Shown here one piece after another: positions 1 to 59,430 of a DNA stretch of 59,430 nucleotides. The stretch comes from Thermincola carboxydiphila (GTDB lineage: Bacteria; Bacillota; Thermincolia; Thermincolales; UBA2595). The notes under the pieces are model-generated. The model saw only the letters and a program-made list of their open reading frames with translations. It had not been told where the DNA came from and made no database searches. The DNA lies in contig JAENZX010000006.1 of the NCBI GenBank assembly GCA_016841045.1, positions 1-59,430 of the forward strand, read 5' to 3'. Both the position numbers and the translations under genes were made by a program. Position 1 is the stretch's first letter. Each line of letters opens with the position of its first letter.

Positions 1-214
<214 letters not shown>

Positions 215-250
215 GTACGACCGAAGTCAGTTATGCATACTTACTTACTA

Positions 251-298
251 AGGCGATAAGGAGATCAGGGAAGGTAATACCTTGGTCTCTTTTCGCCT
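251..298 (+). other. Long intercistronic hairpin between atpE and atpF
   Basis: AGGCGA (251-256) pairs with TCGCCT (293-298), GAGATCA (261-267) with TGGTCTC (283-289) with one G-T pair, and AGGT (272-275) with ACCT (279-282) around an AAT loop. No T-run follows, so it is not a standard terminator. It lies just after atpE, whose product is needed in many more copies than subunit b, so a role in mRNA stability or processing is possible; that is inference. Confidence 0.6.
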
Positions 299-343
299 AA
301 AACAAGGTATTTGAATGATTGTAGAGAGGGGGTTTTTGGATAG

Positions 344-856
344 ATGATAGGAGATATTCTGGCGAGCTTGAATTTTGATCTAGGTAAATTTCTATGGGCA
401 ATTGCTAACTTTCTGATCCTTCTCTTTCTTTTGAAAAAGTTTGGCTACAAGCCCGTCTTAGATATGCTCGATGAGCGGAAAAGGTCCATTGAGGACGCGA
501 TTAACAATGCTGAAACTGCTCGCATTGAAGCTGAAAAGCTTAGAAAAGAATATGAAACCCGCCTTGCCGAGGCAAAACAGGAAGCACAGGATATTGTCGC
601 AAAAGCTACCAAACTCGGCGAAGAAACGAAAAACGAAATAATGGCTAATGCTCAAAATGAAGCAGCCAAGGCTATTCAAAGAGCCCAGGAAGAAATCACC
701 AGAGAAAAAGAACAGGCAATTGCCGCTCTGCGTGATGAAGTAGCTGTCCTGGCAGTAATGGCGGCTGGCAAAGTTCTCGGCAAATCAATCACCGTTGAAG
801 ACCATGCGCAATTAGTCAAAGAATTTGTGGCAGAGGCAGGGGATTTAAAATGCTAG
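344..856 (+). CDS. atpF: ATP synthase F0 subunit b
   Basis: Peripheral stalk subunit linking F0 to F1 through the delta subunit. The 170-residue protein has one N-terminal membrane helix (about residues 10-32) followed by a long charged amphipathic helix rich in Glu, Lys and Ala, the usual dimeric b architecture and length. The ATG is preceded by a GAGAGGGGG ribosome site. It overlaps atpH by 7 bases, which implies translational coupling. The atpE-F-H-A-G-D-C order is the standard bacterial one. Confidence 0.96.
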   Translation: MIGDILASLNFDLGKFLWAIANFLILLFLLKKFGYKPVLDMLDERKRSIEDAINNAETARIEAEKLRKEYETRLAEAKQEAQDIVAKATKLGEETKNEIMANAQNEAAKAIQRAQEEITREKEQAIAALRDEVAVLAVMAAGKVLGKSITVEDHAQLVKEFVAEAGDLKC

Positions 857-1416
857 AGAATGCCGTTGCGCGCAGATATGCTCAAGCATTTTTTGCTATT
901 GCCCGGGAAAAAGACCTGGTTGACAAGCTTGAGTCAGAGCTAGAGATTGTGGTAAGTGCTATCAATGGAACGGATGAGTTAAAAAAAGTAATGGATCACC
1001 AGTTGGTTTCTCCTGAAGAGAAAAAAGCTATAATCGAAAAGATTTTTTCCCAGGAAGTTTCAGAACTCACCGTTAACCTTCTTGACGTTGTTATTGAGAA
1101 GTACCGCGCCACTTACATTCCTGCTATATATGATGAATTTGTCACATATGCGAATGAACTACGAAATATGGCTGATGCTCAGGTAAAAACCGCTGTTGAA
1201 TTAAGTGATGCCGACCTTGAAGCGATAAAAACAAAGCTGTCTGCTGCCACCGGTAAAACCATACGGCTGCAGTCTGACGTTGACCCCAGCTTAATTGGTG
1301 GGGTAATGGTACGTATAGGAGACAAGGTCATTGATGGCAGTATTGCCAGCAAATTGACAAAACTCAAAGATAATCTTCTGCAAATTGAAGTTAAGGAGAT
1401 AGGGGTGAGGAACTAA
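850..1416 (+). CDS. atpH: ATP synthase F1 subunit delta
   Basis: Caps the alpha3beta3 head and joins it to the b stalk. The 188-residue protein starts with the family pattern VARRYAQAFFAIA and ends with the conserved SLIGGVMVRIGDKVIDGSI segment, close to the normal 180 residues. It begins inside the end of atpF, and its TAA stop directly abuts the atpA ATG, so the three genes are tightly coupled. Confidence 0.96.
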   Translation: MLENAVARRYAQAFFAIAREKDLVDKLESELEIVVSAINGTDELKKVMDHQLVSPEEKKAIIEKIFSQEVSELTVNLLDVVIEKYRATYIPAIYDEFVTYANELRNMADAQVKTAVELSDADLEAIKTKLSAATGKTIRLQSDVDPSLIGGVMVRIGDKVIDGSIASKLTKLKDNLLQIEVKEIGVRN

Positions 1417-2922
<1,506 letters not shown>

Positions 2923-2975
2923 GATCAGGAAGGTCATTTAATCAAGACGCTGAGTAAAGGTGGTGAGAGATCAAC

Positions 2976-3824
2976 ATGGCAAGTGCAAGGGATTTACGAC
3001 GCAGGATTAAGAGTGTTAAAAGCACTCAACAAATAACTAAGGCTATGAAAATGGTTGCTGCGGCTAAACTGCGTAAGGCTCAGGAACGTGTCACTGCTGC
3101 CAGACCTTTTGCGGCAAAGGTAAAAGAGGTGCTTGCCCGTCTGACAGCTTCCAGCTCAGGGGTAGAACATCCTTTGTTAGCTACAAGACAACCTGACAGG
3201 GTATTGTACGTTTTAGTTACTGCAGACCGTGGATTATGTGGAGGGTATAACGCCAACATAATGAGGATGTGTGCGGGTATGATGCAGCAGAAACCTGGTA
3301 GTCTGGTTGCTGTCGGCCGTAAAGGGCGAGACTTTTTCCGCCGGCGTGGTTTTACAATTGAATCTGAATTTGTTGGACTTGGTGAAGATATTCCTTTTGG
3401 TTCGGCTAAAGAAATTGGGGAACTGTTAGTTGGTTATTATGAGAAAGAACAGTTTGACGAAGTCTATCTTCTCTTTACCGAATTCAGGTCAGCCATCAAC
3501 CAGATACCGACCGCAATAAAGCTGTTGCCAGTTGAACCGCCCACTGAAGATGAAAATGGTTCTCAAGTGGACTACATTTACGAGCCTGAACCTGAGGCGT
3601 TACTATCACGATTGCTGCCCACGTATATTGAAACAACTATTTACAGAGCGCTGTTGGAATCTAAGGCGAGTGAGCAGGGTGCCAGAATGACAGCGATGGG
3701 TTCAGCGACTGATAACGCTACAGAAATGATAGACAAGCTTACACTTTCACTTAACAGGGCAAGGCAGGCAGCAATTACGAAAGAAATATCCGAAATTGTT
3801 GGTGGTGCAAACGCACTAGATTAA
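2976..3824 (+). CDS. atpG: ATP synthase F1 subunit gamma
   Basis: Central rotor shaft that turns inside the alpha3beta3 head. The 282-residue protein shows the signature N-terminus [21 protein letters not shown], the central [11 protein letters not shown] segment, and the C-terminal block [15 protein letters not shown] followed by [13 protein letters not shown]. The start is set by a GGTGAGAG site nine bases upstream. It lies between atpA and atpD as expected. Confidence 0.97.
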
Positions 3825-5267
<1,443 letters not shown>

Positions 5268-5268
5268 T

Positions 5269-5676
5269 ATGGCCGACAAGAATTTAACGGTCGAAATAGT
5301 TACTCCTGAGCGTATGGTTTTCAGTGAACCCGCTGAAATGGTTGTTGTCCCCGGTGTCGAGGGCTACCTTGGCATCCTGCCTTTACACGCTCCAATTGTA
5401 TCAGGTTTAGAGATTGGAGTTTTAAAGGTGGTTAACGGCGGAAAAGAAGCCAAGATTGCAATAAGCGGGGGATTTATGGAAGTGAGCAATGACAGGGTTG
5501 TTGTCATTGCGGATACTGCTGAGCAAGGAAATGAAATTGATGTTCTACGGGCAAAATCGGCCCAGGAACGTGCAGAACAGAGACTTAATAACCGTACCGC
5601 TGATATTGATGCAGCTCGTGCAGAAACTTCCCTGCGTAGAGCAGTTGCCCGTCTTAGGGCAGCAGGACAAGACTAA
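5269..5676 (+). CDS. atpC: ATP synthase F1 subunit epsilon
   Basis: Rotor-associated regulatory subunit that couples gamma to the c ring and can inhibit ATP hydrolysis. The 135-residue protein has the beta-sandwich pattern VEIVTPERMVFS, GVEGYLGILPLHAPIV and an Ala/Arg-rich helical hairpin at the C-terminus. I chose the ATG at 5269 rather than an in-frame upstream codon at 5239, because the longer version adds ten residues lying wholly inside atpD, and GAAGAGGG sits just before 5269. Last gene of the operon. Confidence 0.95.
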   Translation: MADKNLTVEIVTPERMVFSEPAEMVVVPGVEGYLGILPLHAPIVSGLEIGVLKVVNGGKEAKIAISGGFMEVSNDRVVVIADTAEQGNEIDVLRAKSAQERAEQRLNNRTADIDAARAETSLRRAVARLRAAGQD

Positions 5677-5704
5677 ACTAAATAACAATTAAAATAACAA
5701 CCTG

Positions 5705-5731
5705 AAAGCTCCGGTGCAAACCGGAGCTTTT
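5705..5731 (+). terminator. Terminator of the atp operon
   Basis: AAAGCTCCGGT (5705-5715) pairs perfectly with ACCGGAGCTTT (5720-5730) around a GCAA tetraloop and runs into Ts. It lies 28 bases after the atpC stop: a textbook intrinsic terminator. Confidence 0.9.
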
Positions 5732-5808
5732 AATTATCTAAGTTTGTAACAGGTCGGTCTAAGCCAGTGAAATAACGGCTATATTACAGGTAAGAAAAAA
5801 TTACGGAG

Positions 5809-6567
5809 ATGATTGTCCTGGACCACCTGAAAAAGAAAAAGTTTGTCGTATTATGTATGTGTATGGGGTTTTTTGTCTTAACATCTTTGGGTTTCACCGG
5901 GCGCATGTTTTTCGCAGGTTCATCAGATGAAGAAGTAATTACTAAGACATTCTTTAACTCGGGTGCGAAATTCCAAGGTCTAACAATTAGAGGCTGGACG
6001 CAAATAGAATATAGGGATTATGGTGGTGACCCCAGTCAACTATTGCAACAGCGTGCTGCCAGCTTGTTTCCCGCGGGTGTTACATCAACTAAAACTACTA
6101 GTGATGATGGATTAAGCACTTTAACAATTCAGGGTCATACAACAAAAGATGTAAGAGCAACTTTGACTTTTGCAGAACAGACGCTTCATAATAAAGATGC
6201 CTACGTCATATTATCAATTGAAAGCAGTAATCTGGCACAATATAGGTTGATGGAAGAGATATATAATAAAATAATGAGAGATAAAACTAACAAGAGTATA
6301 GTAATTTATGGCTACATTGATAAAAAGCTTGGTCCTCTGGAGACGGACAATCTTGTGAAGAAAATGATAAAAAGCACTAAACTCCATAATGTACAAACTA
6401 TGGCAGAACGCGGATTGGTAAGTGTTTCCGGGTGCTCGCCAAATGTCCGTAATGTGTTGACACCTGATGGCAACTGGGTTAATATAAATATGGCTTTAAG
6501 ATATAATTCCCTCGATAAGAGGACCATGGTATATGTCGGCGCTCCAGTTATTACCATTGATTATTAA
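5809..6567 (+). CDS. ywmB: YwmB family protein (TATA-box-binding-like fold), function unknown
   Basis: A 252-residue protein with an N-terminal hydrophobic segment (about residues 10-32), so probably membrane-anchored or exported, then a soluble domain without clear catalytic motifs. Identification rests on family-like length and on position: in Bacillus the ywmB gene lies between atpC and murA, as here. The biochemical role is unknown in the family. The ATG has GGAG almost touching it, which is poor spacing, so the exact start is uncertain. The gene follows the atp terminator and is 35 bases from murA, so it probably shares a transcript with murA. Confidence 0.75.
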
Positions 6568-6602
6568 AGAAACTAAATTTAGGCATAATAGGGGGAAAAG
6601 TA

Positions 6603-7880
6603 GTGGAAAAGCTGGTTATCCGTGGAGGGGTTCCGTTAGCAGGTAAAGTTCGCATCAGTGGGGCTAAAAATGCAGTACTACCTATTATTACAGCAGCAAT
6701 TCTGGCCAAAGATACTTGCTACATAAGGGGAGTTCCCCGTTTGGCCGATGTTGATGCCATGGTCCAGTTACTCAATCATTTCGGTTTACAATGCACCTGG
6801 AATGGTGATATAGTGAGTATTGATGCCGTAAATTTGAATAATTTTGAGGCCCCTTATGAGCACGTAAGCAGACTGAGGGCCTCTTTTCTGGTTATGGGCC
6901 CGTTACTTGCAAGATATGGTCATGCGAGGGTTTCCCTTCCAGGTGGCTGCAAAATAGGCACAAGGCCAATCGATCTGCATCTAAAAGGGTTTATGTGTCT
7001 TGGGGCGGAAATCTCAACAGAAAAGGGCTACATTGAAGCAAAGGTAAAAGGAAGGCTGAAGGGGGCTAGGGTTTATCTGGACTTTCCCAGCGTAGGTGCT
7101 ACAGAGAATATTATGATGGCAGCTGTACTTGCGGAGGGAGTAACCAGCATCGAAAATGCTGCAGAAGAACCCGAAATAGTAGACCTTGCTAATTTTTTGA
7201 ATTCAATGGGCGCAAAAATCTCGGGAGCTGGAACAAATTTATTGGTAATTGAAGGAGTATCATCACTTAAGGGTACAGATTATACTGTCATACCGGACCG
7301 TGTGGAAGCGGGTACCTTCATGGTAGCGGCGGCTATTACCGGCGGTGACATATATCTTGAAAATGTAATTATTGAACACATTGAACCAATAATTGCAAAA
7401 CTTGAAGAAACAGGGTCTAAAGTAATCTACTATGAACAGGGGATCAGAGTTATCGGACAGGAAAAGATAATGCCTGTAGATATTAGAACATTGCCTTACC
7501 CGGGTTTTCCCACGGATATGCAGGCACAAATATCATCCCTATTAACAAAGGCCGAAGGAACCAGTGTAATAACAGAAACCATTTTTGAAAACAGATTTAT
7601 GCACACAAAAGAATTAGCAAGGATGGGGGCGGATATTTCAGTTGAGGGTAGAGTGGCAGTTATTCGCGGTGTACGGGAAATCCATGGAGCCCAAGTCCAG
7701 GCAACTGATCTAAGAGGGGGAGCAGCTCTCATACTTGCCGGGCTGGCGGCACGGGGGGAAACTGAATTATACTTTATACACCACCTTGACAGAGGGTATG
7801 AAAGACTGGAAGAGAAGTTTTGTGGTCTTGGAGCTGATATAATTAGGGCAGAAGACCTGAAAAAGGTCACTATTGCTTAG
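6603..7880 (+). CDS. murA: UDP-N-acetylglucosamine 1-carboxyvinyltransferase
   Basis: Cytoplasmic enzyme that adds enolpyruvate from PEP to UDP-GlcNAc, the first committed step of peptidoglycan synthesis. The 425-residue protein has the family start [11 protein letters not shown] and the active-site Cys at residue 116 in [11 protein letters not shown], the residue targeted by fosfomycin. The GTG start at 6603 has an AGGGGGAAAAG site just before it. Position between ywmB and spoIID matches murAA of Bacillus. Confidence 0.96.
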
Positions 7881-7910
7881 AATATAAGGCAAAATCAAAA
7901 AAACGAGTGC

Positions 7911-7941
7911 AAAAAAACATGGTCTATGACCATGTTTTTTT
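7911..7941 (+). terminator. Terminator after murA
   Basis: CATGGTC (7918-7924) pairs with GACCATG (7928-7934) around TAT, flanked by seven As and seven Ts. The symmetrical A and T tracts mean it could work in both directions. It separates murA from spoIID. Confidence 0.88.
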
Positions 7942-8012
7942 CATATCATTTCAATAAGACAGGTCATTTAAATACTGGTATGACAGAAAGTGAATTGGGG
8001 GCCGTGTTTTTT

Positions 8013-8987
8013 ATGAAAAAATTTGTAAAATTAATTTTTTCCTTCATAATAATATGTCTTTTTGGTGTGCCATTAATAGTCTTATACGGCCCAGACGGAC
8101 TTATTCCTGATACACGTGATAATCAGCACACTGTCAGAGTTCTTGATAAGCAAATGGGACAGGTAAGGAATATACCTATTGAAGAATATCTGGTTGGTGT
8201 TGTGGCAGCTGAGATGCCGGCTGGATTTGAGCTGGAAGCTTTAAAAGCTCAAGCAATCGCAGCAAGAACATATACAATAAAAAGAATGTTTGCTTTTGGG
8301 GCTAAACCAAACCCACACCACCCGGAAACTGAAGTGTGTACAGACCCAACACACTGTCAGGCCTGGATTAATACTGATGATCAGATGAAAAAGTGGGGGC
8401 GGATGAAGTACTATGCCAATATTGAACGGATAAAAACAGCAGTCAAACTTACAAAAGACCTGGTATTAACTTATAATGGAGATCTTATTGATCCTGTTTA
8501 TCATGGCTCCTGTGGGGGAAAAGGAACAGAGAATTCAGAAGATGTATGGTCAGCCCAAGTACCTTACCTCAGAAGTGTGGACTGTGACTTGGAATATAAG
8601 TCAGAGCAGCAAAATACTACTGTCCAAATTGACAAAAGCAAACTCAGCAGCATATTAAAGGATTTCTTAATCATACCAGTCTCCTCACAGAGTTCAGCCA
8701 ATTATATTGAAATTCTGAAGAAAAGCCCCCGGGGCCGGATTCAGGAGGCTGCAGTATCCGGTAAAAAGATATCAGGGATGGAATTAAGAAACTTGCTGGG
8801 ACTGGGGTCTACAATGATGTACTGGCAGGATAAAGGAGACAAAGTGATTTTTAGCTCGGCTGGTAAAGGTCACGCTGTTGGTCTGTGTCAGTATGGAGCA
8901 AATGGTATGGCCTTAGCGGGAAAAAACTATAAAGATATACTCTATCACTACTATACAAATGTGAAAATTGCAAAAGTAAAGTATTGA
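8013..8987 (+). CDS. spoIID: Stage II sporulation protein D, peptidoglycan lytic transglycosylase
   Basis: Membrane-bound lytic transglycosylase that, with SpoIIP and SpoIIM, thins septal peptidoglycan during engulfment of the forespore. The 324-residue protein has an N-terminal membrane anchor (residues 4-25), then the SpoIID domain with PIEEYLVGVVAAEMP (probable catalytic Glu67) and the C-terminal GHAVGLCQYGANGMA block. I place the start at 8013: KKFVK gives a proper anchor n-region and GGGGG lies 11 bases upstream. Upstream in-frame codons fall inside the murA terminator. Gene order murA-spoIID-spoIIID supports the call. Confidence 0.93.
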   Translation: MKKFVKLIFSFIIICLFGVPLIVLYGPDGLIPDTRDNQHTVRVLDKQMGQVRNIPIEEYLVGVVAAEMPAGFELEALKAQAIAARTYTIKRMFAFGAKPNPHHPETEVCTDPTHCQAWINTDDQMKKWGRMKYYANIERIKTAVKLTKDLVLTYNGDLIDPVYHGSCGGKGTENSEDVWSAQVPYLRSVDCDLEYKSEQQNTTVQIDKSKLSSILKDFLIIPVSSQSSANYIEILKKSPRGRIQEAAVSGKKISGMELRNLLGLGSTMMYWQDKGDKVIFSSAGKGHAVGLCQYGANGMALAGKNYKDILYHYYTNVKIAKVKY

Positions 8988-9009
8988 TGTGTCAAGGTCG
9001 TTTTTTTGA

Positions 9010-9037
9010 GAATTTATTTGACTCCTCCGCATATATA
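9010..9037 (+). promoter_or_regulatory. Possible sigma-E promoter for spoIIID
   Basis: GAATTTA (9010-9016) and CATATATA (9030-9037) are 13 bases apart and resemble sigma-E -35 and -10 elements (CATACANT type). In Bacillus, spoIIID is transcribed by sigma-E. The match is partial, so this is a suggestion. Confidence 0.35.
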
Positions 9038-9067
9038 TTTACTAGTAATCGAGGGGGAGGTTAACTC

Positions 9068-9322
9068 ATGCAGGATTATATTAGAAAGCGTGTCCTTGAC
9101 ATAACTGAATACATTATTGAATCTAAAGCCACAGTACGGCAGACTGCAGATGTCTTTGGTGTGAGCAAAAGCACAGTCCACAAAGATGTAACAGAAAGAC
9201 TTCCAGGCATTAACAAAAAATTGGCCGCAAAAGTCAAGGATATTCTAGAATTCAACAAAGCCGAGCGTCATTTAAGAGGTGGAGAAGCCACCAGAAAAAA
9301 ATATCAGGAATTAGTCGATTAA
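9068..9322 (+). CDS. spoIIID: Sporulation transcriptional regulator SpoIIID
   Basis: Small DNA-binding protein that switches mother-cell gene expression between the sigma-E and sigma-K stages. The 84-residue protein matches the family start DYIRKRVLDITEYIIE and has a helix-turn-helix around ATVRQTADVFGVSKSTVHKDV (residues 21-41) followed by a basic C-terminal helix. A GAGGGGGAGG ribosome site precedes the ATG. It sits between spoIID and mbl, as in Bacillus. Confidence 0.97.
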   Translation: MQDYIRKRVLDITEYIIESKATVRQTADVFGVSKSTVHKDVTERLPGINKKLAAKVKDILEFNKAERHLRGGEATRKKYQELVD

Positions 9323-9433
9323 TATAACAAAAAGAGGAATTTCCCCTAAAACGTAGAATAATAGTCGTAGCTATTTCTGGTTAATTTTAGAATAAATACG
9401 TTTACATACAGTACTGAAAGGGGAACGGTTTTA

Positions 9434-10462
9434 ATGTTTTGGTTTGGGAATGACATTGGTGTTGACTTAGGGACAGCTAGTGTTTTAGTATATGTCAAAG
9501 GTAGAGGTATTGTACTTAAAGAACCATCTGTTGTGGCGATGGAAAAAGATACAGGAAGTATAATTTCTATCGGAGAAGATGCAAGGCGTATGCTTGGCAG
9601 GACTCCGGGAAATATTATTGCAACTCGCCCCTTGCGTGAAGGCGTTATTGCTGACTACGATGTAACTGAAAAAATGCTGCGCTACTTTATTTCAAAAGCC
9701 TGCGGTCGAAGCTTTTTCTTCCGCCCCCGGATAATGGTATGTATCCCTTCAGGGGTAACCGGTGTGGAGGAAAGGGCGGTACGTCAGGCTGCTTTACAGG
9801 CTGGAGCTAGACAAGCTCACCTAATTGAAGAGCCTTTGGCGGCTGCCCTAGGAGCAGGACTCGAGATTTCTGAGCCTAACGGTAGTATGGTTATAGACAT
9901 AGGTGGTGGGACAACTGATGTTGCAGTATTGTCTCTCGGCGGAATAGTAACTAGTGCTTCCTTAAGAGTTGGCGGGGACAAGTTTGATGAAGCTATTGTG
10001 AGGTTTATAAGGCGCGAGTTTAACCTTATGATTGGTGAGCGTACTGCAGAGGAATTAAAGATTAACATTGGAACAGCTTACCCTCCCGGAAAAACTGAAA
10101 ACACCACTATGGAAATAAGGGGAAGAGACTTAGTTAGCGGGTTGCCTAAAACTGTAAGTGTAACCAGCCGCCAGACCTATGATGCCATGCAGGAAACTGT
10201 AGAAGCAGTAGTGGGAGCAGTTAAAGAAGTATTGGAGAAAACCCCCCCTGAATTATCGGCTGATATCATCAATAAAGGAATTGTAATGACTGGTGGAGGC
10301 TCGCTCTTAAACGGTTTGGACACATTAATAAGTAAAGAAACAGAACTGCCTTGCTATGTTGCAGATGACCCTCTTTCATGTGTCGCACAGGGAACAGGTA
10401 AGGCCCTTTCAATGATAGGAGTGCTCCCGGCCAACAACAAACTGGCCAAAAAAGTAGTATAA
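9434..10462 (+). CDS. mbl: Rod-shape determining protein, MreB/Mbl actin homolog
   Basis: Bacterial actin that forms membrane-associated filaments guiding sidewall peptidoglycan synthesis. The 342-residue protein has the phosphate-1 motif DIGVDLGTASVLVY near residues 7-20, the phosphate-2 motif VIDIGGGTTDVAV near 155-167, and the adenosine motif GIVMTGGGSLLNGL near 285-298. MreB and Mbl are hard to tell apart by motif; location directly after spoIIID points to Mbl. A GAAAGGGGAACGG site precedes the ATG. Confidence 0.9.
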   Translation: MFWFGNDIGVDLGTASVLVYVKGRGIVLKEPSVVAMEKDTGSIISIGEDARRMLGRTPGNIIATRPLREGVIADYDVTEKMLRYFISKACGRSFFFRPRIMVCIPSGVTGVEERAVRQAALQAGARQAHLIEEPLAAALGAGLEISEPNGSMVIDIGGGTTDVAVLSLGGIVTSASLRVGGDKFDEAIVRFIRREFNLMIGERTAEELKINIGTAYPPGKTENTTMEIRGRDLVSGLPKTVSVTSRQTYDAMQETVEAVVGAVKEVLEKTPPELSADIINKGIVMTGGGSLLNGLDTLISKETELPCYVADDPLSCVAQGTGKALSMIGVLPANNKLAKKVV

Positions 10463-10496
10463 ATGGACAAGTCTCAAAGATCCTAAATACTAAATA

Positions 10497-10555
10497 GGCT
10501 GTTCAAAAACGAGTAGAGCAAGGAAGTAATTTTACCAAGGGCGCAGTCAACAGCC
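10497..10555 (+). other. Stem enclosing the flgF leader
   Basis: GGCTGTT (10497-10503) pairs perfectly with AACAGCC (10549-10555), enclosing 45 bases that include a small GTAA/TTAC hairpin. The AGGAGG ribosome site follows six bases later. No known riboswitch core (such as the c-di-GMP-I bases) is visible. It may be a regulatory leader or chance pairing. Confidence 0.35.
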
Positions 10556-10574
10556 GTCAGAGGAGGTGAGAAAT

Positions 10575-11330
10575 GTGATAAAGGGTCTATATACATCAGC
10601 ATCAGGTATGATGGCTGAAATGGTCAGAAATGATGTAACTGCAAATAATATGGCAAATGTCAATACTACCGGTTACAAAAAGGATACGGCATTGTTCAAG
10701 GCATTTCCGGAAGTTCTTATTTCTCGAATAAATGATGATAAGAAAACCGATATTAAAAAACCGCCGGTAATAGGTTCTTTAGGGACAGGGGCCATTGTGG
10801 ATGAAATTATAACAGACCACGGTCAGGGGCAGCTTAAAGAAACCACAAACCCTTTTGATCTAGCAATTGCAGGAGATGGGTACTTTGTAGTCCAAAATGC
10901 AAATGGTACCTTTTATACGAGGAATGGAAGCTTTACACAGGATAGTGCTGGCTATCTAGTGAACTCTGATGGTGGTTACCTAATTGGGGAAGACGGACCG
11001 ATTCGAGTTGAAAATGCGGATGATGTTACTATAGACGAATCTGGGAATGTATTTGAGAATGGCACTCAGACAGCTTCTATTAGATTGGTTACGATTACTG
11101 ACCAAACCAGTCTGGTGAAAACGGGTGATTCGCTTTTCACAGGCGGACAAGCTCTTAATGGGATAACAGGGCAGGTTAAGCAGAAATTTTTAGAGAATTC
11201 TAACGTAAATGTAATCAATGAAATGGTCAATATGATTACCATTATGAGAGCTTATGAAGCTAACCAAAAAGTAATCACTGCCCACGACCAAACCTTAGGA
11301 CAGGCTATGGATGTGGGACGAATAAGGTAA
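10575..11330 (+). CDS. flgF: Flagellar basal-body rod protein FlgF-like (FlhO position)
   Basis: Rod or hook-basal-body component exported by the flagellar type III system. The 251-residue protein has the N-terminal family pattern IKGLYTSASGMM followed by NNMANVNTTGYKKD, the central PFDLAIAGDGYFVVQ segment, and the C-terminal coiled region with NEMVNMITIMRAYEANQKVI. The GTG at 10575 is the start: AGGAGG at 10561-10566 gives eight-base spacing, while the in-frame GTG at 10566 overlaps that ribosome site. Bacillus has flhO and flhP right after mbl, matching this pair. Confidence 0.88.
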   Translation: MIKGLYTSASGMMAEMVRNDVTANNMANVNTTGYKKDTALFKAFPEVLISRINDDKKTDIKKPPVIGSLGTGAIVDEIITDHGQGQLKETTNPFDLAIAGDGYFVVQNANGTFYTRNGSFTQDSAGYLVNSDGGYLIGEDGPIRVENADDVTIDESGNVFENGTQTASIRLVTITDQTSLVKTGDSLFTGGQALNGITGQVKQKFLENSNVNVINEMVNMITIMRAYEANQKVITAHDQTLGQAMDVGRIR

Positions 11331-11339
11331 CCGAAGTAA

Positions 11340-11427
11340 CTCAAAAATAAGGGGCCGGACCGCAGTGCGGAAGCCTCTCCAAAACCGCTGACTGATTGAG
11401 GCGGTATTCAATAAGTAGTTTTTTGAG
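11340..11427 (+). ncRNA. Three-way-junction-like leader upstream of flgG, unassigned
   Basis: CTCAAAAA (11340-11347) pairs perfectly with TTTTTGAG (11420-11427). Inside lie two hairpins: GGGGC/GCCTC (11351-11377, containing CCGC-AGT-GCGG) and ACCGC/GCGGT (11384-11405). The flgG ribosome site GGGGAGG follows within about ten bases. The architecture resembles a compact regulatory RNA, but I recognise no conserved riboswitch core, so function and class are open. Confidence 0.4.
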
Positions 11428-11449
11428 ATAAACCGGGGAGGAATAGAAT

Positions 11450-12220
11450 ATGATACAATCTTTATGGTCAGCAAGCTCAGGAATGCTGGCTCAGCAGCTG
11501 TCCCAGGATAACGTTGCTAACAACCTGGCAAATGTTAACACAACTGGATTTAAAAAAGCCCGTGTTGACTTTCAGGACTTGCTTTATTCAGAGATCAGGG
11601 AACCAGGTAAAATGACAAGAATGGGGCAGGTTGTTGCCAATGGAATTCAAATCGGCAGTGGAGTCAGACCGTCTTCCACACAACTAATATTTGAGCAGGG
11701 GAGTATTCAGCAAACGGGAAATCCCATGGATATTGCTATTTCCGGCAATGCCTTTTTTGAAGTAATACTTCCCGATGGTTCAAGGGCTTATACCAGAGAT
11801 GGCTCATTTAAGGTTGATTCTAATGGTTCTCTTGTCACCGGCGGCGGATACCGATCCAGCACGGCGGCCGGAGGATTTGTGACTTTTGCTGCAGATTCTT
11901 CAAATATAAGTATTGATAATAAAGGTGATATTTTTCAGGATGAACAATTGCTAGGTCGGTTAAACCTTGTTCAGTTTACTAATCCGGCAGGGCTGCAGAA
12001 GATAGGCTCAAACCTGTATCTAGAGACAGTTAATTCAGGTGCTCCTCAGACTGCGGCAGATTATAACCTTGTCAGTGGTGCTCTCGAGATGTCCAATGTG
12101 CAGGCTGCTGAAGAAATGGTGTCAATGATGATAGCACAGAGAGCTTACGAAATTAATTCAAGGTCAGTGAGAACATCTGATGAAATGTTGGGAATGGCTA
12201 ATTCTATGCTGCGGCGCTAA
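11450..12220 (+). CDS. flgG: Flagellar basal-body rod protein FlgG (FlhP position)
   Basis: Distal rod component of the flagellum. The 256-residue protein carries the N-terminal pattern WSASSGMLAQQLSQDNVANN then LANVNTTGFKKARVDF, the central NPMDIAISGNAFFEV block, and the C-terminal EEMVSMMIAQRAYEINSRS typical of FlgG. A GGGGAGG site precedes the ATG. It is a paralog of the preceding gene and lies 119 bases downstream, behind a structured leader. Confidence 0.92.
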   Translation: MIQSLWSASSGMLAQQLSQDNVANNLANVNTTGFKKARVDFQDLLYSEIREPGKMTRMGQVVANGIQIGSGVRPSSTQLIFEQGSIQQTGNPMDIAISGNAFFEVILPDGSRAYTRDGSFKVDSNGSLVTGGGYRSSTAAGGFVTFAADSSNISIDNKGDIFQDEQLLGRLNLVQFTNPAGLQKIGSNLYLETVNSGAPQTAADYNLVSGALEMSNVQAAEEMVSMMIAQRAYEINSRSVRTSDEMLGMANSMLRR

Positions 12221-12253
12221 TATAACAGTTGGAGATAGAGAGTAGGTGGATAA

Positions 12254-12595
12254 ATGAGAATAAATGATATCACACCAAATGTCAGCAATCTGTTAAAAGA
12301 AAAAAATTCTGGGATTCAAACTCAGGGGCAGGATTTTAAACAAATTCTGGACAAGGCAGTGTCTTCCAAAGAGGATAAACAATTGCGGGAGGCTGCGACA
12401 CAGTTTGAAGCTTTGTTCATTTACCAGATGTTTGAGCGGCTGCGTGAGACCACCTCGGAGGGCGGGCTTGTACCCAAAAGCATGGGAGAAAAGATATTTC
12501 AGGGTATGCTGGACCAGGAAGTGAGCGCTAAGGCAGCCGAGACCAGCTCTCTAGGCTTGGCAGAATTGATATATAAACAACTTAAAGTAAAATAA
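12254..12595 (+). CDS. flgJ: Flagellar rod-binding protein, FlgJ N-terminal type
   Basis: Probably the rod cap/scaffold protein needed for rod assembly. The 113-residue protein contains only the rod-binding domain: LREAATQFEALFIYQMFERLRET (about residues 44-66), a GGLVPKSMGEKIFQGMLDQE block, and an SLGLAELIY C-terminus. The C-terminal peptidoglycan hydrolase domain of proteobacterial FlgJ is absent, which is usual in Firmicutes. Third gene of the flagellar trio, followed by a terminator. Confidence 0.88.
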   Translation: MRINDITPNVSNLLKEKNSGIQTQGQDFKQILDKAVSSKEDKQLREAATQFEALFIYQMFERLRETTSEGGLVPKSMGEKIFQGMLDQEVSAKAAETSSLGLAELIYKQLKVK

Positions 12596-12603
12596 ACACC
12601 AAT

Positions 12604-12637
12604 GGGCTAACTGACCGAGTCAGTATAGCCTATTTTT
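12604..12637 (+). terminator. Terminator after the flagellar trio
   Basis: GGGCTA-ACTGAC pairs with GTCAGT-ATAGCC around a CGA loop, followed by a run of Ts (12633-12637). It closes the flgF-flgG-flgJ group. Confidence 0.82.
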
Positions 12638-12768
12638 GTATAACGAATACTACCTGTGGGTGGTTCCTAGCCACCATAGCTGCAATCATATTAAAAGGTA
12701 ATTTGATTTGTATGAATCTTCCTTTGGCAGACTATAATATAAATGTTTCGCCAAAAGGAGGAATAAAA

Positions 12769-13737
12769 TTGAAACGCCAAAGTACAAAAACTAATATGAT
12801 ATTATCAAGTATCTTTCTTTTAGCTCTGCTAAGCGCTGTTATGTTATTTATCGGCCAGTCAGGCAGTTTAAATAAGCGAGATTTTTTGAACCTTGCTCAA
12901 TTAAAGGTTACCCAGGTTCCTCCCCTAAAAGGGCATTGGTTAAGAACTGCTAAAGATCCTTCTTATCCTGTGCCGCCTTTGGAAAAGAGCCAAACTGGGA
13001 AAAAGGTTCCCTTTCAGAATGTGATTCCAACTGTATTTACTCTGGAGGAAGCAAAGTCAGCTTTAAATCGTACTATTGATTTGATAAATGTCATGTATGT
13101 CTGGTCAGATGCTGACGAGTTGAAAGTTATTTCAGTTACCAGTTTCAATAAAGAGACAAAACAGGCAGCAATCATCGTCATACCATTATATACGGTGATT
13201 GATAATACTGGCACGGTTAATCTTCAAAATAATTATACAACAATTCAGGAGCTATATAAGAGCAAGGGTAGAGAAGGGGTTAGAACCTTTCTGGAACAAA
13301 AACTTGAGATTGAAATTCCAAATTTTGTGCAGGTCAATCAGAGTGCCCTGCAAAAGATCAGTGATATTATAGGCGCTTTAGAGGTTAACGGGTCTCAGAC
13401 AACTATGCTGGAAGCCTTTGAACAAACTGCGGCAGGCTTACGAACGGACGATCGCGAGGTAGTTCGGGCTGTGGCGGTCCAGGTGCTTAGACCGGGTATC
13501 ATTCTCGAAATTCCTAATTTAATTTATATTTTTACGCATGATATAGAAACAAACTTTTCTACACAGGAAATGATTAATGTGTTCTATATGAGCAGGCAAA
13601 TGGACCTTAAGCATATGAGGAAAACTGCCATGCCAGGCTATGAACACTTGGTTGCACCAGAGAAAAAATTTCTCTTTGTTTCCGAACAAGCCTGGAAAAA
13701 TGTAGTTTATGATATTACTCAGTCGTTTCCCTTGTAG
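12769..13737 (+). CDS. Degenerate LytR-CpsA-Psr (LCP)-like membrane protein
   Basis: A 322-residue protein with one N-terminal membrane helix (about residues 10-28) and an extracellular domain aligning by eye with LCP ligases: KETKQAAIIVIPLYTVID matches the canonical SIPRDT strand, LEIEIPNFVQVNQSALQKI matches GI-x-Y-V-x-V-F-GF, and the end matches the TN-S...PG tail. The catalytic Arg-Asp of SIPRDT is replaced by LYT and the SDT motif is missing, so wall-ligase activity is unlikely. I start at TTG 12769, with AGGAGG at 12756-12761; a TATAAT box at 12733-12738 lies inside any longer version. It neighbours an intact LCP gene at 15012. Confidence 0.7.
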   Translation: MKRQSTKTNMILSSIFLLALLSAVMLFIGQSGSLNKRDFLNLAQLKVTQVPPLKGHWLRTAKDPSYPVPPLEKSQTGKKVPFQNVIPTVFTLEEAKSALNRTIDLINVMYVWSDADELKVISVTSFNKETKQAAIIVIPLYTVIDNTGTVNLQNNYTTIQELYKSKGREGVRTFLEQKLEIEIPNFVQVNQSALQKISDIIGALEVNGSQTTMLEAFEQTAAGLRTDDREVVRAVAVQVLRPGIILEIPNLIYIFTHDIETNFSTQEMINVFYMSRQMDLKHMRKTAMPGYEHLVAPEKKFLFVSEQAWKNVVYDITQSFPL

Positions 13738-13776
13738 ATATAAATTAGGTCTACCAAACAGGAAGGCGCCTGTTTC

Positions 13777-13803
13777 GGCTGTCGACAAAGTTGGCAGCCT
13801 TTT
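13777..13803 (+). terminator. Terminator after the LCP-like gene
   Basis: GGCTGTCGAC (13777-13786) pairs with GTTGGCAGCC (13790-13799) around AAA with G-T pairs, followed by TTTT. A second small stem AACAGG/CCTGTT lies just upstream. Confidence 0.7.
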
Positions 13804-13836
13804 CACATTTTTTTATACATAAAAAGGGAAGAATGA

Positions 13837-13878
13837 CCTCTCTATCGAAATCATAGTACATCATAGATAGGAGGTACT
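13837..13878 (+). promoter_or_regulatory. Hairpin masking the ribosome site of the next gene
   Basis: CCTC-T-CTATC (13837-13846) pairs with GATAG-GAGG (13866-13874), covering the AGGAGG site at 13869-13874. A competing pair AGTAC (13855-13859)/GTACT (13874-13878) would leave the site in a loop. The two folds exclude each other, suggesting translational control. Confidence 0.4.
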
Positions 13879-13881
13879 TTT

Positions 13882-14103
13882 ATGTCAGGGAAGAAATTTT
13901 TTCTTGCTGCAGCAGTATTGTTTTTGACACTCACCGGATTTGTTTTGGGAAATGTCGTAAACGCAGCTGCCGGCTCACCAGGCTCTCAGGATGATCCGTT
14001 GGTTACCAAAAGCTATATTGACAGTGAAGTATCAAAGCTTCAGGAACAAATTGACGGACTTAAAACTGAAGTTGAAAAACTAAAATCAAAGCAGGGGATA
14101 TAA
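13882..14103 (+). CDS. Small secreted coiled-coil protein
   Basis: A 73-residue protein of unknown function. It has a signal peptide (KK n-region, hydrophobic 6-22, likely cleavage after NAAA or nearby), a short GSPGSQDDPLVTKSYID motif, and a C-terminal heptad coil (SEVSKLQEQIDGLKTEVEKL). The motif and coil are repeated in altered form in the next protein (APGSSTNPVISRSYADKV, then LREQVASLSEEI), so the two are likely duplicates, one without SLH domains. The stop and the next start overlap as TAATG, so they are translationally coupled. It probably partners or modulates the SLH protein. Confidence 0.75.
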   Translation: MSGKKFFLAAAVLFLTLTGFVLGNVVNAAAGSPGSQDDPLVTKSYIDSEVSKLQEQIDGLKTEVEKLKSKQGI

Positions 14104-14855
14104 TGAGATTAAAAATGAAGGTTTACTTTTTTATACTACCAGTCCTGGTTGGCTTTTTTGCCGCCCAACTGGTAAATGCTGATTACGGGGCACCTGGAAG
14201 CAGCACCAACCCGGTCATTTCCCGGAGTTATGCCGACAAAGTATTGGGGCCCTTGAGAGAGCAGGTTGCTTCTCTTTCTGAGGAAATTACTGTTCTACAG
14301 CAGCAGTCGGTTGTTAAACCTTTTGATGATGTTCCGGCAACCCACTGGGCTTACGACAGTATAATGTTCATGGTGGACAAAGGGATATTAAAAGGTACCG
14401 GTCCCGGTTACTTTAGTCCGGATAGACCGGCTCGTCGCAGCGAATTTGCTGTAATAATGGTTAAAGCTTTAAATTTACCTGTTGAAAATACAGAACTGAA
14501 TTTTAAGGATGTTCAGACCAAGCACTGGGCTTACAGCTTTATAGCTGCTGCTCAAAAGGCCGGTCTCATGTCGGGTTATCCGGATGGAACCTTTAAGCCT
14601 GATAAGGAAGTAACCCGGGGCGAAATGGCAGTCATTCTAGTGAGGGCTTTTGGCCTTGAAAAGACAGGAACGGCGACAGAATTCAGTGACGTTCCAAGTG
14701 ATTATTGGGCCGCTGAAGCGATTCTGACGCTGGCTGATAACAAGATCACCAAAGGTTATGAAGATAGAACCTTTAGGCCCTCTCTACCGGTCAGGCGATC
14801 AGAAGCAGCTATCTTTTTGGCCAAATCGATTGATCCGTCACGCAGGGAAAATTAA
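14103..14855 (+). CDS. Secreted protein with three SLH domains
   Basis: A 250-residue exported wall-anchored protein. After a signal peptide (residues 1-21) come a short coil like that of its neighbour and three SLH domains: FDDVPATHWAYDSI (about 75-125), FKDVQTKHWAYSFI (137-185) and FSDVPSDYWAAEAI (198-245). The TRGE/TRSE-type positions read RRSE, TRGE and RRSE. SLH trimers bind pyruvylated secondary cell-wall polymer, and csaB lies two genes on. No catalytic domain is present, so it probably acts as a surface adaptor. The downstream terminator ends this two-gene unit. Confidence 0.88.
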   Translation: MRLKMKVYFFILPVLVGFFAAQLVNADYGAPGSSTNPVISRSYADKVLGPLREQVASLSEEITVLQQQSVVKPFDDVPATHWAYDSIMFMVDKGILKGTGPGYFSPDRPARRSEFAVIMVKALNLPVENTELNFKDVQTKHWAYSFIAAAQKAGLMSGYPDGTFKPDKEVTRGEMAVILVRAFGLEKTGTATEFSDVPSDYWAAEAILTLADNKITKGYEDRTFRPSLPVRRSEAAIFLAKSIDPSRREN

Positions 14856-14900
14856 AAGCCTCGGCAGTTGGCATATGCCACTGTCGAGGTTTTCTTTTTA
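14855..14900 (+). terminator. Terminator after the SLH protein
   Basis: CCTCGGCAGTTGGCATATGCCACTGTCGAGG forms a nearly perfect stem over 14859-14889, preceded by AAAA and followed by TTTTCTTTTT. Confidence 0.88.
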
Positions 14901-15011
14901 TAAAAAAGGAAACCGGCAGATCCTGACGAATATCTACAAGATATGCCGCAATTTGCCCGGCCTACTGCGTTAAGTCTAATCTGGGGTGTGCCCATACATA
15001 GGAGTATACAA

Positions 15012-16376
15012 ATGTCTGACTTTAGAAACTTTAACCAGGATTACTTTCCCAATGATACAAGGGTTCACAAGCTCAAAATAAAAAGAGCCCGAAAGGGGCG
15101 CTTTTTTAGAATGTCATTGATGCTGCTTGCGGTTCTCGGTACGTTGTTGTACGGCGCTTTTGTATATGCCGACGACCTCTGGGTTCTCGTTGCAGATAGA
15201 TACTTCAGTGATCGCCTGAGCTCGGTATCCGGTTCTGAGATGCCCTCCGAAGACGGAGGGAAATGGTTAAATGTGATGTTGGCGGGGGTAGACCAGAGAA
15301 AAAATGAACCCTCCCGTTCGGACACACTTATGGTGGCTATGCTGAATTTAAAAGAAAAATCTATCCAGGTGATTTCTATCCCTAGGGATACTCGTGTTAG
15401 AATAGAAGGCATTAGCTACAAGACAAGAATTAATCATTCACACTCCCTCGGAGGTGTGGATTTAACACGAAAGACGGTTGAAGAGCTGCTGGGGATACCA
15501 ATACATAATTATGTGGAGACCAATTTTGAGGGTTTTAAAAATATTATTGATGATTTAGGCGGAGTAGACCTTGAGGTAGAGAAGAGAATGTATTATCCTG
15601 CTGAAGGCATTAATCTGCGAAAAGGATTTCAGCATCTTGACGGGGAGGATGCTCTCGGATACGTAAGGTTTAGAAGCGACGGTAAAGGAGATTTGCCCAG
15701 AATTAAGCGCCAGCATAAGTTTTTAAGTGCGCTGTCTGAACAGGTTCTTCGGCCAAAAACACTTCTTAAGCTGCCCAAAATAGTTGGTGAGCTTCATAAT
15801 AATATTAATACTGATATGTCAGTTAAGGATATGTTGGTGCTGTCAGGTGAATTCAAAAACGTGAAGTCAGAGAATGTTAGATTTACTGATATACCTGGTG
15901 CACCCAAGTACGTTAATGGAGCTAGTTATTATGTCGTTGACCCGGACAAGCTTAAAATATTTATGGAAGAAGTTCTTGCAGGAAGGGACCCGGAAGCCGA
16001 CCCCAAAAAATATGAAGCAATTGATAAAGGTAAGGAGGATACATCCACTGATAAAAAGGATGTATCACGTGCCACGAAAAAAGGAAAAGTAAATATAGAA
16101 GTATATTCTGATAAAAATAATAAGGCTGCTCAAGAAACAAAGAAAAAAACGTCTGATAGTGAAAACGGAAAACCTTCCACAAAGGATTCAGAAGAAGACC
16201 GTCAGGAAAAACCACCAGGCGGGGATGCAGAAAATCCATTAGAAAAGTCCCGCGAAGAAACGGGTGACATACCTGATGATGATTCCCAGACAGCCACTGA
16301 AAACAATCCACAGGATCAAACGGATGAGAATACTGGGAATCAGGGTGAAATAGAAGATGGAAACCTTGAACAGTAA
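15012..16376 (+). CDS. LytR-CpsA-Psr family wall-polymer ligase
   Basis: Membrane enzyme that transfers undecaprenyl-linked polymers onto peptidoglycan. The 454-residue protein has a basic N-terminus, a membrane helix (about residues 35-55), and a complete LCP domain: LAGVDQRKNEPSRSDTLMVA, VISIPRDTRVRI, KTRINHSHSLGG, YVETNFEGFKNIIDDLGGVD, and LGYVRFRSDGKGDLPRIKRQ, which contain the conserved Asp and Arg residues. The last ~115 residues are a hydrophilic, acidic, low-complexity tail, unusual for the family. The start at 15012 has GGAG seven bases upstream; longer in-frame starts lack one. It lies 26 bases before csaB, so it probably attaches the polymer that CsaB pyruvylates. Confidence 0.93.
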   Translation: MSDFRNFNQDYFPNDTRVHKLKIKRARKGRFFRMSLMLLAVLGTLLYGAFVYADDLWVLVADRYFSDRLSSVSGSEMPSEDGGKWLNVMLAGVDQRKNEPSRSDTLMVAMLNLKEKSIQVISIPRDTRVRIEGISYKTRINHSHSLGGVDLTRKTVEELLGIPIHNYVETNFEGFKNIIDDLGGVDLEVEKRMYYPAEGINLRKGFQHLDGEDALGYVRFRSDGKGDLPRIKRQHKFLSALSEQVLRPKTLLKLPKIVGELHNNINTDMSVKDMLVLSGEFKNVKSENVRFTDIPGAPKYVNGASYYVVDPDKLKIFMEEVLAGRDPEADPKKYEAIDKGKEDTSTDKKDVSRATKKGKVNIEVYSDKNNKAAQETKKKTSDSENGKPSTKDSEEDRQEKPPGGDAENPLEKSREETGDIPDDDSQTATENNPQDQTDENTGNQGEIEDGNLEQ

Positions 16377-16402
16377 ACCAGGCGGGAAAGGGTACATAAT
16401 CA

Positions 16403-17503
16403 ATGAAAACTGTTGTGATTTCTGGTTATTACGGTTTTGAAAACCTGGGTGATGAAGCTCTGCTTGCTTCAATCATATATGCTCTAAGGGAAAAAGTCCC
16501 TGGGCTGAATATAGTTGTTTTGTCGGCAAAACCCGAAAAAACCTGTTCCCTTTACGATGTGGAAGCTGTGGATAGGTGGAATCCGCTTGCCGTAGTAAAA
16601 ACTCTTAAGTCTGCTGACCTGTTGATTAGTGGTGGCGGCAGTCTGCTGCAGGATGTTACTGGGCCCATGACAATCCCATATTATCTAGGCATTATCTGGC
16701 TTGCTAAAATGCTAGGCAAGCCGGTGATGGTGTATGCACAGGGCATAGGTCCTATAAATGGTAGTTTTGGCAGATTGTTAGTCAGATGGATTATTAATAG
16801 AACAGATTTTATTACACTGAGAGATATCGCGTCATCACGGCTGCTTCAAGAAATAGGGATATATCGCCCTCCTGTAGAGGTAACTGCTGACCCTGTCTTT
16901 GGCTGGTATGCAGGTGGACAGGAACCATCTTCTAATGCAAAGCCAAGGGTGGGGATATTTGTGCGGGAATGGAAAGGGATTCTCGCCTATAAAAAAGCTG
17001 TGGCAGGTCTCGCCGACTACTTATTTGATAATGGGCGGGAGGTTGCTTTTATACCCATGCAGTTCCCCGCTGATACTGCTCCCATTCATGAAATAGCAGG
17101 TATGATGAAACATAGACCTGTAATTATTGAACAGGAGCTGGATTTCCGCCGGTTGACCGGCCTTGTGGGTGAAATGGAACTTGTCATTGGTATGAGGCTT
17201 CATGCTTTGATAATTGCCACCCTCTGTGGAGTACCGTCAGTAGGACTAAGTTACGACCCCAAGGTTTCAGAATTCCTGGACAGTGTAGAGCAGCCGGATT
17301 TTGATGATCTTGAAAATGTAACTGCTGCAGAGTTAATAAAGAAGATTGATGAAGTAATAATAAATAAGGAATTAATTAGAAGCAAACTGAATAATTTAAG
17401 GACGGAGCTAAGAAAAAAGGCAATTCGAAATAGTGAAATAGCGGTAGAGCTTTTGGGGCTGAAAGAATGTTCACGAAATGGACACAAAGATGTATTACAA
17501 TAG
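16403..17503 (+). CDS. csaB: Polysaccharide pyruvyl transferase CsaB
   Basis: Adds a pyruvyl ketal to the secondary cell-wall polymer, making the ligand for SLH domains. The 366-residue protein begins with the family signature ISGYYGFENLGDEALLASI, has DLLISGGGSLLQDVTG near residue 73, VYAQGIGPING near 110, and the C-terminal GMRLHALIIATLCGVPSVGLSYDPKV block containing the conserved His. It is flanked on both sides by SLH-protein and LCP genes. It is clearly closer to CsaB than the second pyruvyl-transferase-family protein at 49739. Confidence 0.94.
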   Translation: MKTVVISGYYGFENLGDEALLASIIYALREKVPGLNIVVLSAKPEKTCSLYDVEAVDRWNPLAVVKTLKSADLLISGGGSLLQDVTGPMTIPYYLGIIWLAKMLGKPVMVYAQGIGPINGSFGRLLVRWIINRTDFITLRDIASSRLLQEIGIYRPPVEVTADPVFGWYAGGQEPSSNAKPRVGIFVREWKGILAYKKAVAGLADYLFDNGREVAFIPMQFPADTAPIHEIAGMMKHRPVIIEQELDFRRLTGLVGEMELVIGMRLHALIIATLCGVPSVGLSYDPKVSEFLDSVEQPDFDDLENVTAAELIKKIDEVIINKELIRSKLNNLRTELRKKAIRNSEIAVELLGLKECSRNGHKDVLQ

Positions 17504-17648
17504 ATTATGCCTTCTTGGGGCTAATTGCCACCTAGAGCGGCAAGGGTTTTGGAAAATTATGGTTGGTTGGACTACCCCCAAAAACTGCTTGGTGGATTCG
17601 ATACCTATAAGAGCAGAACAGAGTGAAATTAGAAATGGGGGTCTCCGG

Positions 17649-18956
17649 GTGAAGGGCAGAAAGATGGTGACCATCACTGCAATTTGGCTAATTGCAGCGT
17701 TTTTATTTACATCAGGTTTTACTTTTATATCATTAAAGTCAGCCACAGTTGGCAGTACAGATTCAAAAAATCTTTTACTGCCGCTAACAGATATTAAAGG
17801 ACATTGGGCTGAAGCAGGTATAATGGAAATGTATGCGAGAGGTGTTATGATTGGTTACCGGGATGGATCCTTTAGGCCCAAAAAACAGTTAACCTATCTC
17901 GATGGCATAGTTATGCTTGATAAAATGTTATGGGGTGAACCACCCAAAAGTGATTTTGAAACAAGCGGCTATTTAAAGGATGAGTTTAAGATTCCTGAGT
18001 GGGCTGTTGGATATATCGCATCAGCTTTAAGACATCAGATAATTTATTACAGTGATTTGCAAAAGGTTGCTCAGGCTCAACCCCTGACCCGTCAGGAAAT
18101 TGCGGTTTTTATTATAAGAGCGTTGGAGCTAACCGGCAAAACAGATGCCGAAAAAGAACTAAGGCTTCCTTTTAATGATGCCAAAGAAATTCCTGATCAA
18201 TTGAAGGGATATGTTTCCCTGGTAAACGAACTTGGAATTATGACAGGTTTTCCTAATGGTGATTTTAAGGGAAATAGAACGGTTTCCAGGGCGGAAATGG
18301 CTAAAATTCTTAACAATATAGCTGATTTTGTTTCTTACCTTAAGATGGATGAAGTTAGCGGTTTCATAAAGTCATTGGCCAATTCTGAAGGTGCGATAAC
18401 ATTAACAACCAGTAGTGGAAAAGAGGTCAGGATTGTACTGTCTGACAAGTATTTTATTTATCTCGATAATAAAGCTGCTACCACTGAAAAACTTAAACCA
18501 GGTATGTACCTCAGAGTTATTACTTCAACTTCCAGGAGAACCACCGTACTTCTTGCCCAAAGAGTAAACCCGGATGAAGGAACGCCGGTAATGTTTGAGC
18601 AGGTCTTAACTTTGCCTTCCGCTGATATTCTGAACTGGGTAGAAGAAAATAAAGTTAAAGAGAGTTATTCTGTTAAGACAATTGAAGAAAAGTTATACCT
18701 GTTGGCTGCCCGGGGCGAAAAAATGACTGGGGGCTATAAGATTACCATTCGTAAGATATTTGCTGCAAGAAATAAAAATGGGGGACTGGATTACACGGTT
18801 TTTGTTTTGCGTTCCGACCCTGGTCGTGACAGCATCGTTAACCAGGTAATTTCCTACCCTTACAGCCTTGTGCGGTTTGACAAATCTGGTGAAACTGTAA
18901 ATTCAATAATTTTCTTAGATGAACTTAACAGGGTTTTAGAGGAGATAAAGTTATAA
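17649..18956 (+). CDS. SLH-domain surface protein with unknown C-terminal domain
   Basis: A 435-residue exported protein. I choose GTG 17649, which gives a KGRK n-region followed by a hydrophobic segment, with GGGGG eight bases upstream; ATG 17664 is the alternative. After the signal or anchor come three SLH-like repeats: LTDIKGHWAEAGIMEMYARG, a degenerate one around EWAVGYIASALRHQIIYYS, and DQLKGYVSLVNELGIMTGF. The remaining ~250 residues are beta-rich (ITLTTSSGKEVRIVLSDKYF and similar) and not recognised. It follows csaB by 145 bases; that gap contains a TTGCC/GGCAA stem and no gene I can support. Confidence 0.85.
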   Translation: MKGRKMVTITAIWLIAAFLFTSGFTFISLKSATVGSTDSKNLLLPLTDIKGHWAEAGIMEMYARGVMIGYRDGSFRPKKQLTYLDGIVMLDKMLWGEPPKSDFETSGYLKDEFKIPEWAVGYIASALRHQIIYYSDLQKVAQAQPLTRQEIAVFIIRALELTGKTDAEKELRLPFNDAKEIPDQLKGYVSLVNELGIMTGFPNGDFKGNRTVSRAEMAKILNNIADFVSYLKMDEVSGFIKSLANSEGAITLTTSSGKEVRIVLSDKYFIYLDNKAATTEKLKPGMYLRVITSTSRRTTVLLAQRVNPDEGTPVMFEQVLTLPSADILNWVEENKVKESYSVKTIEEKLYLLAARGEKMTGGYKITIRKIFAARNKNGGLDYTVFVLRSDPGRDSIVNQVISYPYSLVRFDKSGETVNSIIFLDELNRVLEEIKL

Positions 18957-19100
18957 TTGCTTTGAAAAAATATTTACAAATTTTTTAAAATATTTTTTAA
19001 CTTACCCCAGTAAAACAAAAATTGACTTCGAATTACTATGAATGTAGTGACGGGCACACAATTTTATTAAATCACCTAAATATTGGTTAATAGAAAACGG

Positions 19101-19130
19101 TTGACTAGCTGGTCAATGTTTCGGTATAAT
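19101..19130 (+). promoter_or_regulatory. Strong sigma-A promoter of the S-layer gene
   Basis: TTGACT (19101-19106) and TATAAT (19125-19130) are separated by 18 bases. Transcription would start near 19137, giving a leader of about 300 bases before the S-layer ATG. Confidence 0.75.
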
Positions 19131-19434
19131 TATTTCAGGTTTGTGCCACAATCATCCTTTTCAGGTAAACCCAAGGAAAAGTCGGTACACTAATCCAATC
19201 GAAGTAAACCAATCCAAGTTGAATCAAAAAAATTTCCAGACATGCAGGAAAACATATCCAATACGTTGAATGTCAGAAGGATATCCAAAATCGATTTATG
19301 TTTCTAAAGGTAAAAACCTTTAGTGTTATGGGTTCATATATACCATTGAAGGGGGGGAGCGCCCGAACAATAAGACGTAGTTTATTCACAACAGAGGAGA
19401 AACACCAAAAATTTTTAAGGGGGATTTAAAAACA
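19131..19434 (+). other. Long untranslated leader of the S-layer gene
   Basis: No credible gene is present between 18957 and 19434. The upstream part (18957-19100) is very AT-rich and may act as an UP-like or spacer region. The leader contains a stem CTAAAGG/CCTTTAG (19304-19323) and a G-rich patch GAAGGGGGGGAGCGCCC (from about 19349), then an AAGGGGG ribosome site about 11 bases before the ATG. Long stable leaders are common for abundant S-layer mRNAs; that this one stabilises the message is inference. Confidence 0.5.
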
Positions 19435-22029
19435 ATGAGAAAACTCAAAAGAATGATTGCTCTCGTTACTGTAGCAATGTTCCTGTTGAGCCTCGCTGCT
19501 CCGATGGCATCTGCTGATACCAAAACAGATGCATTTGACAGACTGAATGCTCTTGGCGTTGTTTACGGTGACCAGAATGGCGATCCTATGTATGACAAAA
19601 ACTATACCCGTGCAGAAGCTGCTGCTGTTATGGTTCAGCTTTCCGGCATGGGAGCAGCTATCGATGCTGCTAAAGGCGCTACTAAGTTTAGTGACGTTCC
19701 TGCTTCCCACTGGGCATCAGGCGTTATCAATCTTGCTGTAGGTGCCGGTATTATCAAAGGTTATCCTAATGGTACATATCAGCCTGAGAAATCTGTAAGT
19801 TATGCTGAAATGTGTGCTATGCTTGTTCAAGTTCTTGGTTATGGTCCCAAGCTCCAGGGAACCTGGCCGAGCAACGTAATTGGTAAAGCTGCTGAACTCG
19901 GCCTGCTTGATAGCCTCAGCATTTCCAACTACAATGATCCTGCTGTTCGTTCTAATGTATTTATAGCTGCTGACAATGCTCTTGAGACCGAAATTCTTCA
20001 AGAAAATAAAGACGGCTATGAGACTGAAGACGGCGAAACCTTAATGACTGAGAAACTCAATGCTGTTGAGCTTGAAGACGTGGTTGTTACCGAAGTTTCC
20101 TCAGCTGTAGATAGCATTGAAAAGAATCAAATTACATTACTGGGTAATTTTGATACTGATGCTGCCCTCGAGGAAAAAACTTTTGATGTTGTTTCTAAGA
20201 CTAACCTTCTCTCCTTCCTTGGACAAAAGGTTAAGGCTTATGCAAATGATGACGATGAAATCATTTCCTTAAAGTCAGATGAAGACGAAGTATTCGTTGA
20301 TACTATTAAGTCAGTTGATTCAACTAAGGTTCTCTTCTACGACAAAGGCTCCAAAGAAAAAGCTTCAGGCATGCAGGTATTTGAGAATTTCGAAGGCTCA
20401 GTTAATAATGTAACTCCTGCTGCTGGTGACTATGTAATCGTTGTAATGGATGGTTCAAAAGTTAGTAAGATGCAAGTTATTTCCCTCACTGAATATGGTA
20501 TTGTTGAAGAGGTTGAAGACAACAAGATTATCATGAAAGAGGATCCCTCTTCCAGTGACATTGATCTTGATGATGTAGATATGGACTATGTTCAAATCTA
20601 CAAGAACGGAAAAGTTGCTACTCTTGACGACATTAAAGCAGATGATCTCGTTGCTTCCATTAATAATAGCGACAAGTGGACTATCTTTGTTTCCGACAAG
20701 AAGTTCGAAGGTAAACTTGATGTAGTAACTCCTTCAGCCGGTAACGCTGTGAAGCTTGTTGTAGGCGACAACGCAGCTCGTTCTATCAATGTTAAGACCC
20801 TTGAGTATTCAACCGATAATGGCGACAGCTACAGCGATGCTAATCTTAGCAACCTGAATGATGACGTTATTGGTGAAGATGTTAAGGTTTACGTTAACCC
20901 TTGGGGTCAGGCTACTTACCTGGTAGCTGATGATGAAGCTGAAGGTGCTTCCAATAAGGTTGTTGTTCGTAACATTACTAGTGACGACAATCCTGGATCC
21001 AACACCGACAGCACTGTTAAGTACATCAAGGTAACCAAAGCTGACGGTACTGATGTTACTTATGAAATCGACAATGATGATTACACAGTAAACATGGTAG
21101 ATAGCTACTATGGTACCCTTGACTTAGATGATGCTGATGGTACTGGCAGTGCTGATGTTAGTGCTAAGGATATCGTTAAAATTTCTCTGAACTCTGCAGG
21201 TAAAGTAACTGACATTGATACTCTTAGCGACATTGTTACTCTGAGAGCTGGTGCGACCGGTATCAATGTTGACAACAAAGTAATGTATGGTACTGACAAC
21301 TTAGCTTATGTTGTAAGTGACGACACTGTATTCATCCAGGTTGATGAGTATGGTAACAGTACCAATTACATTGATGAGAATAAAAAGATTTCTTGGGCTA
21401 CTGTTGATGACAATGAATCCGCAATCGAAGGTCTTGCTGCAAATAAGGTTAAGTTCTATGTTGAGGACAAAGAAGTAGTAATTGCCCTCATTGACAGTGA
21501 CCTGTCCCTGTCCAGTGATGACATGTATGGTGTAGCTGTTAACGGTTCCTACGCTGTAGGTGGCGGTGACTATAACATCAAGATTCTGGTTAATGGCGAA
21601 CTGAAGTCTTACAAGCTTGATGACACTGTTGACAACTTCGCTTATGGTAACGCTCCTGTTGTATTCGCAGTTAACGCTGACGGTGACATTGATGAAATCG
21701 CTCGTGTAGTAGATAATGCTGCCGGTTACTACGATATCATCAGCCAGTTCGAAGTTAAGAATACTAAGTCTGTAGGCGATAAGCTGATCATCGTATACGA
21801 AGGTTCAGATGCTTCAACCTCCGCAGATGATGTTGAGTACATCGTTAATAAAGACAAAGTTAAATACTTCGACAATACTGGTGCAACCATCGAGGAAGAT
21901 GGCAGTATCAGTAGGGGTGACGTAGTAGTACTGTATGACTTCCTTGACAAGGATGGCGACGTTGCATCTGCTTCAAGTGGTGACAACGCTGCAGACGGTA
22001 TCTACGACTACGTGGTAATTGTAGACTAA
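19435..22029 (+). CDS. S-layer protein with N-terminal SLH domains
   Basis: Likely main S-layer protein, assembling into the cell-surface lattice. The 864-residue protein has a signal peptide (KLKR n-region, hydrophobic core, cleavage after ASA near residue 27), then three SLH domains (about 28-75, 85-135 and 140-190; FSDVPASHWASGVI is the clearest). The rest is a long Asp-rich, Thr/Ser-rich beta region with almost no Cys, typical of Ca2+-binding S-layer arrays and with many possible O-glycosylation sites. Repetitive, uniform codon use (GCT, GTT, GAC), a strong promoter and an own terminator indicate very high expression. The following genes suggest glycosylation. Confidence 0.88.
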   Translation: MRKLKRMIALVTVAMFLLSLAAPMASADTKTDAFDRLNALGVVYGDQNGDPMYDKNYTRAEAAAVMVQLSGMGAAIDAAKGATKFSDVPASHWASGVINLAVGAGIIKGYPNGTYQPEKSVSYAEMCAMLVQVLGYGPKLQGTWPSNVIGKAAELGLLDSLSISNYNDPAVRSNVFIAADNALETEILQENKDGYETEDGETLMTEKLNAVELEDVVVTEVSSAVDSIEKNQITLLGNFDTDAALEEKTFDVVSKTNLLSFLGQKVKAYANDDDEIISLKSDEDEVFVDTIKSVDSTKVLFYDKGSKEKASGMQVFENFEGSVNNVTPAAGDYVIVVMDGSKVSKMQVISLTEYGIVEEVEDNKIIMKEDPSSSDIDLDDVDMDYVQIYKNGKVATLDDIKADDLVASINNSDKWTIFVSDKKFEGKLDVVTPSAGNAVKLVVGDNAARSINVKTLEYSTDNGDSYSDANLSNLNDDVIGEDVKVYVNPWGQATYLVADDEAEGASNKVVVRNITSDDNPGSNTDSTVKYIKVTKADGTDVTYEIDNDDYTVNMVDSYYGTLDLDDADGTGSADVSAKDIVKISLNSAGKVTDIDTLSDIVTLRAGATGINVDNKVMYGTDNLAYVVSDDTVFIQVDEYGNSTNYIDENKKISWATVDDNESAIEGLAANKVKFYVEDKEVVIALIDSDLSLSSDDMYGVAVNGSYAVGGGDYNIKILVNGELKSYKLDDTVDNFAYGNAPVVFAVNADGDIDEIARVVDNAAGYYDIISQFEVKNTKSVGDKLIIVYEGSDASTSADDVEYIVNKDKVKYFDNTGATIEEDGSISRGDVVVLYDFLDKDGDVASASSGDNAADGIYDYVVIVD

Positions 22030-22040
22030 TTGCAGATGTT

Positions 22041-22073
22041 AAAAGAGAGCGCTTATGGCGCTCTCTTTTTTTT
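22041..22073 (+). terminator. Terminator of the S-layer gene
   Basis: GAGAGCGC (22045-22052) pairs with GCGCTCTC (22058-22065) around TTATG, preceded by AAAA and followed by eight Ts. Very strong. Confidence 0.92.
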
Positions 22074-22239
22074 CAGCATTTTTAATTGGCTAAAAATGGT
22101 GTTGCTAAAATAACAAACATTACCACTTAAAATAAGGGGGATATTGCAGGAACCGAAGTATAAATGTCGAAATTGGTTAAATTAGACAATCACAATATTT
22201 ATATCAATAGCATTTTATGACTTAGGAGGAATTTTTCTA

Positions 22240-24345
22240 ATGGCGGATTCTGCGGTCTCCTTTAAAAAGTACTTTATGGTTATTTTGGGACTTCTTTTGT
22301 TTATACCTCCATTTTTTAAAGGTTTATATTTTGATAAAGATTATCTCTGGTTTGTGCTGGCCCTCCTTATCTTATTTACTATATATTACTCAACTCAGCA
22401 GATGGGCCACAATAAAAGGTTCTTGGACAATCTTAATGACTATCTTGTCCTGGGATTTGTCATAAGCTACGGTATTGCAGTATTCAATGCAGCTAATTAT
22501 AATGACGCTTTTAACGGATTTTTAAGGGTTGTAGGTTATTTTATCGTATATTACCTAATTGCTCACGGTCTGCGAAGTCAAAACGATGTAAGTAAGATAC
22601 TTAATGTACTTTACGGAGCGGGATTGCTGGTTGCGGTTGTTGGTCTTGGTGCCGGATTAAACTTTTATCATTTTGCGGGAGATATCACGGACGGTAGAAT
22701 CAACTCTACCCTGCAGTATCCCAATACACTTGCAGCTTATTTAACAGCGGTATTTATACTGGGAATATACTTAGCATTAAGTCAAAAGAACAGGATCCTC
22801 GGTATTATTTATAGTTTGGGCAATTATCTTTTGTTAATAACAATTTTTGGCACTCAATCCAGAGGCGGAATTTTGGTATTTTTATTTGTGCTTCCTTTGT
22901 TTTTATTGGGACCTCTCAGTAAAGTAAAACTTATTGCATGGGTAAATACAATAATTACAATCGTGTTTGCTTTTTTTGTGTCTCGTAATGTGCTTGCAGA
23001 CATATCTCACCAGACAGCGTTTGTTTCGATGTCATGGGTGCTGGGAGGGGCAATAACGGTTGCTGCGTTTTCATATGGACTTATCTTTCTTGTGGAAAAA
23101 ATTACCGTCCCTGAGAGTATCAGAAATTTAAAGATACTGGTTGGTGTAATCATCATTTTAATTTTGGGTTTGGTCACGGGACTTAGTTATGATTTTCTGC
23201 CGTCTCAATTTACTTCTCGGATAACAACCATAAATTTGAACGATCGGAACGTTTTGGAGAGATTTGTCTTTTATCAGGATGCTTTTAGGGCAATTAAAGA
23301 CAATATGATTTTTGGGGCTGGAGGAGGAGCATGGAGGACCCTTTTTCAGAGTTACCAGAGTTATTACTATATAGCCAGAGAGGTTCACAGTTATTACCTC
23401 CAGGTATGGTTGGAAGTCGGTATTATAGGATTGGCCTTCTTGATAGGGGTGTGGTTTACCTTTATAAGGTCAACGATTAGATTGTTAAGATCCAAAGGAA
23501 ACAACTATGAAGCCGGCATTTTGGGCTGGACAATACTTTGTTCTGCTCTTGCTCTTGGTCTTCATGGACTAATCGATTTCACTTTTTCATCAGGTGCAGT
23601 TGCTGTTTTCTTATGGACATTATTTGGCCTGATTAGGTCCCTTGAAGCAGCAAATGAAGATGACGATAATTGCGCTGCTGAAAAAGCTCGCAGTACATAC
23701 ATTAAAAAGGATTTAGTTGTAATTTCTGCCCTGGCAATTTTGTTGATAATCACTACTAGCTTGAATGCTGCAGTAAGTTACAGCAGCATGGCAAGTAAAT
23801 CGCTACAAAAAAATGACATTAGTAATTTTAAACGGGCTGCAGGGAAAGTTAACACTCTCAACCCGTTAAGTTCATCATTTCACCTATACTTGGCTCAAGT
23901 ATATGCACAGTCAGGTGGCGAACAAAAAAATGATAAAATGATGACGATGGCATTGGAGGAGGCCGACAAAGCCGTAAGATTAAATCCAAAGGAGCCGACC
24001 ATTAGAGAAGTTCGGGCAAGGATTTACCTGGCTATGGGTAAAGTTGACGAAGGTATAAAGGAAATGGAGACAGCATTGCAGCTTCAACCCTGGTATCAGG
24101 AACGCTGGGGTATTCTTACAGAGACTTACTATCAGGTAGGTAAATATTATCAAGGAGTAGGGGAAAAGGAAAAGGCAGCTGAATGCTTCAACAAAGTCAG
24201 TGATATGCCTGCCAGGATATCAGCCCAGTTAGCAAAATTGACGCCTGAGCATAAGAAGTTATGGGTTTTAGAACCAAAGCTTCAGGTGGATTCATATGTG
24301 TCAAGTTTGGCTGCTAAAGCCGATTCTCGGCTTAAGAGAATATAG
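22240..24345 (+). CDS. Wzy_C/O-antigen-ligase family membrane protein with TPR tail, candidate protein O-oligosaccharyltransferase
   Basis: A 701-residue polytopic membrane protein with about 12 helices, a large loop holding GAGGGAWRTLFQSY and REVHSYYLQVWLEVGIIGL (the Wzy_C motif with its His), SRGG in GTQSRGGILV, and a cytoplasmic or outer TPR tail (about residues 510-690, NPKEPTIREVRARIYLAMGK). Wzy_C-plus-TPR proteins act as O-antigen ligases or protein O-oligosaccharyltransferases; WsaB of Geobacillus and WsfB of Paenibacillus are the S-layer examples. Its place directly after the S-layer gene favours transfer of glycan to the S-layer, but polymerase activity cannot be excluded. The paralog is at 40502. 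AGGAGG precedes the ATG. Confidence 0.75.
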   Translation: MADSAVSFKKYFMVILGLLLFIPPFFKGLYFDKDYLWFVLALLILFTIYYSTQQMGHNKRFLDNLNDYLVLGFVISYGIAVFNAANYNDAFNGFLRVVGYFIVYYLIAHGLRSQNDVSKILNVLYGAGLLVAVVGLGAGLNFYHFAGDITDGRINSTLQYPNTLAAYLTAVFILGIYLALSQKNRILGIIYSLGNYLLLITIFGTQSRGGILVFLFVLPLFLLGPLSKVKLIAWVNTIITIVFAFFVSRNVLADISHQTAFVSMSWVLGGAITVAAFSYGLIFLVEKITVPESIRNLKILVGVIIILILGLVTGLSYDFLPSQFTSRITTINLNDRNVLERFVFYQDAFRAIKDNMIFGAGGGAWRTLFQSYQSYYYIAREVHSYYLQVWLEVGIIGLAFLIGVWFTFIRSTIRLLRSKGNNYEAGILGWTILCSALALGLHGLIDFTFSSGAVAVFLWTLFGLIRSLEAANEDDDNCAAEKARSTYIKKDLVVISALAILLIITTSLNAAVSYSSMASKSLQKNDISNFKRAAGKVNTLNPLSSSFHLYLAQVYAQSGGEQKNDKMMTMALEEADKAVRLNPKEPTIREVRARIYLAMGKVDEGIKEMETALQLQPWYQERWGILTETYYQVGKYYQGVGEKEKAAECFNKVSDMPARISAQLAKLTPEHKKLWVLEPKLQVDSYVSSLAAKADSRLKRI

Positions 24346-24486
24346 CTAAGCAGTGTGAGACACTTATTGGGCAATATTTCAATTTTAATTAAACACCTAA
24401 AAAGCAGGAATTCGAGTATTTAGGGTAGAAAAATTTACAAAAGATTACAGAATATTATTTCATTCGACATCTAGTGAGGAAGATTC

Positions 24487-25854
24487 ATGTGGATTTCTAA
24501 CGAAAAAACAAAATACTCATTTCTAATAATGCTGGCTGACGCAGTGTTGATTAACTGTTGCATTGTTCTTGCCTATTTAATTAGGTTTAAACTTACTCTT
24601 CCCGATTTCAATTTCCGGCCGTATATGGAACTGTTCATTTGGATTTCACTAGGGGGTATTTTTTTTCTAAACCTTTATCACCTTTATTCGGTTTCAGCCA
24701 GAACAAGATGGGATGACCAATTCTATTCCATCGTATTGGCAGTGACACTAACGATGATGTATAGTGTTACTCTTACATATATTAGTGCAAACTATTCTTT
24801 TCCCCGAACGGTTTTTGTCATAAGTGGAGTGCTTCAGGTTATTTTTCTAACGTTGTGGCGGTATCTTTTGTGGAAGACGACCAAGAAAATCCTTGGTTCT
24901 CAAAGAGCTATACTTATTGGAAATGAGAAAGTAATCAATGAACTGGCTGACAGGCTGCAGAAATTTTCCGAGAATCACCTGGAGATAATCGGCTTGATTA
25001 CTGAGGTCTCTCCAGACGTGGCGGTTAAAGAGGGAAGATATAAATTTCTTGGATCCTTTGACGAATACAAAAGAGTGCTTGAACGAGAAGATTATGAGAT
25101 AGTAATTCTTGCCCCTTCTTTGGATATAAGCTTCAAAGAAGATGTTGTTAGCTTTTGCTATTCGTCAGGCAAGGAGGCTATAATCATTCCTGATTTGTAT
25201 GAGGTCCTTCTTGTCAAATCCGATCTTAGTCTGATTGATGATGTACCGGTACTTAATATTAAAAATCAGAATGGTGAACCTGATCCGGTAAAAAGGTTTT
25301 TAGATATAGTTATTGGTTCTGCAGCTTTTATTTTCACAATTCCGATAATGGCTCTTGTAGCTTTAAGTATAAAGTTGGATTCACCGGGACCTATAATATA
25401 CAGACAAGAACGTGTCACTAGAGGCGGCAAATTATTTATATTATATAAGTTCAGAACAATGGTTCAAAATGCTGAAAAAGGCACTGGACCGGTATTTGCA
25501 GTTGAGGATGACCAGAGAGCAACCAGGGTAGGGAAATTTTTGAGAAAAACGAGGCTGGATGAACTTCCTCAGTTTATTAATGTCATTAAAGGTGATATGA
25601 GTCTTGTTGGACCAAGGCCGGAGAGGCCTTTCTTTGTGGAGAAATACTCCAGGCTGATAAATGGCTATGACAATAGACACCGGATGAAACCGGGTATTAC
25701 TGGGATAGCGCAGATTGCGGGGAAATACAATACCGGGCCCAGGGAGAAACTGGTTTTTGATTTGTTATATTCTAAGAAGAATAACGTTTTGGTTGATTTA
25801 AAAATTTTGCTGCATACTGTAAAGGTGCTGTTTATGAGGGATAAGGCGTCATGA
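24487..25854 (+). CDS. Initiating undecaprenyl-phosphate sugar-phosphate transferase (WbaP/WsaP type)
   Basis: Starts glycan assembly by moving a hexose-1-phosphate from a UDP-sugar to undecaprenyl phosphate. The 455-residue protein has four N-terminal membrane helices (about 12-115), a Rossmann-like CoA_binding_3 domain (about 140-250), one more helix (RFLDIVIGSAAFIFTIPIMA) and the bacterial sugar-transferase core: SPGPIIYRQERV, ILYKFRTM, TRLDELPQFINVIKGDMS, VGPRPERP and KPGITGIAQI. All hallmark residues are present. Sugar specificity is not readable. It overlaps the next gene by ATGA. Confidence 0.92.
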   Translation: MWISNEKTKYSFLIMLADAVLINCCIVLAYLIRFKLTLPDFNFRPYMELFIWISLGGIFFLNLYHLYSVSARTRWDDQFYSIVLAVTLTMMYSVTLTYISANYSFPRTVFVISGVLQVIFLTLWRYLLWKTTKKILGSQRAILIGNEKVINELADRLQKFSENHLEIIGLITEVSPDVAVKEGRYKFLGSFDEYKRVLEREDYEIVILAPSLDISFKEDVVSFCYSSGKEAIIIPDLYEVLLVKSDLSLIDDVPVLNIKNQNGEPDPVKRFLDIVIGSAAFIFTIPIMALVALSIKLDSPGPIIYRQERVTRGGKLFILYKFRTMVQNAEKGTGPVFAVEDDQRATRVGKFLRKTRLDELPQFINVIKGDMSLVGPRPERPFFVEKYSRLINGYDNRHRMKPGITGIAQIAGKYNTGPREKLVFDLLYSKKNNVLVDLKILLHTVKVLFMRDKAS

Positions 25855-27605
25855 GAAATTTGTTTCGGCTGATATGTGAACTAACAGTCAAAACATATAA
25901 CATCATTAAATCATATGGTCTAAAACACTTTGCTTATCGGGCACTGAAGTTCATTAAGATAAAAGGCTGGCGCAGTTTTGCTTCTCCCACCGATTTAAAT
26001 TCCCAGTATAAAAAATGGCTTACTCAAAATAAAAAGACTGTTGTTGTTAACCAGGGTGGATTTAGTTTTAATGTAGCGATTATTATTTTAGGTCGGTCTG
26101 ATCCACCGTCCCTAATTGAAACTTTTAAATCTGTTTTTACCCAACAAACCCCAAAATGGGAACTGTTTTTAGACAAGGCGTTATTTGCACATTTGAAACC
26201 TGTTGTCAGCGGTGAAATGTTGAATGATGACCGGGTTAAGTTTCTGGATGTAGACGTTGATCCAGCTAAGGTGCTTGAAAATATTAAACAAGATTATATA
26301 TGGTTTGTAAAGAGCGGGGATATTCTTAGAGACTGTGCCGTTTGGGCTGTTCAGGAGATAATCGGTCTTGATGGAGAACCCGACCTTATTTATGTTGATG
26401 ATGACAGGTATGATTGTGGCTCAGGCCGACGCTTTGCTCCACGGTTTAAACCAGGTTGGTCTCCTCATCTGTTATATTCGTTTAACTACATTGGTTTCTC
26501 CGCTGTTTTTAAGAAACAGACAATTAAAAAGGTTCAAAACCAGGCATCACCTATTGTAACGGGGGATACTTATAGTTTACTTACACAGCTTACGAATTTT
26601 GATATTGAAGTGAAACATATCTCAGATGTCCTTTACAGCTCCAGGTCGGTATCTGATATACAGATGAGTAGTAAAGAAACTACCAAAAAAGAACTTGCCG
26701 ACTGTGCGGTTCTTGAAAAATTTTTTAGTGACAAGGGTTACTCGGCTGTAGTGAGCATCGAAAGTGGAATTTACAACTACCGGATAGCAGTAAAAAGCAG
26801 GGAAAAGGTTTCAATTATCATACCAACTAAAAATAACGTGTCAATATTACGAAGGTGCATTAACAGTATTCTAATGAAGTCCAGTTATGATAACTTTGAA
26901 ATAATTATTATTGATAATGGAAGTACTGATAATTCAACACTTGAATATTTTGACGAGCTTAACGTATTAGATAATGTTCGAGTAATTAGTTACCCTCACG
27001 ATTTTAATTACGCGATTGTCAATAATATGGGTGCTGAAGCTGCAAGTGGTGCCTATCTGTTATTTTTAAATGATGATACAGAAGTCATAAGTTCCGACTG
27101 GATTGAGGCGATGATGGAGCTTTGTCAGATGCAGGGTGTGGGTGCGGTGGGTGCTTATCTATTGTTTCCCAATGGATTAATCCAGCATGCCGGGATAGTT
27201 ATAGGTATGCGAGGTAGCGCATCTCACGCCTTTTATAAAAGTAATCCTTCCGGCCCTTTGTACATGAACCTAAATAGATGTGTTAGAAATGTTTCGGCTG
27301 TGACTGCAGCCTGCCTAATGGTAAGAACTCAGTACTTTAATAAAGTTGGAGGTTTCGACCCTAGGTTTAGAATTGGGATGAATGATGTGGATTTATGTCT
27401 TCGGTTAATGAATATTGGTTTGGTGAATTTAGTTACTCCTCATGCAAGACTTTTCCATCATGAATCATTGACCAGAGGATCTTATGTTGATATTTCTGAA
27501 CTTGATTTATTTAATGAAATTTACAGTGAGTTAATATCTCAGGGAGATCCATACTATCATCCGGCATTAAGCCTATCGAAAAACGACTTCTCACTGGTGG
27601 TGTAA
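25851..27605 (+). CDS. GT2-family glycosyltransferase with N-terminal GT-like half
   Basis: A 584-residue cytoplasmic enzyme that probably adds a sugar to the lipid-linked glycan. The C-terminal part (about residues 320-540) is a GT-A fold of rhamnosyltransferase type: VSIIIPTKNNVSILRRCINS, IIDNGSTDNST, LFLNDDTEVIS as metal-binding DxD-like site, and MNDVDLCLRL near the end. The N-terminal part (about 65-300) repeats a weaker GT2-like pattern, VAIIILGRSDPPSLIETFKSV with LIYVDDDRYD, perhaps a second or inactive domain. The start overlaps the previous stop, so the genes are coupled. Confidence 0.85.
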   Translation: MRNLFRLICELTVKTYNIIKSYGLKHFAYRALKFIKIKGWRSFASPTDLNSQYKKWLTQNKKTVVVNQGGFSFNVAIIILGRSDPPSLIETFKSVFTQQTPKWELFLDKALFAHLKPVVSGEMLNDDRVKFLDVDVDPAKVLENIKQDYIWFVKSGDILRDCAVWAVQEIIGLDGEPDLIYVDDDRYDCGSGRRFAPRFKPGWSPHLLYSFNYIGFSAVFKKQTIKKVQNQASPIVTGDTYSLLTQLTNFDIEVKHISDVLYSSRSVSDIQMSSKETTKKELADCAVLEKFFSDKGYSAVVSIESGIYNYRIAVKSREKVSIIIPTKNNVSILRRCINSILMKSSYDNFEIIIIDNGSTDNSTLEYFDELNVLDNVRVISYPHDFNYAIVNNMGAEAASGAYLLFLNDDTEVISSDWIEAMMELCQMQGVGAVGAYLLFPNGLIQHAGIVIGMRGSASHAFYKSNPSGPLYMNLNRCVRNVSAVTAACLMVRTQYFNKVGGFDPRFRIGMNDVDLCLRLMNIGLVNLVTPHARLFHHESLTRGSYVDISELDLFNEIYSELISQGDPYYHPALSLSKNDFSLVV

Positions 27606-27608
27606 GAT

Positions 27609-28760
27609 TTGAAAATATTGGAATTTATCACGCTGGCTGAGATTGGCGGGGCGCAAGAGGTTCTTATTGACTTACTAAGAGGTTTTTCACATGACCGATA
27701 TAAACTGGATACTGATTTGGTCGTAGGGGAAGGAGAATATATACAGCGTGCCATCAACCCATGGTTTCAGGGGAAAGTTATTCAGCTGCCTTACTTGCGC
27801 AGAAAAATAAGTCTTTTTAATGACCTTAAGGTTCTCATTAATTTAGTTAAAATTTGTAGGAAAGGGAATTATGATTTATTGCATTGTCATAGTTCCAAGG
27901 CGGCATGGATTGGCAGAGTCGCTGCGCTATTAGCAGGGGTACCCAGAGTATGTATAACCGTGCATGGGTTGCCCTTTAGTTGGGGAAGAAACAGATTTTC
28001 CAGATTATTATATAGACTTATCGAGAGGTTATTAATACCTTTGAAGGCAGAATATATTTTTGTTTCGCCCGAGGACCGCGATGAGATGATAAAACTTGGT
28101 TTAAAACCATCTGTTTGCAAAGTTATATTAAATGGGAGAAACATACCATCTACGCCTAAAAAGGGGCTGACTGAAATTATCCCTAAAGTTTCTAAGGGAG
28201 TTCCTCTGATCTTAATGGTCGGTCGTCTTTCCGAGCAAAAGAACCCTTTGGAGTTTATCAATGTGGCAAGAGTGTTCATCGAACAACTTTCTGACACTGA
28301 TGTAAGACCAAATTTTGTTTTTATTGGTGATGGCCCTCTTAAAAGAGAATGTCAGGAAGCTATCCAAGAAGCCGGCATAGGTGAATACCTGCACTTAGCA
28401 GATGCATTAGAAGACGCAGGCGGCTTTTTTTGGGATGCTGACGTTGCCGTTCTCACATCGGTATATGAAGCCTGCCCGCTTGTAATAATCGAGGCTATGG
28501 CAGCGGGGGCGCCGGTTGTTGCTAGTAATGTACCAGGCACTCGCAATCTGGTTAAGCACGGTGAAACTGGATACCTCTACGAACCTTGTAATATTAGGGA
28601 AGCTGCTAAAAGGATAACTGAGATTTTACATAATAATAAACTTAGGAATGAAATGAGTAAAGCAAGCTCTAGGACATATAAAAGCCGATTCACCGTTGAA
28701 AAGATGGTTGAAAATTATATCAGACATTTTGAAGGAAAAAATAATGAGGATAGGCTATAG
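27609..28760 (+). CDS. GT4-family glycosyltransferase
   Basis: A 383-residue GT-B enzyme. The N-terminal EFITLAEIGGAQEVLIDLLRG is the typical acceptor-side glycine loop, and the C-terminal half holds LILMVGRLSEQKNPLEFI and the donor site ACPLVIIEAMAAGAPVVASN with the E-x7-E type pair. TTG at 27609 is the only start near the family N-terminus, three bases after the previous stop. Acts in the same lipid-linked glycan pathway; donor sugar unknown. Confidence 0.88.
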   Translation: MKILEFITLAEIGGAQEVLIDLLRGFSHDRYKLDTDLVVGEGEYIQRAINPWFQGKVIQLPYLRRKISLFNDLKVLINLVKICRKGNYDLLHCHSSKAAWIGRVAALLAGVPRVCITVHGLPFSWGRNRFSRLLYRLIERLLIPLKAEYIFVSPEDRDEMIKLGLKPSVCKVILNGRNIPSTPKKGLTEIIPKVSKGVPLILMVGRLSEQKNPLEFINVARVFIEQLSDTDVRPNFVFIGDGPLKRECQEAIQEAGIGEYLHLADALEDAGGFFWDADVAVLTSVYEACPLVIIEAMAAGAPVVASNVPGTRNLVKHGETGYLYEPCNIREAAKRITEILHNNKLRNEMSKASSRTYKSRFTVEKMVENYIRHFEGKNNEDRL

Positions 28761-29976
28761 TAACACCAATCACCGAAAATTTGATGCAATTGTCTGTCTT
28801 TCTGCGATAGACTGGGACTTTCTCTGGCAAAGAACACAGGAAATAATGAGTCAGTTTGCCGCATTAGGGTATCCGGTATTATTTGTGGAAAATACGGGTG
28901 TGAGAGTCCCGGGCTTTAAAGATGCCCCCCGGGTCTGGAACCGATTAAAGAAGATTATCACGTCACCTCAGAAACAGGCTGATGTACAAAATCATATAAA
29001 TATCAAAGTTTTCAGTCCAAAGGCACTCCCTTTTCCATACTCACCCTTGGCTATTAAGTATAATTTGTCCCATTTGCGTAGTGTGGTTCTTAGATTTAGT
29101 CGGGAAACGGGGATTCCTGTTAATCGGATTCTTCTTTGGTCATACATGACTACTCCGTTGGCGGTGAAATTAGCTGAATCTCTACCTTGGGCCGGCGTAG
29201 TAGTGGATTTGGTGAGTGATCCCTGCAAGGTCGAGGGGGCAGAAGCTGTTTTTGCTTCTCATAAAAAAATTCTTGAAATGGCAGATGTGGTACTATGTGC
29301 GTCCAGTTCTGTCATGAATACTGCATGGCATCAATTGGGACAAGGCTGGGAGGATAAGCTGCATTTGTTCGAAGATGGTTTTTCCACTAGGCTGTGGCAA
29401 TTGGCCAATGAAGTAGAAGAAGAGTTTGAGTTCCCATGGGAACAGTCAGGTAGGCCAATTGCGGCCTATATTGGTGGTGTCAATAACAAGATATGGTGGG
29501 ATGCGGTATCGGCGATGGCAGCAGGACTGCCGGAAGTCAACTTTGTTTTTGTCGGCCCTAAGGAATACGGGGAGCTGCCATGCCAAGGAGTTAATAAAAA
29601 TATACACTGGCATCCTTCTTTTGCGAAATACTCTCAGTTAGGACGCTTTTTGAAGAGCTGCAGCGTTGGTTTAATTCCTTATGTTCCCACCTCATATGTT
29701 TTGGAGATGCGCCCTGCAAAGATTAATGAGTACTTGGTAATGGGGCTGCCTATAGTATCTTCCCGAATGCCTGAGCTTGAACGTTTTGCCGAAGGACATG
29801 GGGAAGGAATTATTTATTTTGCTGATCAGTATATAGATTTTGCTGCAGCACTCAATCAGGCTTTAGAAGAAGATAGTCAATTGCTCCGTGAGAAACGCCG
29901 GAACATAGTCTTGGAGCGCTCCTGGGAGTCAGTATGTTCTGATTTGGCTTTGTTAATACATTCTTCGTTAGAGTAA
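28744..29976 (+). CDS. GT-B glycosyltransferase, TuaH-like
   Basis: A 410-residue enzyme. DAIVCLSAIDWDFLWQRTQEI and the later PIAAYIGGVNNKIWWDAVSA and MRPAKINEYLVMGLPIVSSRMPEL are typical of the TuaH-like group of surface-polymer glycosyltransferases. I start at ATG 28744, overlapping the previous gene by 17 bases, because AAGGAAAAATA precedes it and the extra residues of a longer form are encoded inside the neighbour. It precedes the exporter genes. The sugar is unknown. Confidence 0.82.
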   Translation: MRIGYSNTNHRKFDAIVCLSAIDWDFLWQRTQEIMSQFAALGYPVLFVENTGVRVPGFKDAPRVWNRLKKIITSPQKQADVQNHINIKVFSPKALPFPYSPLAIKYNLSHLRSVVLRFSRETGIPVNRILLWSYMTTPLAVKLAESLPWAGVVVDLVSDPCKVEGAEAVFASHKKILEMADVVLCASSSVMNTAWHQLGQGWEDKLHLFEDGFSTRLWQLANEVEEEFEFPWEQSGRPIAAYIGGVNNKIWWDAVSAMAAGLPEVNFVFVGPKEYGELPCQGVNKNIHWHPSFAKYSQLGRFLKSCSVGLIPYVPTSYVLEMRPAKINEYLVMGLPIVSSRMPELERFAEGHGEGIIYFADQYIDFAAALNQALEEDSQLLREKRRNIVLERSWESVCSDLALLIHSSLE

Positions 29977-30011
29977 TATGAGCAATGAACTTAGATTAAG
30001 AGGCGAAATTA

Positions 30012-30788
30012 ATGTTTGAGACCATTAAGGAATTAATGTTATATAAAAATTTGATAATCAGTTTAACTCAATCTCAGGTTAGGAAGCGGTATAAAGGTTC
30101 GGTTCTTGGTGTCTTATGGTCATTGATTAATCCATTATTTTTGCTGGTAGTTTACGGTTTTGTATTTTCCTTTTTGATGCGGGGGCGCATTGAAAACTAT
30201 TTCTTGTTTTTATTTAATGGATTGCTTCCTTGGATTTTTTTTAAAACATCTGTCGTTATGAGTTCAAATTCAATAGTTGGAAATGCAGGTCTAATAAAGA
30301 AGACGTATTTTCCGCGTGAAATACTGCCTATTGCAACGGTGTTTGAAAATCTTGTGAATTTTTTTATGGGATTGCTAATATTAATTCCGGCTTTATTAAT
30401 ATTTGGTGACGGAATCAATCTTATGATATTTTGGCTGCCGGTGGTAATTTTAGTCCAGGTGGTATTAAACCTTGGGTTAGCGTTATTTTTTTCTGCGGTA
30501 ACCGTTTATTTAAGAGACATGAGGCATATTTTGGAAGTCCTAACCATGGCTATGTTTTATTACACTCCTATTTTGTATACCATGGACATGATTCCGGAAA
30601 GGTATCAGCCTTTTTTCAAATTGAACCCGATGGCTCCTCTTATTGATGCCTACCGACAAGTTTTATTTAAAAAAGATATACCTGATTTAGGGAGTTTGCT
30701 TTGGACTTTTATTTTTTCATTACTGATATTAGTTTCGGGGATGAAAGTATTTAAGCATCTTAACCGGGGATTTGCTGAAAAGGTTTAA
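30012..30788 (+). CDS. ABC-2 polysaccharide export permease (Wzm/TagG type)
   Basis: A 258-residue membrane protein with about six helices. The N-terminus LYKNLIISLTQSQVRKRYKGSVLG, then LWSLINPLFLLVVYGFVFS and YFPREILPIATVFENLVNFF, is the hallmark of Wzm/TagG permeases that export undecaprenyl-linked O-antigen or teichoic acids. It is paired with the ATPase 20 bases downstream. This means the glycan is built fully in the cytoplasm before export. Confidence 0.92.
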   Translation: MFETIKELMLYKNLIISLTQSQVRKRYKGSVLGVLWSLINPLFLLVVYGFVFSFLMRGRIENYFLFLFNGLLPWIFFKTSVVMSSNSIVGNAGLIKKTYFPREILPIATVFENLVNFFMGLLILIPALLIFGDGINLMIFWLPVVILVQVVLNLGLALFFSAVTVYLRDMRHILEVLTMAMFYYTPILYTMDMIPERYQPFFKLNPMAPLIDAYRQVLFKKDIPDLGSLLWTFIFSLLILVSGMKVFKHLNRGFAEKV

Positions 30789-30808
30789 TATAAAAGGTGG
30801 AGTACACG

Positions 30809-31525
30809 ATGGAGATTATAAGGGTCGAAGACCTTTCAAAAAAATTTATTCTAAGCAGCAGTCCAGGCACGCTTAAAGAGTGGCTTATTTCAAGAGGGAA
30901 AGGTTCAGCCAACAAGGAGTTCTGGGCGCTAAAAAACATTAATTTAAGCATAAATAAGGGTCAATCGTTAGGCCTGATAGGTAGAAACGGGTCAGGGAAA
31001 AGCACTTTGCTTAAAATCATATGTAAGATTTTGTACCCTACTACGGGGTCAGTTCAAGTCAACGGTAAAGTATCAAGCCTGCTTGAACTGGGAGCGGGCT
31101 TTATACCTGATTATACTGGTCGTGACAACGTGTATCTTAATGGCTCCATTTTGGGATTATCCAGAGAAGAAATTGACAAAAGATTTGATTCCATTGTGGA
31201 ATTTTCAGAGATAGGGGAGTTCATAGACCAACCTGTTCGTAATTATTCCTCGGGAATGTATATGAGGTTGGCATACTCAGTAGCCGTAAGTTCCAACCCT
31301 GAGGTTTTACTGATTGATGAGATTTTAGCTGTTGGGGACAGTAAGTTCAAAGAAAAGGGTTTGAATAGGATATTGGAATTAAAGGAAAAAGGCACCACTA
31401 TAGTTTTTGTTTCCCACTCGGATGCAATGATAAAAAAAGTATGTGATAGGGTTGTGTGGCTGGACAAAGGGTTAATAGTTGGGGAAGGGACTCCAAACGA
31501 TGTGCTGCCACAATATGCCCAATGA
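30809..31525 (+). CDS. ABC polysaccharide exporter ATPase (Wzt/TagH type, no carbohydrate-binding tail)
   Basis: A 238-residue ATPase with Walker A GLIGRNGSGKST, signature YSSGMYMRLAYSVA, Walker B EVLLIDEILAVGD and switch His in VFVSHSD. It has the family insert with LLELGAGFIPDYTGRDN. It ends right after the ATPase core, so the C-terminal glycan-recognition domain of O9a-type Wzt is absent. Start at ATG 30809, with AAAGGTGGAG upstream; the in-frame GTG at 30797 lies inside that ribosome site. Works with the permease before it. Confidence 0.92.
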   Translation: MEIIRVEDLSKKFILSSSPGTLKEWLISRGKGSANKEFWALKNINLSINKGQSLGLIGRNGSGKSTLLKIICKILYPTTGSVQVNGKVSSLLELGAGFIPDYTGRDNVYLNGSILGLSREEIDKRFDSIVEFSEIGEFIDQPVRNYSSGMYMRLAYSVAVSSNPEVLLIDEILAVGDSKFKEKGLNRILELKEKGTTIVFVSHSDAMIKKVCDRVVWLDKGLIVGEGTPNDVLPQYAQ

Positions 31526-31548
31526 TTATATAAATTGGAGGCTAGTCA

Positions 31549-34500
31549 ATGAACAGGTTTTGGCATAGTGTAATTTTACCAATATTAAAAGAGATAGATG
31601 CAAAGGTAATTATGGAAATTGGTTGTGCTCAGGGCAAGAATACAAAAAATATTATGTTGTATTGTGCTGAAAATAACGGGCTACTCTATGCTATTGACCC
31701 GTTCCCTGATTTTGATGTCCAGGATTTTAAAAATGAGTATGGTGATAAATTTGTTTTCTATCAAGAACTAAGCTTAAGTGCTCTACCTTTAATAGAGAAA
31801 TGTGATGCGATTTTGATTGATGGGGACCATAATTGGTATACAGTGTTTAATGAATTGAAAATAATCGAAAAAAACGCCCAAACAAGTGGCCATTTTCCCT
31901 TATTATTTCTTCATGATGTTGGTTGGCCATACGGAAGGCGAGATTTATATTATAACCCGGAAAACATTCCGGATCTATACAGGCAGCCTTACAAAAAACA
32001 AGGTTTATTACCGGGACAAAGCGGTTTGGTAGAACATGGGGGAATTAATGCCCATTTGTATAATGCAATTTATGAAAATAACCCTCAAAATGGGGTACTT
32101 ACTGCCGTTGAGGATTTTTTAGTTCAATCTTCTTTTGAGCTTAAGCTCTATAAATTTAGTGGTCTGAATGGTTTGGGGATAGTCGCTGAAAGCCGAGATT
32201 TAAATTTAAATGACTACATTAAGAACGTAATTTTCGATTCTGAGTTGGTTTCCCAGGTGGAGCAACATAGGCTAGAAGAAATGGTTCGCGCATCAGAAAA
32301 GAAATTGTTTATTGAAAAACTGAAAAGTGCTGAAATAGAATTGGTGAAAAAAATCAATTCAATTACTGAGCAGCATTCTCAATTATTAAAGCAGGTAGGG
32401 GACTTTGAGGATCTAAAAACTTTATTAAAGCAAGCACGAGATGAGAACCGAAACAAAGATGAACTGTTGAAGCTTAAAGGAAGTGAGTTAGCTGCTGCCC
32501 AGGCGGAAGTTCGGACTGCCCAGCAAAAGATGCGGAATCTTGAATTCGAAATGCAACAGCAAAAATATAGGCTGCGGCAAGCTCAAAGGACAGCCGAGGA
32601 ATACAGGAATTCTACCAGTTTCCGATTAGGGCATCTAATAGTGAAGGCCATTAAGCCTTCGAAAGATACTATTAAGTTCCCTTTTGCGATAATTAAATTA
32701 TTAAAGGATCAATTTCGGAAACCCAAAAAGGTCGAGGGAAAAAAAGTAATCTCCCATAAAATAGACACAGTGCAAGGTCAGTTACAAGATAATGGAGCGG
32801 TTGTTGATATAATCGTCTGTGTACATAATGCCTTAGAGGATGTTAAAGAGTGCTTGGAATCAATCTACAAAAAAACTGACGTGCCTTTTAGGCTAATAGT
32901 GGTGGATGATGGCAGTGAGAGAGAAACTAAGGATTATTTAAGCCAGAAAGCTGTGGACAAGGGATTTATTCTTCTTCGTAATGACAAGGCAAGAGGGTAT
33001 ACCTGTGCCGCTAACCAAGGACTTAAAGCGTCAAAGACTGGATACTGCATACTTTTAAATAGCGACACAATTGTTACCAGGGGTTGGGTCAAAAAACTTA
33101 TTGAGTGCGCAACAGTAGATAAAAAAACCGGCATTGTGGGGCCTCTGTCCAATGCCGCTAGTTGGCAGACGGTTCCTGAAATGATGGATGGGGAAGATTG
33201 GAAGGTAAATTTACTGCCGGACAGTATTAACGTTGAGTTAATGGCTTCAATTGTAGAAAACGCCTCTGTTAAAGAGTTTCCCAAAGTACCGTTTATTAAT
33301 GGTTTCTGCTTTTTCATTAAAAGAGAAGTCATTGATAAAATTGGTTATCTCGACGAAAAGACTTTTCCAAAGGGCTATGGGGAAGAAAATGATTACTGTC
33401 TAAGGGCAATGCAAGCAGGGTTTGAGCTGAGAGTAGCAGACCATTGCTATATATTTCATGAAAAATCAAAAAGCTTTACACACGAAACCAGAAAGGTGTT
33501 ATCCAAAAAGGCAAGCGAGTTATTGAAAGAAAAATATGGGAAAACTGTAATGGCAGAAAATGTCGCCCGAATGAAATCTAATACAACGTTACCGCAAATA
33601 CGAAGCCGAATAAAGACCATTTTGAGTCAAATTGAGCCCCGTGTTAAAAAATTAATGAGCAAATCTATGCTTTTTATACTACCTGTTAAAGGTGGGGGGG
33701 GAGGCGCTCATTCAGTTGTACAAGAGACGATGGGCTTAAGAGAATGCGGTTTTGATGTTAAAATAATAACGGATAAGAAGCATTTGGAAAGTTTTATAAA
33801 AAACTATCCTGAAGCCAAGGATTTTTGTTTGTCTTTTAAAGATGAAGAGAATCTTATACAACAGGCTGTTACTTTTGACATAGTAGTTGCCACTATTTTC
33901 AACTCCGTTCGTCTCCTAAAGAAGGTAAAAGATCATAGACCTGACATTATACCAGGGTATTATATCCAGGATTATGAGCCATTGTTTTTTGATGAAACTG
34001 ATCCGAGAGTAGAAGAAGCTAAGGAATCTTACAACTTGATTTCGGATATACGTGCATTTGCTAAAACCCACTGGATCAGGAATACGGTAAAAACTTACCA
34101 CGATATTGAAGTACACAAAGTAAAACCAAGTCTAGATACAAGACTATATAACCCTTATTTAACTAGCGTACGTCCAGTAGAGTCTGTTATTAAGATTGCA
34201 GCTATGATTAGGCCAAAGACTCCGAGAAGGGCTCCTAGGGAAACCCTTATGGTTTTAAAGAATATTAAGGAAAAATATGGAGACTCAGTAGAAATTAACA
34301 TTTTTGGTTGTAGTGATAAGGAACTAAACATGTTTGGAAATCTCACTCAATTTAGTTTTGTTAATCATGATGTACTTAAGCGATGGGAAGTTGCGGAATT
34401 ACTCAAGAGATCAGATGTTTTTCTTGATATGTCCACGTATCAGGCTTTTGGTAGGACCGGACTTGAAGCAATGGCTGTTGGTTGTGCAACCATTCTTCCT

Positions 34501-34713
34501 GAACAGGGGGGCACTGGGGAATATGCAGTTAATGGTAAGAATTGCATTTTAGTCGATACTTCAGACATATCTGCTACATCAAAAGCAATAGAGCAATTAA
34601 TTACTAATAAAGAGCTATTAGTAGAAATAAAGAAAAACGGAATTGAAACTGCTAAGAACTTTTCTATTAGAAGTGCCGTATGGTCTGAGATCCAATTTCT
34701 AATGAAACTTTAA
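31549..34713 (+). CDS. Methyltransferase - coiled coil - GT2 - GT4 fusion (WsaE-like)
   Basis: A 1054-residue multidomain enzyme. Residues ~1-215: SAM-dependent methyltransferase with IMEIGCAQGKNT, AIDPFPD and AILIDGDHNWYTV. Residues ~236-352: long charged coiled coil. Residues ~417-645: GT2 domain with VDIIVCVHNALEDVKECLES, VVDDGSE, LLNSDTIVT and GYGEENDYCLRA. Residues ~705-1054: GT4-like domain with FILPVKGGGGGAHSVVQE and FLDMSTYQAFGRTGLEAMAV. The same combination occurs in WsaE, the Geobacillus S-layer enzyme that extends the rhamnan and caps it with a methyl group. By analogy it may extend and terminate the chain; the coil could set chain length. TGGAGG precedes the ATG, 23 bases after the ATPase. 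Confidence 0.85.
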   Translation: MNRFWHSVILPILKEIDAKVIMEIGCAQGKNTKNIMLYCAENNGLLYAIDPFPDFDVQDFKNEYGDKFVFYQELSLSALPLIEKCDAILIDGDHNWYTVFNELKIIEKNAQTSGHFPLLFLHDVGWPYGRRDLYYNPENIPDLYRQPYKKQGLLPGQSGLVEHGGINAHLYNAIYENNPQNGVLTAVEDFLVQSSFELKLYKFSGLNGLGIVAESRDLNLNDYIKNVIFDSELVSQVEQHRLEEMVRASEKKLFIEKLKSAEIELVKKINSITEQHSQLLKQVGDFEDLKTLLKQARDENRNKDELLKLKGSELAAAQAEVRTAQQKMRNLEFEMQQQKYRLRQAQRTAEEYRNSTSFRLGHLIVKAIKPSKDTIKFPFAIIKLLKDQFRKPKKVEGKKVISHKIDTVQGQLQDNGAVVDIIVCVHNALEDVKECLESIYKKTDVPFRLIVVDDGSERETKDYLSQKAVDKGFILLRNDKARGYTCAANQGLKASKTGYCILLNSDTIVTRGWVKKLIECATVDKKTGIVGPLSNAASWQTVPEMMDGEDWKVNLLPDSINVELMASIVENASVKEFPKVPFINGFCFFIKREVIDKIGYLDEKTFPKGYGEENDYCLRAMQAGFELRVADHCYIFHEKSKSFTHETRKVLSKKASELLKEKYGKTVMAENVARMKSNTTLPQIRSRIKTILSQIEPRVKKLMSKSMLFILPVKGGGGGAHSVVQETMGLRECGFDVKIITDKKHLESFIKNYPEAKDFCLSFKDEENLIQQAVTFDIVVATIFNSVRLLKKVKDHRPDIIPGYYIQDYEPLFFDETDPRVEEAKESYNLISDIRAFAKTHWIRNTVKTYHDIEVHKVKPSLDTRLYNPYLTSVRPVESVIKIAAMIRPKTPRRAPRETLMVLKNIKEKYGDSVEINIFGCSDKELNMFGNLTQFSFVNHDVLKRWEVAELLKRSDVFLDMSTYQAFGRTGLEAMAVGCATILPEQGGTGEYAVNGKNCILVDTSDISATSKAIEQLITNKELLVEIKKNGIETAKNFSIRSAVWSEIQFLMKL

Positions 34714-34809
34714 AATAAGATTTATTTAGTCTTTGGTACTAGTTTGGATACCATTGAACACTTGCTTCCGCAAGGGCCCAATAAAAAATTAGTTCTTAGA
34801 GGACAACTT

Positions 34810-36909
34810 ATGACTAACCTGCAAAAAGAAACAAAGCAAATAGGAGCACTTGGTTGGATTAATTCCACTAAAACTTACATTTTAAATTATTTTGGCTATG
34901 GCATTTTATATAAAAGCCTTAGCGGATTTTATAGGTTGATTAAAACACTTATCGAACAAATTAAAAGAGCTAAATTTACAAAACATTTATCAGATCAATT
35001 CAAAAATAATAGTATACGCCCAAATAAAATCCTTATAAAGAAAAAGCTGTTATCTGCCCAAACGTTAAAAGTATTATTTGCTGTCAGTGAAACAGGGCCC
35101 GATGCGACTGCGGGAGATTATTTTACAGCTTTGGAATTAGGAGAAGCATTAAAAAAATCTTTTGGTTGGGAAATTGGGTTTTTAAGTAAAAATGCTGATG
35201 ATTGGTATCAGGTGGAACCGGATGTTGATATCTTAATTTCCATGCTTGAATCTTTTGACCCCCGCAAGATTAAAGGTGACAGTAATGGATTATTAAAAAT
35301 AGCATGGCAGAGAAACTCGTTTGAAAAATGGCCCGATAGTCCGGGGACACAGGAATATAACATTATTTGTGCTTCCAGCCAAATAGCATGTGACTACATC
35401 AAAGGTAAAACTGGCAGACAGGTAGATTTATTACCTATTGCAACTAATGAAAAGAGATTTTGTGATACCATTGAAAAATTAGAAGAATACGATTGCGAAT
35501 ATTGTTTCACCGGAAGTTACTGGAATGACCCTAGAGATATTATAGAATTACTAGACCCACAGGGATTGCCATATAAGTTTAACCTATACGGCAAAAATTG
35601 GGATAGAATAAAAAAATTTAAGCCCTACTACAAGGGTTTTTATCCATATGAGGATATGCCGAAAATATACAAGTCTACCAAAGTTGTTATTGATGATGCT
35701 AACCGCACAACTAAACCATTCGGCGCAGTAAACAGCAGAGTATTCGATGCATTGGCCAGTGGAACCCTTGTTTTAACTAACGGAGATTTGGGGTCTTCTG
35801 GCACCTTTGAAGGCAAGCTGCCTGTCTTTAACAATAAGGAGGAGTTAAAGCAATTATTAGATTATTACCTGCAAAATGAAGAAGCAAGATTATACAAAGT
35901 TGCTGAACTGAAGAAGTTTGTCTTGGCAAACCATACATATATGCACCGGGCCTTGGAGTTAAGGAGCATAATTGAAAAATACACTACCCTTCAGATTGCC
36001 ATCAAAATACCCGCTCCCAGTTGGGAGGTTGCCCATGAATGGGGAGACTATCATGTAGCATTAGGACTAAAGAAGAATTTTGAAAAAGTCGGATTCAAAG
36101 TAGTAATACATGTTTTGTCCGAGTGGGATGCGCTTGAGGACAAAGAAAGTGATGTTGTTATTGTACTCAGAGGATTAAGCTACTATAAGCCAAAGCCCCA
36201 ACACTTCAATATTATGTGGAATATTTCTCATCCTGAAAAGGTGTCTTTAGATGAATATAACCAATATGATTATGTATTTATAGCTTCCGAACCGTGGGTT
36301 AATCAAATAGCCCCCCAGGTGAAAACCAAAGTAAGACTCATGCTTCAATGCACCGATCCCGAATTGTTTAAAGCAGAACCAGCATCCGAATTAAGCCACG
36401 AAATACTCTTTGTGGGTAATTCGCGGAATGTATATCGCAAGGCGGTTAGAGATGCAATAAGCGTTGATTTAGCACCGTCTGTATATGGAAGCAATTGGCT
36501 TCAGTTTATTGACAATCAACATATCAAGGGCGAGCATATACCCAATTCTGAGCTGAACAGATACTATAGCTCGTGCAAAATACTGTTAAATGACCATTGG
36601 GATGATATGCGGGAAAAGGGTTTTATATCTAACCGGGTCTTTGACGCCTTGGCCTGTGAAACCTTTGTTATATCTGATAAGGTAAAGGGTATTGAAAATG
36701 TTTTTGAAGATGTTGTGGTTACTTATGAAACTAAACATGAATTGGAAAATCTAATAAATGTATATTTAGGTTCCGAATACTTGAGGAAGCAAAAAGCGTT
36801 GAAAGGAAAAGAAATTGTGCTAAAAAATCATACATATGCAGCAAGAGTTAAACAATTTGCTCAAGTTATAGACGAGCATTTTAGCCAAACTTTGCTCAAT
36901 AACTCTTAA
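34810..36909 (+). CDS. Tandem glycosyltransferase with two GT-B (CgeB-like) donor domains
   Basis: A 699-residue protein with two similar halves. The first donor domain (about 230-380) shows YCFTGSYWNDPRDIIELL, VVIDDANRTT and NSRVFDALASGTLVLTNGD; the second (about 530-695) shows EILFVGNSRNVYRKAVRDAI, ILLNDHWDDMREKGFISNR and VFDALACETFVISD. Both resemble the glycosyltransferase 1_2 group, so the gene probably adds two sugars or arose by duplication. Start at ATG 34810 with AGAGG upstream; a TTG start at 34744 would add 22 residues of poor character. No terminator separates it from the fusion gene before it. Confidence 0.78.
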   Translation: MTNLQKETKQIGALGWINSTKTYILNYFGYGILYKSLSGFYRLIKTLIEQIKRAKFTKHLSDQFKNNSIRPNKILIKKKLLSAQTLKVLFAVSETGPDATAGDYFTALELGEALKKSFGWEIGFLSKNADDWYQVEPDVDILISMLESFDPRKIKGDSNGLLKIAWQRNSFEKWPDSPGTQEYNIICASSQIACDYIKGKTGRQVDLLPIATNEKRFCDTIEKLEEYDCEYCFTGSYWNDPRDIIELLDPQGLPYKFNLYGKNWDRIKKFKPYYKGFYPYEDMPKIYKSTKVVIDDANRTTKPFGAVNSRVFDALASGTLVLTNGDLGSSGTFEGKLPVFNNKEELKQLLDYYLQNEEARLYKVAELKKFVLANHTYMHRALELRSIIEKYTTLQIAIKIPAPSWEVAHEWGDYHVALGLKKNFEKVGFKVVIHVLSEWDALEDKESDVVIVLRGLSYYKPKPQHFNIMWNISHPEKVSLDEYNQYDYVFIASEPWVNQIAPQVKTKVRLMLQCTDPELFKAEPASELSHEILFVGNSRNVYRKAVRDAISVDLAPSVYGSNWLQFIDNQHIKGEHIPNSELNRYYSSCKILLNDHWDDMREKGFISNRVFDALACETFVISDKVKGIENVFEDVVVTYETKHELENLINVYLGSEYLRKQKALKGKEIVLKNHTYAARVKQFAQVIDEHFSQTLLNNS

Positions 36910-36974
36910 ATTCTGTAATCCATTTATGAAATATGGGGTGACAGTCGTCAGTTACTGAAGGGAGATAGATATCT

Positions 36975-38438
36975 ATGCATTTTACTGTCAAGTATAAAAG
37001 CTATATTTACTTTTGCACTATTGGATCACTGATATTAACTGCAGCAGCTTTTAGGATGATAGGTATAAATAATGGATTATGGCATGATGAAGCTGCAACT
37101 ATGGTGCTTTTTGTCGATCAAGGTTTTTCAACAATTGTCGCAGGAGATGTGTATAGGCCAAACAATCAAATATTCTATAGTATTGTTATATGGTTGCTGA
37201 CAAATATATTCGGTTTTAGTGAATTTATTGTTAGAATCCCGTCTATTATCGCATCAATTGCAGCGATGGTGATATTTTACAGAATAGCTTATATCTACTC
37301 CGGTAAGTTAATATCACTAATTTTTTTAATAGGCATGGTGTTTTCTGATTATCACGTTTTCATTACTTCCGAAGCGAGAGGATATGGTTTTGTTGTCCTT
37401 TGTGTGGCCTTGCTTACTCACTATGGATTAAAGCTAATTGAAGATTTTAAAAAGAAGGAGCTCATTTACTTTTCATTAGTTGGTGTTCTGGGTGTATATA
37501 CATTCCCGTCACTTATAGTGGTTGTAGGACTCACCTACCTTGTTTTACTTCTGAAACTACGAAGAACTTCTATATTTGTTAGCGGATCTACTTCTTTATT
37601 AACTATATCTCTGCTATACTCTCCGTTATTTGCTAAAATAAAGTACTATTATGTTAATTTTGGGGGAGGTTTCACGAAGCACGAAAGGCCAGAGTGGTAC
37701 AATTATTTCACTTTTCCTGTTGATAAAGTATTTGATACGTTCGGTTTTAATATTTCGGCCACTAATGTAGTGGATGTGAATCAAATTGTTCATATCTTCA
37801 TTAGCTTAGTTTTAATATTTGGTCTGATTCAGGCTTACAAATATAATCGAGACATTGTGTATTTGGGCGTTGTCCCACCGTTAGGGTTTTTAGTTCTAGC
37901 AATTATTTTTTCGGTTCCGATTGCTTCTACATCCCGTTATACGATGTTTATAGATTTTATTTTTATCTATATGTTTAGCATCGGGTTAGGTACATTAATT
38001 TCTAAAACATATCTTCATCTTTCAAAAAGAGGGGTTGTAACCAATTTACATATGTTAATTTGCTTAGTCCTTTTAATTAGTCCTATTGTATTATCTTCTT
38101 TGCAATCAACCCATTATATTCTGAAGCAAAAACCTATTCCAAGAGAAAGCTATAAAGATGCTTTCCGATATGTTGAAAGCTTAAAATTAGAAGATTTTAA
38201 GTTAATTGTTCTTACTGCTAGAACACCAGGTTTTGAATTTTACGCGAAACAATATGAAGATATATTAATAACCGAATCCGATGAAGAAGCATTGGAAGAA
38301 ATAAATGGTTATGAAGGAACCACTGTGCTCATAGATTACACTTTGAAAAAAGGTCCAACCAAAATTAAAGTGGATGCTGAACCTGTCACATTCAAACAAC
38401 GGAGAGGTGGACATATTAATTTGTATGTTTTAGATTAG
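36975..38438 (+). CDS. GT-C (GT39-like) membrane glycosyltransferase
   Basis: A 487-residue protein with about ten membrane helices. The first outer loop has GLWHDEAATMVLFVD, the Asp-Glu signature of GT39/ArnT-type enzymes, which use polyprenyl-phosphate sugars outside the membrane. ITSEARGYGF in loop 2 is also typical of the group. It probably decorates the surface glycan or a protein after export. AAGGGAGA precedes the ATG. Substrate unknown. Confidence 0.82.
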   Translation: MHFTVKYKSYIYFCTIGSLILTAAAFRMIGINNGLWHDEAATMVLFVDQGFSTIVAGDVYRPNNQIFYSIVIWLLTNIFGFSEFIVRIPSIIASIAAMVIFYRIAYIYSGKLISLIFLIGMVFSDYHVFITSEARGYGFVVLCVALLTHYGLKLIEDFKKKELIYFSLVGVLGVYTFPSLIVVVGLTYLVLLLKLRRTSIFVSGSTSLLTISLLYSPLFAKIKYYYVNFGGGFTKHERPEWYNYFTFPVDKVFDTFGFNISATNVVDVNQIVHIFISLVLIFGLIQAYKYNRDIVYLGVVPPLGFLVLAIIFSVPIASTSRYTMFIDFIFIYMFSIGLGTLISKTYLHLSKRGVVTNLHMLICLVLLISPIVLSSLQSTHYILKQKPIPRESYKDAFRYVESLKLEDFKLIVLTARTPGFEFYAKQYEDILITESDEEALEEINGYEGTTVLIDYTLKKGPTKIKVDAEPVTFKQRRGGHINLYVLD

Positions 38439-38551
38439 TTTATATAGAATAAGAGACATTAGTTATCTAATAGGAAAACCCTCTTAAGGATAAAAAAGTA
38501 TGACTGAAAATTGAGGAGTTTTTCATCAAGATGAAATAGGAGTGGTTCGAC

Positions 38552-39112
38552 TTGGTCTTAAAGCCACCAGAGTTTTTTATGAAGAATGTAAAACGCTATT
38601 CTAAATACCAAATAGGAGATTGGACTTATGGTGAACCAGAAGTACTATCTTGGGGAGAAGATACCTCTTTAATTATCGGCCGATTTTGTTCAATCGCTAA
38701 AGGAGTAAAAATTTTTTTAGGCGGCGAACACAGGGTGGATTGGGTGACCACGTATCCTTTCACCGCAATTATGGATGAGGCGTCAGCGTTTAAAGGCCAC
38801 CCCGCATCAAAGGGAAATGTTGTAATTGGGAATGATGTGTGGGTTGGTAGAGATGCAGTAATCCTTTCAGGAGTAGAAATAGGAGATGGTTCAGTAATAG
38901 GCGCCAATAGTGTTGTAACAAAGAACGTTTTACCTTATTCCATTGTTGCAGGAAATCCGGCAAGAATTGTTAGGTTTAGGTTTAAAGATTGTTTAATAGA
39001 GGATCTCCTTGAGATCAGGTGGTGGGATTGGGATATAGAGAAAATAATCGAAGCGCTTCCCTTAATTCTTTCACCGGACATAGAGCTTTTTATTACCAAG
39101 TATAAATATTAG
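38552..39112 (+). CDS. Hexapeptide-repeat acyltransferase (CatB-like)
   Basis: A 186-residue left-handed beta-helix acetyltransferase. Hexapeptide repeats run through IIGRFCSIAKGVKI, VVIGNDVWVGRDAVILSGVEIGDGSVIGANSVVTKNV, and the end YSIVAGNPARIVRFRF is characteristic of the family; the His in GGEHRVDWV is the likely catalytic base. The TTG at 38552 has AGGAG nine bases upstream; ATG 38579 is an alternative. It probably O- or N-acetylates a sugar of this cluster. The gap before it (38439-38551) contains at most a weak AAAACCCTC/GAGGAGTTTT terminator-like stem. Confidence 0.85.
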   Translation: MVLKPPEFFMKNVKRYSKYQIGDWTYGEPEVLSWGEDTSLIIGRFCSIAKGVKIFLGGEHRVDWVTTYPFTAIMDEASAFKGHPASKGNVVIGNDVWVGRDAVILSGVEIGDGSVIGANSVVTKNVLPYSIVAGNPARIVRFRFKDCLIEDLLEIRWWDWDIEKIIEALPLILSPDIELFITKYKY

Positions 39113-39145
39113 ACAATGGAAAGTAAATCAGGGGGAGTGTTGACA

Positions 39146-40312
39146 ATGAAAATCACAGTAGCAGGGACAGGTTATGTAGGATTATCCAACGCTGTTCTAC
39201 TAGCGCAACATAATGAAGTAACAGCTCGTGACATAATCCAGGAAAAGGTGGACATGATCAATAGAAAAGAGTCCCCCATCATAGACAAAGAAATAGAAGA
39301 ATTTTTAGCTGCAAAAAATTTAAATCTGGTGGCAACGACCGATAACTATAAAGCGTATAAAGAAGCAGAATTTGTTGTTATTGCGACACCTACAGATTAC
39401 GATCCGGAAAAAAATTATTTTAATACAAGAACTGTGGAAAGTGTTATTGCCACAGTGCTTGCCATAAATCCCAAGGCAGTAATGGTTATCAAATCGACGG
39501 TGCCGGTAGGCTACACCGAAAAAATTAAAGAGCTTTTTGATACAAATAATATAATTTTCTCACCTGAGTTCTTAAGGGAAGGAAAAGCTTTGTATGATAA
39601 TCTTTATCCTTCAAGAATTATTGTCGGAGAAAAGTCGGAAAGAGCAGAGAAATTCGCCCATCTCCTAATTCAGGGAGCGGTAAAAAAAGATACTCCAATA
39701 CTATACACCGACCCAACAGAGGCAGAGGCCATCAAGTTATTTGCCAATACATATTTAGCAATGCGAGTAGCATTTTTTAATGAGTTAGACACATATGCAG
39801 AAGTTAGAGGATTAAATACCAAACAGATTATTGAGGGCGTATGTCTTGACCCCAGGATAGGCAGTCACTACAATAATCCTTCCTTTGGTTATGGGGGATA
39901 TTGTCTGCCAAAAGACACAAAGCAGTTAAGAGCAAATTATCAAGCTGTACCAAATAATATAATTGGAGCAATAGTAGATGCCAACAGAACAAGAAAAGAC
40001 CATATAGCTGAGATGATAATTAAAAGGAAGCCGAAGGTTGTTGGGATATATAGGTTAACAATGAAAACTCACTCTGACAATTTTAGGGCTTCATCAATAC
40101 AAGGTGTAATGAAGAGAATTAAGGGTAAAGGGATTGAAGTAGTAGTATACGAACCAGCATTGGAACAAGATGATTTCTATAACTCAAGGGTAATTGGAGA
40201 TTTAAGTGAGTTTAAGAAAATTTCAGATGTAATAGTAGCGAACAGAATGTATGTAGAGCTTGATGATGTTAAAGAGAAGATATATACGAGGGATTTATAT
40301 AACAGAGATTAG
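39146..40312 (+). CDS. ugd: UDP-glucose 6-dehydrogenase, short enterobacterial-like form
   Basis: Oxidises UDP-glucose twice with NAD+ to UDP-glucuronate. The 388-residue protein has the Rossmann start [44 protein letters not shown], and the catalytic Cys in [15 protein letters not shown]. Length and sequence are strikingly like Escherichia coli Ugd (388 residues), not the longer Bacillus TuaD type, which suggests transfer. ATG 39146 is preceded by GGGGGAG; an upstream GTG-like extension at 39116 is less likely. Supplies a uronic acid for the glycan. Confidence 0.94.
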
Positions 40313-40501
40313 TTTTTTGGAAAAAAACGCCTATTAGTCAGGGTGTAAACCAGCACGAAAATCACTGTTGGTGGGAGAATCTGTAATACTAACATCATTA
40401 AACCAAGTAATTTAGGCAGGATTCCGACTGATTTAGTCGAATAACAATTTGGTAATGCTTTTTTAGGAATGCTATTCTAGCTATTCTAGGAGGTCTTATT
40501 C

Positions 40502-42652
40502 ATGGCTAAGGTTAAATCCGGCCCCAAGAGTGCTGGACACGTCGATAAAGGTCGCAAAGATGTTAATTCAAAGCGGCTGCGTGATAAGGGTGTGGATGCA
40601 GTCTTTTATCTACTTCTGCCACTGCTTTTCCTGGCACCTTTTTTTCGGGGTTTATTCTTTTATGAAGAATTAAACGTAGCTCATATGTATACGGCAGTAA
40701 TTGCGGGGGTTTATTTTTACCTTAACCGTGATAAACTCCGTTTTTCTAAGAGTATCATGGATTATGCCGGGGCTGGGCTTGTTATAGCTTATTTGCTTTC
40801 GTCCTTTGTAGCTGTTAGCAGTCGGGGCGGTATTGGCCTCGTTATGAAGAACCTTAACTACTTCCTTGTATATCTGTTAGTGGCTCAGGTTGTAAAAAAC
40901 ACAGATCAGATTAAAAAAATCCTTATTACCGTCTTTACCTCAGGAGTAATAGTAGCTTTGATAGGACTAGGTAATTTCTTCGGAAGCTTTGAAACTGACG
41001 GTGGTGTTTTAGATGGGCTAATTTGTTCCACTATTCAGTATCATAATGCAACAGCAATCTTTCTCTTTGCCATAGGGATGTTGGGTTTGGCTCTGACCGT
41101 TTACTTTAAAGATGGGTTTGCCCGTACTCTAACTGCAGGTGCCACGTATGTTGCAATAATCACAGCAATGGGGGCAGGTTCACGGGGAGCACTGCTGGTT
41201 ACTCCTATAGCAATGCTGATACAGTTTTTAGGATTACCCAGGGCGGACAAGGAGAAATATTTTTACACTGTCCTTGCTGTAACGGTTCCTCTTGTTATTA
41301 CGTCCAAGAGTGTTCTAACCCTGAATGTTGAAAATTCAGATTCATATTATTGGGGAATACTGTTTCTAGGATTCTTTCTCAGTTGTTTAATACAGTTTGG
41401 CTTTGACCGGTTTATCAACTTAAGCGGAAAGACAAAAAGGGGTTATATCCTGTCTACCGGTGCCATTGTAGCAGTGGCCCTTGCTGCAGTTGTTGTGGTT
41501 AAGGGAGCCGAAATTATGCCTGCATCTGTAGTTGACAGGGTTAAGGAATTTAACTTACAGAACAACAACGTCCTGGACCGCTTTAACTTCTATGAAGATG
41601 CGGTCAAAGTAGTAAAAGACCATCCCGTACTGGGTGTAGGCGGAGGTGGGTGGAAATCCATTTATCGCTCGTACCAGAATTACTGGTATGATACTACTGA
41701 GGTACACAGCCATTTCTTCCAGGTATTGGTTGAAACAGGTGCATTAGGTTTTATCTTATATCTTTTACTATGGCTTGGGCTATTGATAAGCAGTATAAGG
41801 CTGCTTAGGAGTGCTTCGCCGGAAATGAAGTTACTGACATGGACAGCCTTTTCAACGGCTATTGGTATAGGGATGCACAGCGCCATCGACTTTACTCTGT
41901 CGCTGGGTGCGATAAGCATATTACTGTGGTTTCTTATGGGTCTGGTCAGAGCCGGTGAGGAACAGACCTTTGGAAATGACAACTATTTTTCTACTCCGGT
42001 ATTTGATACAGGTATAAGAAAGATTATTGGGATTATAATATCAGTAGTATTTTTTGCAGCCTCTGCCAGCTTTTTTTGGAGTACGCTTAATGTTAATAAG
42101 GCCATCGACACTTATCAACAAGGTGATCTGGAAGGTGCCATTGCAACAATGGAGTTTGCCGTAAAACTTGATCCCTATACAACAAAGAATCTTACGGACC
42201 TGTCAATTATGTACACGGAAAAAGCATCAAGGGGTGACGTCGGAGCAATCAGTCAAGCTCTCAGTGCTTCTGAAAAAGCAGTCCAAAACGACTCCGGGGA
42301 TGGCGAGGTCAGGTGGCATTTAGCAAAAGCCTATTACAATTCCAGAAATATGGAAAAAGGGGTACAAACGGCTGAGGAAGCTGTTAACCTTGCGCCATTT
42401 GTGACCAGAGGATATATTCAGTTGGCAATGTATTATAACGCAGTAGCGCAATTTTATTTACAGGCAGGCGACAAGGAAACGGCCCATATTTTGCTTGAAA
42501 AAACTCTGGCTATACCGGAGAGGATGAAAATGCAGGCCAGTAAGCTTGACGAAGAAGGCAGGAGACTGTTTAAAGGTACTCCGCTTGATGCGCCCAACGG
42601 AGAGCTGGATAAGATGCTCGCAGAAGCCAGGGGGCTTCTATCCCGATTATAA
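40502..42652 (+). CDS. Second Wzy_C/O-antigen-ligase family protein with TPR tail
   Basis: A 716-residue paralog of the protein at 22240, with the same plan: about 12 membrane helices, GAGSRGALLVTPIA, the loop GVGGGGWKSIYRSYQNYWYD with TEVHSHFFQVLVETGALGF, IDFTLSLGAISILLWFLMGLVRA, and a TPR tail (about 540-700). Lysine-rich N-terminus before the first helix. It could be a second oligosaccharyltransferase or the glycan polymerase/ligase. AGGAGG precedes the ATG. The 189-base gap before it holds only small stems (CCAGCA/TGTTGG and GACT/AGTC). Confidence 0.75.
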   Translation: MAKVKSGPKSAGHVDKGRKDVNSKRLRDKGVDAVFYLLLPLLFLAPFFRGLFFYEELNVAHMYTAVIAGVYFYLNRDKLRFSKSIMDYAGAGLVIAYLLSSFVAVSSRGGIGLVMKNLNYFLVYLLVAQVVKNTDQIKKILITVFTSGVIVALIGLGNFFGSFETDGGVLDGLICSTIQYHNATAIFLFAIGMLGLALTVYFKDGFARTLTAGATYVAIITAMGAGSRGALLVTPIAMLIQFLGLPRADKEKYFYTVLAVTVPLVITSKSVLTLNVENSDSYYWGILFLGFFLSCLIQFGFDRFINLSGKTKRGYILSTGAIVAVALAAVVVVKGAEIMPASVVDRVKEFNLQNNNVLDRFNFYEDAVKVVKDHPVLGVGGGGWKSIYRSYQNYWYDTTEVHSHFFQVLVETGALGFILYLLLWLGLLISSIRLLRSASPEMKLLTWTAFSTAIGIGMHSAIDFTLSLGAISILLWFLMGLVRAGEEQTFGNDNYFSTPVFDTGIRKIIGIIISVVFFAASASFFWSTLNVNKAIDTYQQGDLEGAIATMEFAVKLDPYTTKNLTDLSIMYTEKASRGDVGAISQALSASEKAVQNDSGDGEVRWHLAKAYYNSRNMEKGVQTAEEAVNLAPFVTRGYIQLAMYYNAVAQFYLQAGDKETAHILLEKTLAIPERMKMQASKLDEEGRRLFKGTPLDAPNGELDKMLAEARGLLSRL

Positions 42653-42671
42653 TTTCATCCGGGTTAATACT

Positions 42672-42701
42672 CACCCGCATTAATGCGGGTGTTTCTCTTT
42701 G
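42672..42701 (+). terminator. Terminator after the second Wzy_C gene
   Basis: CACCCGCAT (42672-42680) and ATGCGGGTG (42683-42691) form a perfect inverted repeat, followed by TTTCTCTTT. The next gene's GGAGG comes immediately after, so some read-through is likely. Confidence 0.7.
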
Positions 42702-42709
42702 GAGGACAT

Positions 42710-44251
42710 ATGAAACCGAAGACATTTACCTATTTGGTTCTGGCAGGTACTATATTAGCTGCCGCCATAGTATGGTATTCTTATTACAGTTCCAATTTTG
42801 TTGCATTGGCATATAATGACTCTATGGATTATGCCAGCATAGCCAGAAATATTGCCGATGGTGAAGGCTTTATTTCGAGCTATATTACACCTTTGGGTTT
42901 GGCCCACAAGGGGTTACCCCATCCAGACCTGTGGAGGGCCCCTATGTGGCCTGCTGCCATAGCCTTGTTTATTAAAGTCTTCGGTGCGATTGACCAGGCT
43001 GTAGCTTTGGCGGCCGGGTTCTTTTATCTGGCTGCTGTACCACTTGTTTATCTTTTAGCCAGGCGGCTATTCAATAATGCTGTAGCTATAGGAACATCAT
43101 TGGTTTACATCTTCAGCGCCCAGAATCTCCACTTCAGTACAGCTGGGCTCACCGAACCTATGGCCTTGTTCATGTTGACGGCAGTGATATTCATCATGTA
43201 TATGCAGTATTTCAGGAACCCACTGGGTGATATGCTGCTGGGTTTGACGGCAGGGCTTTTTTATCTTGCTAGGTATAACGCATTATTATTTATACCGGTT
43301 ATTGCTGTTGTCTGGTATGTCTTACGGAAACCCGCTGGTCTTAAGGCCGGATTAAGATTCGTAATAGCCTTTTGTCTAACTGTGCTGCCCTGGATGTGGC
43401 GAAATTATGCTTTAATGGGAAGTCCTCTTTTTTCCCTTCAAAAATACGAACCAGTGATGTTTACAGAAACTTATCCCGGGTACACCCTCTATACAATGTT
43501 TGAAAAAGTCAATGTGGCTGAGTTCCTTATGTCTCATTCTGCAGAGATATGGACCAAGATAGGCCAAAACTGGCAGGAATTCATCTACAACATATTTGCG
43601 CCGTCTTTTACCGGTATAAGTGCAGCATTGTTTGGCCTTTTTCTGCTGTCCCTGTTACTACCCTTTGGTGAAAAACAGAGGTACTTGAGACCGCTTTTAC
43701 TGATATGCTTTGGCCTGCAGCTTGCTGCTCTTATGGTGATTCATTTTATCCCGCGGCTTTTCTTCATGTTTGCTCCTTTTTATATCATGTATGGATTGGC
43801 TGCAGTGGAGTACCTTCTCGGACTGTTCAGCAAAAAGCGAAGTGTCACTTTAATTTCTATGTCACTACTGACAGCCTTGTTTATTTTCGCAAACCTGCCT
43901 AACTGGAGCGGGCCCAACGTAGATAAGCCGTTAATACGTGACTATTCTGCTTCTATTAAGAAAGTTACTCTCTTGGCCAAGAAGGGTGATCTAATCCTTT
44001 CCAATGATGGGCATATCCTGGCATGGTATGGGAATCGTTATGCTGCCAAGCTGCCTTATAGAACTGATATGCTGCCTGAACTGGAGAAGCTGGCACCGGT
44101 CAAACTTATTTACCTGAGTGGGAGGATGAGCTGGAATATGCCGGAGGCTGACGATAGCTGGCGGAAGGTATTCTGGGGCAGACCGCAGCAGTTGTATGGG
44201 TTTAGGCTGCTGGAGCGGTTTGAGGATGGGTCACTGCTGTATGGGCGGTAA
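42710..44251 (+). CDS. GT-C (GT39-like) membrane glycosyltransferase
   Basis: A 513-residue protein with about ten helices. The first loop contains LAYNDSMDYASIARNIADGEGF and LWRAPMWPAAIALF, and loop 2 has STAGLTEPMALFMLTAV, all typical of GT39/PMT-related enzymes using polyprenyl-linked sugars. Start at ATG 42710 with GGAGG upstream; a longer form would begin within the terminator stem. It differs strongly from the GT-C at 36975, so the two probably have different substrates. Confidence 0.82.
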   Translation: MKPKTFTYLVLAGTILAAAIVWYSYYSSNFVALAYNDSMDYASIARNIADGEGFISSYITPLGLAHKGLPHPDLWRAPMWPAAIALFIKVFGAIDQAVALAAGFFYLAAVPLVYLLARRLFNNAVAIGTSLVYIFSAQNLHFSTAGLTEPMALFMLTAVIFIMYMQYFRNPLGDMLLGLTAGLFYLARYNALLFIPVIAVVWYVLRKPAGLKAGLRFVIAFCLTVLPWMWRNYALMGSPLFSLQKYEPVMFTETYPGYTLYTMFEKVNVAEFLMSHSAEIWTKIGQNWQEFIYNIFAPSFTGISAALFGLFLLSLLLPFGEKQRYLRPLLLICFGLQLAALMVIHFIPRLFFMFAPFYIMYGLAAVEYLLGLFSKKRSVTLISMSLLTALFIFANLPNWSGPNVDKPLIRDYSASIKKVTLLAKKGDLILSNDGHILAWYGNRYAAKLPYRTDMLPELEKLAPVKLIYLSGRMSWNMPEADDSWRKVFWGRPQQLYGFRLLERFEDGSLLYGR

Positions 44252-44289
44252 AATAAAAGGTTGAGTTACAAAAAATGGAAAACTTTTTG

Positions 44290-44318
44290 TTGAGATTCAG
44301 GCTGATTTAGCTTAAAAT
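44290..44318 (+). promoter_or_regulatory. Sigma-A promoter for the coiled-coil gene
   Basis: TTGAGA (44290-44295) and TAAAAT (44313-44318) are separated by 17 bases, 46 bases ahead of the ATG at 44364. Confidence 0.55.
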
Positions 44319-44363
44319 AAGTATATAGTTATCGTAACGGAAAAATGGGTGGAGGAAGAAATT

Positions 44364-44717
44364 ATGCCTGATAAGGAATTATTTGATATGCTTAGAACAG
44401 TAATTCAAGAGGAACTAAAACCAATTAGGGAAGATATTAAAGCATTACAAGTAGGTCAGCAGGATCTTCAAGTAGGTCAGCAGGAGTTACAAGTAGGTCA
44501 GCAGGATCTTCGAGTAGGCCTGCAGCAGTTGCAAGCAGGTCAGCGGATTTTGGAAATAGGTCAGCAGAAACTGCAAAAAGAGGTGCAGACTTTAAAAAGC
44601 GGGCAGGATAAGCTCCAAAAAGATGTTGCTGACATTAAGAAGCAGGTTACTCATATCTGGAAAGACATTGGTAATCTTGAAAAACGTGTCGAGAAGCTTG
44701 AGGCCAAGGCGCAATAG
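44364..44717 (+). CDS. Heptad-repeat coiled-coil protein
   Basis: A 117-residue soluble protein with no signal peptide. Almost the whole chain is a coiled coil built of seven-residue units such as LQVGQQD, LQVGQQE and LEIGQQK, ending in DIGNLEKRVEKLEAKA. No catalytic motif. Start at ATG 44364, since GGAGGAAG just upstream is its ribosome site and the GTG at 44349 is too close to it. Own promoter and terminator, so a single-gene unit. Similar Gln-rich coils occur in unrelated proteins of unknown role; function not known. Confidence 0.7.
   Translation: MPDKELFDMLRTVIQEELKPIREDIKALQVGQQDLQVGQQELQVGQQDLRVGLQQLQAGQRILEIGQQKLQKEVQTLKSGQDKLQKDVADIKKQVTHIWKDIGNLEKRVEKLEAKAQ
44445..44570 (+). repeat. 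Six 21-base tandem repeats inside the coiled-coil gene
   Basis: Units of TTACAAGTAGGTCAGCAGGA type, 21 bases each, encode the heptad LQVGQQ[DE]. The first three are nearly identical at DNA level; later units diverge. In-frame length changes by slippage or recombination are likely. Confidence 0.85.
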
Positions 44718-44730
44718 ACTAGATTTAAAT

Positions 44731-44780
44731 AAGGGGCTTTGCACAATGAACCTATAGTTCTTTGTACAAAGTCCCTTTTG
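44731..44780 (+). terminator. Terminator between the convergent coiled-coil gene and manA
   Basis: AAGGGGCTTTGCACAATGAAC (44731-44751) pairs with GTTCTTTGTACAAAGTCCCTT (44757-44777) around CTATA with a few mismatches, followed by Ts. It may also stop manA transcripts from the other side. Confidence 0.8.
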
Positions 44781-44816
44781 TTGATTGAACTATTCACTTT
44801 GATGAGAACCCGTAGT

Positions 44817-45785
44817 TTAGGGCACATATGTGAGAATAAACTCACAATTGCCAACAATACTAATATCACCCAACCCTGCCGGTATCAAAAATGCATCGCC
44901 AAGAGACATTCTTTCCTGACCGTTTACGTACAATAAACTTCCTTCTCCGGCAATGACCATGATTACATAAAATCTGGACCCATCGACTTCCTGTCGGTAC
45001 TCCTTGAAAACAGAAATCTTTTCAACGTTAAACTTGCTGAAGCTGCATAGAAGCTTTTTTTCTGCACCTTCGAGTTTCAATGTATCTCCCTGATTTTCTA
45101 TTGGTAACCTTTTATTAAAATCAATAACGTCCAAAGCCTTTTTAACGTGCAGCTGGCGTGGGTTTCCAGTTTGGTCAACCCTATTATAATCATAGACACG
45201 GTAAGTCAAATCACTGTCCTGTTGAATTTCGGCCACCAGCAAGCCTGCACCTAAAGCATGAATAAGCCCGGCCGGGATAAAAAACACATCTCCGGTACGA
45301 ACAGGGACATAGTTAAGGAGCCTTTCGATGTTACCCGACTTTAAAGCTGATATAAAATCCGGTTTTTGTACCCCTTCTTTTAGGCCGTGCACAATCTTGG
45401 CTCCAGGCTCGGCATGTAAGATATACCACATTTCCGACTTTCCGGACTGTCCATTTTCAAAATTATAAGCATAATTGTCATCTGGATGAACCTGCACAGA
45501 TAGCCTGTCATTGGCATCCAGAAGCTTAAACAGCAGGGGAAACTTATGAGAGTTCACAGAAGTACCTAGTACTAGATCCTTTCCAAGCATTTTGAGCAAC
45601 TCCGGAATGGTCTTGCCAGTAAAGGATCCATTAGTCACTCTGCTAAGACCATTGGGATGGGCAGAAATTTCCCAGCTTTCACCTATGGTTTCATTAGGAG
45701 GAAGGTCCTTGTTAAAATGTTTTGCCAGATTTCTTCCTCCCCAGATTCTTTTTTGGAAAACAGGCCTGAATTTAAATGGGTACAT
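44817..45785 (-). CDS. manA: Mannose-6-phosphate isomerase, class I
   Basis: Zinc enzyme converting fructose-6-phosphate and mannose-6-phosphate. The 322-residue protein has RIWGGRNLAKHF at the start, the metal ligands in LSVQVHPDD (Gln, His), GKSEMWYIL (Glu) and IPAGLIHALGAG (His), and is of normal length for the short bacterial class. A GGAGAA site precedes the ATG. With manC divergently placed, it feeds GDP-mannose synthesis; no phosphomannomutase is seen in the window. Confidence 0.93.
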   Translation of the reverse strand: MYPFKFRPVFQKRIWGGRNLAKHFNKDLPPNETIGESWEISAHPNGLSRVTNGSFTGKTIPELLKMLGKDLVLGTSVNSHKFPLLFKLLDANDRLSVQVHPDDNYAYNFENGQSGKSEMWYILHAEPGAKIVHGLKEGVQKPDFISALKSGNIERLLNYVPVRTGDVFFIPAGLIHALGAGLLVAEIQQDSDLTYRVYDYNRVDQTGNPRQLHVKKALDVIDFNKRLPIENQGDTLKLEGAEKKLLCSFSKFNVEKISVFKEYRQEVDGSRFYVIMVIAGEGSLLYVNGQERMSLGDAFLIPAGLGDISIVGNCEFILTYVP

Positions 45786-45832
45786 AAGTTCTCCTCTTTT
45801 TATCTATTATTATGATATATTCTATGTAAACT

Positions 45833-45857
45833 GAAAGGTTCCTTTACAGGACCTTTC
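45833..45857. promoter_or_regulatory. Inverted repeat in the manA-manC divergent region
   Basis: GAAAGGTTC (45833-45841) and GGACCTTTC (45849-45857) form a stem with one G-T pair around CTTTACA. It lies 48 bases before the manA start in the 281-base divergent gap, so it may be an operator or an attenuator in the manA leader. The rest of the gap is AT-rich with no gene. Confidence 0.4.
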
Positions 45858-46066
45858 ATAACTTAATTTTATAATTGAAGCAGTCACAGTTTAATTCAAA
45901 TTATATTTAGTTTTATATTTGTATATATCCTGATTGTGGTTAAGCTAATTTGATAAGAAAAAAGGTTTTCACGCTATTAGCTTGAATTCTTACTATTAAA
46001 AATACATTTTGAATGTAGTTTTATATAAAATTTTACAAATTATTTTAATGTCATGGAGGTATAAAA

Positions 46067-47140
46067 TTGCTAACTGCAGTAATTATGGCCGGTGGAAAAG
46101 GTGAACGTTTCTGGCCCAAGAGCAGGACAAAAATTCCAAAACAGTTTTTAGGCCTGACGGGCGAAGATACTATGATTCAGGCGACTGTCAAGAGAGTTAA
46201 TAAGCTTATACCTTATGAGCATATATACATTATTACCGGGAAGGATTATGCTAAGCTTGCAGCGGAACAGATACCTCAGATTCCGTTTGAAAATATTATT
46301 GTTGAGCCAGAAGGGAGAAATACAGCTCCATGCATTGGTTTAGCAGCGATTCATATTGAAGAAGCCGATCCGGAAGCATTAATGGTTGTATTACCGGCTG
46401 ACCACTTGATTGGGGACGAAGAAAAATTCGTTAAATTACTTGAGTCGGCTGCAGACCTTGCGGAAGATGGCGAAAATCTGGTTACTCTTGGGGTTAAACC
46501 TGAGCGACCTGAGACTGGATATGGCTATATTCGTTTGGCTGACAAAAAAGGCGACTATAAAGGCAATCCGGCTTATGCCGTTAAAGCTTTTAGAGAAAAA
46601 CCCAATTTCGAAACTGCTCAATATTATCTTGAGTCCGGCGAATACCTCTGGAACAGCGGGATGTTTATCTGGAAGGTTTCGACCATCAGAAAAAAAATAC
46701 GTGAATTTATACCAGATTTGGACCTTGGCTTAGATGTAATTAAGAATGCTATTGGCTCAGATAATTATCAGGAGGTTCTTCGCAAAGAATATGCTGCTTT
46801 TGAAAGCACATCCATTGACTACAGCATAATGGAAAAGGCATCTTCGATATATGTTTTTCCGGGAGATTTTGGGTGGGACGATGTTGGTAGTTGGACATCT
46901 TTGGAGCGGCTCTTCCCAACAGATAAAGAAGGTAATGTGGTCAGGGGCCGGGCAATAGGTGTTGATACCAGGAACTGTATTATCGAAGCTTCTGGAAAGT
47001 TAATCGCCACCGTGGGTTTGGAAGATGTAATAGTAATTGATACAGATGATGTGATTATGATCTGTCCCAAAGATAAAGCTCAGCAGGTTAAGGAACTTTT
47101 GCAAAAGTTAAAAGAAGAGGGACTCAGAGATTATTTGTAA
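46067..47140 (+). CDS. manC: Mannose-1-phosphate guanylyltransferase
   Basis: Makes GDP-mannose from mannose-1-phosphate and GTP. The 357-residue protein begins with TAVIMAGGKGERFWPKSR and PKQFLGL (nucleotide-binding loop), then EPEGRNTAPCIGLAA, VLPADHLI with the metal-binding Asp, ETGYGYI, FREKPN, and WNSGMFIWK. There is no C-terminal isomerase domain, consistent with a separate manA. TTG start at 46067 follows a good ATGGAGGT site. Transcribed away from manA. Confidence 0.94.
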   Translation: MLTAVIMAGGKGERFWPKSRTKIPKQFLGLTGEDTMIQATVKRVNKLIPYEHIYIITGKDYAKLAAEQIPQIPFENIIVEPEGRNTAPCIGLAAIHIEEADPEALMVVLPADHLIGDEEKFVKLLESAADLAEDGENLVTLGVKPERPETGYGYIRLADKKGDYKGNPAYAVKAFREKPNFETAQYYLESGEYLWNSGMFIWKVSTIRKKIREFIPDLDLGLDVIKNAIGSDNYQEVLRKEYAAFESTSIDYSIMEKASSIYVFPGDFGWDDVGSWTSLERLFPTDKEGNVVRGRAIGVDTRNCIIEASGKLIATVGLEDVIVIDTDDVIMICPKDKAQQVKELLQKLKEEGLRDYL

Positions 47141-47155
47141 GTCTTGTAATTTAGG

Positions 47156-47191
47156 AATCAGCCGCATGTACAGGTGTGGCTGATTTTTTTT
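47156..47191 (+). terminator. Terminator after manC
   Basis: AATCAGCC (47156-47163) pairs with GGCTGATT (47178-47185), followed by a run of Ts to 47191. Confidence 0.85.
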
Positions 47192-47329
47192 AGGCTGGCA
47201 TAGAGGTAAAAAGCCCATTACAAAGTCGTATTTTGTCAAAAATAGCAGAAAAAGAAGGAATTATCATTTTGGGGGTAGAAATATAAGTTAGTAGAGGAAA
47301 TTTCTGCTGATTTAGAGGTGAATGCCTTC

Positions 47330-49615
47330 ATGGTATCGGCTACCAGTGTGTTATATGATAAATTGAAACTAGTATTCACATATATAGCTTATTTAATAAA
47401 TGCTGGTTTTTTAATAGTTATTGCTTTTAGAGAGGGTTTTGTACCTTATTTTACCCTTCCTGGGTTAGGAATAAATTATGTTGTCATGGGACTTGGCAGG
47501 ATTTTATCAAAAACCCCTGATTTTAGTTTGAATGTTTCAAAAGTAATGTATCCCTACGGAACCGAAATTGTCCAAATGCAGTTTCCGTATTTTGTGATTT
47601 CGACTCTAAACAAGATTATTAACCGTATTGAAATAAGTACGGTTTCTTTTTATTTTTTCGTATATATCGTTTCTATAACCAGTATATTTTTCCTTTCTTA
47701 TAAGATTACAAACAGTAAAATAATCAGCAGTTTCATCCCTGTAGTATTCTATTTCGATCCATTTCTGGCTCAGGTGCCGGCAATAAAACTAGCATTTATG
47801 CTGCTGCCTTTAGGCGTGCTTTTGGATGCGTACATTTTTGCGGGAACGCTACCAAGTGGAAAGTTAAAACTCATATTTTTATTTTTGCTTAGTTTTCTGA
47901 TAAGAATCTTATTTCCATTAACTACATTATACATAGGAGTAATCTTGGCTGCTGCATCATGCCTGTTTTTTCTGTTGGTTTATCTTCTAAAGCATGGGTT
48001 TAAAATGGACAAGGAGAAACTTAATAAATACTTTTTTTTCGTATTTTTACCTTGGGTACTTGCTTTACTAATTGTTAAAGGGATTATACCCCACGGAATA
48101 TCTACTATGGCAGCCAGCCTTGACTTTATCAGGGGAAATTCACCAGACTGGTTAACATTACTTTTACCCCCGGAAAGTGTTTATCTGTCCAAGGTGTTCT
48201 CCGTCAGAAATCATCTGATGCAGCAAGGGCGAATTTTTTCCGGGGATGGAACAATGTGGAATAACTATTTGGGAGTACCGTTGTTTTTAGCCGGTATCTA
48301 CACAGTTTTTAAGCAGGGGAAAACAAATAAAGTGGTTATGGCTCTATCTCTGGTTGCCCTAATAACTTTTTTGCTTGCGTTGGGACCTTCATTAAAGATA
48401 AATTCAACTATCCCGTATACAGAAACCGTTACATATGATAACTACCTGCTATCCTCAGAACAGGTTGTTTTTGATTTCCCCTGGAAGCATGTTTATTCTG
48501 TATTCCCCCTTAACGTGATGAGAGCTGTATATAGGTGGCTTATTATACCTAAATTTATATTATTGTTAAATTTGGCATATATAATGCGTGGTTTTATTCT
48601 TGAAAAGAGACATTGTCTTGCTGGATTCATTGGTTTATTGGTATTTATTGATTTTTTACCTAAAGACATTTCTGTTAGTAAAGGTACACAAATTTTATCA
48701 AAAATGAAGCAATTTAATGCAGATGTAATTGAGCCTCTCAGGGGATTTAAATTTGACCCGGAAGACCGGGTTGTCTTTGTCCCTGCCGAAAATGATTATT
48801 TAGCTCCATATATAGCCGCCAAGGTTAATTTTACTACCTATAATGGTGGTGGGGACAAGGCATTGGCTCTAGCTGGAAGAACCTTTCCAATCTCGATTAA
48901 AAATTTATTAAATGCAAAAGATCCGGCAGAAATATCTCGACTTATTCTTGAGGTTAAAGAAAAACAGTTAGCGGATTATATCATCTTACCCTTCTTTTCA
49001 CTGCGGTGGGAGTCATATTATTGGCCAATATCAAATAGCAAGCAAGCTGACATGAGAGAGCAGGCTTTGTTGGTAGAAAAACAATTGGGAAGTAGAGTTA
49101 AGGTAATAAAAAAGGGGTATTTTGATTTAATAAATTTAAAGGAAGGCTTTTCTTCCACAAAGGTAAAGCTGGTTAATCCGTCTTTTAAGCAGGGGTTAAC
49201 TGGATGGCAAAAACATAATAAGCCCGATATTGTAAAAACCGGTTTTAAAGATGAAGCTGCAGTAGCGGTTGATAAAGATAACGTAATCTACCAGAAATTT
49301 AATGCTAGGGAATTCCCTGATATTAACGTATCTTTTGTTGCGCGGTTAGCAGACGATGAGGAATATAATGAGGGATTATTTGAAATAGCATGGATTGATG
49401 GTACGGATAAAGTGCTTTTTGTGGATAGGATAATGTTTACCCCTAGTTCTGATAGTTATCTTCGGGTTAGTAAAGATTTTGAAATACCCCATGGAGCTAA
49501 ATACGGTATCATAAAACTTTCTGCTGTTAAGCCAGGAAACAGGATAATTATTGATAATTTAAGAATGGTTCGACTGAATTCCAAAGTTTATAAAATAGAT
49601 TCTACAAATGTTTAA
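47330..49615 (+). CDS. Large membrane protein with extracytoplasmic lectin-like tail
   Basis: A 761-residue protein. The first ~460 residues hold about 11 membrane helices arranged like GT-C or YfhO-type membrane proteins; a soluble region follows (about 460-600), and the last ~150 residues (VNPSFKQGLTGWQKHNKPDI to IIIDNLRMVRL) look like a carbohydrate-binding jelly-roll of the CBM4/9 kind. The function is unknown; a membrane glycosyltransferase with its own binding tail is a fair guess. Start at ATG 47330 with GAGGTG upstream; GTG 47318 is possible. Confidence 0.6.
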   Translation: MVSATSVLYDKLKLVFTYIAYLINAGFLIVIAFREGFVPYFTLPGLGINYVVMGLGRILSKTPDFSLNVSKVMYPYGTEIVQMQFPYFVISTLNKIINRIEISTVSFYFFVYIVSITSIFFLSYKITNSKIISSFIPVVFYFDPFLAQVPAIKLAFMLLPLGVLLDAYIFAGTLPSGKLKLIFLFLLSFLIRILFPLTTLYIGVILAAASCLFFLLVYLLKHGFKMDKEKLNKYFFFVFLPWVLALLIVKGIIPHGISTMAASLDFIRGNSPDWLTLLLPPESVYLSKVFSVRNHLMQQGRIFSGDGTMWNNYLGVPLFLAGIYTVFKQGKTNKVVMALSLVALITFLLALGPSLKINSTIPYTETVTYDNYLLSSEQVVFDFPWKHVYSVFPLNVMRAVYRWLIIPKFILLLNLAYIMRGFILEKRHCLAGFIGLLVFIDFLPKDISVSKGTQILSKMKQFNADVIEPLRGFKFDPEDRVVFVPAENDYLAPYIAAKVNFTTYNGGGDKALALAGRTFPISIKNLLNAKDPAEISRLILEVKEKQLADYIILPFFSLRWESYYWPISNSKQADMREQALLVEKQLGSRVKVIKKGYFDLINLKEGFSSTKVKLVNPSFKQGLTGWQKHNKPDIVKTGFKDEAAVAVDKDNVIYQKFNAREFPDINVSFVARLADDEEYNEGLFEIAWIDGTDKVLFVDRIMFTPSSDSYLRVSKDFEIPHGAKYGIIKLSAVKPGNRIIIDNLRMVRLNSKVYKIDSTNV

Positions 49616-49738
49616 ACAAAGACTCTTTAACTAACCGGTTATACGTTTCTTGAGCCGTTAATAGAAATTGGAGATAAATTGAAGGAGACTTCTCAGGCTT
49701 TACAATACTAAGGTAAATGGATAGAGGTGGTTCAAAAC

Positions 49739-50998
49739 ATGCATAACGTACAGGATAATTTTAGTGTAACCATACTTTGTGGCACATTTTCCGGTAATAA
49801 GGGCGCAGCCTCAATGTTAAGAAGTGTAATAAAAAACCTGTCTCAGGAACTACCTTTTCCGGTTAAGTATGATGTTCTGTCAGTTTACCCAGAGGAAGAT
49901 GCCCAACAAAACGATTTTCCAAATGTAAGGGTCGTTTCCTGCAAACCGGAACAGATGGTGTTCGCTGCATTTTTTCTTGCAATTTTATATAAAATGTTTG
50001 GATTTGTTCCTTTTGTGAGGAAATTTATTTTGAGAAACCCGATTTTGAAATCTTTTCACAAGGCTGACTTAATAATTGATATCGCCGGGGTTAGTTTTGT
50101 TGACGGCAGAGGTTTTGTTTATACCATGTATAACTACATATGTTCTTTTGTCCCCCTGACTGTAAACAAAAACCTTGTGAAACTATCACAGGCGACCGGC
50201 CCTTATGAAAATTTCTGGAACAGGTTTTTCGCCAAACGGATTCTATCTGGAGTGAAGGTTATTTGTCCCAGGGGAGAAGATACTCTAAAGCATCTTCAAG
50301 AACTGGGAATCAGAGATACTAAATTATGTGCCGACCTGGCTTTCATTTTGCCAGATGATGAAAAGAGTAAAGTGCAGGCAGACAACCTGGTTCAAAAAAC
50401 CCCAGAATTTTTTAATGTGCCTTTTATCACGGTTTCTATCAGTTCAGTTGTTTACAAGAATTGTAAACGAAATGGTTTGGATTATTTAGGTATCATGGCA
50501 GAGTTTGTGGATTGGCTTATTGAGGATAAGGTTTACAACGTTCTTGTCATTGCTCAGGCGGCGCGGGCAGGTAAGACAAAGCTCAAAAACAATGACCTGC
50601 CTGTTTGTAAAGAGGTATATTCAAAGGTTAGAAACAAAGGAAAATGTCTCACTTTGGATCAGGAACTGCCACCGGAGACACTTCGGGAGCTTATTGCCAA
50701 GTCAGAAATTTTAGTGGCCTCCAGATTTCATGCAATGATATCTGCTTTGTATAAAAAGGTCCCTGTGCTTTTAGTGGGGTGGAGCCACAAGTATCAGGAA
50801 GTGTTGGACATGTTTAAATTGGGGAAGTTTGCTACCGATTATAAAAAGCTAAGCTTTGAGGATTTAAAAAGCTCCTTTGAACTTGTTGAAGCAGAAAAAG
50901 ATAATATTAGGTTAAATATAGAAAAATATTTGCCGGATGTTCGGAAAAGCTCAAAGCAAAACATTGAGATTGCCGCACAGATGTTAAAGGGAGAGTAG
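49739..50998 (+). CDS. Polysaccharide pyruvyl transferase family protein
   Basis: A 419-residue member of the PS_pyruv_trans family, with the N-terminal LCGTFSGNKGAASMLRSVI, central DLIIDIAGVSFVDGRG, KLSQATGPYEN, and the C-terminal ASRFHAMISALYKKVPVLLVGWSHKY block with the conserved Arg and His. It differs clearly from CsaB at 16403, so it probably acts on a different sugar. Start at ATG 49739, preceded by AGAGGTGG. It lies four bases before the FrhB-like gene, a pairing often seen in surface polysaccharide loci. Confidence 0.85.
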   Translation: MHNVQDNFSVTILCGTFSGNKGAASMLRSVIKNLSQELPFPVKYDVLSVYPEEDAQQNDFPNVRVVSCKPEQMVFAAFFLAILYKMFGFVPFVRKFILRNPILKSFHKADLIIDIAGVSFVDGRGFVYTMYNYICSFVPLTVNKNLVKLSQATGPYENFWNRFFAKRILSGVKVICPRGEDTLKHLQELGIRDTKLCADLAFILPDDEKSKVQADNLVQKTPEFFNVPFITVSISSVVYKNCKRNGLDYLGIMAEFVDWLIEDKVYNVLVIAQAARAGKTKLKNNDLPVCKEVYSKVRNKGKCLTLDQELPPETLRELIAKSEILVASRFHAMISALYKKVPVLLVGWSHKYQEVLDMFKLGKFATDYKKLSFEDLKSSFELVEAEKDNIRLNIEKYLPDVRKSSKQNIEIAAQMLKGE

Positions 50999-51002
50999 GC
51001 AA

Positions 51003-52076
51003 ATGACATTAGATTACGCTAACCCGCAAAAGTATATTGGGAATTATCATAGTTGTTACGTAGGGTACTCGAATAATGAGGAAATAAGGTCGGGTGCCGC
51101 ATCAGGTGGAATGGTGACATCTATTCTATTATACCTTCTTGAAAATGGGATAATTCAAGGGGCTTTAGTCAGCAGACAGGTAATGAATGATAATCGAATC
51201 GATTACGAGACATTCGTTGCCAGTACCAAAGAAGAAATACTTGACTGTCGGACTAGTATATACATGGAGTTCCCTTTGGTTAAGCACTATAAAAAAATAT
51301 TGGATTTCAATGGTAAAGTTGCGGTTGTTGCCTTGCCATGTCAGCTAAAGGCATTAAAAAACATGGAAATAAAGTATCCGGAGTTAAAAGACAAAATTGA
51401 AGTGAAGATTTCTTTATTTTGTAGTGGTTCTACATCAGTAGAGTTGGTGGAAAGAATTTTAAGAAAAAATCAAGTTAACAGTGAAGGTATTAAACGAATT
51501 TACTTTCGGAAGGGTCACTGGAGAGGAAAGACTCATATAGTCATGAAGGATGGTTCTGAACGTACATTTTCTTATTTATATAACTTATGTACATACAGGA
51601 ATTTATACTTTTTTACGATGTCAAGGTGCTTTTCTTGTCAGGACCAGTTCGGGTTTTTTTCTGACATAAGTTGTGGAGATGTATGGCTTAAAGAAATGAA
51701 AAAAAATCCCATAAAGCATACGGGGATAATAGCCAAAAATCAGAAGGCATTCGATATTTTACAAAAGATGAAAGGCAGCGGTGCCGTTAATCTACAAGAA
51801 GTAGATGGAGGTGCGGTTGTTAAATCCCAGAAAAGAGCCTTGATCTACAAGATTAATTCAGCACGCGCACGAGGTAAAATCGGCAGTTTATTTGGCTTAA
51901 AGAATACTGTTTTAGATGCCGGACCGTCAAAATGGAATTACTATCTTGCAGCCCTTCTTATAGTCTTCAATATAAAATGGTCGAGGAACCCTAGATGGAA
52001 TAAGCTTATCTTCTTTTTCCCCCAGCGAATAATGTTCCTATATATGTGTTTCTTACGAACACTGATTAGTTTTTAA
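51003..52076 (+). CDS. FrhB-like (coenzyme F420 hydrogenase beta family) protein
   Basis: A 357-residue flavin/iron-sulfur-type protein. RSGAASGGMVTSILLYLLENG is the family hallmark, then ALPCQLKALKNM, LFCSGSTS, YFRKGHWRG, and a Cys-rich stretch RCFSCQDQFGFFSDISCGDVW. The N-terminal 4Fe-4S ferredoxin part seen in many such proteins is missing. Homologs beside pyruvyl transferases in polysaccharide clusters presumably do redox chemistry on a sugar or its modification; an actual F420 role is unlikely here. The AAGGGAG site overlaps the end of the previous gene. Confidence 0.82.
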   Translation: MTLDYANPQKYIGNYHSCYVGYSNNEEIRSGAASGGMVTSILLYLLENGIIQGALVSRQVMNDNRIDYETFVASTKEEILDCRTSIYMEFPLVKHYKKILDFNGKVAVVALPCQLKALKNMEIKYPELKDKIEVKISLFCSGSTSVELVERILRKNQVNSEGIKRIYFRKGHWRGKTHIVMKDGSERTFSYLYNLCTYRNLYFFTMSRCFSCQDQFGFFSDISCGDVWLKEMKKNPIKHTGIIAKNQKAFDILQKMKGSGAVNLQEVDGGAVVKSQKRALIYKINSARARGKIGSLFGLKNTVLDAGPSKWNYYLAALLIVFNIKWSRNPRWNKLIFFFPQRIMFLYMCFLRTLISF

Positions 52077-52085
52077 GGGTGTGCC

Positions 52086-53027
52086 ATGACAAGAAAATTA
52101 TTAAATTACATTAAAATAGTTTTTGTTATCAGCGTAGTAATCTTTTTAGCTCGTTTTCTTATAAAAAATATTGAGGAACTTCGAGCTTTAGATTTCCGTT
52201 TCAATTACTATCAGCTTTCAATAGCATTCATATTTTTTATAATATATAAATTCACACAGGGATTGTTATGGCATTACATTACAAAGAAAAACAGAGCAAA
52301 TATTGCCCTGGATAAAGCTATAATTTCATATTTCTACTCCCAGTTAGGCAAATTTATTCCCGGCAAAGTGTTTTTGTTGGGAGGCAGATTGTATTTTTAT
52401 CATAAAGAAGGGATTTCTAATAAAAAAACCACATTTTGCTTTTTTATTGAGAACATTTGTACTTTACTGGGTGCTGCCTTTTTGTTTTTAGGGTCTTTAT
52501 TCTTCATTGACGTTCCGTTATTCAGGGAATATAGAAGTCAAGCCATATTTTTGGTTTTTTTGCTTGTTATCATAATCCATCCGAGATTACTTCAGGCAAT
52601 TATAAATGTTCCACTAAAAATGCTGAAAAGGGAAACTGTTACACTCGATATAAAGTATAGAGATATTTTAGGTTTTGTTTTTTTGTTTACAATAAACTGG
52701 TTCATTGTTGGAATGGGTTTTTATATTCTGGTTAACTCAATTTACCCTGTAGGAGCTGAAAACATTTTTTACATCTCCGGTTCATTTGGATTAGCTGTTA
52801 TCATAGGGCTATTGAGTCTTTTTGCCCCCTCCGGTATTGGGGTGCGAGAGGGAATTATGATTTTTGCATTAAAAAATATAATGCCTCAAACAGCTGCAGT
52901 TGTGGTTTCGGTAGTTGCCCGTCTGTGGATGACTGCAGGAGAATTGTTATTGGTAGGGGTTGTATATCTCTATGCAAGACAAATGAAAATAGTTTTTAAT
53001 GATAGCAAGGTAAATGAATTAGACTAA
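52086..53027 (+). CDS. Flippase-like membrane protein (LPG synthase TM / AglD family)
   Basis: A 313-residue integral membrane protein with about eight helices. Family motifs are YFYSQLGKFIPGKVFLLGGR near residue 80 and SGSFGLAVIIGLLSLFAPSGIGVREG near 240. The family includes the flippase part of MprF and AglD-related proteins next to dolichol-phosphate-type glycosyltransferases; the DPM1-like gene 20 bases downstream fits this. It probably moves or helps transfer a lipid-linked sugar. AAGGGTG precedes the ATG. Confidence 0.8.
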   Translation: MTRKLLNYIKIVFVISVVIFLARFLIKNIEELRALDFRFNYYQLSIAFIFFIIYKFTQGLLWHYITKKNRANIALDKAIISYFYSQLGKFIPGKVFLLGGRLYFYHKEGISNKKTTFCFFIENICTLLGAAFLFLGSLFFIDVPLFREYRSQAIFLVFLLVIIIHPRLLQAIINVPLKMLKRETVTLDIKYRDILGFVFLFTINWFIVGMGFYILVNSIYPVGAENIFYISGSFGLAVIIGLLSLFAPSGIGVREGIMIFALKNIMPQTAAVVVSVVARLWMTAGELLLVGVVYLYARQMKIVFNDSKVNELD

Positions 53028-53046
53028 ATTCTCGGGAGGTTATCAA

Positions 53047-54051
53047 GTGAAACTGATAGTTCAAATTCCGTGTCTTAACGAAGAAAAAACCCTGCCTATT
53101 ACTGTAAAGGATATTCCCAGGAATATCCCCGGGGTGGAAAAAGTTGAAATCCTAATTATCAATGACGGCAGCACTGACCGTACGGTAGACGTTGCCCGTG
53201 AGTTAGGTGTTGATCATATTGTTCACATCCCCAAGACCAAAGGGCTGGCAAACGGGTTTAAGTCCGGTTTGGATGCCTGCCTTAGGCTTGGTGCAGATAT
53301 TATTGTAAATACTGATGGGGACAATCAATATAAAGGAAGTGATATTCCAAAACTGATTCAGCCAATACTGGAGCACAAGGCAGAGATGGTTATAGGGGAT
53401 CGACAGATTGATACAATATCTCATTTTTCCGACACCAAAAAGTTTTTGCAGAAGTTTGGCAGCTGGGTTGTAAGACAGGCTTCTGCCACGGATGTTCCGG
53501 ATACAACCAGTGGCTTTAGAGCATACAACAGAGAGGCTGCATTGAAGATAAATGTTCTGTCGGAATTTACGTATACCTTGGAAACCATCATTCAGGCCGG
53601 CCAGAAAAACATAATTGTTTCTCACGTACCGATTGGTACAAACGGGAAGTTACGTGAGTCTAGACTTTTTAGCAGTATAGGCCAATATATTAAAAGGTCT
53701 ATGGGAACTATCCTTAGAATTTACACAATGTACAGGCCTCTAAGGGTATTTTTAAGATTGGGAAGCCTGCTTTTTGGGTCAGGTGTGCTTATAGGTATGA
53801 GGTATATTTATTTTCTTATACAAGGTGGGGGACAGGGACATGTTCAGTCTCTTATTTTGTCTGCCATATTAATTATGTTGGGATTTCAGGTGAGTGTATT
53901 TGGGCTAATGGCAGATCTCATAGCAGCAAATAGAAAGCTTAACGAAGAAACTCTATATCGGGTAAGGAAAATGGAATTGGATAGTTATGCGATTAGACAA
54001 TCATTTGATCAGGTAGCGGCAGGTAAATATAATCCTTCGGATATAGATTAG
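53047..54051 (+). CDS. GT2 polyprenyl-phosphate glycosyltransferase (DPM1-like)
   Basis: A 334-residue enzyme making a polyprenyl-phosphate sugar. VQIPCLNEEKTLPITVKDI and IINDGSTDRTVDVA give the GT-A nucleotide site, NTDGDNQYKGSDI the metal-binding motif, and DTTSGFRAYNREAAL the acceptor block. Two C-terminal membrane helices (about 235-300) follow. GTG start at 53047 after CGGGAGG. Its product could feed the GT-C enzymes at 36975 and 42710; with manC nearby GDP-mannose is a candidate donor, but this is inference. Confidence 0.88.
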   Translation: MKLIVQIPCLNEEKTLPITVKDIPRNIPGVEKVEILIINDGSTDRTVDVARELGVDHIVHIPKTKGLANGFKSGLDACLRLGADIIVNTDGDNQYKGSDIPKLIQPILEHKAEMVIGDRQIDTISHFSDTKKFLQKFGSWVVRQASATDVPDTTSGFRAYNREAALKINVLSEFTYTLETIIQAGQKNIIVSHVPIGTNGKLRESRLFSSIGQYIKRSMGTILRIYTMYRPLRVFLRLGSLLFGSGVLIGMRYIYFLIQGGGQGHVQSLILSAILIMLGFQVSVFGLMADLIAANRKLNEETLYRVRKMELDSYAIRQSFDQVAAGKYNPSDID

Positions 54052-54096
54052 AATTTAATAAATAGTATCATTGGCCAAGAATCATTTTTAAAAAGT

Positions 54097-55467
54097 TTAA
54101 AAATCACTGTAAATAAAGTTCTGAACGGGGGATTCGCTTCTAAAATAGATTAATCCTAATATTAAAATAAACAAAGCTAACGTCTTTCTGTTTCTTCCAA
54201 ATATAATCTTGGAATCAAAAACAATTAAGAAGAGATACATCCCTAGACATAAGAATGTTAACTTTAAGGCTGGCATTAACTGCATTCCAAACAATAGTTT
54301 ATATACAATAAGGTTAGCAGTAGAAATATCGTTTGCAAAATAAACCCATCCTATAGTTACAAAATGGAATGTTAATAGAACTGAGGACAGTTTTAATAAC
54401 TTATTATTTTTTATGGATTCAAGCCTTTCAGGCCGCACCATAGACTTTAAAATCTGAGAATATATGCGGTAAACCGAAAGTCCGATACCATGATACAAAC
54501 CCCATATCACAAAATTATTTGTAGCTCCATGCCAAATCCCGCAAACAACCATATTGATTATCCTTGCCAATACTCCTGCCAGTAAATCGTTTCGGATAAA
54601 CTTGGGTAAAATCGTCCTAATTGGCAAGAATATGTATTCCATTAGCCAATTAGTTAATGATATATGCCAGCTCTTCCAAAACGAAGATATGTTTTTTTGC
54701 AGATATGGCTTATTAAAGTTTTCGATAATGTCATATCCGAACAGTCCAGATACTCCGATAGCGATATCAGTGTATCCGGAAAAGTCGGCATAAATTTGAA
54801 TTGAATATAGGTAAGCGGCCAACCAAAGTACGCTTGCTGACGCTGTTTCAGCTGAAGAGTAAATTAAACTTGTCTGTGATGCACAAAGTTCAGCTATTAC
54901 CAGTTTTTTAAAGAGTCCTAACAAGATCCGTTCAATGCTTGTAAAAATGGTGCCAAAGTTGAGCTTTACTGGTTTCTGTGTGTTTTTAATAAAATGGTCT
55001 ACTCTTTCAATTGGTCCTGCTACATATGTCGGGAAGAAAAAGATGTACAGTAATAGCTCTTTTAATTTTATTGGTTTAAGCCTTCTGGAATATACTTCAA
55101 AAAGATAGTGCCAAAATTTGAATGTAAAATATGATGCTCCAATAAAACCAACAAATTTGGAATTTATACCGATTAATTGAAACAGTTCATTCTGTACCGT
55201 TGTATACTTAAAGACAGACAAAAACCCAATCAGAAATAATATTGAAATGAATAAAACGACTTTACTTTTTCTTCGTTCTAAACTTTTTGCAAGACAATGG
55301 ATTAAGAGAGTAACTAATGATAGTAAAAATCCTTGGAGTGGTGCAACTGACAGAACGATTAATACACTAATTACTGTCAAAAAGCTTACGTGCTTTTTTT
55401 TAAATAAAAGGAACGAACTAAAAACAACAGTTAACACTAAAATATCAAACCATGATGTAAAACTCAT
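54097..55467 (-). CDS. MBOAT family O-acyltransferase (AlgI/DltB type)
   Basis: A 456-residue membrane protein with about ten helices. The catalytic His of the family lies in VVCGIWHGATNNFVIWG; other family blocks are FFPTYVAGPIER and IYADFSGYTDIAIGVSGLFGYD, and FWKSWHISLTNWLMEYIFLP. These proteins pass acyl groups through the membrane to surface sugars. The SGNH gene lies upstream on the same strand, eight bases apart, so the two form an operon that converges on the plus-strand genes. Confidence 0.92.
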   Translation of the reverse strand: MSFTSWFDILVLTVVFSSFLLFKKKHVSFLTVISVLIVLSVAPLQGFLLSLVTLLIHCLAKSLERRKSKVVLFISILFLIGFLSVFKYTTVQNELFQLIGINSKFVGFIGASYFTFKFWHYLFEVYSRRLKPIKLKELLLYIFFFPTYVAGPIERVDHFIKNTQKPVKLNFGTIFTSIERILLGLFKKLVIAELCASQTSLIYSSAETASASVLWLAAYLYSIQIYADFSGYTDIAIGVSGLFGYDIIENFNKPYLQKNISSFWKSWHISLTNWLMEYIFLPIRTILPKFIRNDLLAGVLARIINMVVCGIWHGATNNFVIWGLYHGIGLSVYRIYSQILKSMVRPERLESIKNNKLLKLSSVLLTFHFVTIGWVYFANDISTANLIVYKLLFGMQLMPALKLTFLCLGMYLFLIVFDSKIIFGRNRKTLALFILILGLIYFRSESPVQNFIYSDF

Positions 55468-55475
55468 TTTTCCAC

Positions 55476-56582
55476 CTACTTAACCAGTTTATTTGAGATA
55501 ATGTAATTTGCAACCAGCGCTGCCATTTTTTTACTCCCAACAGCGTTAAAATGACTATAATCATGGTAATACTTATCTTTATCCCAGGTATTTTCTACTC
55601 TTAGGAATGGTATTTGTCTAGCTTCAAATTCCTTCGACATGTATTCAATGTTGTGCGAATAATTCGGCAGATAGTTTTTATCCGGAAACGATTCTGTAAT
55701 TGGATGGTTATAAATCAATAGCTGAATGTTCTGCTCTTTACATTCATCTAAAAATTTAATCGCGAGATCACTTAAATCATTAGGTGCGTATCCTAACTCT
55801 TTAATCATGCCTCCGCTTTTCTTCGTTTTTGGTATTTTAACCCCTCTTTCGGATAAACCACTTGTAAAAACGGTTTCAAATTTCTTTTTTTCCTGGTCAA
55901 GCCTATTGATCTTCATCTTATTAAAAAAATCGTTCAATAAAACTTTAAATAAAAAATTAGTCTTTTCTTCAAGTACTTCTCTTTTGATTAAATAATCTAT
56001 AAAGGGAATGCTAGGTTGAGATGACTTTAACGCCTTTGCATCCTGCCAGAACAAATAATCCAAATAACTAAATGCTTGCAATGCATCAGCTGGTCTTTTC
56101 AGCCAATATCCTTTTCCTAAAGGAGTAGGATATTGAAACTTAAAGTCACGCCCTGGATAAAAACCCCAAACAATTAGATCCGGTTTAGTAACTGTCATTA
56201 CTTTTTGAAAAATATAATAATCTTCAAAAAACGTATCTCCCTTTATTGCAAGGTTATACACTTTAATCCGTTTATTAACTTTACTCTGTAACATTTTCTC
56301 TACCTGATATGGTATTGAATCGTTAATAGAATCTAAATATTGTCCCCATACGACTGAACTCCCAAGAAATACAATTTTAATAGTAGCAGGAGAAACCGGA
56401 TTATTGATTACATGCTGTGAAAAATCATTCCCTAAACGTTGCTTACCTGCTATTTTAGTTACAGGCGGGTGATTCTCTCTACCAAACATTTTTGCAGAGT
56501 TGTTATAAACCAGAAAAGCTAATATAAGACAAATAATGAGTAATTCAAATATAGGTTCTTTTTTAATAATTAATTTTATCAT
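55476..56582 (-). CDS. SGNH/GDSL-like surface acyltransferase partner (AlgJ/DltD-like)
   Basis: A 368-residue membrane-anchored protein with one N-terminal helix (about 12-27). IVFLGSSVVWGQYL holds the nucleophile Ser of block I and DYSHFNAVGSKKM the Asp-x-x-His pair. Together with the adjacent MBOAT it should complete O-acetylation or a similar acylation of a surface glycan, as AlgJ/AlgX do with AlgI. Length and layout fit; the acyl group and the target are unknown. Confidence 0.82.
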   Translation of the reverse strand: MIKLIIKKEPIFELLIICLILAFLVYNNSAKMFGRENHPPVTKIAGKQRLGNDFSQHVINNPVSPATIKIVFLGSSVVWGQYLDSINDSIPYQVEKMLQSKVNKRIKVYNLAIKGDTFFEDYYIFQKVMTVTKPDLIVWGFYPGRDFKFQYPTPLGKGYWLKRPADALQAFSYLDYLFWQDAKALKSSQPSIPFIDYLIKREVLEEKTNFLFKVLLNDFFNKMKINRLDQEKKKFETVFTSGLSERGVKIPKTKKSGGMIKELGYAPNDLSDLAIKFLDECKEQNIQLLIYNHPITESFPDKNYLPNYSHNIEYMSKEFEARQIPFLRVENTWDKDKYYHDYSHFNAVGSKKMAALVANYIISNKLVK

Positions 56583-56612
56583 CTTATCTTCCTTTGCTTA
56601 TTTATTCCATAT

Positions 56613-56717
56613 TTGAGAATTAAACATTTTGCGACTAGATTCCTTTTAAATTCTCAATTATTATCGAAAAAAGAAGGAAAATCATCCCTTTTGTCGAAAA
56701 TGCACGATAAAGGGATG
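56613..56717 (+). promoter_or_regulatory. Two leader hairpins before a small membrane-peptide gene
   Basis: TTGAGAATT (56613-56621) and AATTCTCAA (56649-56657) are perfect 9-base arms around 27 bases. CATCCCTTT (56683-56691) and AAAGGGATG (56709-56717) form a second 9-base stem whose inner TCG/CGA also pairs. The second stem ends at the ribosome site GAGGTG (56717-56722), so it could control translation. Confidence 0.5.
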
Positions 56718-56730
56718 AGGTGTTTCAAAA

Positions 56731-56886
56731 ATGGATATTATTCTGGGTATTTCAATTTTACTAAATGTTATTTTTATCACACTGTTAATAAGAGTGTTTT
56801 ATTATGGAAAAGAGATGTGGACAGAAATAATTGAACACGATCGGTTAATCGACAGCTTATATAATGAGAGGAAGGATATATCATAG
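56731..56886 (+). CDS. Small single-pass membrane peptide, 51 residues
   Basis: A short open frame with a good ribosome site (GAGGTG, eight bases upstream). The product begins MDIILGISILLNVIFITLL, a clear membrane helix, then a charged tail KEMWTEIIEHDRLIDSLYNE. A strong terminator follows after about 35 bases and two hairpins precede it, so it looks like a separate transcription unit. I do not recognise a family. A longer frame overlapping it at 56613-56834 has no ribosome site and runs through both hairpins, so I prefer this one. Confidence 0.55.
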   Translation: MDIILGISILLNVIFITLLIRVFYYGKEMWTEIIEHDRLIDSLYNERKDIS

Positions 56887-56918
56887 AGTGCCAATAAGAT
56901 TATGCAGTTTAGGGATTA

Positions 56919-56945
56919 ATGAGCCGGTATGGCTCTCTTTTTTTC
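56919..56945 (+). terminator. Terminator after the small peptide gene
   Basis: GAGCC (56921-56925) pairs with GGCTC (56931-56935) around GGTAT, followed by TCTTTTTTTC. Confidence 0.75.
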
Positions 56946-57055
56946 GATATTTATAGGGTAATATAGAGGAATTTTAAAGTATTCATTGAATGTTAAAAAA
57001 AGAACAAATGACCATAAAAAAACAATTTCGGCTAGAAGAATTAAGGGGTGGTAAT

Positions 57056-59430
57056 ATGAGCATAACTTCTCGGAATCTTATTTATGGTATTTTAATTGCA
57101 ACAGCAATTGTTATTATCATGTGTACCGGAGTATATGCTGTACCGGCTTTAAGTGAGCCTCAGGAGTTTAGTCAGCCCTCGGGCGAAAAATTTGAAGCAG
57201 CTATTCAGGGCGACGAATGGTTAAACTGGGTTGTCTCTGATTCGGGTGATATAATAGCAAAGGATAAAGATGGATATTGGAACTACGGACAGCTAGTGTC
57301 AGGAAAAGTGGTTCCAGGGGGTAAGGTTTATAAACGTGATATGCGGCCCCCAAATGCGCTTTCAATCAATGCTTTTAAAGAGGCTATAAAGAACAAACAG
57401 GTAGATATACCTAAACCTACCAGGTACGACCGTGAAAAGCCAAAATCCCCAAAGTTTCAGTCTATGCAATTATCTTCATCTCTTGAAGAAACTTCGTTTT
57501 CATCCCAAACATCAGATGTACCAACTTCTTCTTCGTCAGAAGCACAAAGTTCTCCTCAGTTATCGGGGCCTAGTGGGACAGAAAAGATCCTTGTTTTACT
57601 GGTACAATTCAGCAATAAAAGTATAGTATATTCTGATTCTGCATGGAGTAATACATTTTTCGGTTCTTCGAAACCATCTGTCAATCATTATTATCAAGAA
57701 GTATCAGGAGGAACATTTGGATTTGCTCCTGCCGGAGAGAGCTATGGTACTGCCAATGACGGGATTATTAAAGTTACCTTGGGATATAATCACCCCAATA
57801 CCGGTACGGTTATCGATTCCAGAAATCAACAGATTGTGAAAGATGCTTTGGCTGCGGCCAACCCTTATATAAATTACGCCAGTTTTGATACCGACGGTAA
57901 TGGCTACATAGATCCTGACGAATTACATATTCTTACCGTGGTGGCAGGAGGAGAGGAAGCGACCAGTTCAGCTGCTCCCACTGTTTGGGCTCATAGATGG
58001 GGTTTTGCTCCATATCAGTTGGATGGCAAGTACCTGTATGCTTATACCCAAGCGGGTGAGCAACAGAATGGCCATATGGCAACTGTCGGAGTTTTCACTC
58101 ACGAATTAGGTCATGACCTGGGTCTTCCCGATTTGTATTCATATACCGATCGTTACGGTGGAGTTCAGGGACAGAGTTTGATGGGCTCGGGAAACTGGGG
58201 GTCGCTGACCGGCGAGTACGCCGGTGCCACTCCTGTTCATATGGATGCCTGGTCCAAAGGTGAAATGGGATGGGTTTTACCCCAGACCGTCAGTTCTCTT
58301 ACTAATTACTCTGTTAAATCTGTTAGCACCGGACAGTATAACGTTATAAAAATTCCTACTTCAGATCCCAAGCAGTTTTTCCTAATTGAAAACCGGCAGT
58401 TCAGTGGTTATGATGCGGGATTGACCAGATTTACGACAGCCGCAGGTATTGCCGTCTGGCATATAGATGAATCGGTAATATTTGATGCTTCAGGAAATTA
58501 TATTGATCAATTCAACAATAATGGGACCGGTGTGGATTTAGAAGAAGCGGATAATGATGTTAATCTTTATAACGATTTTTATCGGTCTGGCTACAAGACG
58601 GTATTTAATTTGAATAGTATTCCATCTAGCAGGCTGAGGTCGGGAGCTGACTCTGGAGCCGGGTTAACTTTTCCAGATGCCAGTGGAAGTACGATGACAG
58701 TTGATGTTGTTTCTGCGTATGGTGTGACTGCATCTGATACAGAGGCGCCGACAGCGCCAACGGGGCTGTCAGCAACGGCATCTGCGGGCAGGGTGGACTT
58801 AAGCTGGACGGCATCAACGGATAATGTAGGGGTAACCGGTTACCGGATTGAGAGGTCACCGGATGGTAGTAGCGGTTGGACTCAGATAGGGACGAGTACT
58901 ACAGCTAGTTACTCTGATACGGGGCTTTCAGCTAATGCAACATACTACTACAGAGTAATAGCAGAAGATGCGGCAAATAATACATCAATTCCCTCAGTAA
59001 CGGCAAATGCAACAACACCGGACGTAATAGTGACTAAGATAGAAAGTGATTCCTCATCAGCATTATATACAGGGGGCGGATGGCTAACAAGCACCAGCAT
59101 AGGTTACTCCGGTGGCAGCTCAGAATACACCAGTATAGCCGGGAATTCAGTAACCATAAGCTTTACGGGAACCGGAGTCAACTGGTATGGCCGGAAGTAC
59201 CCTAATCGCGGAATAGCAAAGGTATATATAGATGGTGTTCTTCAGGGTACAGTGGACCAGTATGGTGTAGATGTATTCCAGCAGAAGCTTTTCACAAAGA
59301 CAGGCTTAACAAATGGAAGCCACACAATCAAAATAGAATGTACAGGAACCAAGCAGGCCGCTGCAACAGGAACTGTAACAGAAATAGATTATATAGAAGC
59401 AATCACAGAGCCTGATAATCAAGCACCGAC
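57056..59430 (+). CDS. Secreted M6-family zinc metalloprotease with Fn3 and binding module, 3' end cut
   Basis: Open to the window end (791 codons seen). A signal peptide (about 1-29, ending GVYA) and a propeptide of about 150 residues with a Ser-rich linker come first. The catalytic domain starts near KILVLLVQFSNK and has the zinc motif HELGHDLGLPD at residues 349-359 (His349, Glu350, His353, Asp359), typical of immune-inhibitor-A type M6 proteases, plus MGSGNWGS. A fibronectin III domain follows (about 561-655), then a beta-sandwich module with GGGWLTSTSIGYSGGSSEYT and IEIDYIEAI-like end (about 660-782), and the sequence stops at what looks like another Fn3 start (NQAPT). GGGGTGG precedes the ATG. 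Probably a secreted degradative enzyme. Confidence 0.9.
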   Translation, partial: MSITSRNLIYGILIATAIVIIMCTGVYAVPALSEPQEFSQPSGEKFEAAIQGDEWLNWVVSDSGDIIAKDKDGYWNYGQLVSGKVVPGGKVYKRDMRPPNALSINAFKEAIKNKQVDIPKPTRYDREKPKSPKFQSMQLSSSLEETSFSSQTSDVPTSSSSEAQSSPQLSGPSGTEKILVLLVQFSNKSIVYSDSAWSNTFFGSSKPSVNHYYQEVSGGTFGFAPAGESYGTANDGIIKVTLGYNHPNTGTVIDSRNQQIVKDALAAANPYINYASFDTDGNGYIDPDELHILTVVAGGEEATSSAAPTVWAHRWGFAPYQLDGKYLYAYTQAGEQQNGHMATVGVFTHELGHDLGLPDLYSYTDRYGGVQGQSLMGSGNWGSLTGEYAGATPVHMDAWSKGEMGWVLPQTVSSLTNYSVKSVSTGQYNVIKIPTSDPKQFFLIENRQFSGYDAGLTRFTTAAGIAVWHIDESVIFDASGNYIDQFNNNGTGVDLEEADNDVNLYNDFYRSGYKTVFNLNSIPSSRLRSGADSGAGLTFPDASGSTMTVDVVSAYGVTASDTEAPTAPTGLSATASAGRVDLSWTASTDNVGVTGYRIERSPDGSSGWTQIGTSTTASYSDTGLSANATYYYRVIAEDAANNTSIPSVTANATTPDVIVTKIESDSSSALYTGGGWLTSTSIGYSGGSSEYTSIAGNSVTISFTGTGVNWYGRKYPNRGIAKVYIDGVLQGTVDQYGVDVFQQKLFTKTGLTNGSHTIKIECTGTKQAAATGTVTEIDYIEAITEPDNQAP

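Follow-up and report, generated by a model that had tools for sequence, protein, structure and literature searches.

A putative end-modifying polymerase with a methyltransferase, a coiled coil and two glycosyltransferases in an S-layer-type gene cluster of Thermincola carboxydiphila

Several bacterial glycans are extended and terminated by enzymes that carry both activities in one chain. In Geobacillus stearothermophilus NRS 2004/3a, WsaE combines a methyltransferase with two rhamnosyltransferases; it is encoded within an S-layer cluster, works with WsaF, and has been proposed to cap its product by O-methylation, a reaction that was independent of chain length in vitro (PMC2943079). In Klebsiella pneumoniae, O7 ORF6 and O12 WbbB each unite a terminator, a coiled coil and two glycosyltransferases within a single protein, and the coil is considered by the authors to be a characteristic marker of this strategy across bacteria (PMC11231755). 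In known systems, Wzt recognizes the cap through a C-terminal carbohydrate-binding domain, which was reported to be essential, as exporters without it fail on capped O antigen (PMC9445017). Even so, an exporter without such a module (CBM) is not fatal to capping, since, in a recombinant, O3a antigen can leave through the CBM-less K. pneumoniae O2a exporter. Furthermore, the chain length of O1/O2a depends on the ratio of exporter to polymerase, and the O1 pyruvate is not length-controlling (PMC11231755).

The window analyzed here, a 59,430-nucleotide stretch of T. carboxydiphila DNA (contig JAENZX010000006.1, assembly GCA_016841045.1), encodes a protein of this general type. It is specified by a single intact ORF that starts with ATG, is preceded by a ggagg ribosome binding site approximately 8 bases 5' of the start codon, and yields 1054 amino acids (Table 1). 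Pfam directly identifies Methyltransf_24 at residues 23-114 (2.6e-9), Glycos_transf_2 at 421-598 (4.5e-22) and Glycos_transf_1 at 900-1033 (6e-17), and the order of terminator, coiled coil and two glycosyltransferase modules seen in WbbB and O7 ORF6 is found here as well. The original prediction of a methyltransferase, a coil, a GT2 and a GT4 in that order is borne out by Pfam, the heptad signal and an AlphaFold model. Its domain edges (1-215 for the methyltransferase and 236-352 for the coil) were correct to within a few residues, but it overlooked the basic segment at 355-395.

Table 1. Positions of the features discussed in the text; coordinates with an L prefix refer to other loci.
Feature	Position	Strand	Evidence
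SLH-domain (S-layer type) protein, candidate glycan acceptor	19435..22029	+	
Wzy_C/O-antigen-ligase-like protein with TPRs, candidate glycan-to-protein ligase	22240..24345	+	
Polyprenyl-phosphate sugar-1-phosphate transferase, initiating enzyme, WsaP/WbaP type	24487..25854	+	
Wzm, ABC-2 permease of polysaccharide exporter	30012..30788	+	Pfam
Wzt ATPase, 242 aa, without C-terminal carbohydrate-binding domain	30797..31525	+	Pfam
Whole ORF: methyltransferase, coil, GT2, GT4	31549..34713	+	ORF, Pfam, RBS
COMT-type cation-dependent O-methyltransferase (predicted), residues 1-216, Methyltransf_24	31549..32196	+	Pfam, alignment, model
Coiled coil, residues 232-354, break near 298-303	32242..32610	+	Heptad signal, AlphaFold
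STSFR motif and basic amphipathic segment, residues 355-395	32611..32733	+	Moment, charge, relatives
GT2 glycosyltransferase, residues 418-650	32800..33498	+	Pfam, intact motifs
GT4 glycosyltransferase, WsaF-related, residues about 704-1054	33658..34710	+	Pfam, structure matches
Next gene, two Glyco_trans_1_2 domains, possible partner transferase	34744..36909	+	Pfam
Second Wzy_C/O-antigen-ligase-like protein with TPR tail	40502..42652		
Two-NBD Wzt	L018:6339-7850		
Two-NBD Wzt	L021:6417-7979		
Two-NBD Wzt	L022:2289-3857		
Two-NBD Wzt	L028:6436-7956		
Two-NBD Wzt	L030:13380-14966		
Two-NBD Wzt	L032:1-1563		
Two-NBD Wzt	L040:12488-14065		
Two-NBD Wzt	L041:13264-14985		

By layout and context, rather than by sequence comparison, the 1054-aa protein is WsaE-like. 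In both proteins, a single chain comprises a methyltransferase at the N-terminus and two glycosyltransferases, and both are encoded downstream of wzm/wzt in an S-layer cluster that includes a gene for an initiating transferase and one for a putative protein-glycan ligase. They differ in the partner, which is WsaF in Geobacillus, whereas here the next gene encodes another type of glycosyltransferase. The resemblance to WsaE had been anticipated, and the single-chain arrangement, the adjoining wzm/wzt and the WsaF-related GT4 all agree with it. The fusion itself had been presumed to be unusual, which it is not, because WbbB, O7 ORF6 and WsaE precede it (PMC11231755, PMC2943079). ORF6 shares the methyltransferase, the coil, the two glycosyltransferases and an ABC-exporter cluster, but it carries two inserts, a kinase and a CBM-like domain, between its methyltransferase and coil, makes a methyl-phosphate, and contains two GT2-type modules. 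WbbB of K. pneumoniae O12 and Raoultella terrigena likewise combines a terminator, a coil ruler and two polymerizing glycosyltransferases, although the terminator is a Kdo transferase and its exporter reads the terminal residue via a cap-binding domain. With WbdD of Escherichia coli O9a, the shared features are an N-terminal methyltransferase and a coil, and the membrane-associated amphipathic region of WbdD has a possible counterpart in the basic segment at 355-395. WbdD differs in having a kinase (211-459), a separate, recruited polymerase (WbdA) and a CBM-bearing Wzt. The Thermincola protein is not a WbdD, as it has neither the kinase nor a CBM partner and its polymerase is fused. An intact O-methyltransferase held off the polymerase by a coil is supported, but the parallel with WbdD drawn in the original prediction is weakened by the missing kinase and by the absence of a carbohydrate-binding domain from the adjacent Wzt, which that prediction had overlooked.

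The methyltransferase domain is well conserved. Sixty sequences align across its full length with 24 invariant residues, including E23, G25, D91, G92, D93, H94, H122, D123 and W126, and its best structural matches (model pLDDT 94.8) are catechol O-methyltransferases (COMT; Z 15.4). From a comparison by eye, we take D91, H122 and D123 to occupy the Mg-binding positions of COMT and H94 that of its catalytic lysine. The model indicates a cation-dependent, COMT-type O-methyltransferase fold with intact active-site residues. A kinase domain of the WbdD O9a type between the methyltransferase and the coil was absent from both the Pfam and AlphaFold results, and there is no room between residues ~216 and ~232 for a kinase or CBM insert like those of WbdD or O7 ORF6. 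Because of the COMT-type fold and the missing kinase, the predicted product is likelier a sugar O-methyl ether than a methyl-phosphate in the style of WbdD O9a. WbdD is not among the listed structural neighbors of the domain, which has no bearing on kinship. Among 398 surveyed genomes of the same phylum, just one other encodes this methyltransferase.

The coiled coil, which had been predicted at residues 236-352, is genuine. Its heptad signal, scored with a home-made heptad count rather than a published predictor, exceeds that of all 300 composition shuffles over residues 236-355, which rules out a coil by chance, with a periodicity peak at 3.5 (p 0.004) and the highest-scoring stretch at residues 245-364. 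AlphaFold places two long helices at 232-297 and 304-354, separated by a break at about 298-303, in a monomer model of moderate confidence (coil pLDDT about 60-78; whole-chain pTM 0.60), and the full span would measure ~18 nm at full extension. Following the coil, an STSFR motif that is also present in relatives leads into a segment with a helical moment of up to 0.60, among the highest of the protein, a net charge of +2 to +6 in most windows, and a modeled helix at 379-389. This basic amphipathic segment is a possible membrane contact. A search of the window's own coil DNA for tandem repeats found none. Nine relatives (L020, L021, L023, L025, L031, L037, L038, L058 and L064) do contain in-frame DNA tandem repeats of 21, 33, 42, 48 or 63 nt inside their coils, corresponding to periods of 7, 11, 14, 16 or 21 aa, with some copies 93-100% identical. 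Being in-frame, such repeats would shift coil length by whole units, and they could render coil length, and perhaps glycan length, slippage-prone.

Both glycosyltransferases have intact motifs that are conserved across relatives, those of the GT2 being DDGS, NSDT and GYGEENDYC. Among solved structures, the conserved GT4 core matches WsaF alone (E 5e-4), whereas the full GT4 profile matches WsaF along with other GT4 enzymes. WsaF is a rhamnosyltransferase, and the glycan is most likely a rhamnose-containing, S-layer-type polymer, judging by sequence. In the gene context, the wzm, wzt, initiating transferase, ligase-like and SLH genes all lie upstream of the ORF, while rmlD, rmlA, an rmlC-like gene and rmlB occur about 40 kb further along the same contig. 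By analogy, this layout resembles described S-layer glycosylation clusters (PMC2943079). We also observed that the cluster is flanked by two Wzy_C/O-antigen-ligase-like proteins with TPR tails.

One feature of the cluster departs from known capping systems. PF14524 (Wzt_C) was searched for on the adjacent 242-aa Wzt and was not found; the sole copy in the genome resides 48 kb downstream, on a Wzt that has its own Wzm. Cap-gated export is consequently not supported by the sequence of this locus, because the adjacent Wzt has no carbohydrate-binding domain. The second Wzm/Wzt pair (G000:C48, about 72-92 kb; L116:13183-20000 and L117:1-10000) is neighbored by rml genes, a NeuB-like synthase, a CMP-sugar cytidylyltransferase and genes resembling those for glycero-manno-heptose synthesis, and its glycan is perhaps capped by a nonulosonic acid. 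The condition of the adjacent Wzt is common among relatives. The methyltransferase occurs together with an ABC exporter at 25 loci. Wzt_C is present on the adjacent Wzt in three of these, while 14, including the window, have a bare single-ATPase Wzt and eight have a Wzt with two fused ATPase domains. No Wzt_C was detected anywhere in 17 of the 25 genomes searched (two without a local Wzt; many are drafts). The 500-570 aa length of some Wzt proteins of relatives had made them candidates for cap binding, which was refuted by their two fused ATPase domains. These two-NBD Wzt genes, which have no carbohydrate-binding domain, adjoin methyltransferase-coil genes; Walker A and B motifs are intact in both halves of the seven scanned, and a limited literature check found no published description of such a Wzt. 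A further variant, the 632-aa Wzt of L011 (L011:3950-5848), has its ATPase in the second half of the chain and a weak cohesin-like match close to the N-terminus.

Based upon these features, the 1054-aa protein is likely to be an end-modifying polymerase, and a role for its coil as a chain-length ruler is plausible. The GT2 and GT4 modules would sit near the membrane, anchored by the basic amphipathic segment, and would alternate in adding sugars to a lipid-linked chain until O-methylation of the growing-end sugar by the N-terminal domain halts extension. The coil would oligomerize the protein and separate the methyltransferase from the polymerizing sites by as much as about 18 nm. Held at such a distance, the methyltransferase would rarely be reached by short chains, which would bias length toward a minimum. 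The finished chain would then exit via Wzm/Wzt without a cap-binding check, since the Wzt consists of an ATPase domain only. We consider this full account of a chain-extending, end-methylating, single-chain enzyme for an ABC-exported glycan, with the coil as its ruler, to stand at about an even chance of being right. Weighing against it are the Wzt with no cap-binding domain, the chain-length-independent methylation by WsaE in vitro (PMC2943079) and the moderate confidence of the coil in a monomer model.

The distribution of the domains among relatives bears directly upon this account. An identical domain order occurs in L008 (Actinomycetota), L010 (Chloroflexota) and L013 (Peptococcaceae), and the GT2-GT4 chassis is also joined to an N-terminal Methyltransf_23 in L015 and L016 and to other N-termini in L014, L019 and L067. 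The methyltransferase itself is also found on its own, with nothing but a coil, or with other glycosyltransferase partners. L009 and L012 have no methyltransferase, yet their chassis is preceded by a short coil and this basic segment, so that the coil could be a scaffold of general use. When the chassis carries an N-terminal methyltransferase, its coil comprises 82-298 predicted residues versus 0-102 without one (p 0.012; 6 vs 6, uncorrected for kinship). Among the methyltransferase copies, wzm/wzt lie within about 8 kb of 24 of the 38 that bear a coil, compared with one of the 33 that do not (Fisher p 4e-8). This contrast fits a coil relevant to long, exported chains. However, the coil changes state only about five times on the methyltransferase tree, and a sign test on that tree is not significant; the association is thus a correlation with few independent events, and we do not use it as proof of function. 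Coil-less copies in L056 (7968-15109), L045, L069 and L070 lie near long collagen-like coding sequences, with a GT2 gene between the two in L056. In this setting, short glycans would be expected, and glycosylation of collagen-like surface proteins is a candidate function. Close, coil-bearing relatives of the methyltransferase are also encoded by methanogenic archaea (L036, L042, L044 and L064; Methanosphaera, Methanobrevibacter and Methanovirga), with no Wzm/Wzt match on the DNA examined.

The strongest competing explanation is that the coil only oligomerizes or tethers the protein and the methyl group decorates some of the chain ends, while length is set by the exporter-to-polymerase ratio, as in the CBM-less O1/O2a systems. 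The latter make export-coupled length control a serious rival, given that length there does not depend on the terminal pyruvate (PMC11231755). The exporter data agree with this possibility as well, as the Wzt of the window and those of the other loci making up 22 of the 25 have no cap-binding domain, and so does the occurrence of a short coil and basic segment without any methyltransferase. Against it, fusion of a terminator domain goes with longer coils, the position of the coil between terminator and polymerase matches that in proven rulers, and a simple tether has no obvious need for 120 or more residues that grow by whole repeats. On balance, we regard a scaffolding coil with export-coupled length control as possible, but less probable than the ruler account.

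Nothing in the sequence fixes the specificity of the methyltransferase for the terminal sugar, and in Paenibacillaceae the same enzyme occurs as a separate protein beside GT2 genes. Both observations would be compatible with methylation of internal sugars in each repeat unit, in which case the fusion would serve processivity. This appears improbable, as a long coil would separate the methyltransferase from each newly added sugar and the counterparts in WsaE and O7 ORF6 act on the terminus. A mere fusion without joint function, or a different methyltransferase substrate such as the lipid carrier or a protein, is very improbable: although the methyltransferase occurs alone and with many partners, the same order recurs in L008, L010 and L013 from three phyla with catalytic residues intact throughout, and other methyltransferase types take that N-terminal position in L015 and L016.

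If the preferred account of an end-methylating polymerase with a coil ruler is correct, the Thermincola protein joins the few known single-chain terminator-coil-polymerase enzymes as one with a COMT-type terminator on a GT2-GT4 chassis, and it does so in the S-layer-type cluster of a spore-former. Its family supplies natural variants for the ruler idea, namely coil-less forms, short-coil forms without a terminator and coils lengthened by repeats, together with exporters that either have or do not have a cap-binding domain. It is conceivable, though doubtful, that this methyltransferase family combines capping and coil-based length control without cap-gated export, such that either the coil alone sets length or another part reads the cap. 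Most worth following is how methyltransferase-coil systems operate without a cap-binding exporter. Should a cap work in the absence of a Wzt cap-binding domain, the textbook coupling of export to capping would have to be qualified.
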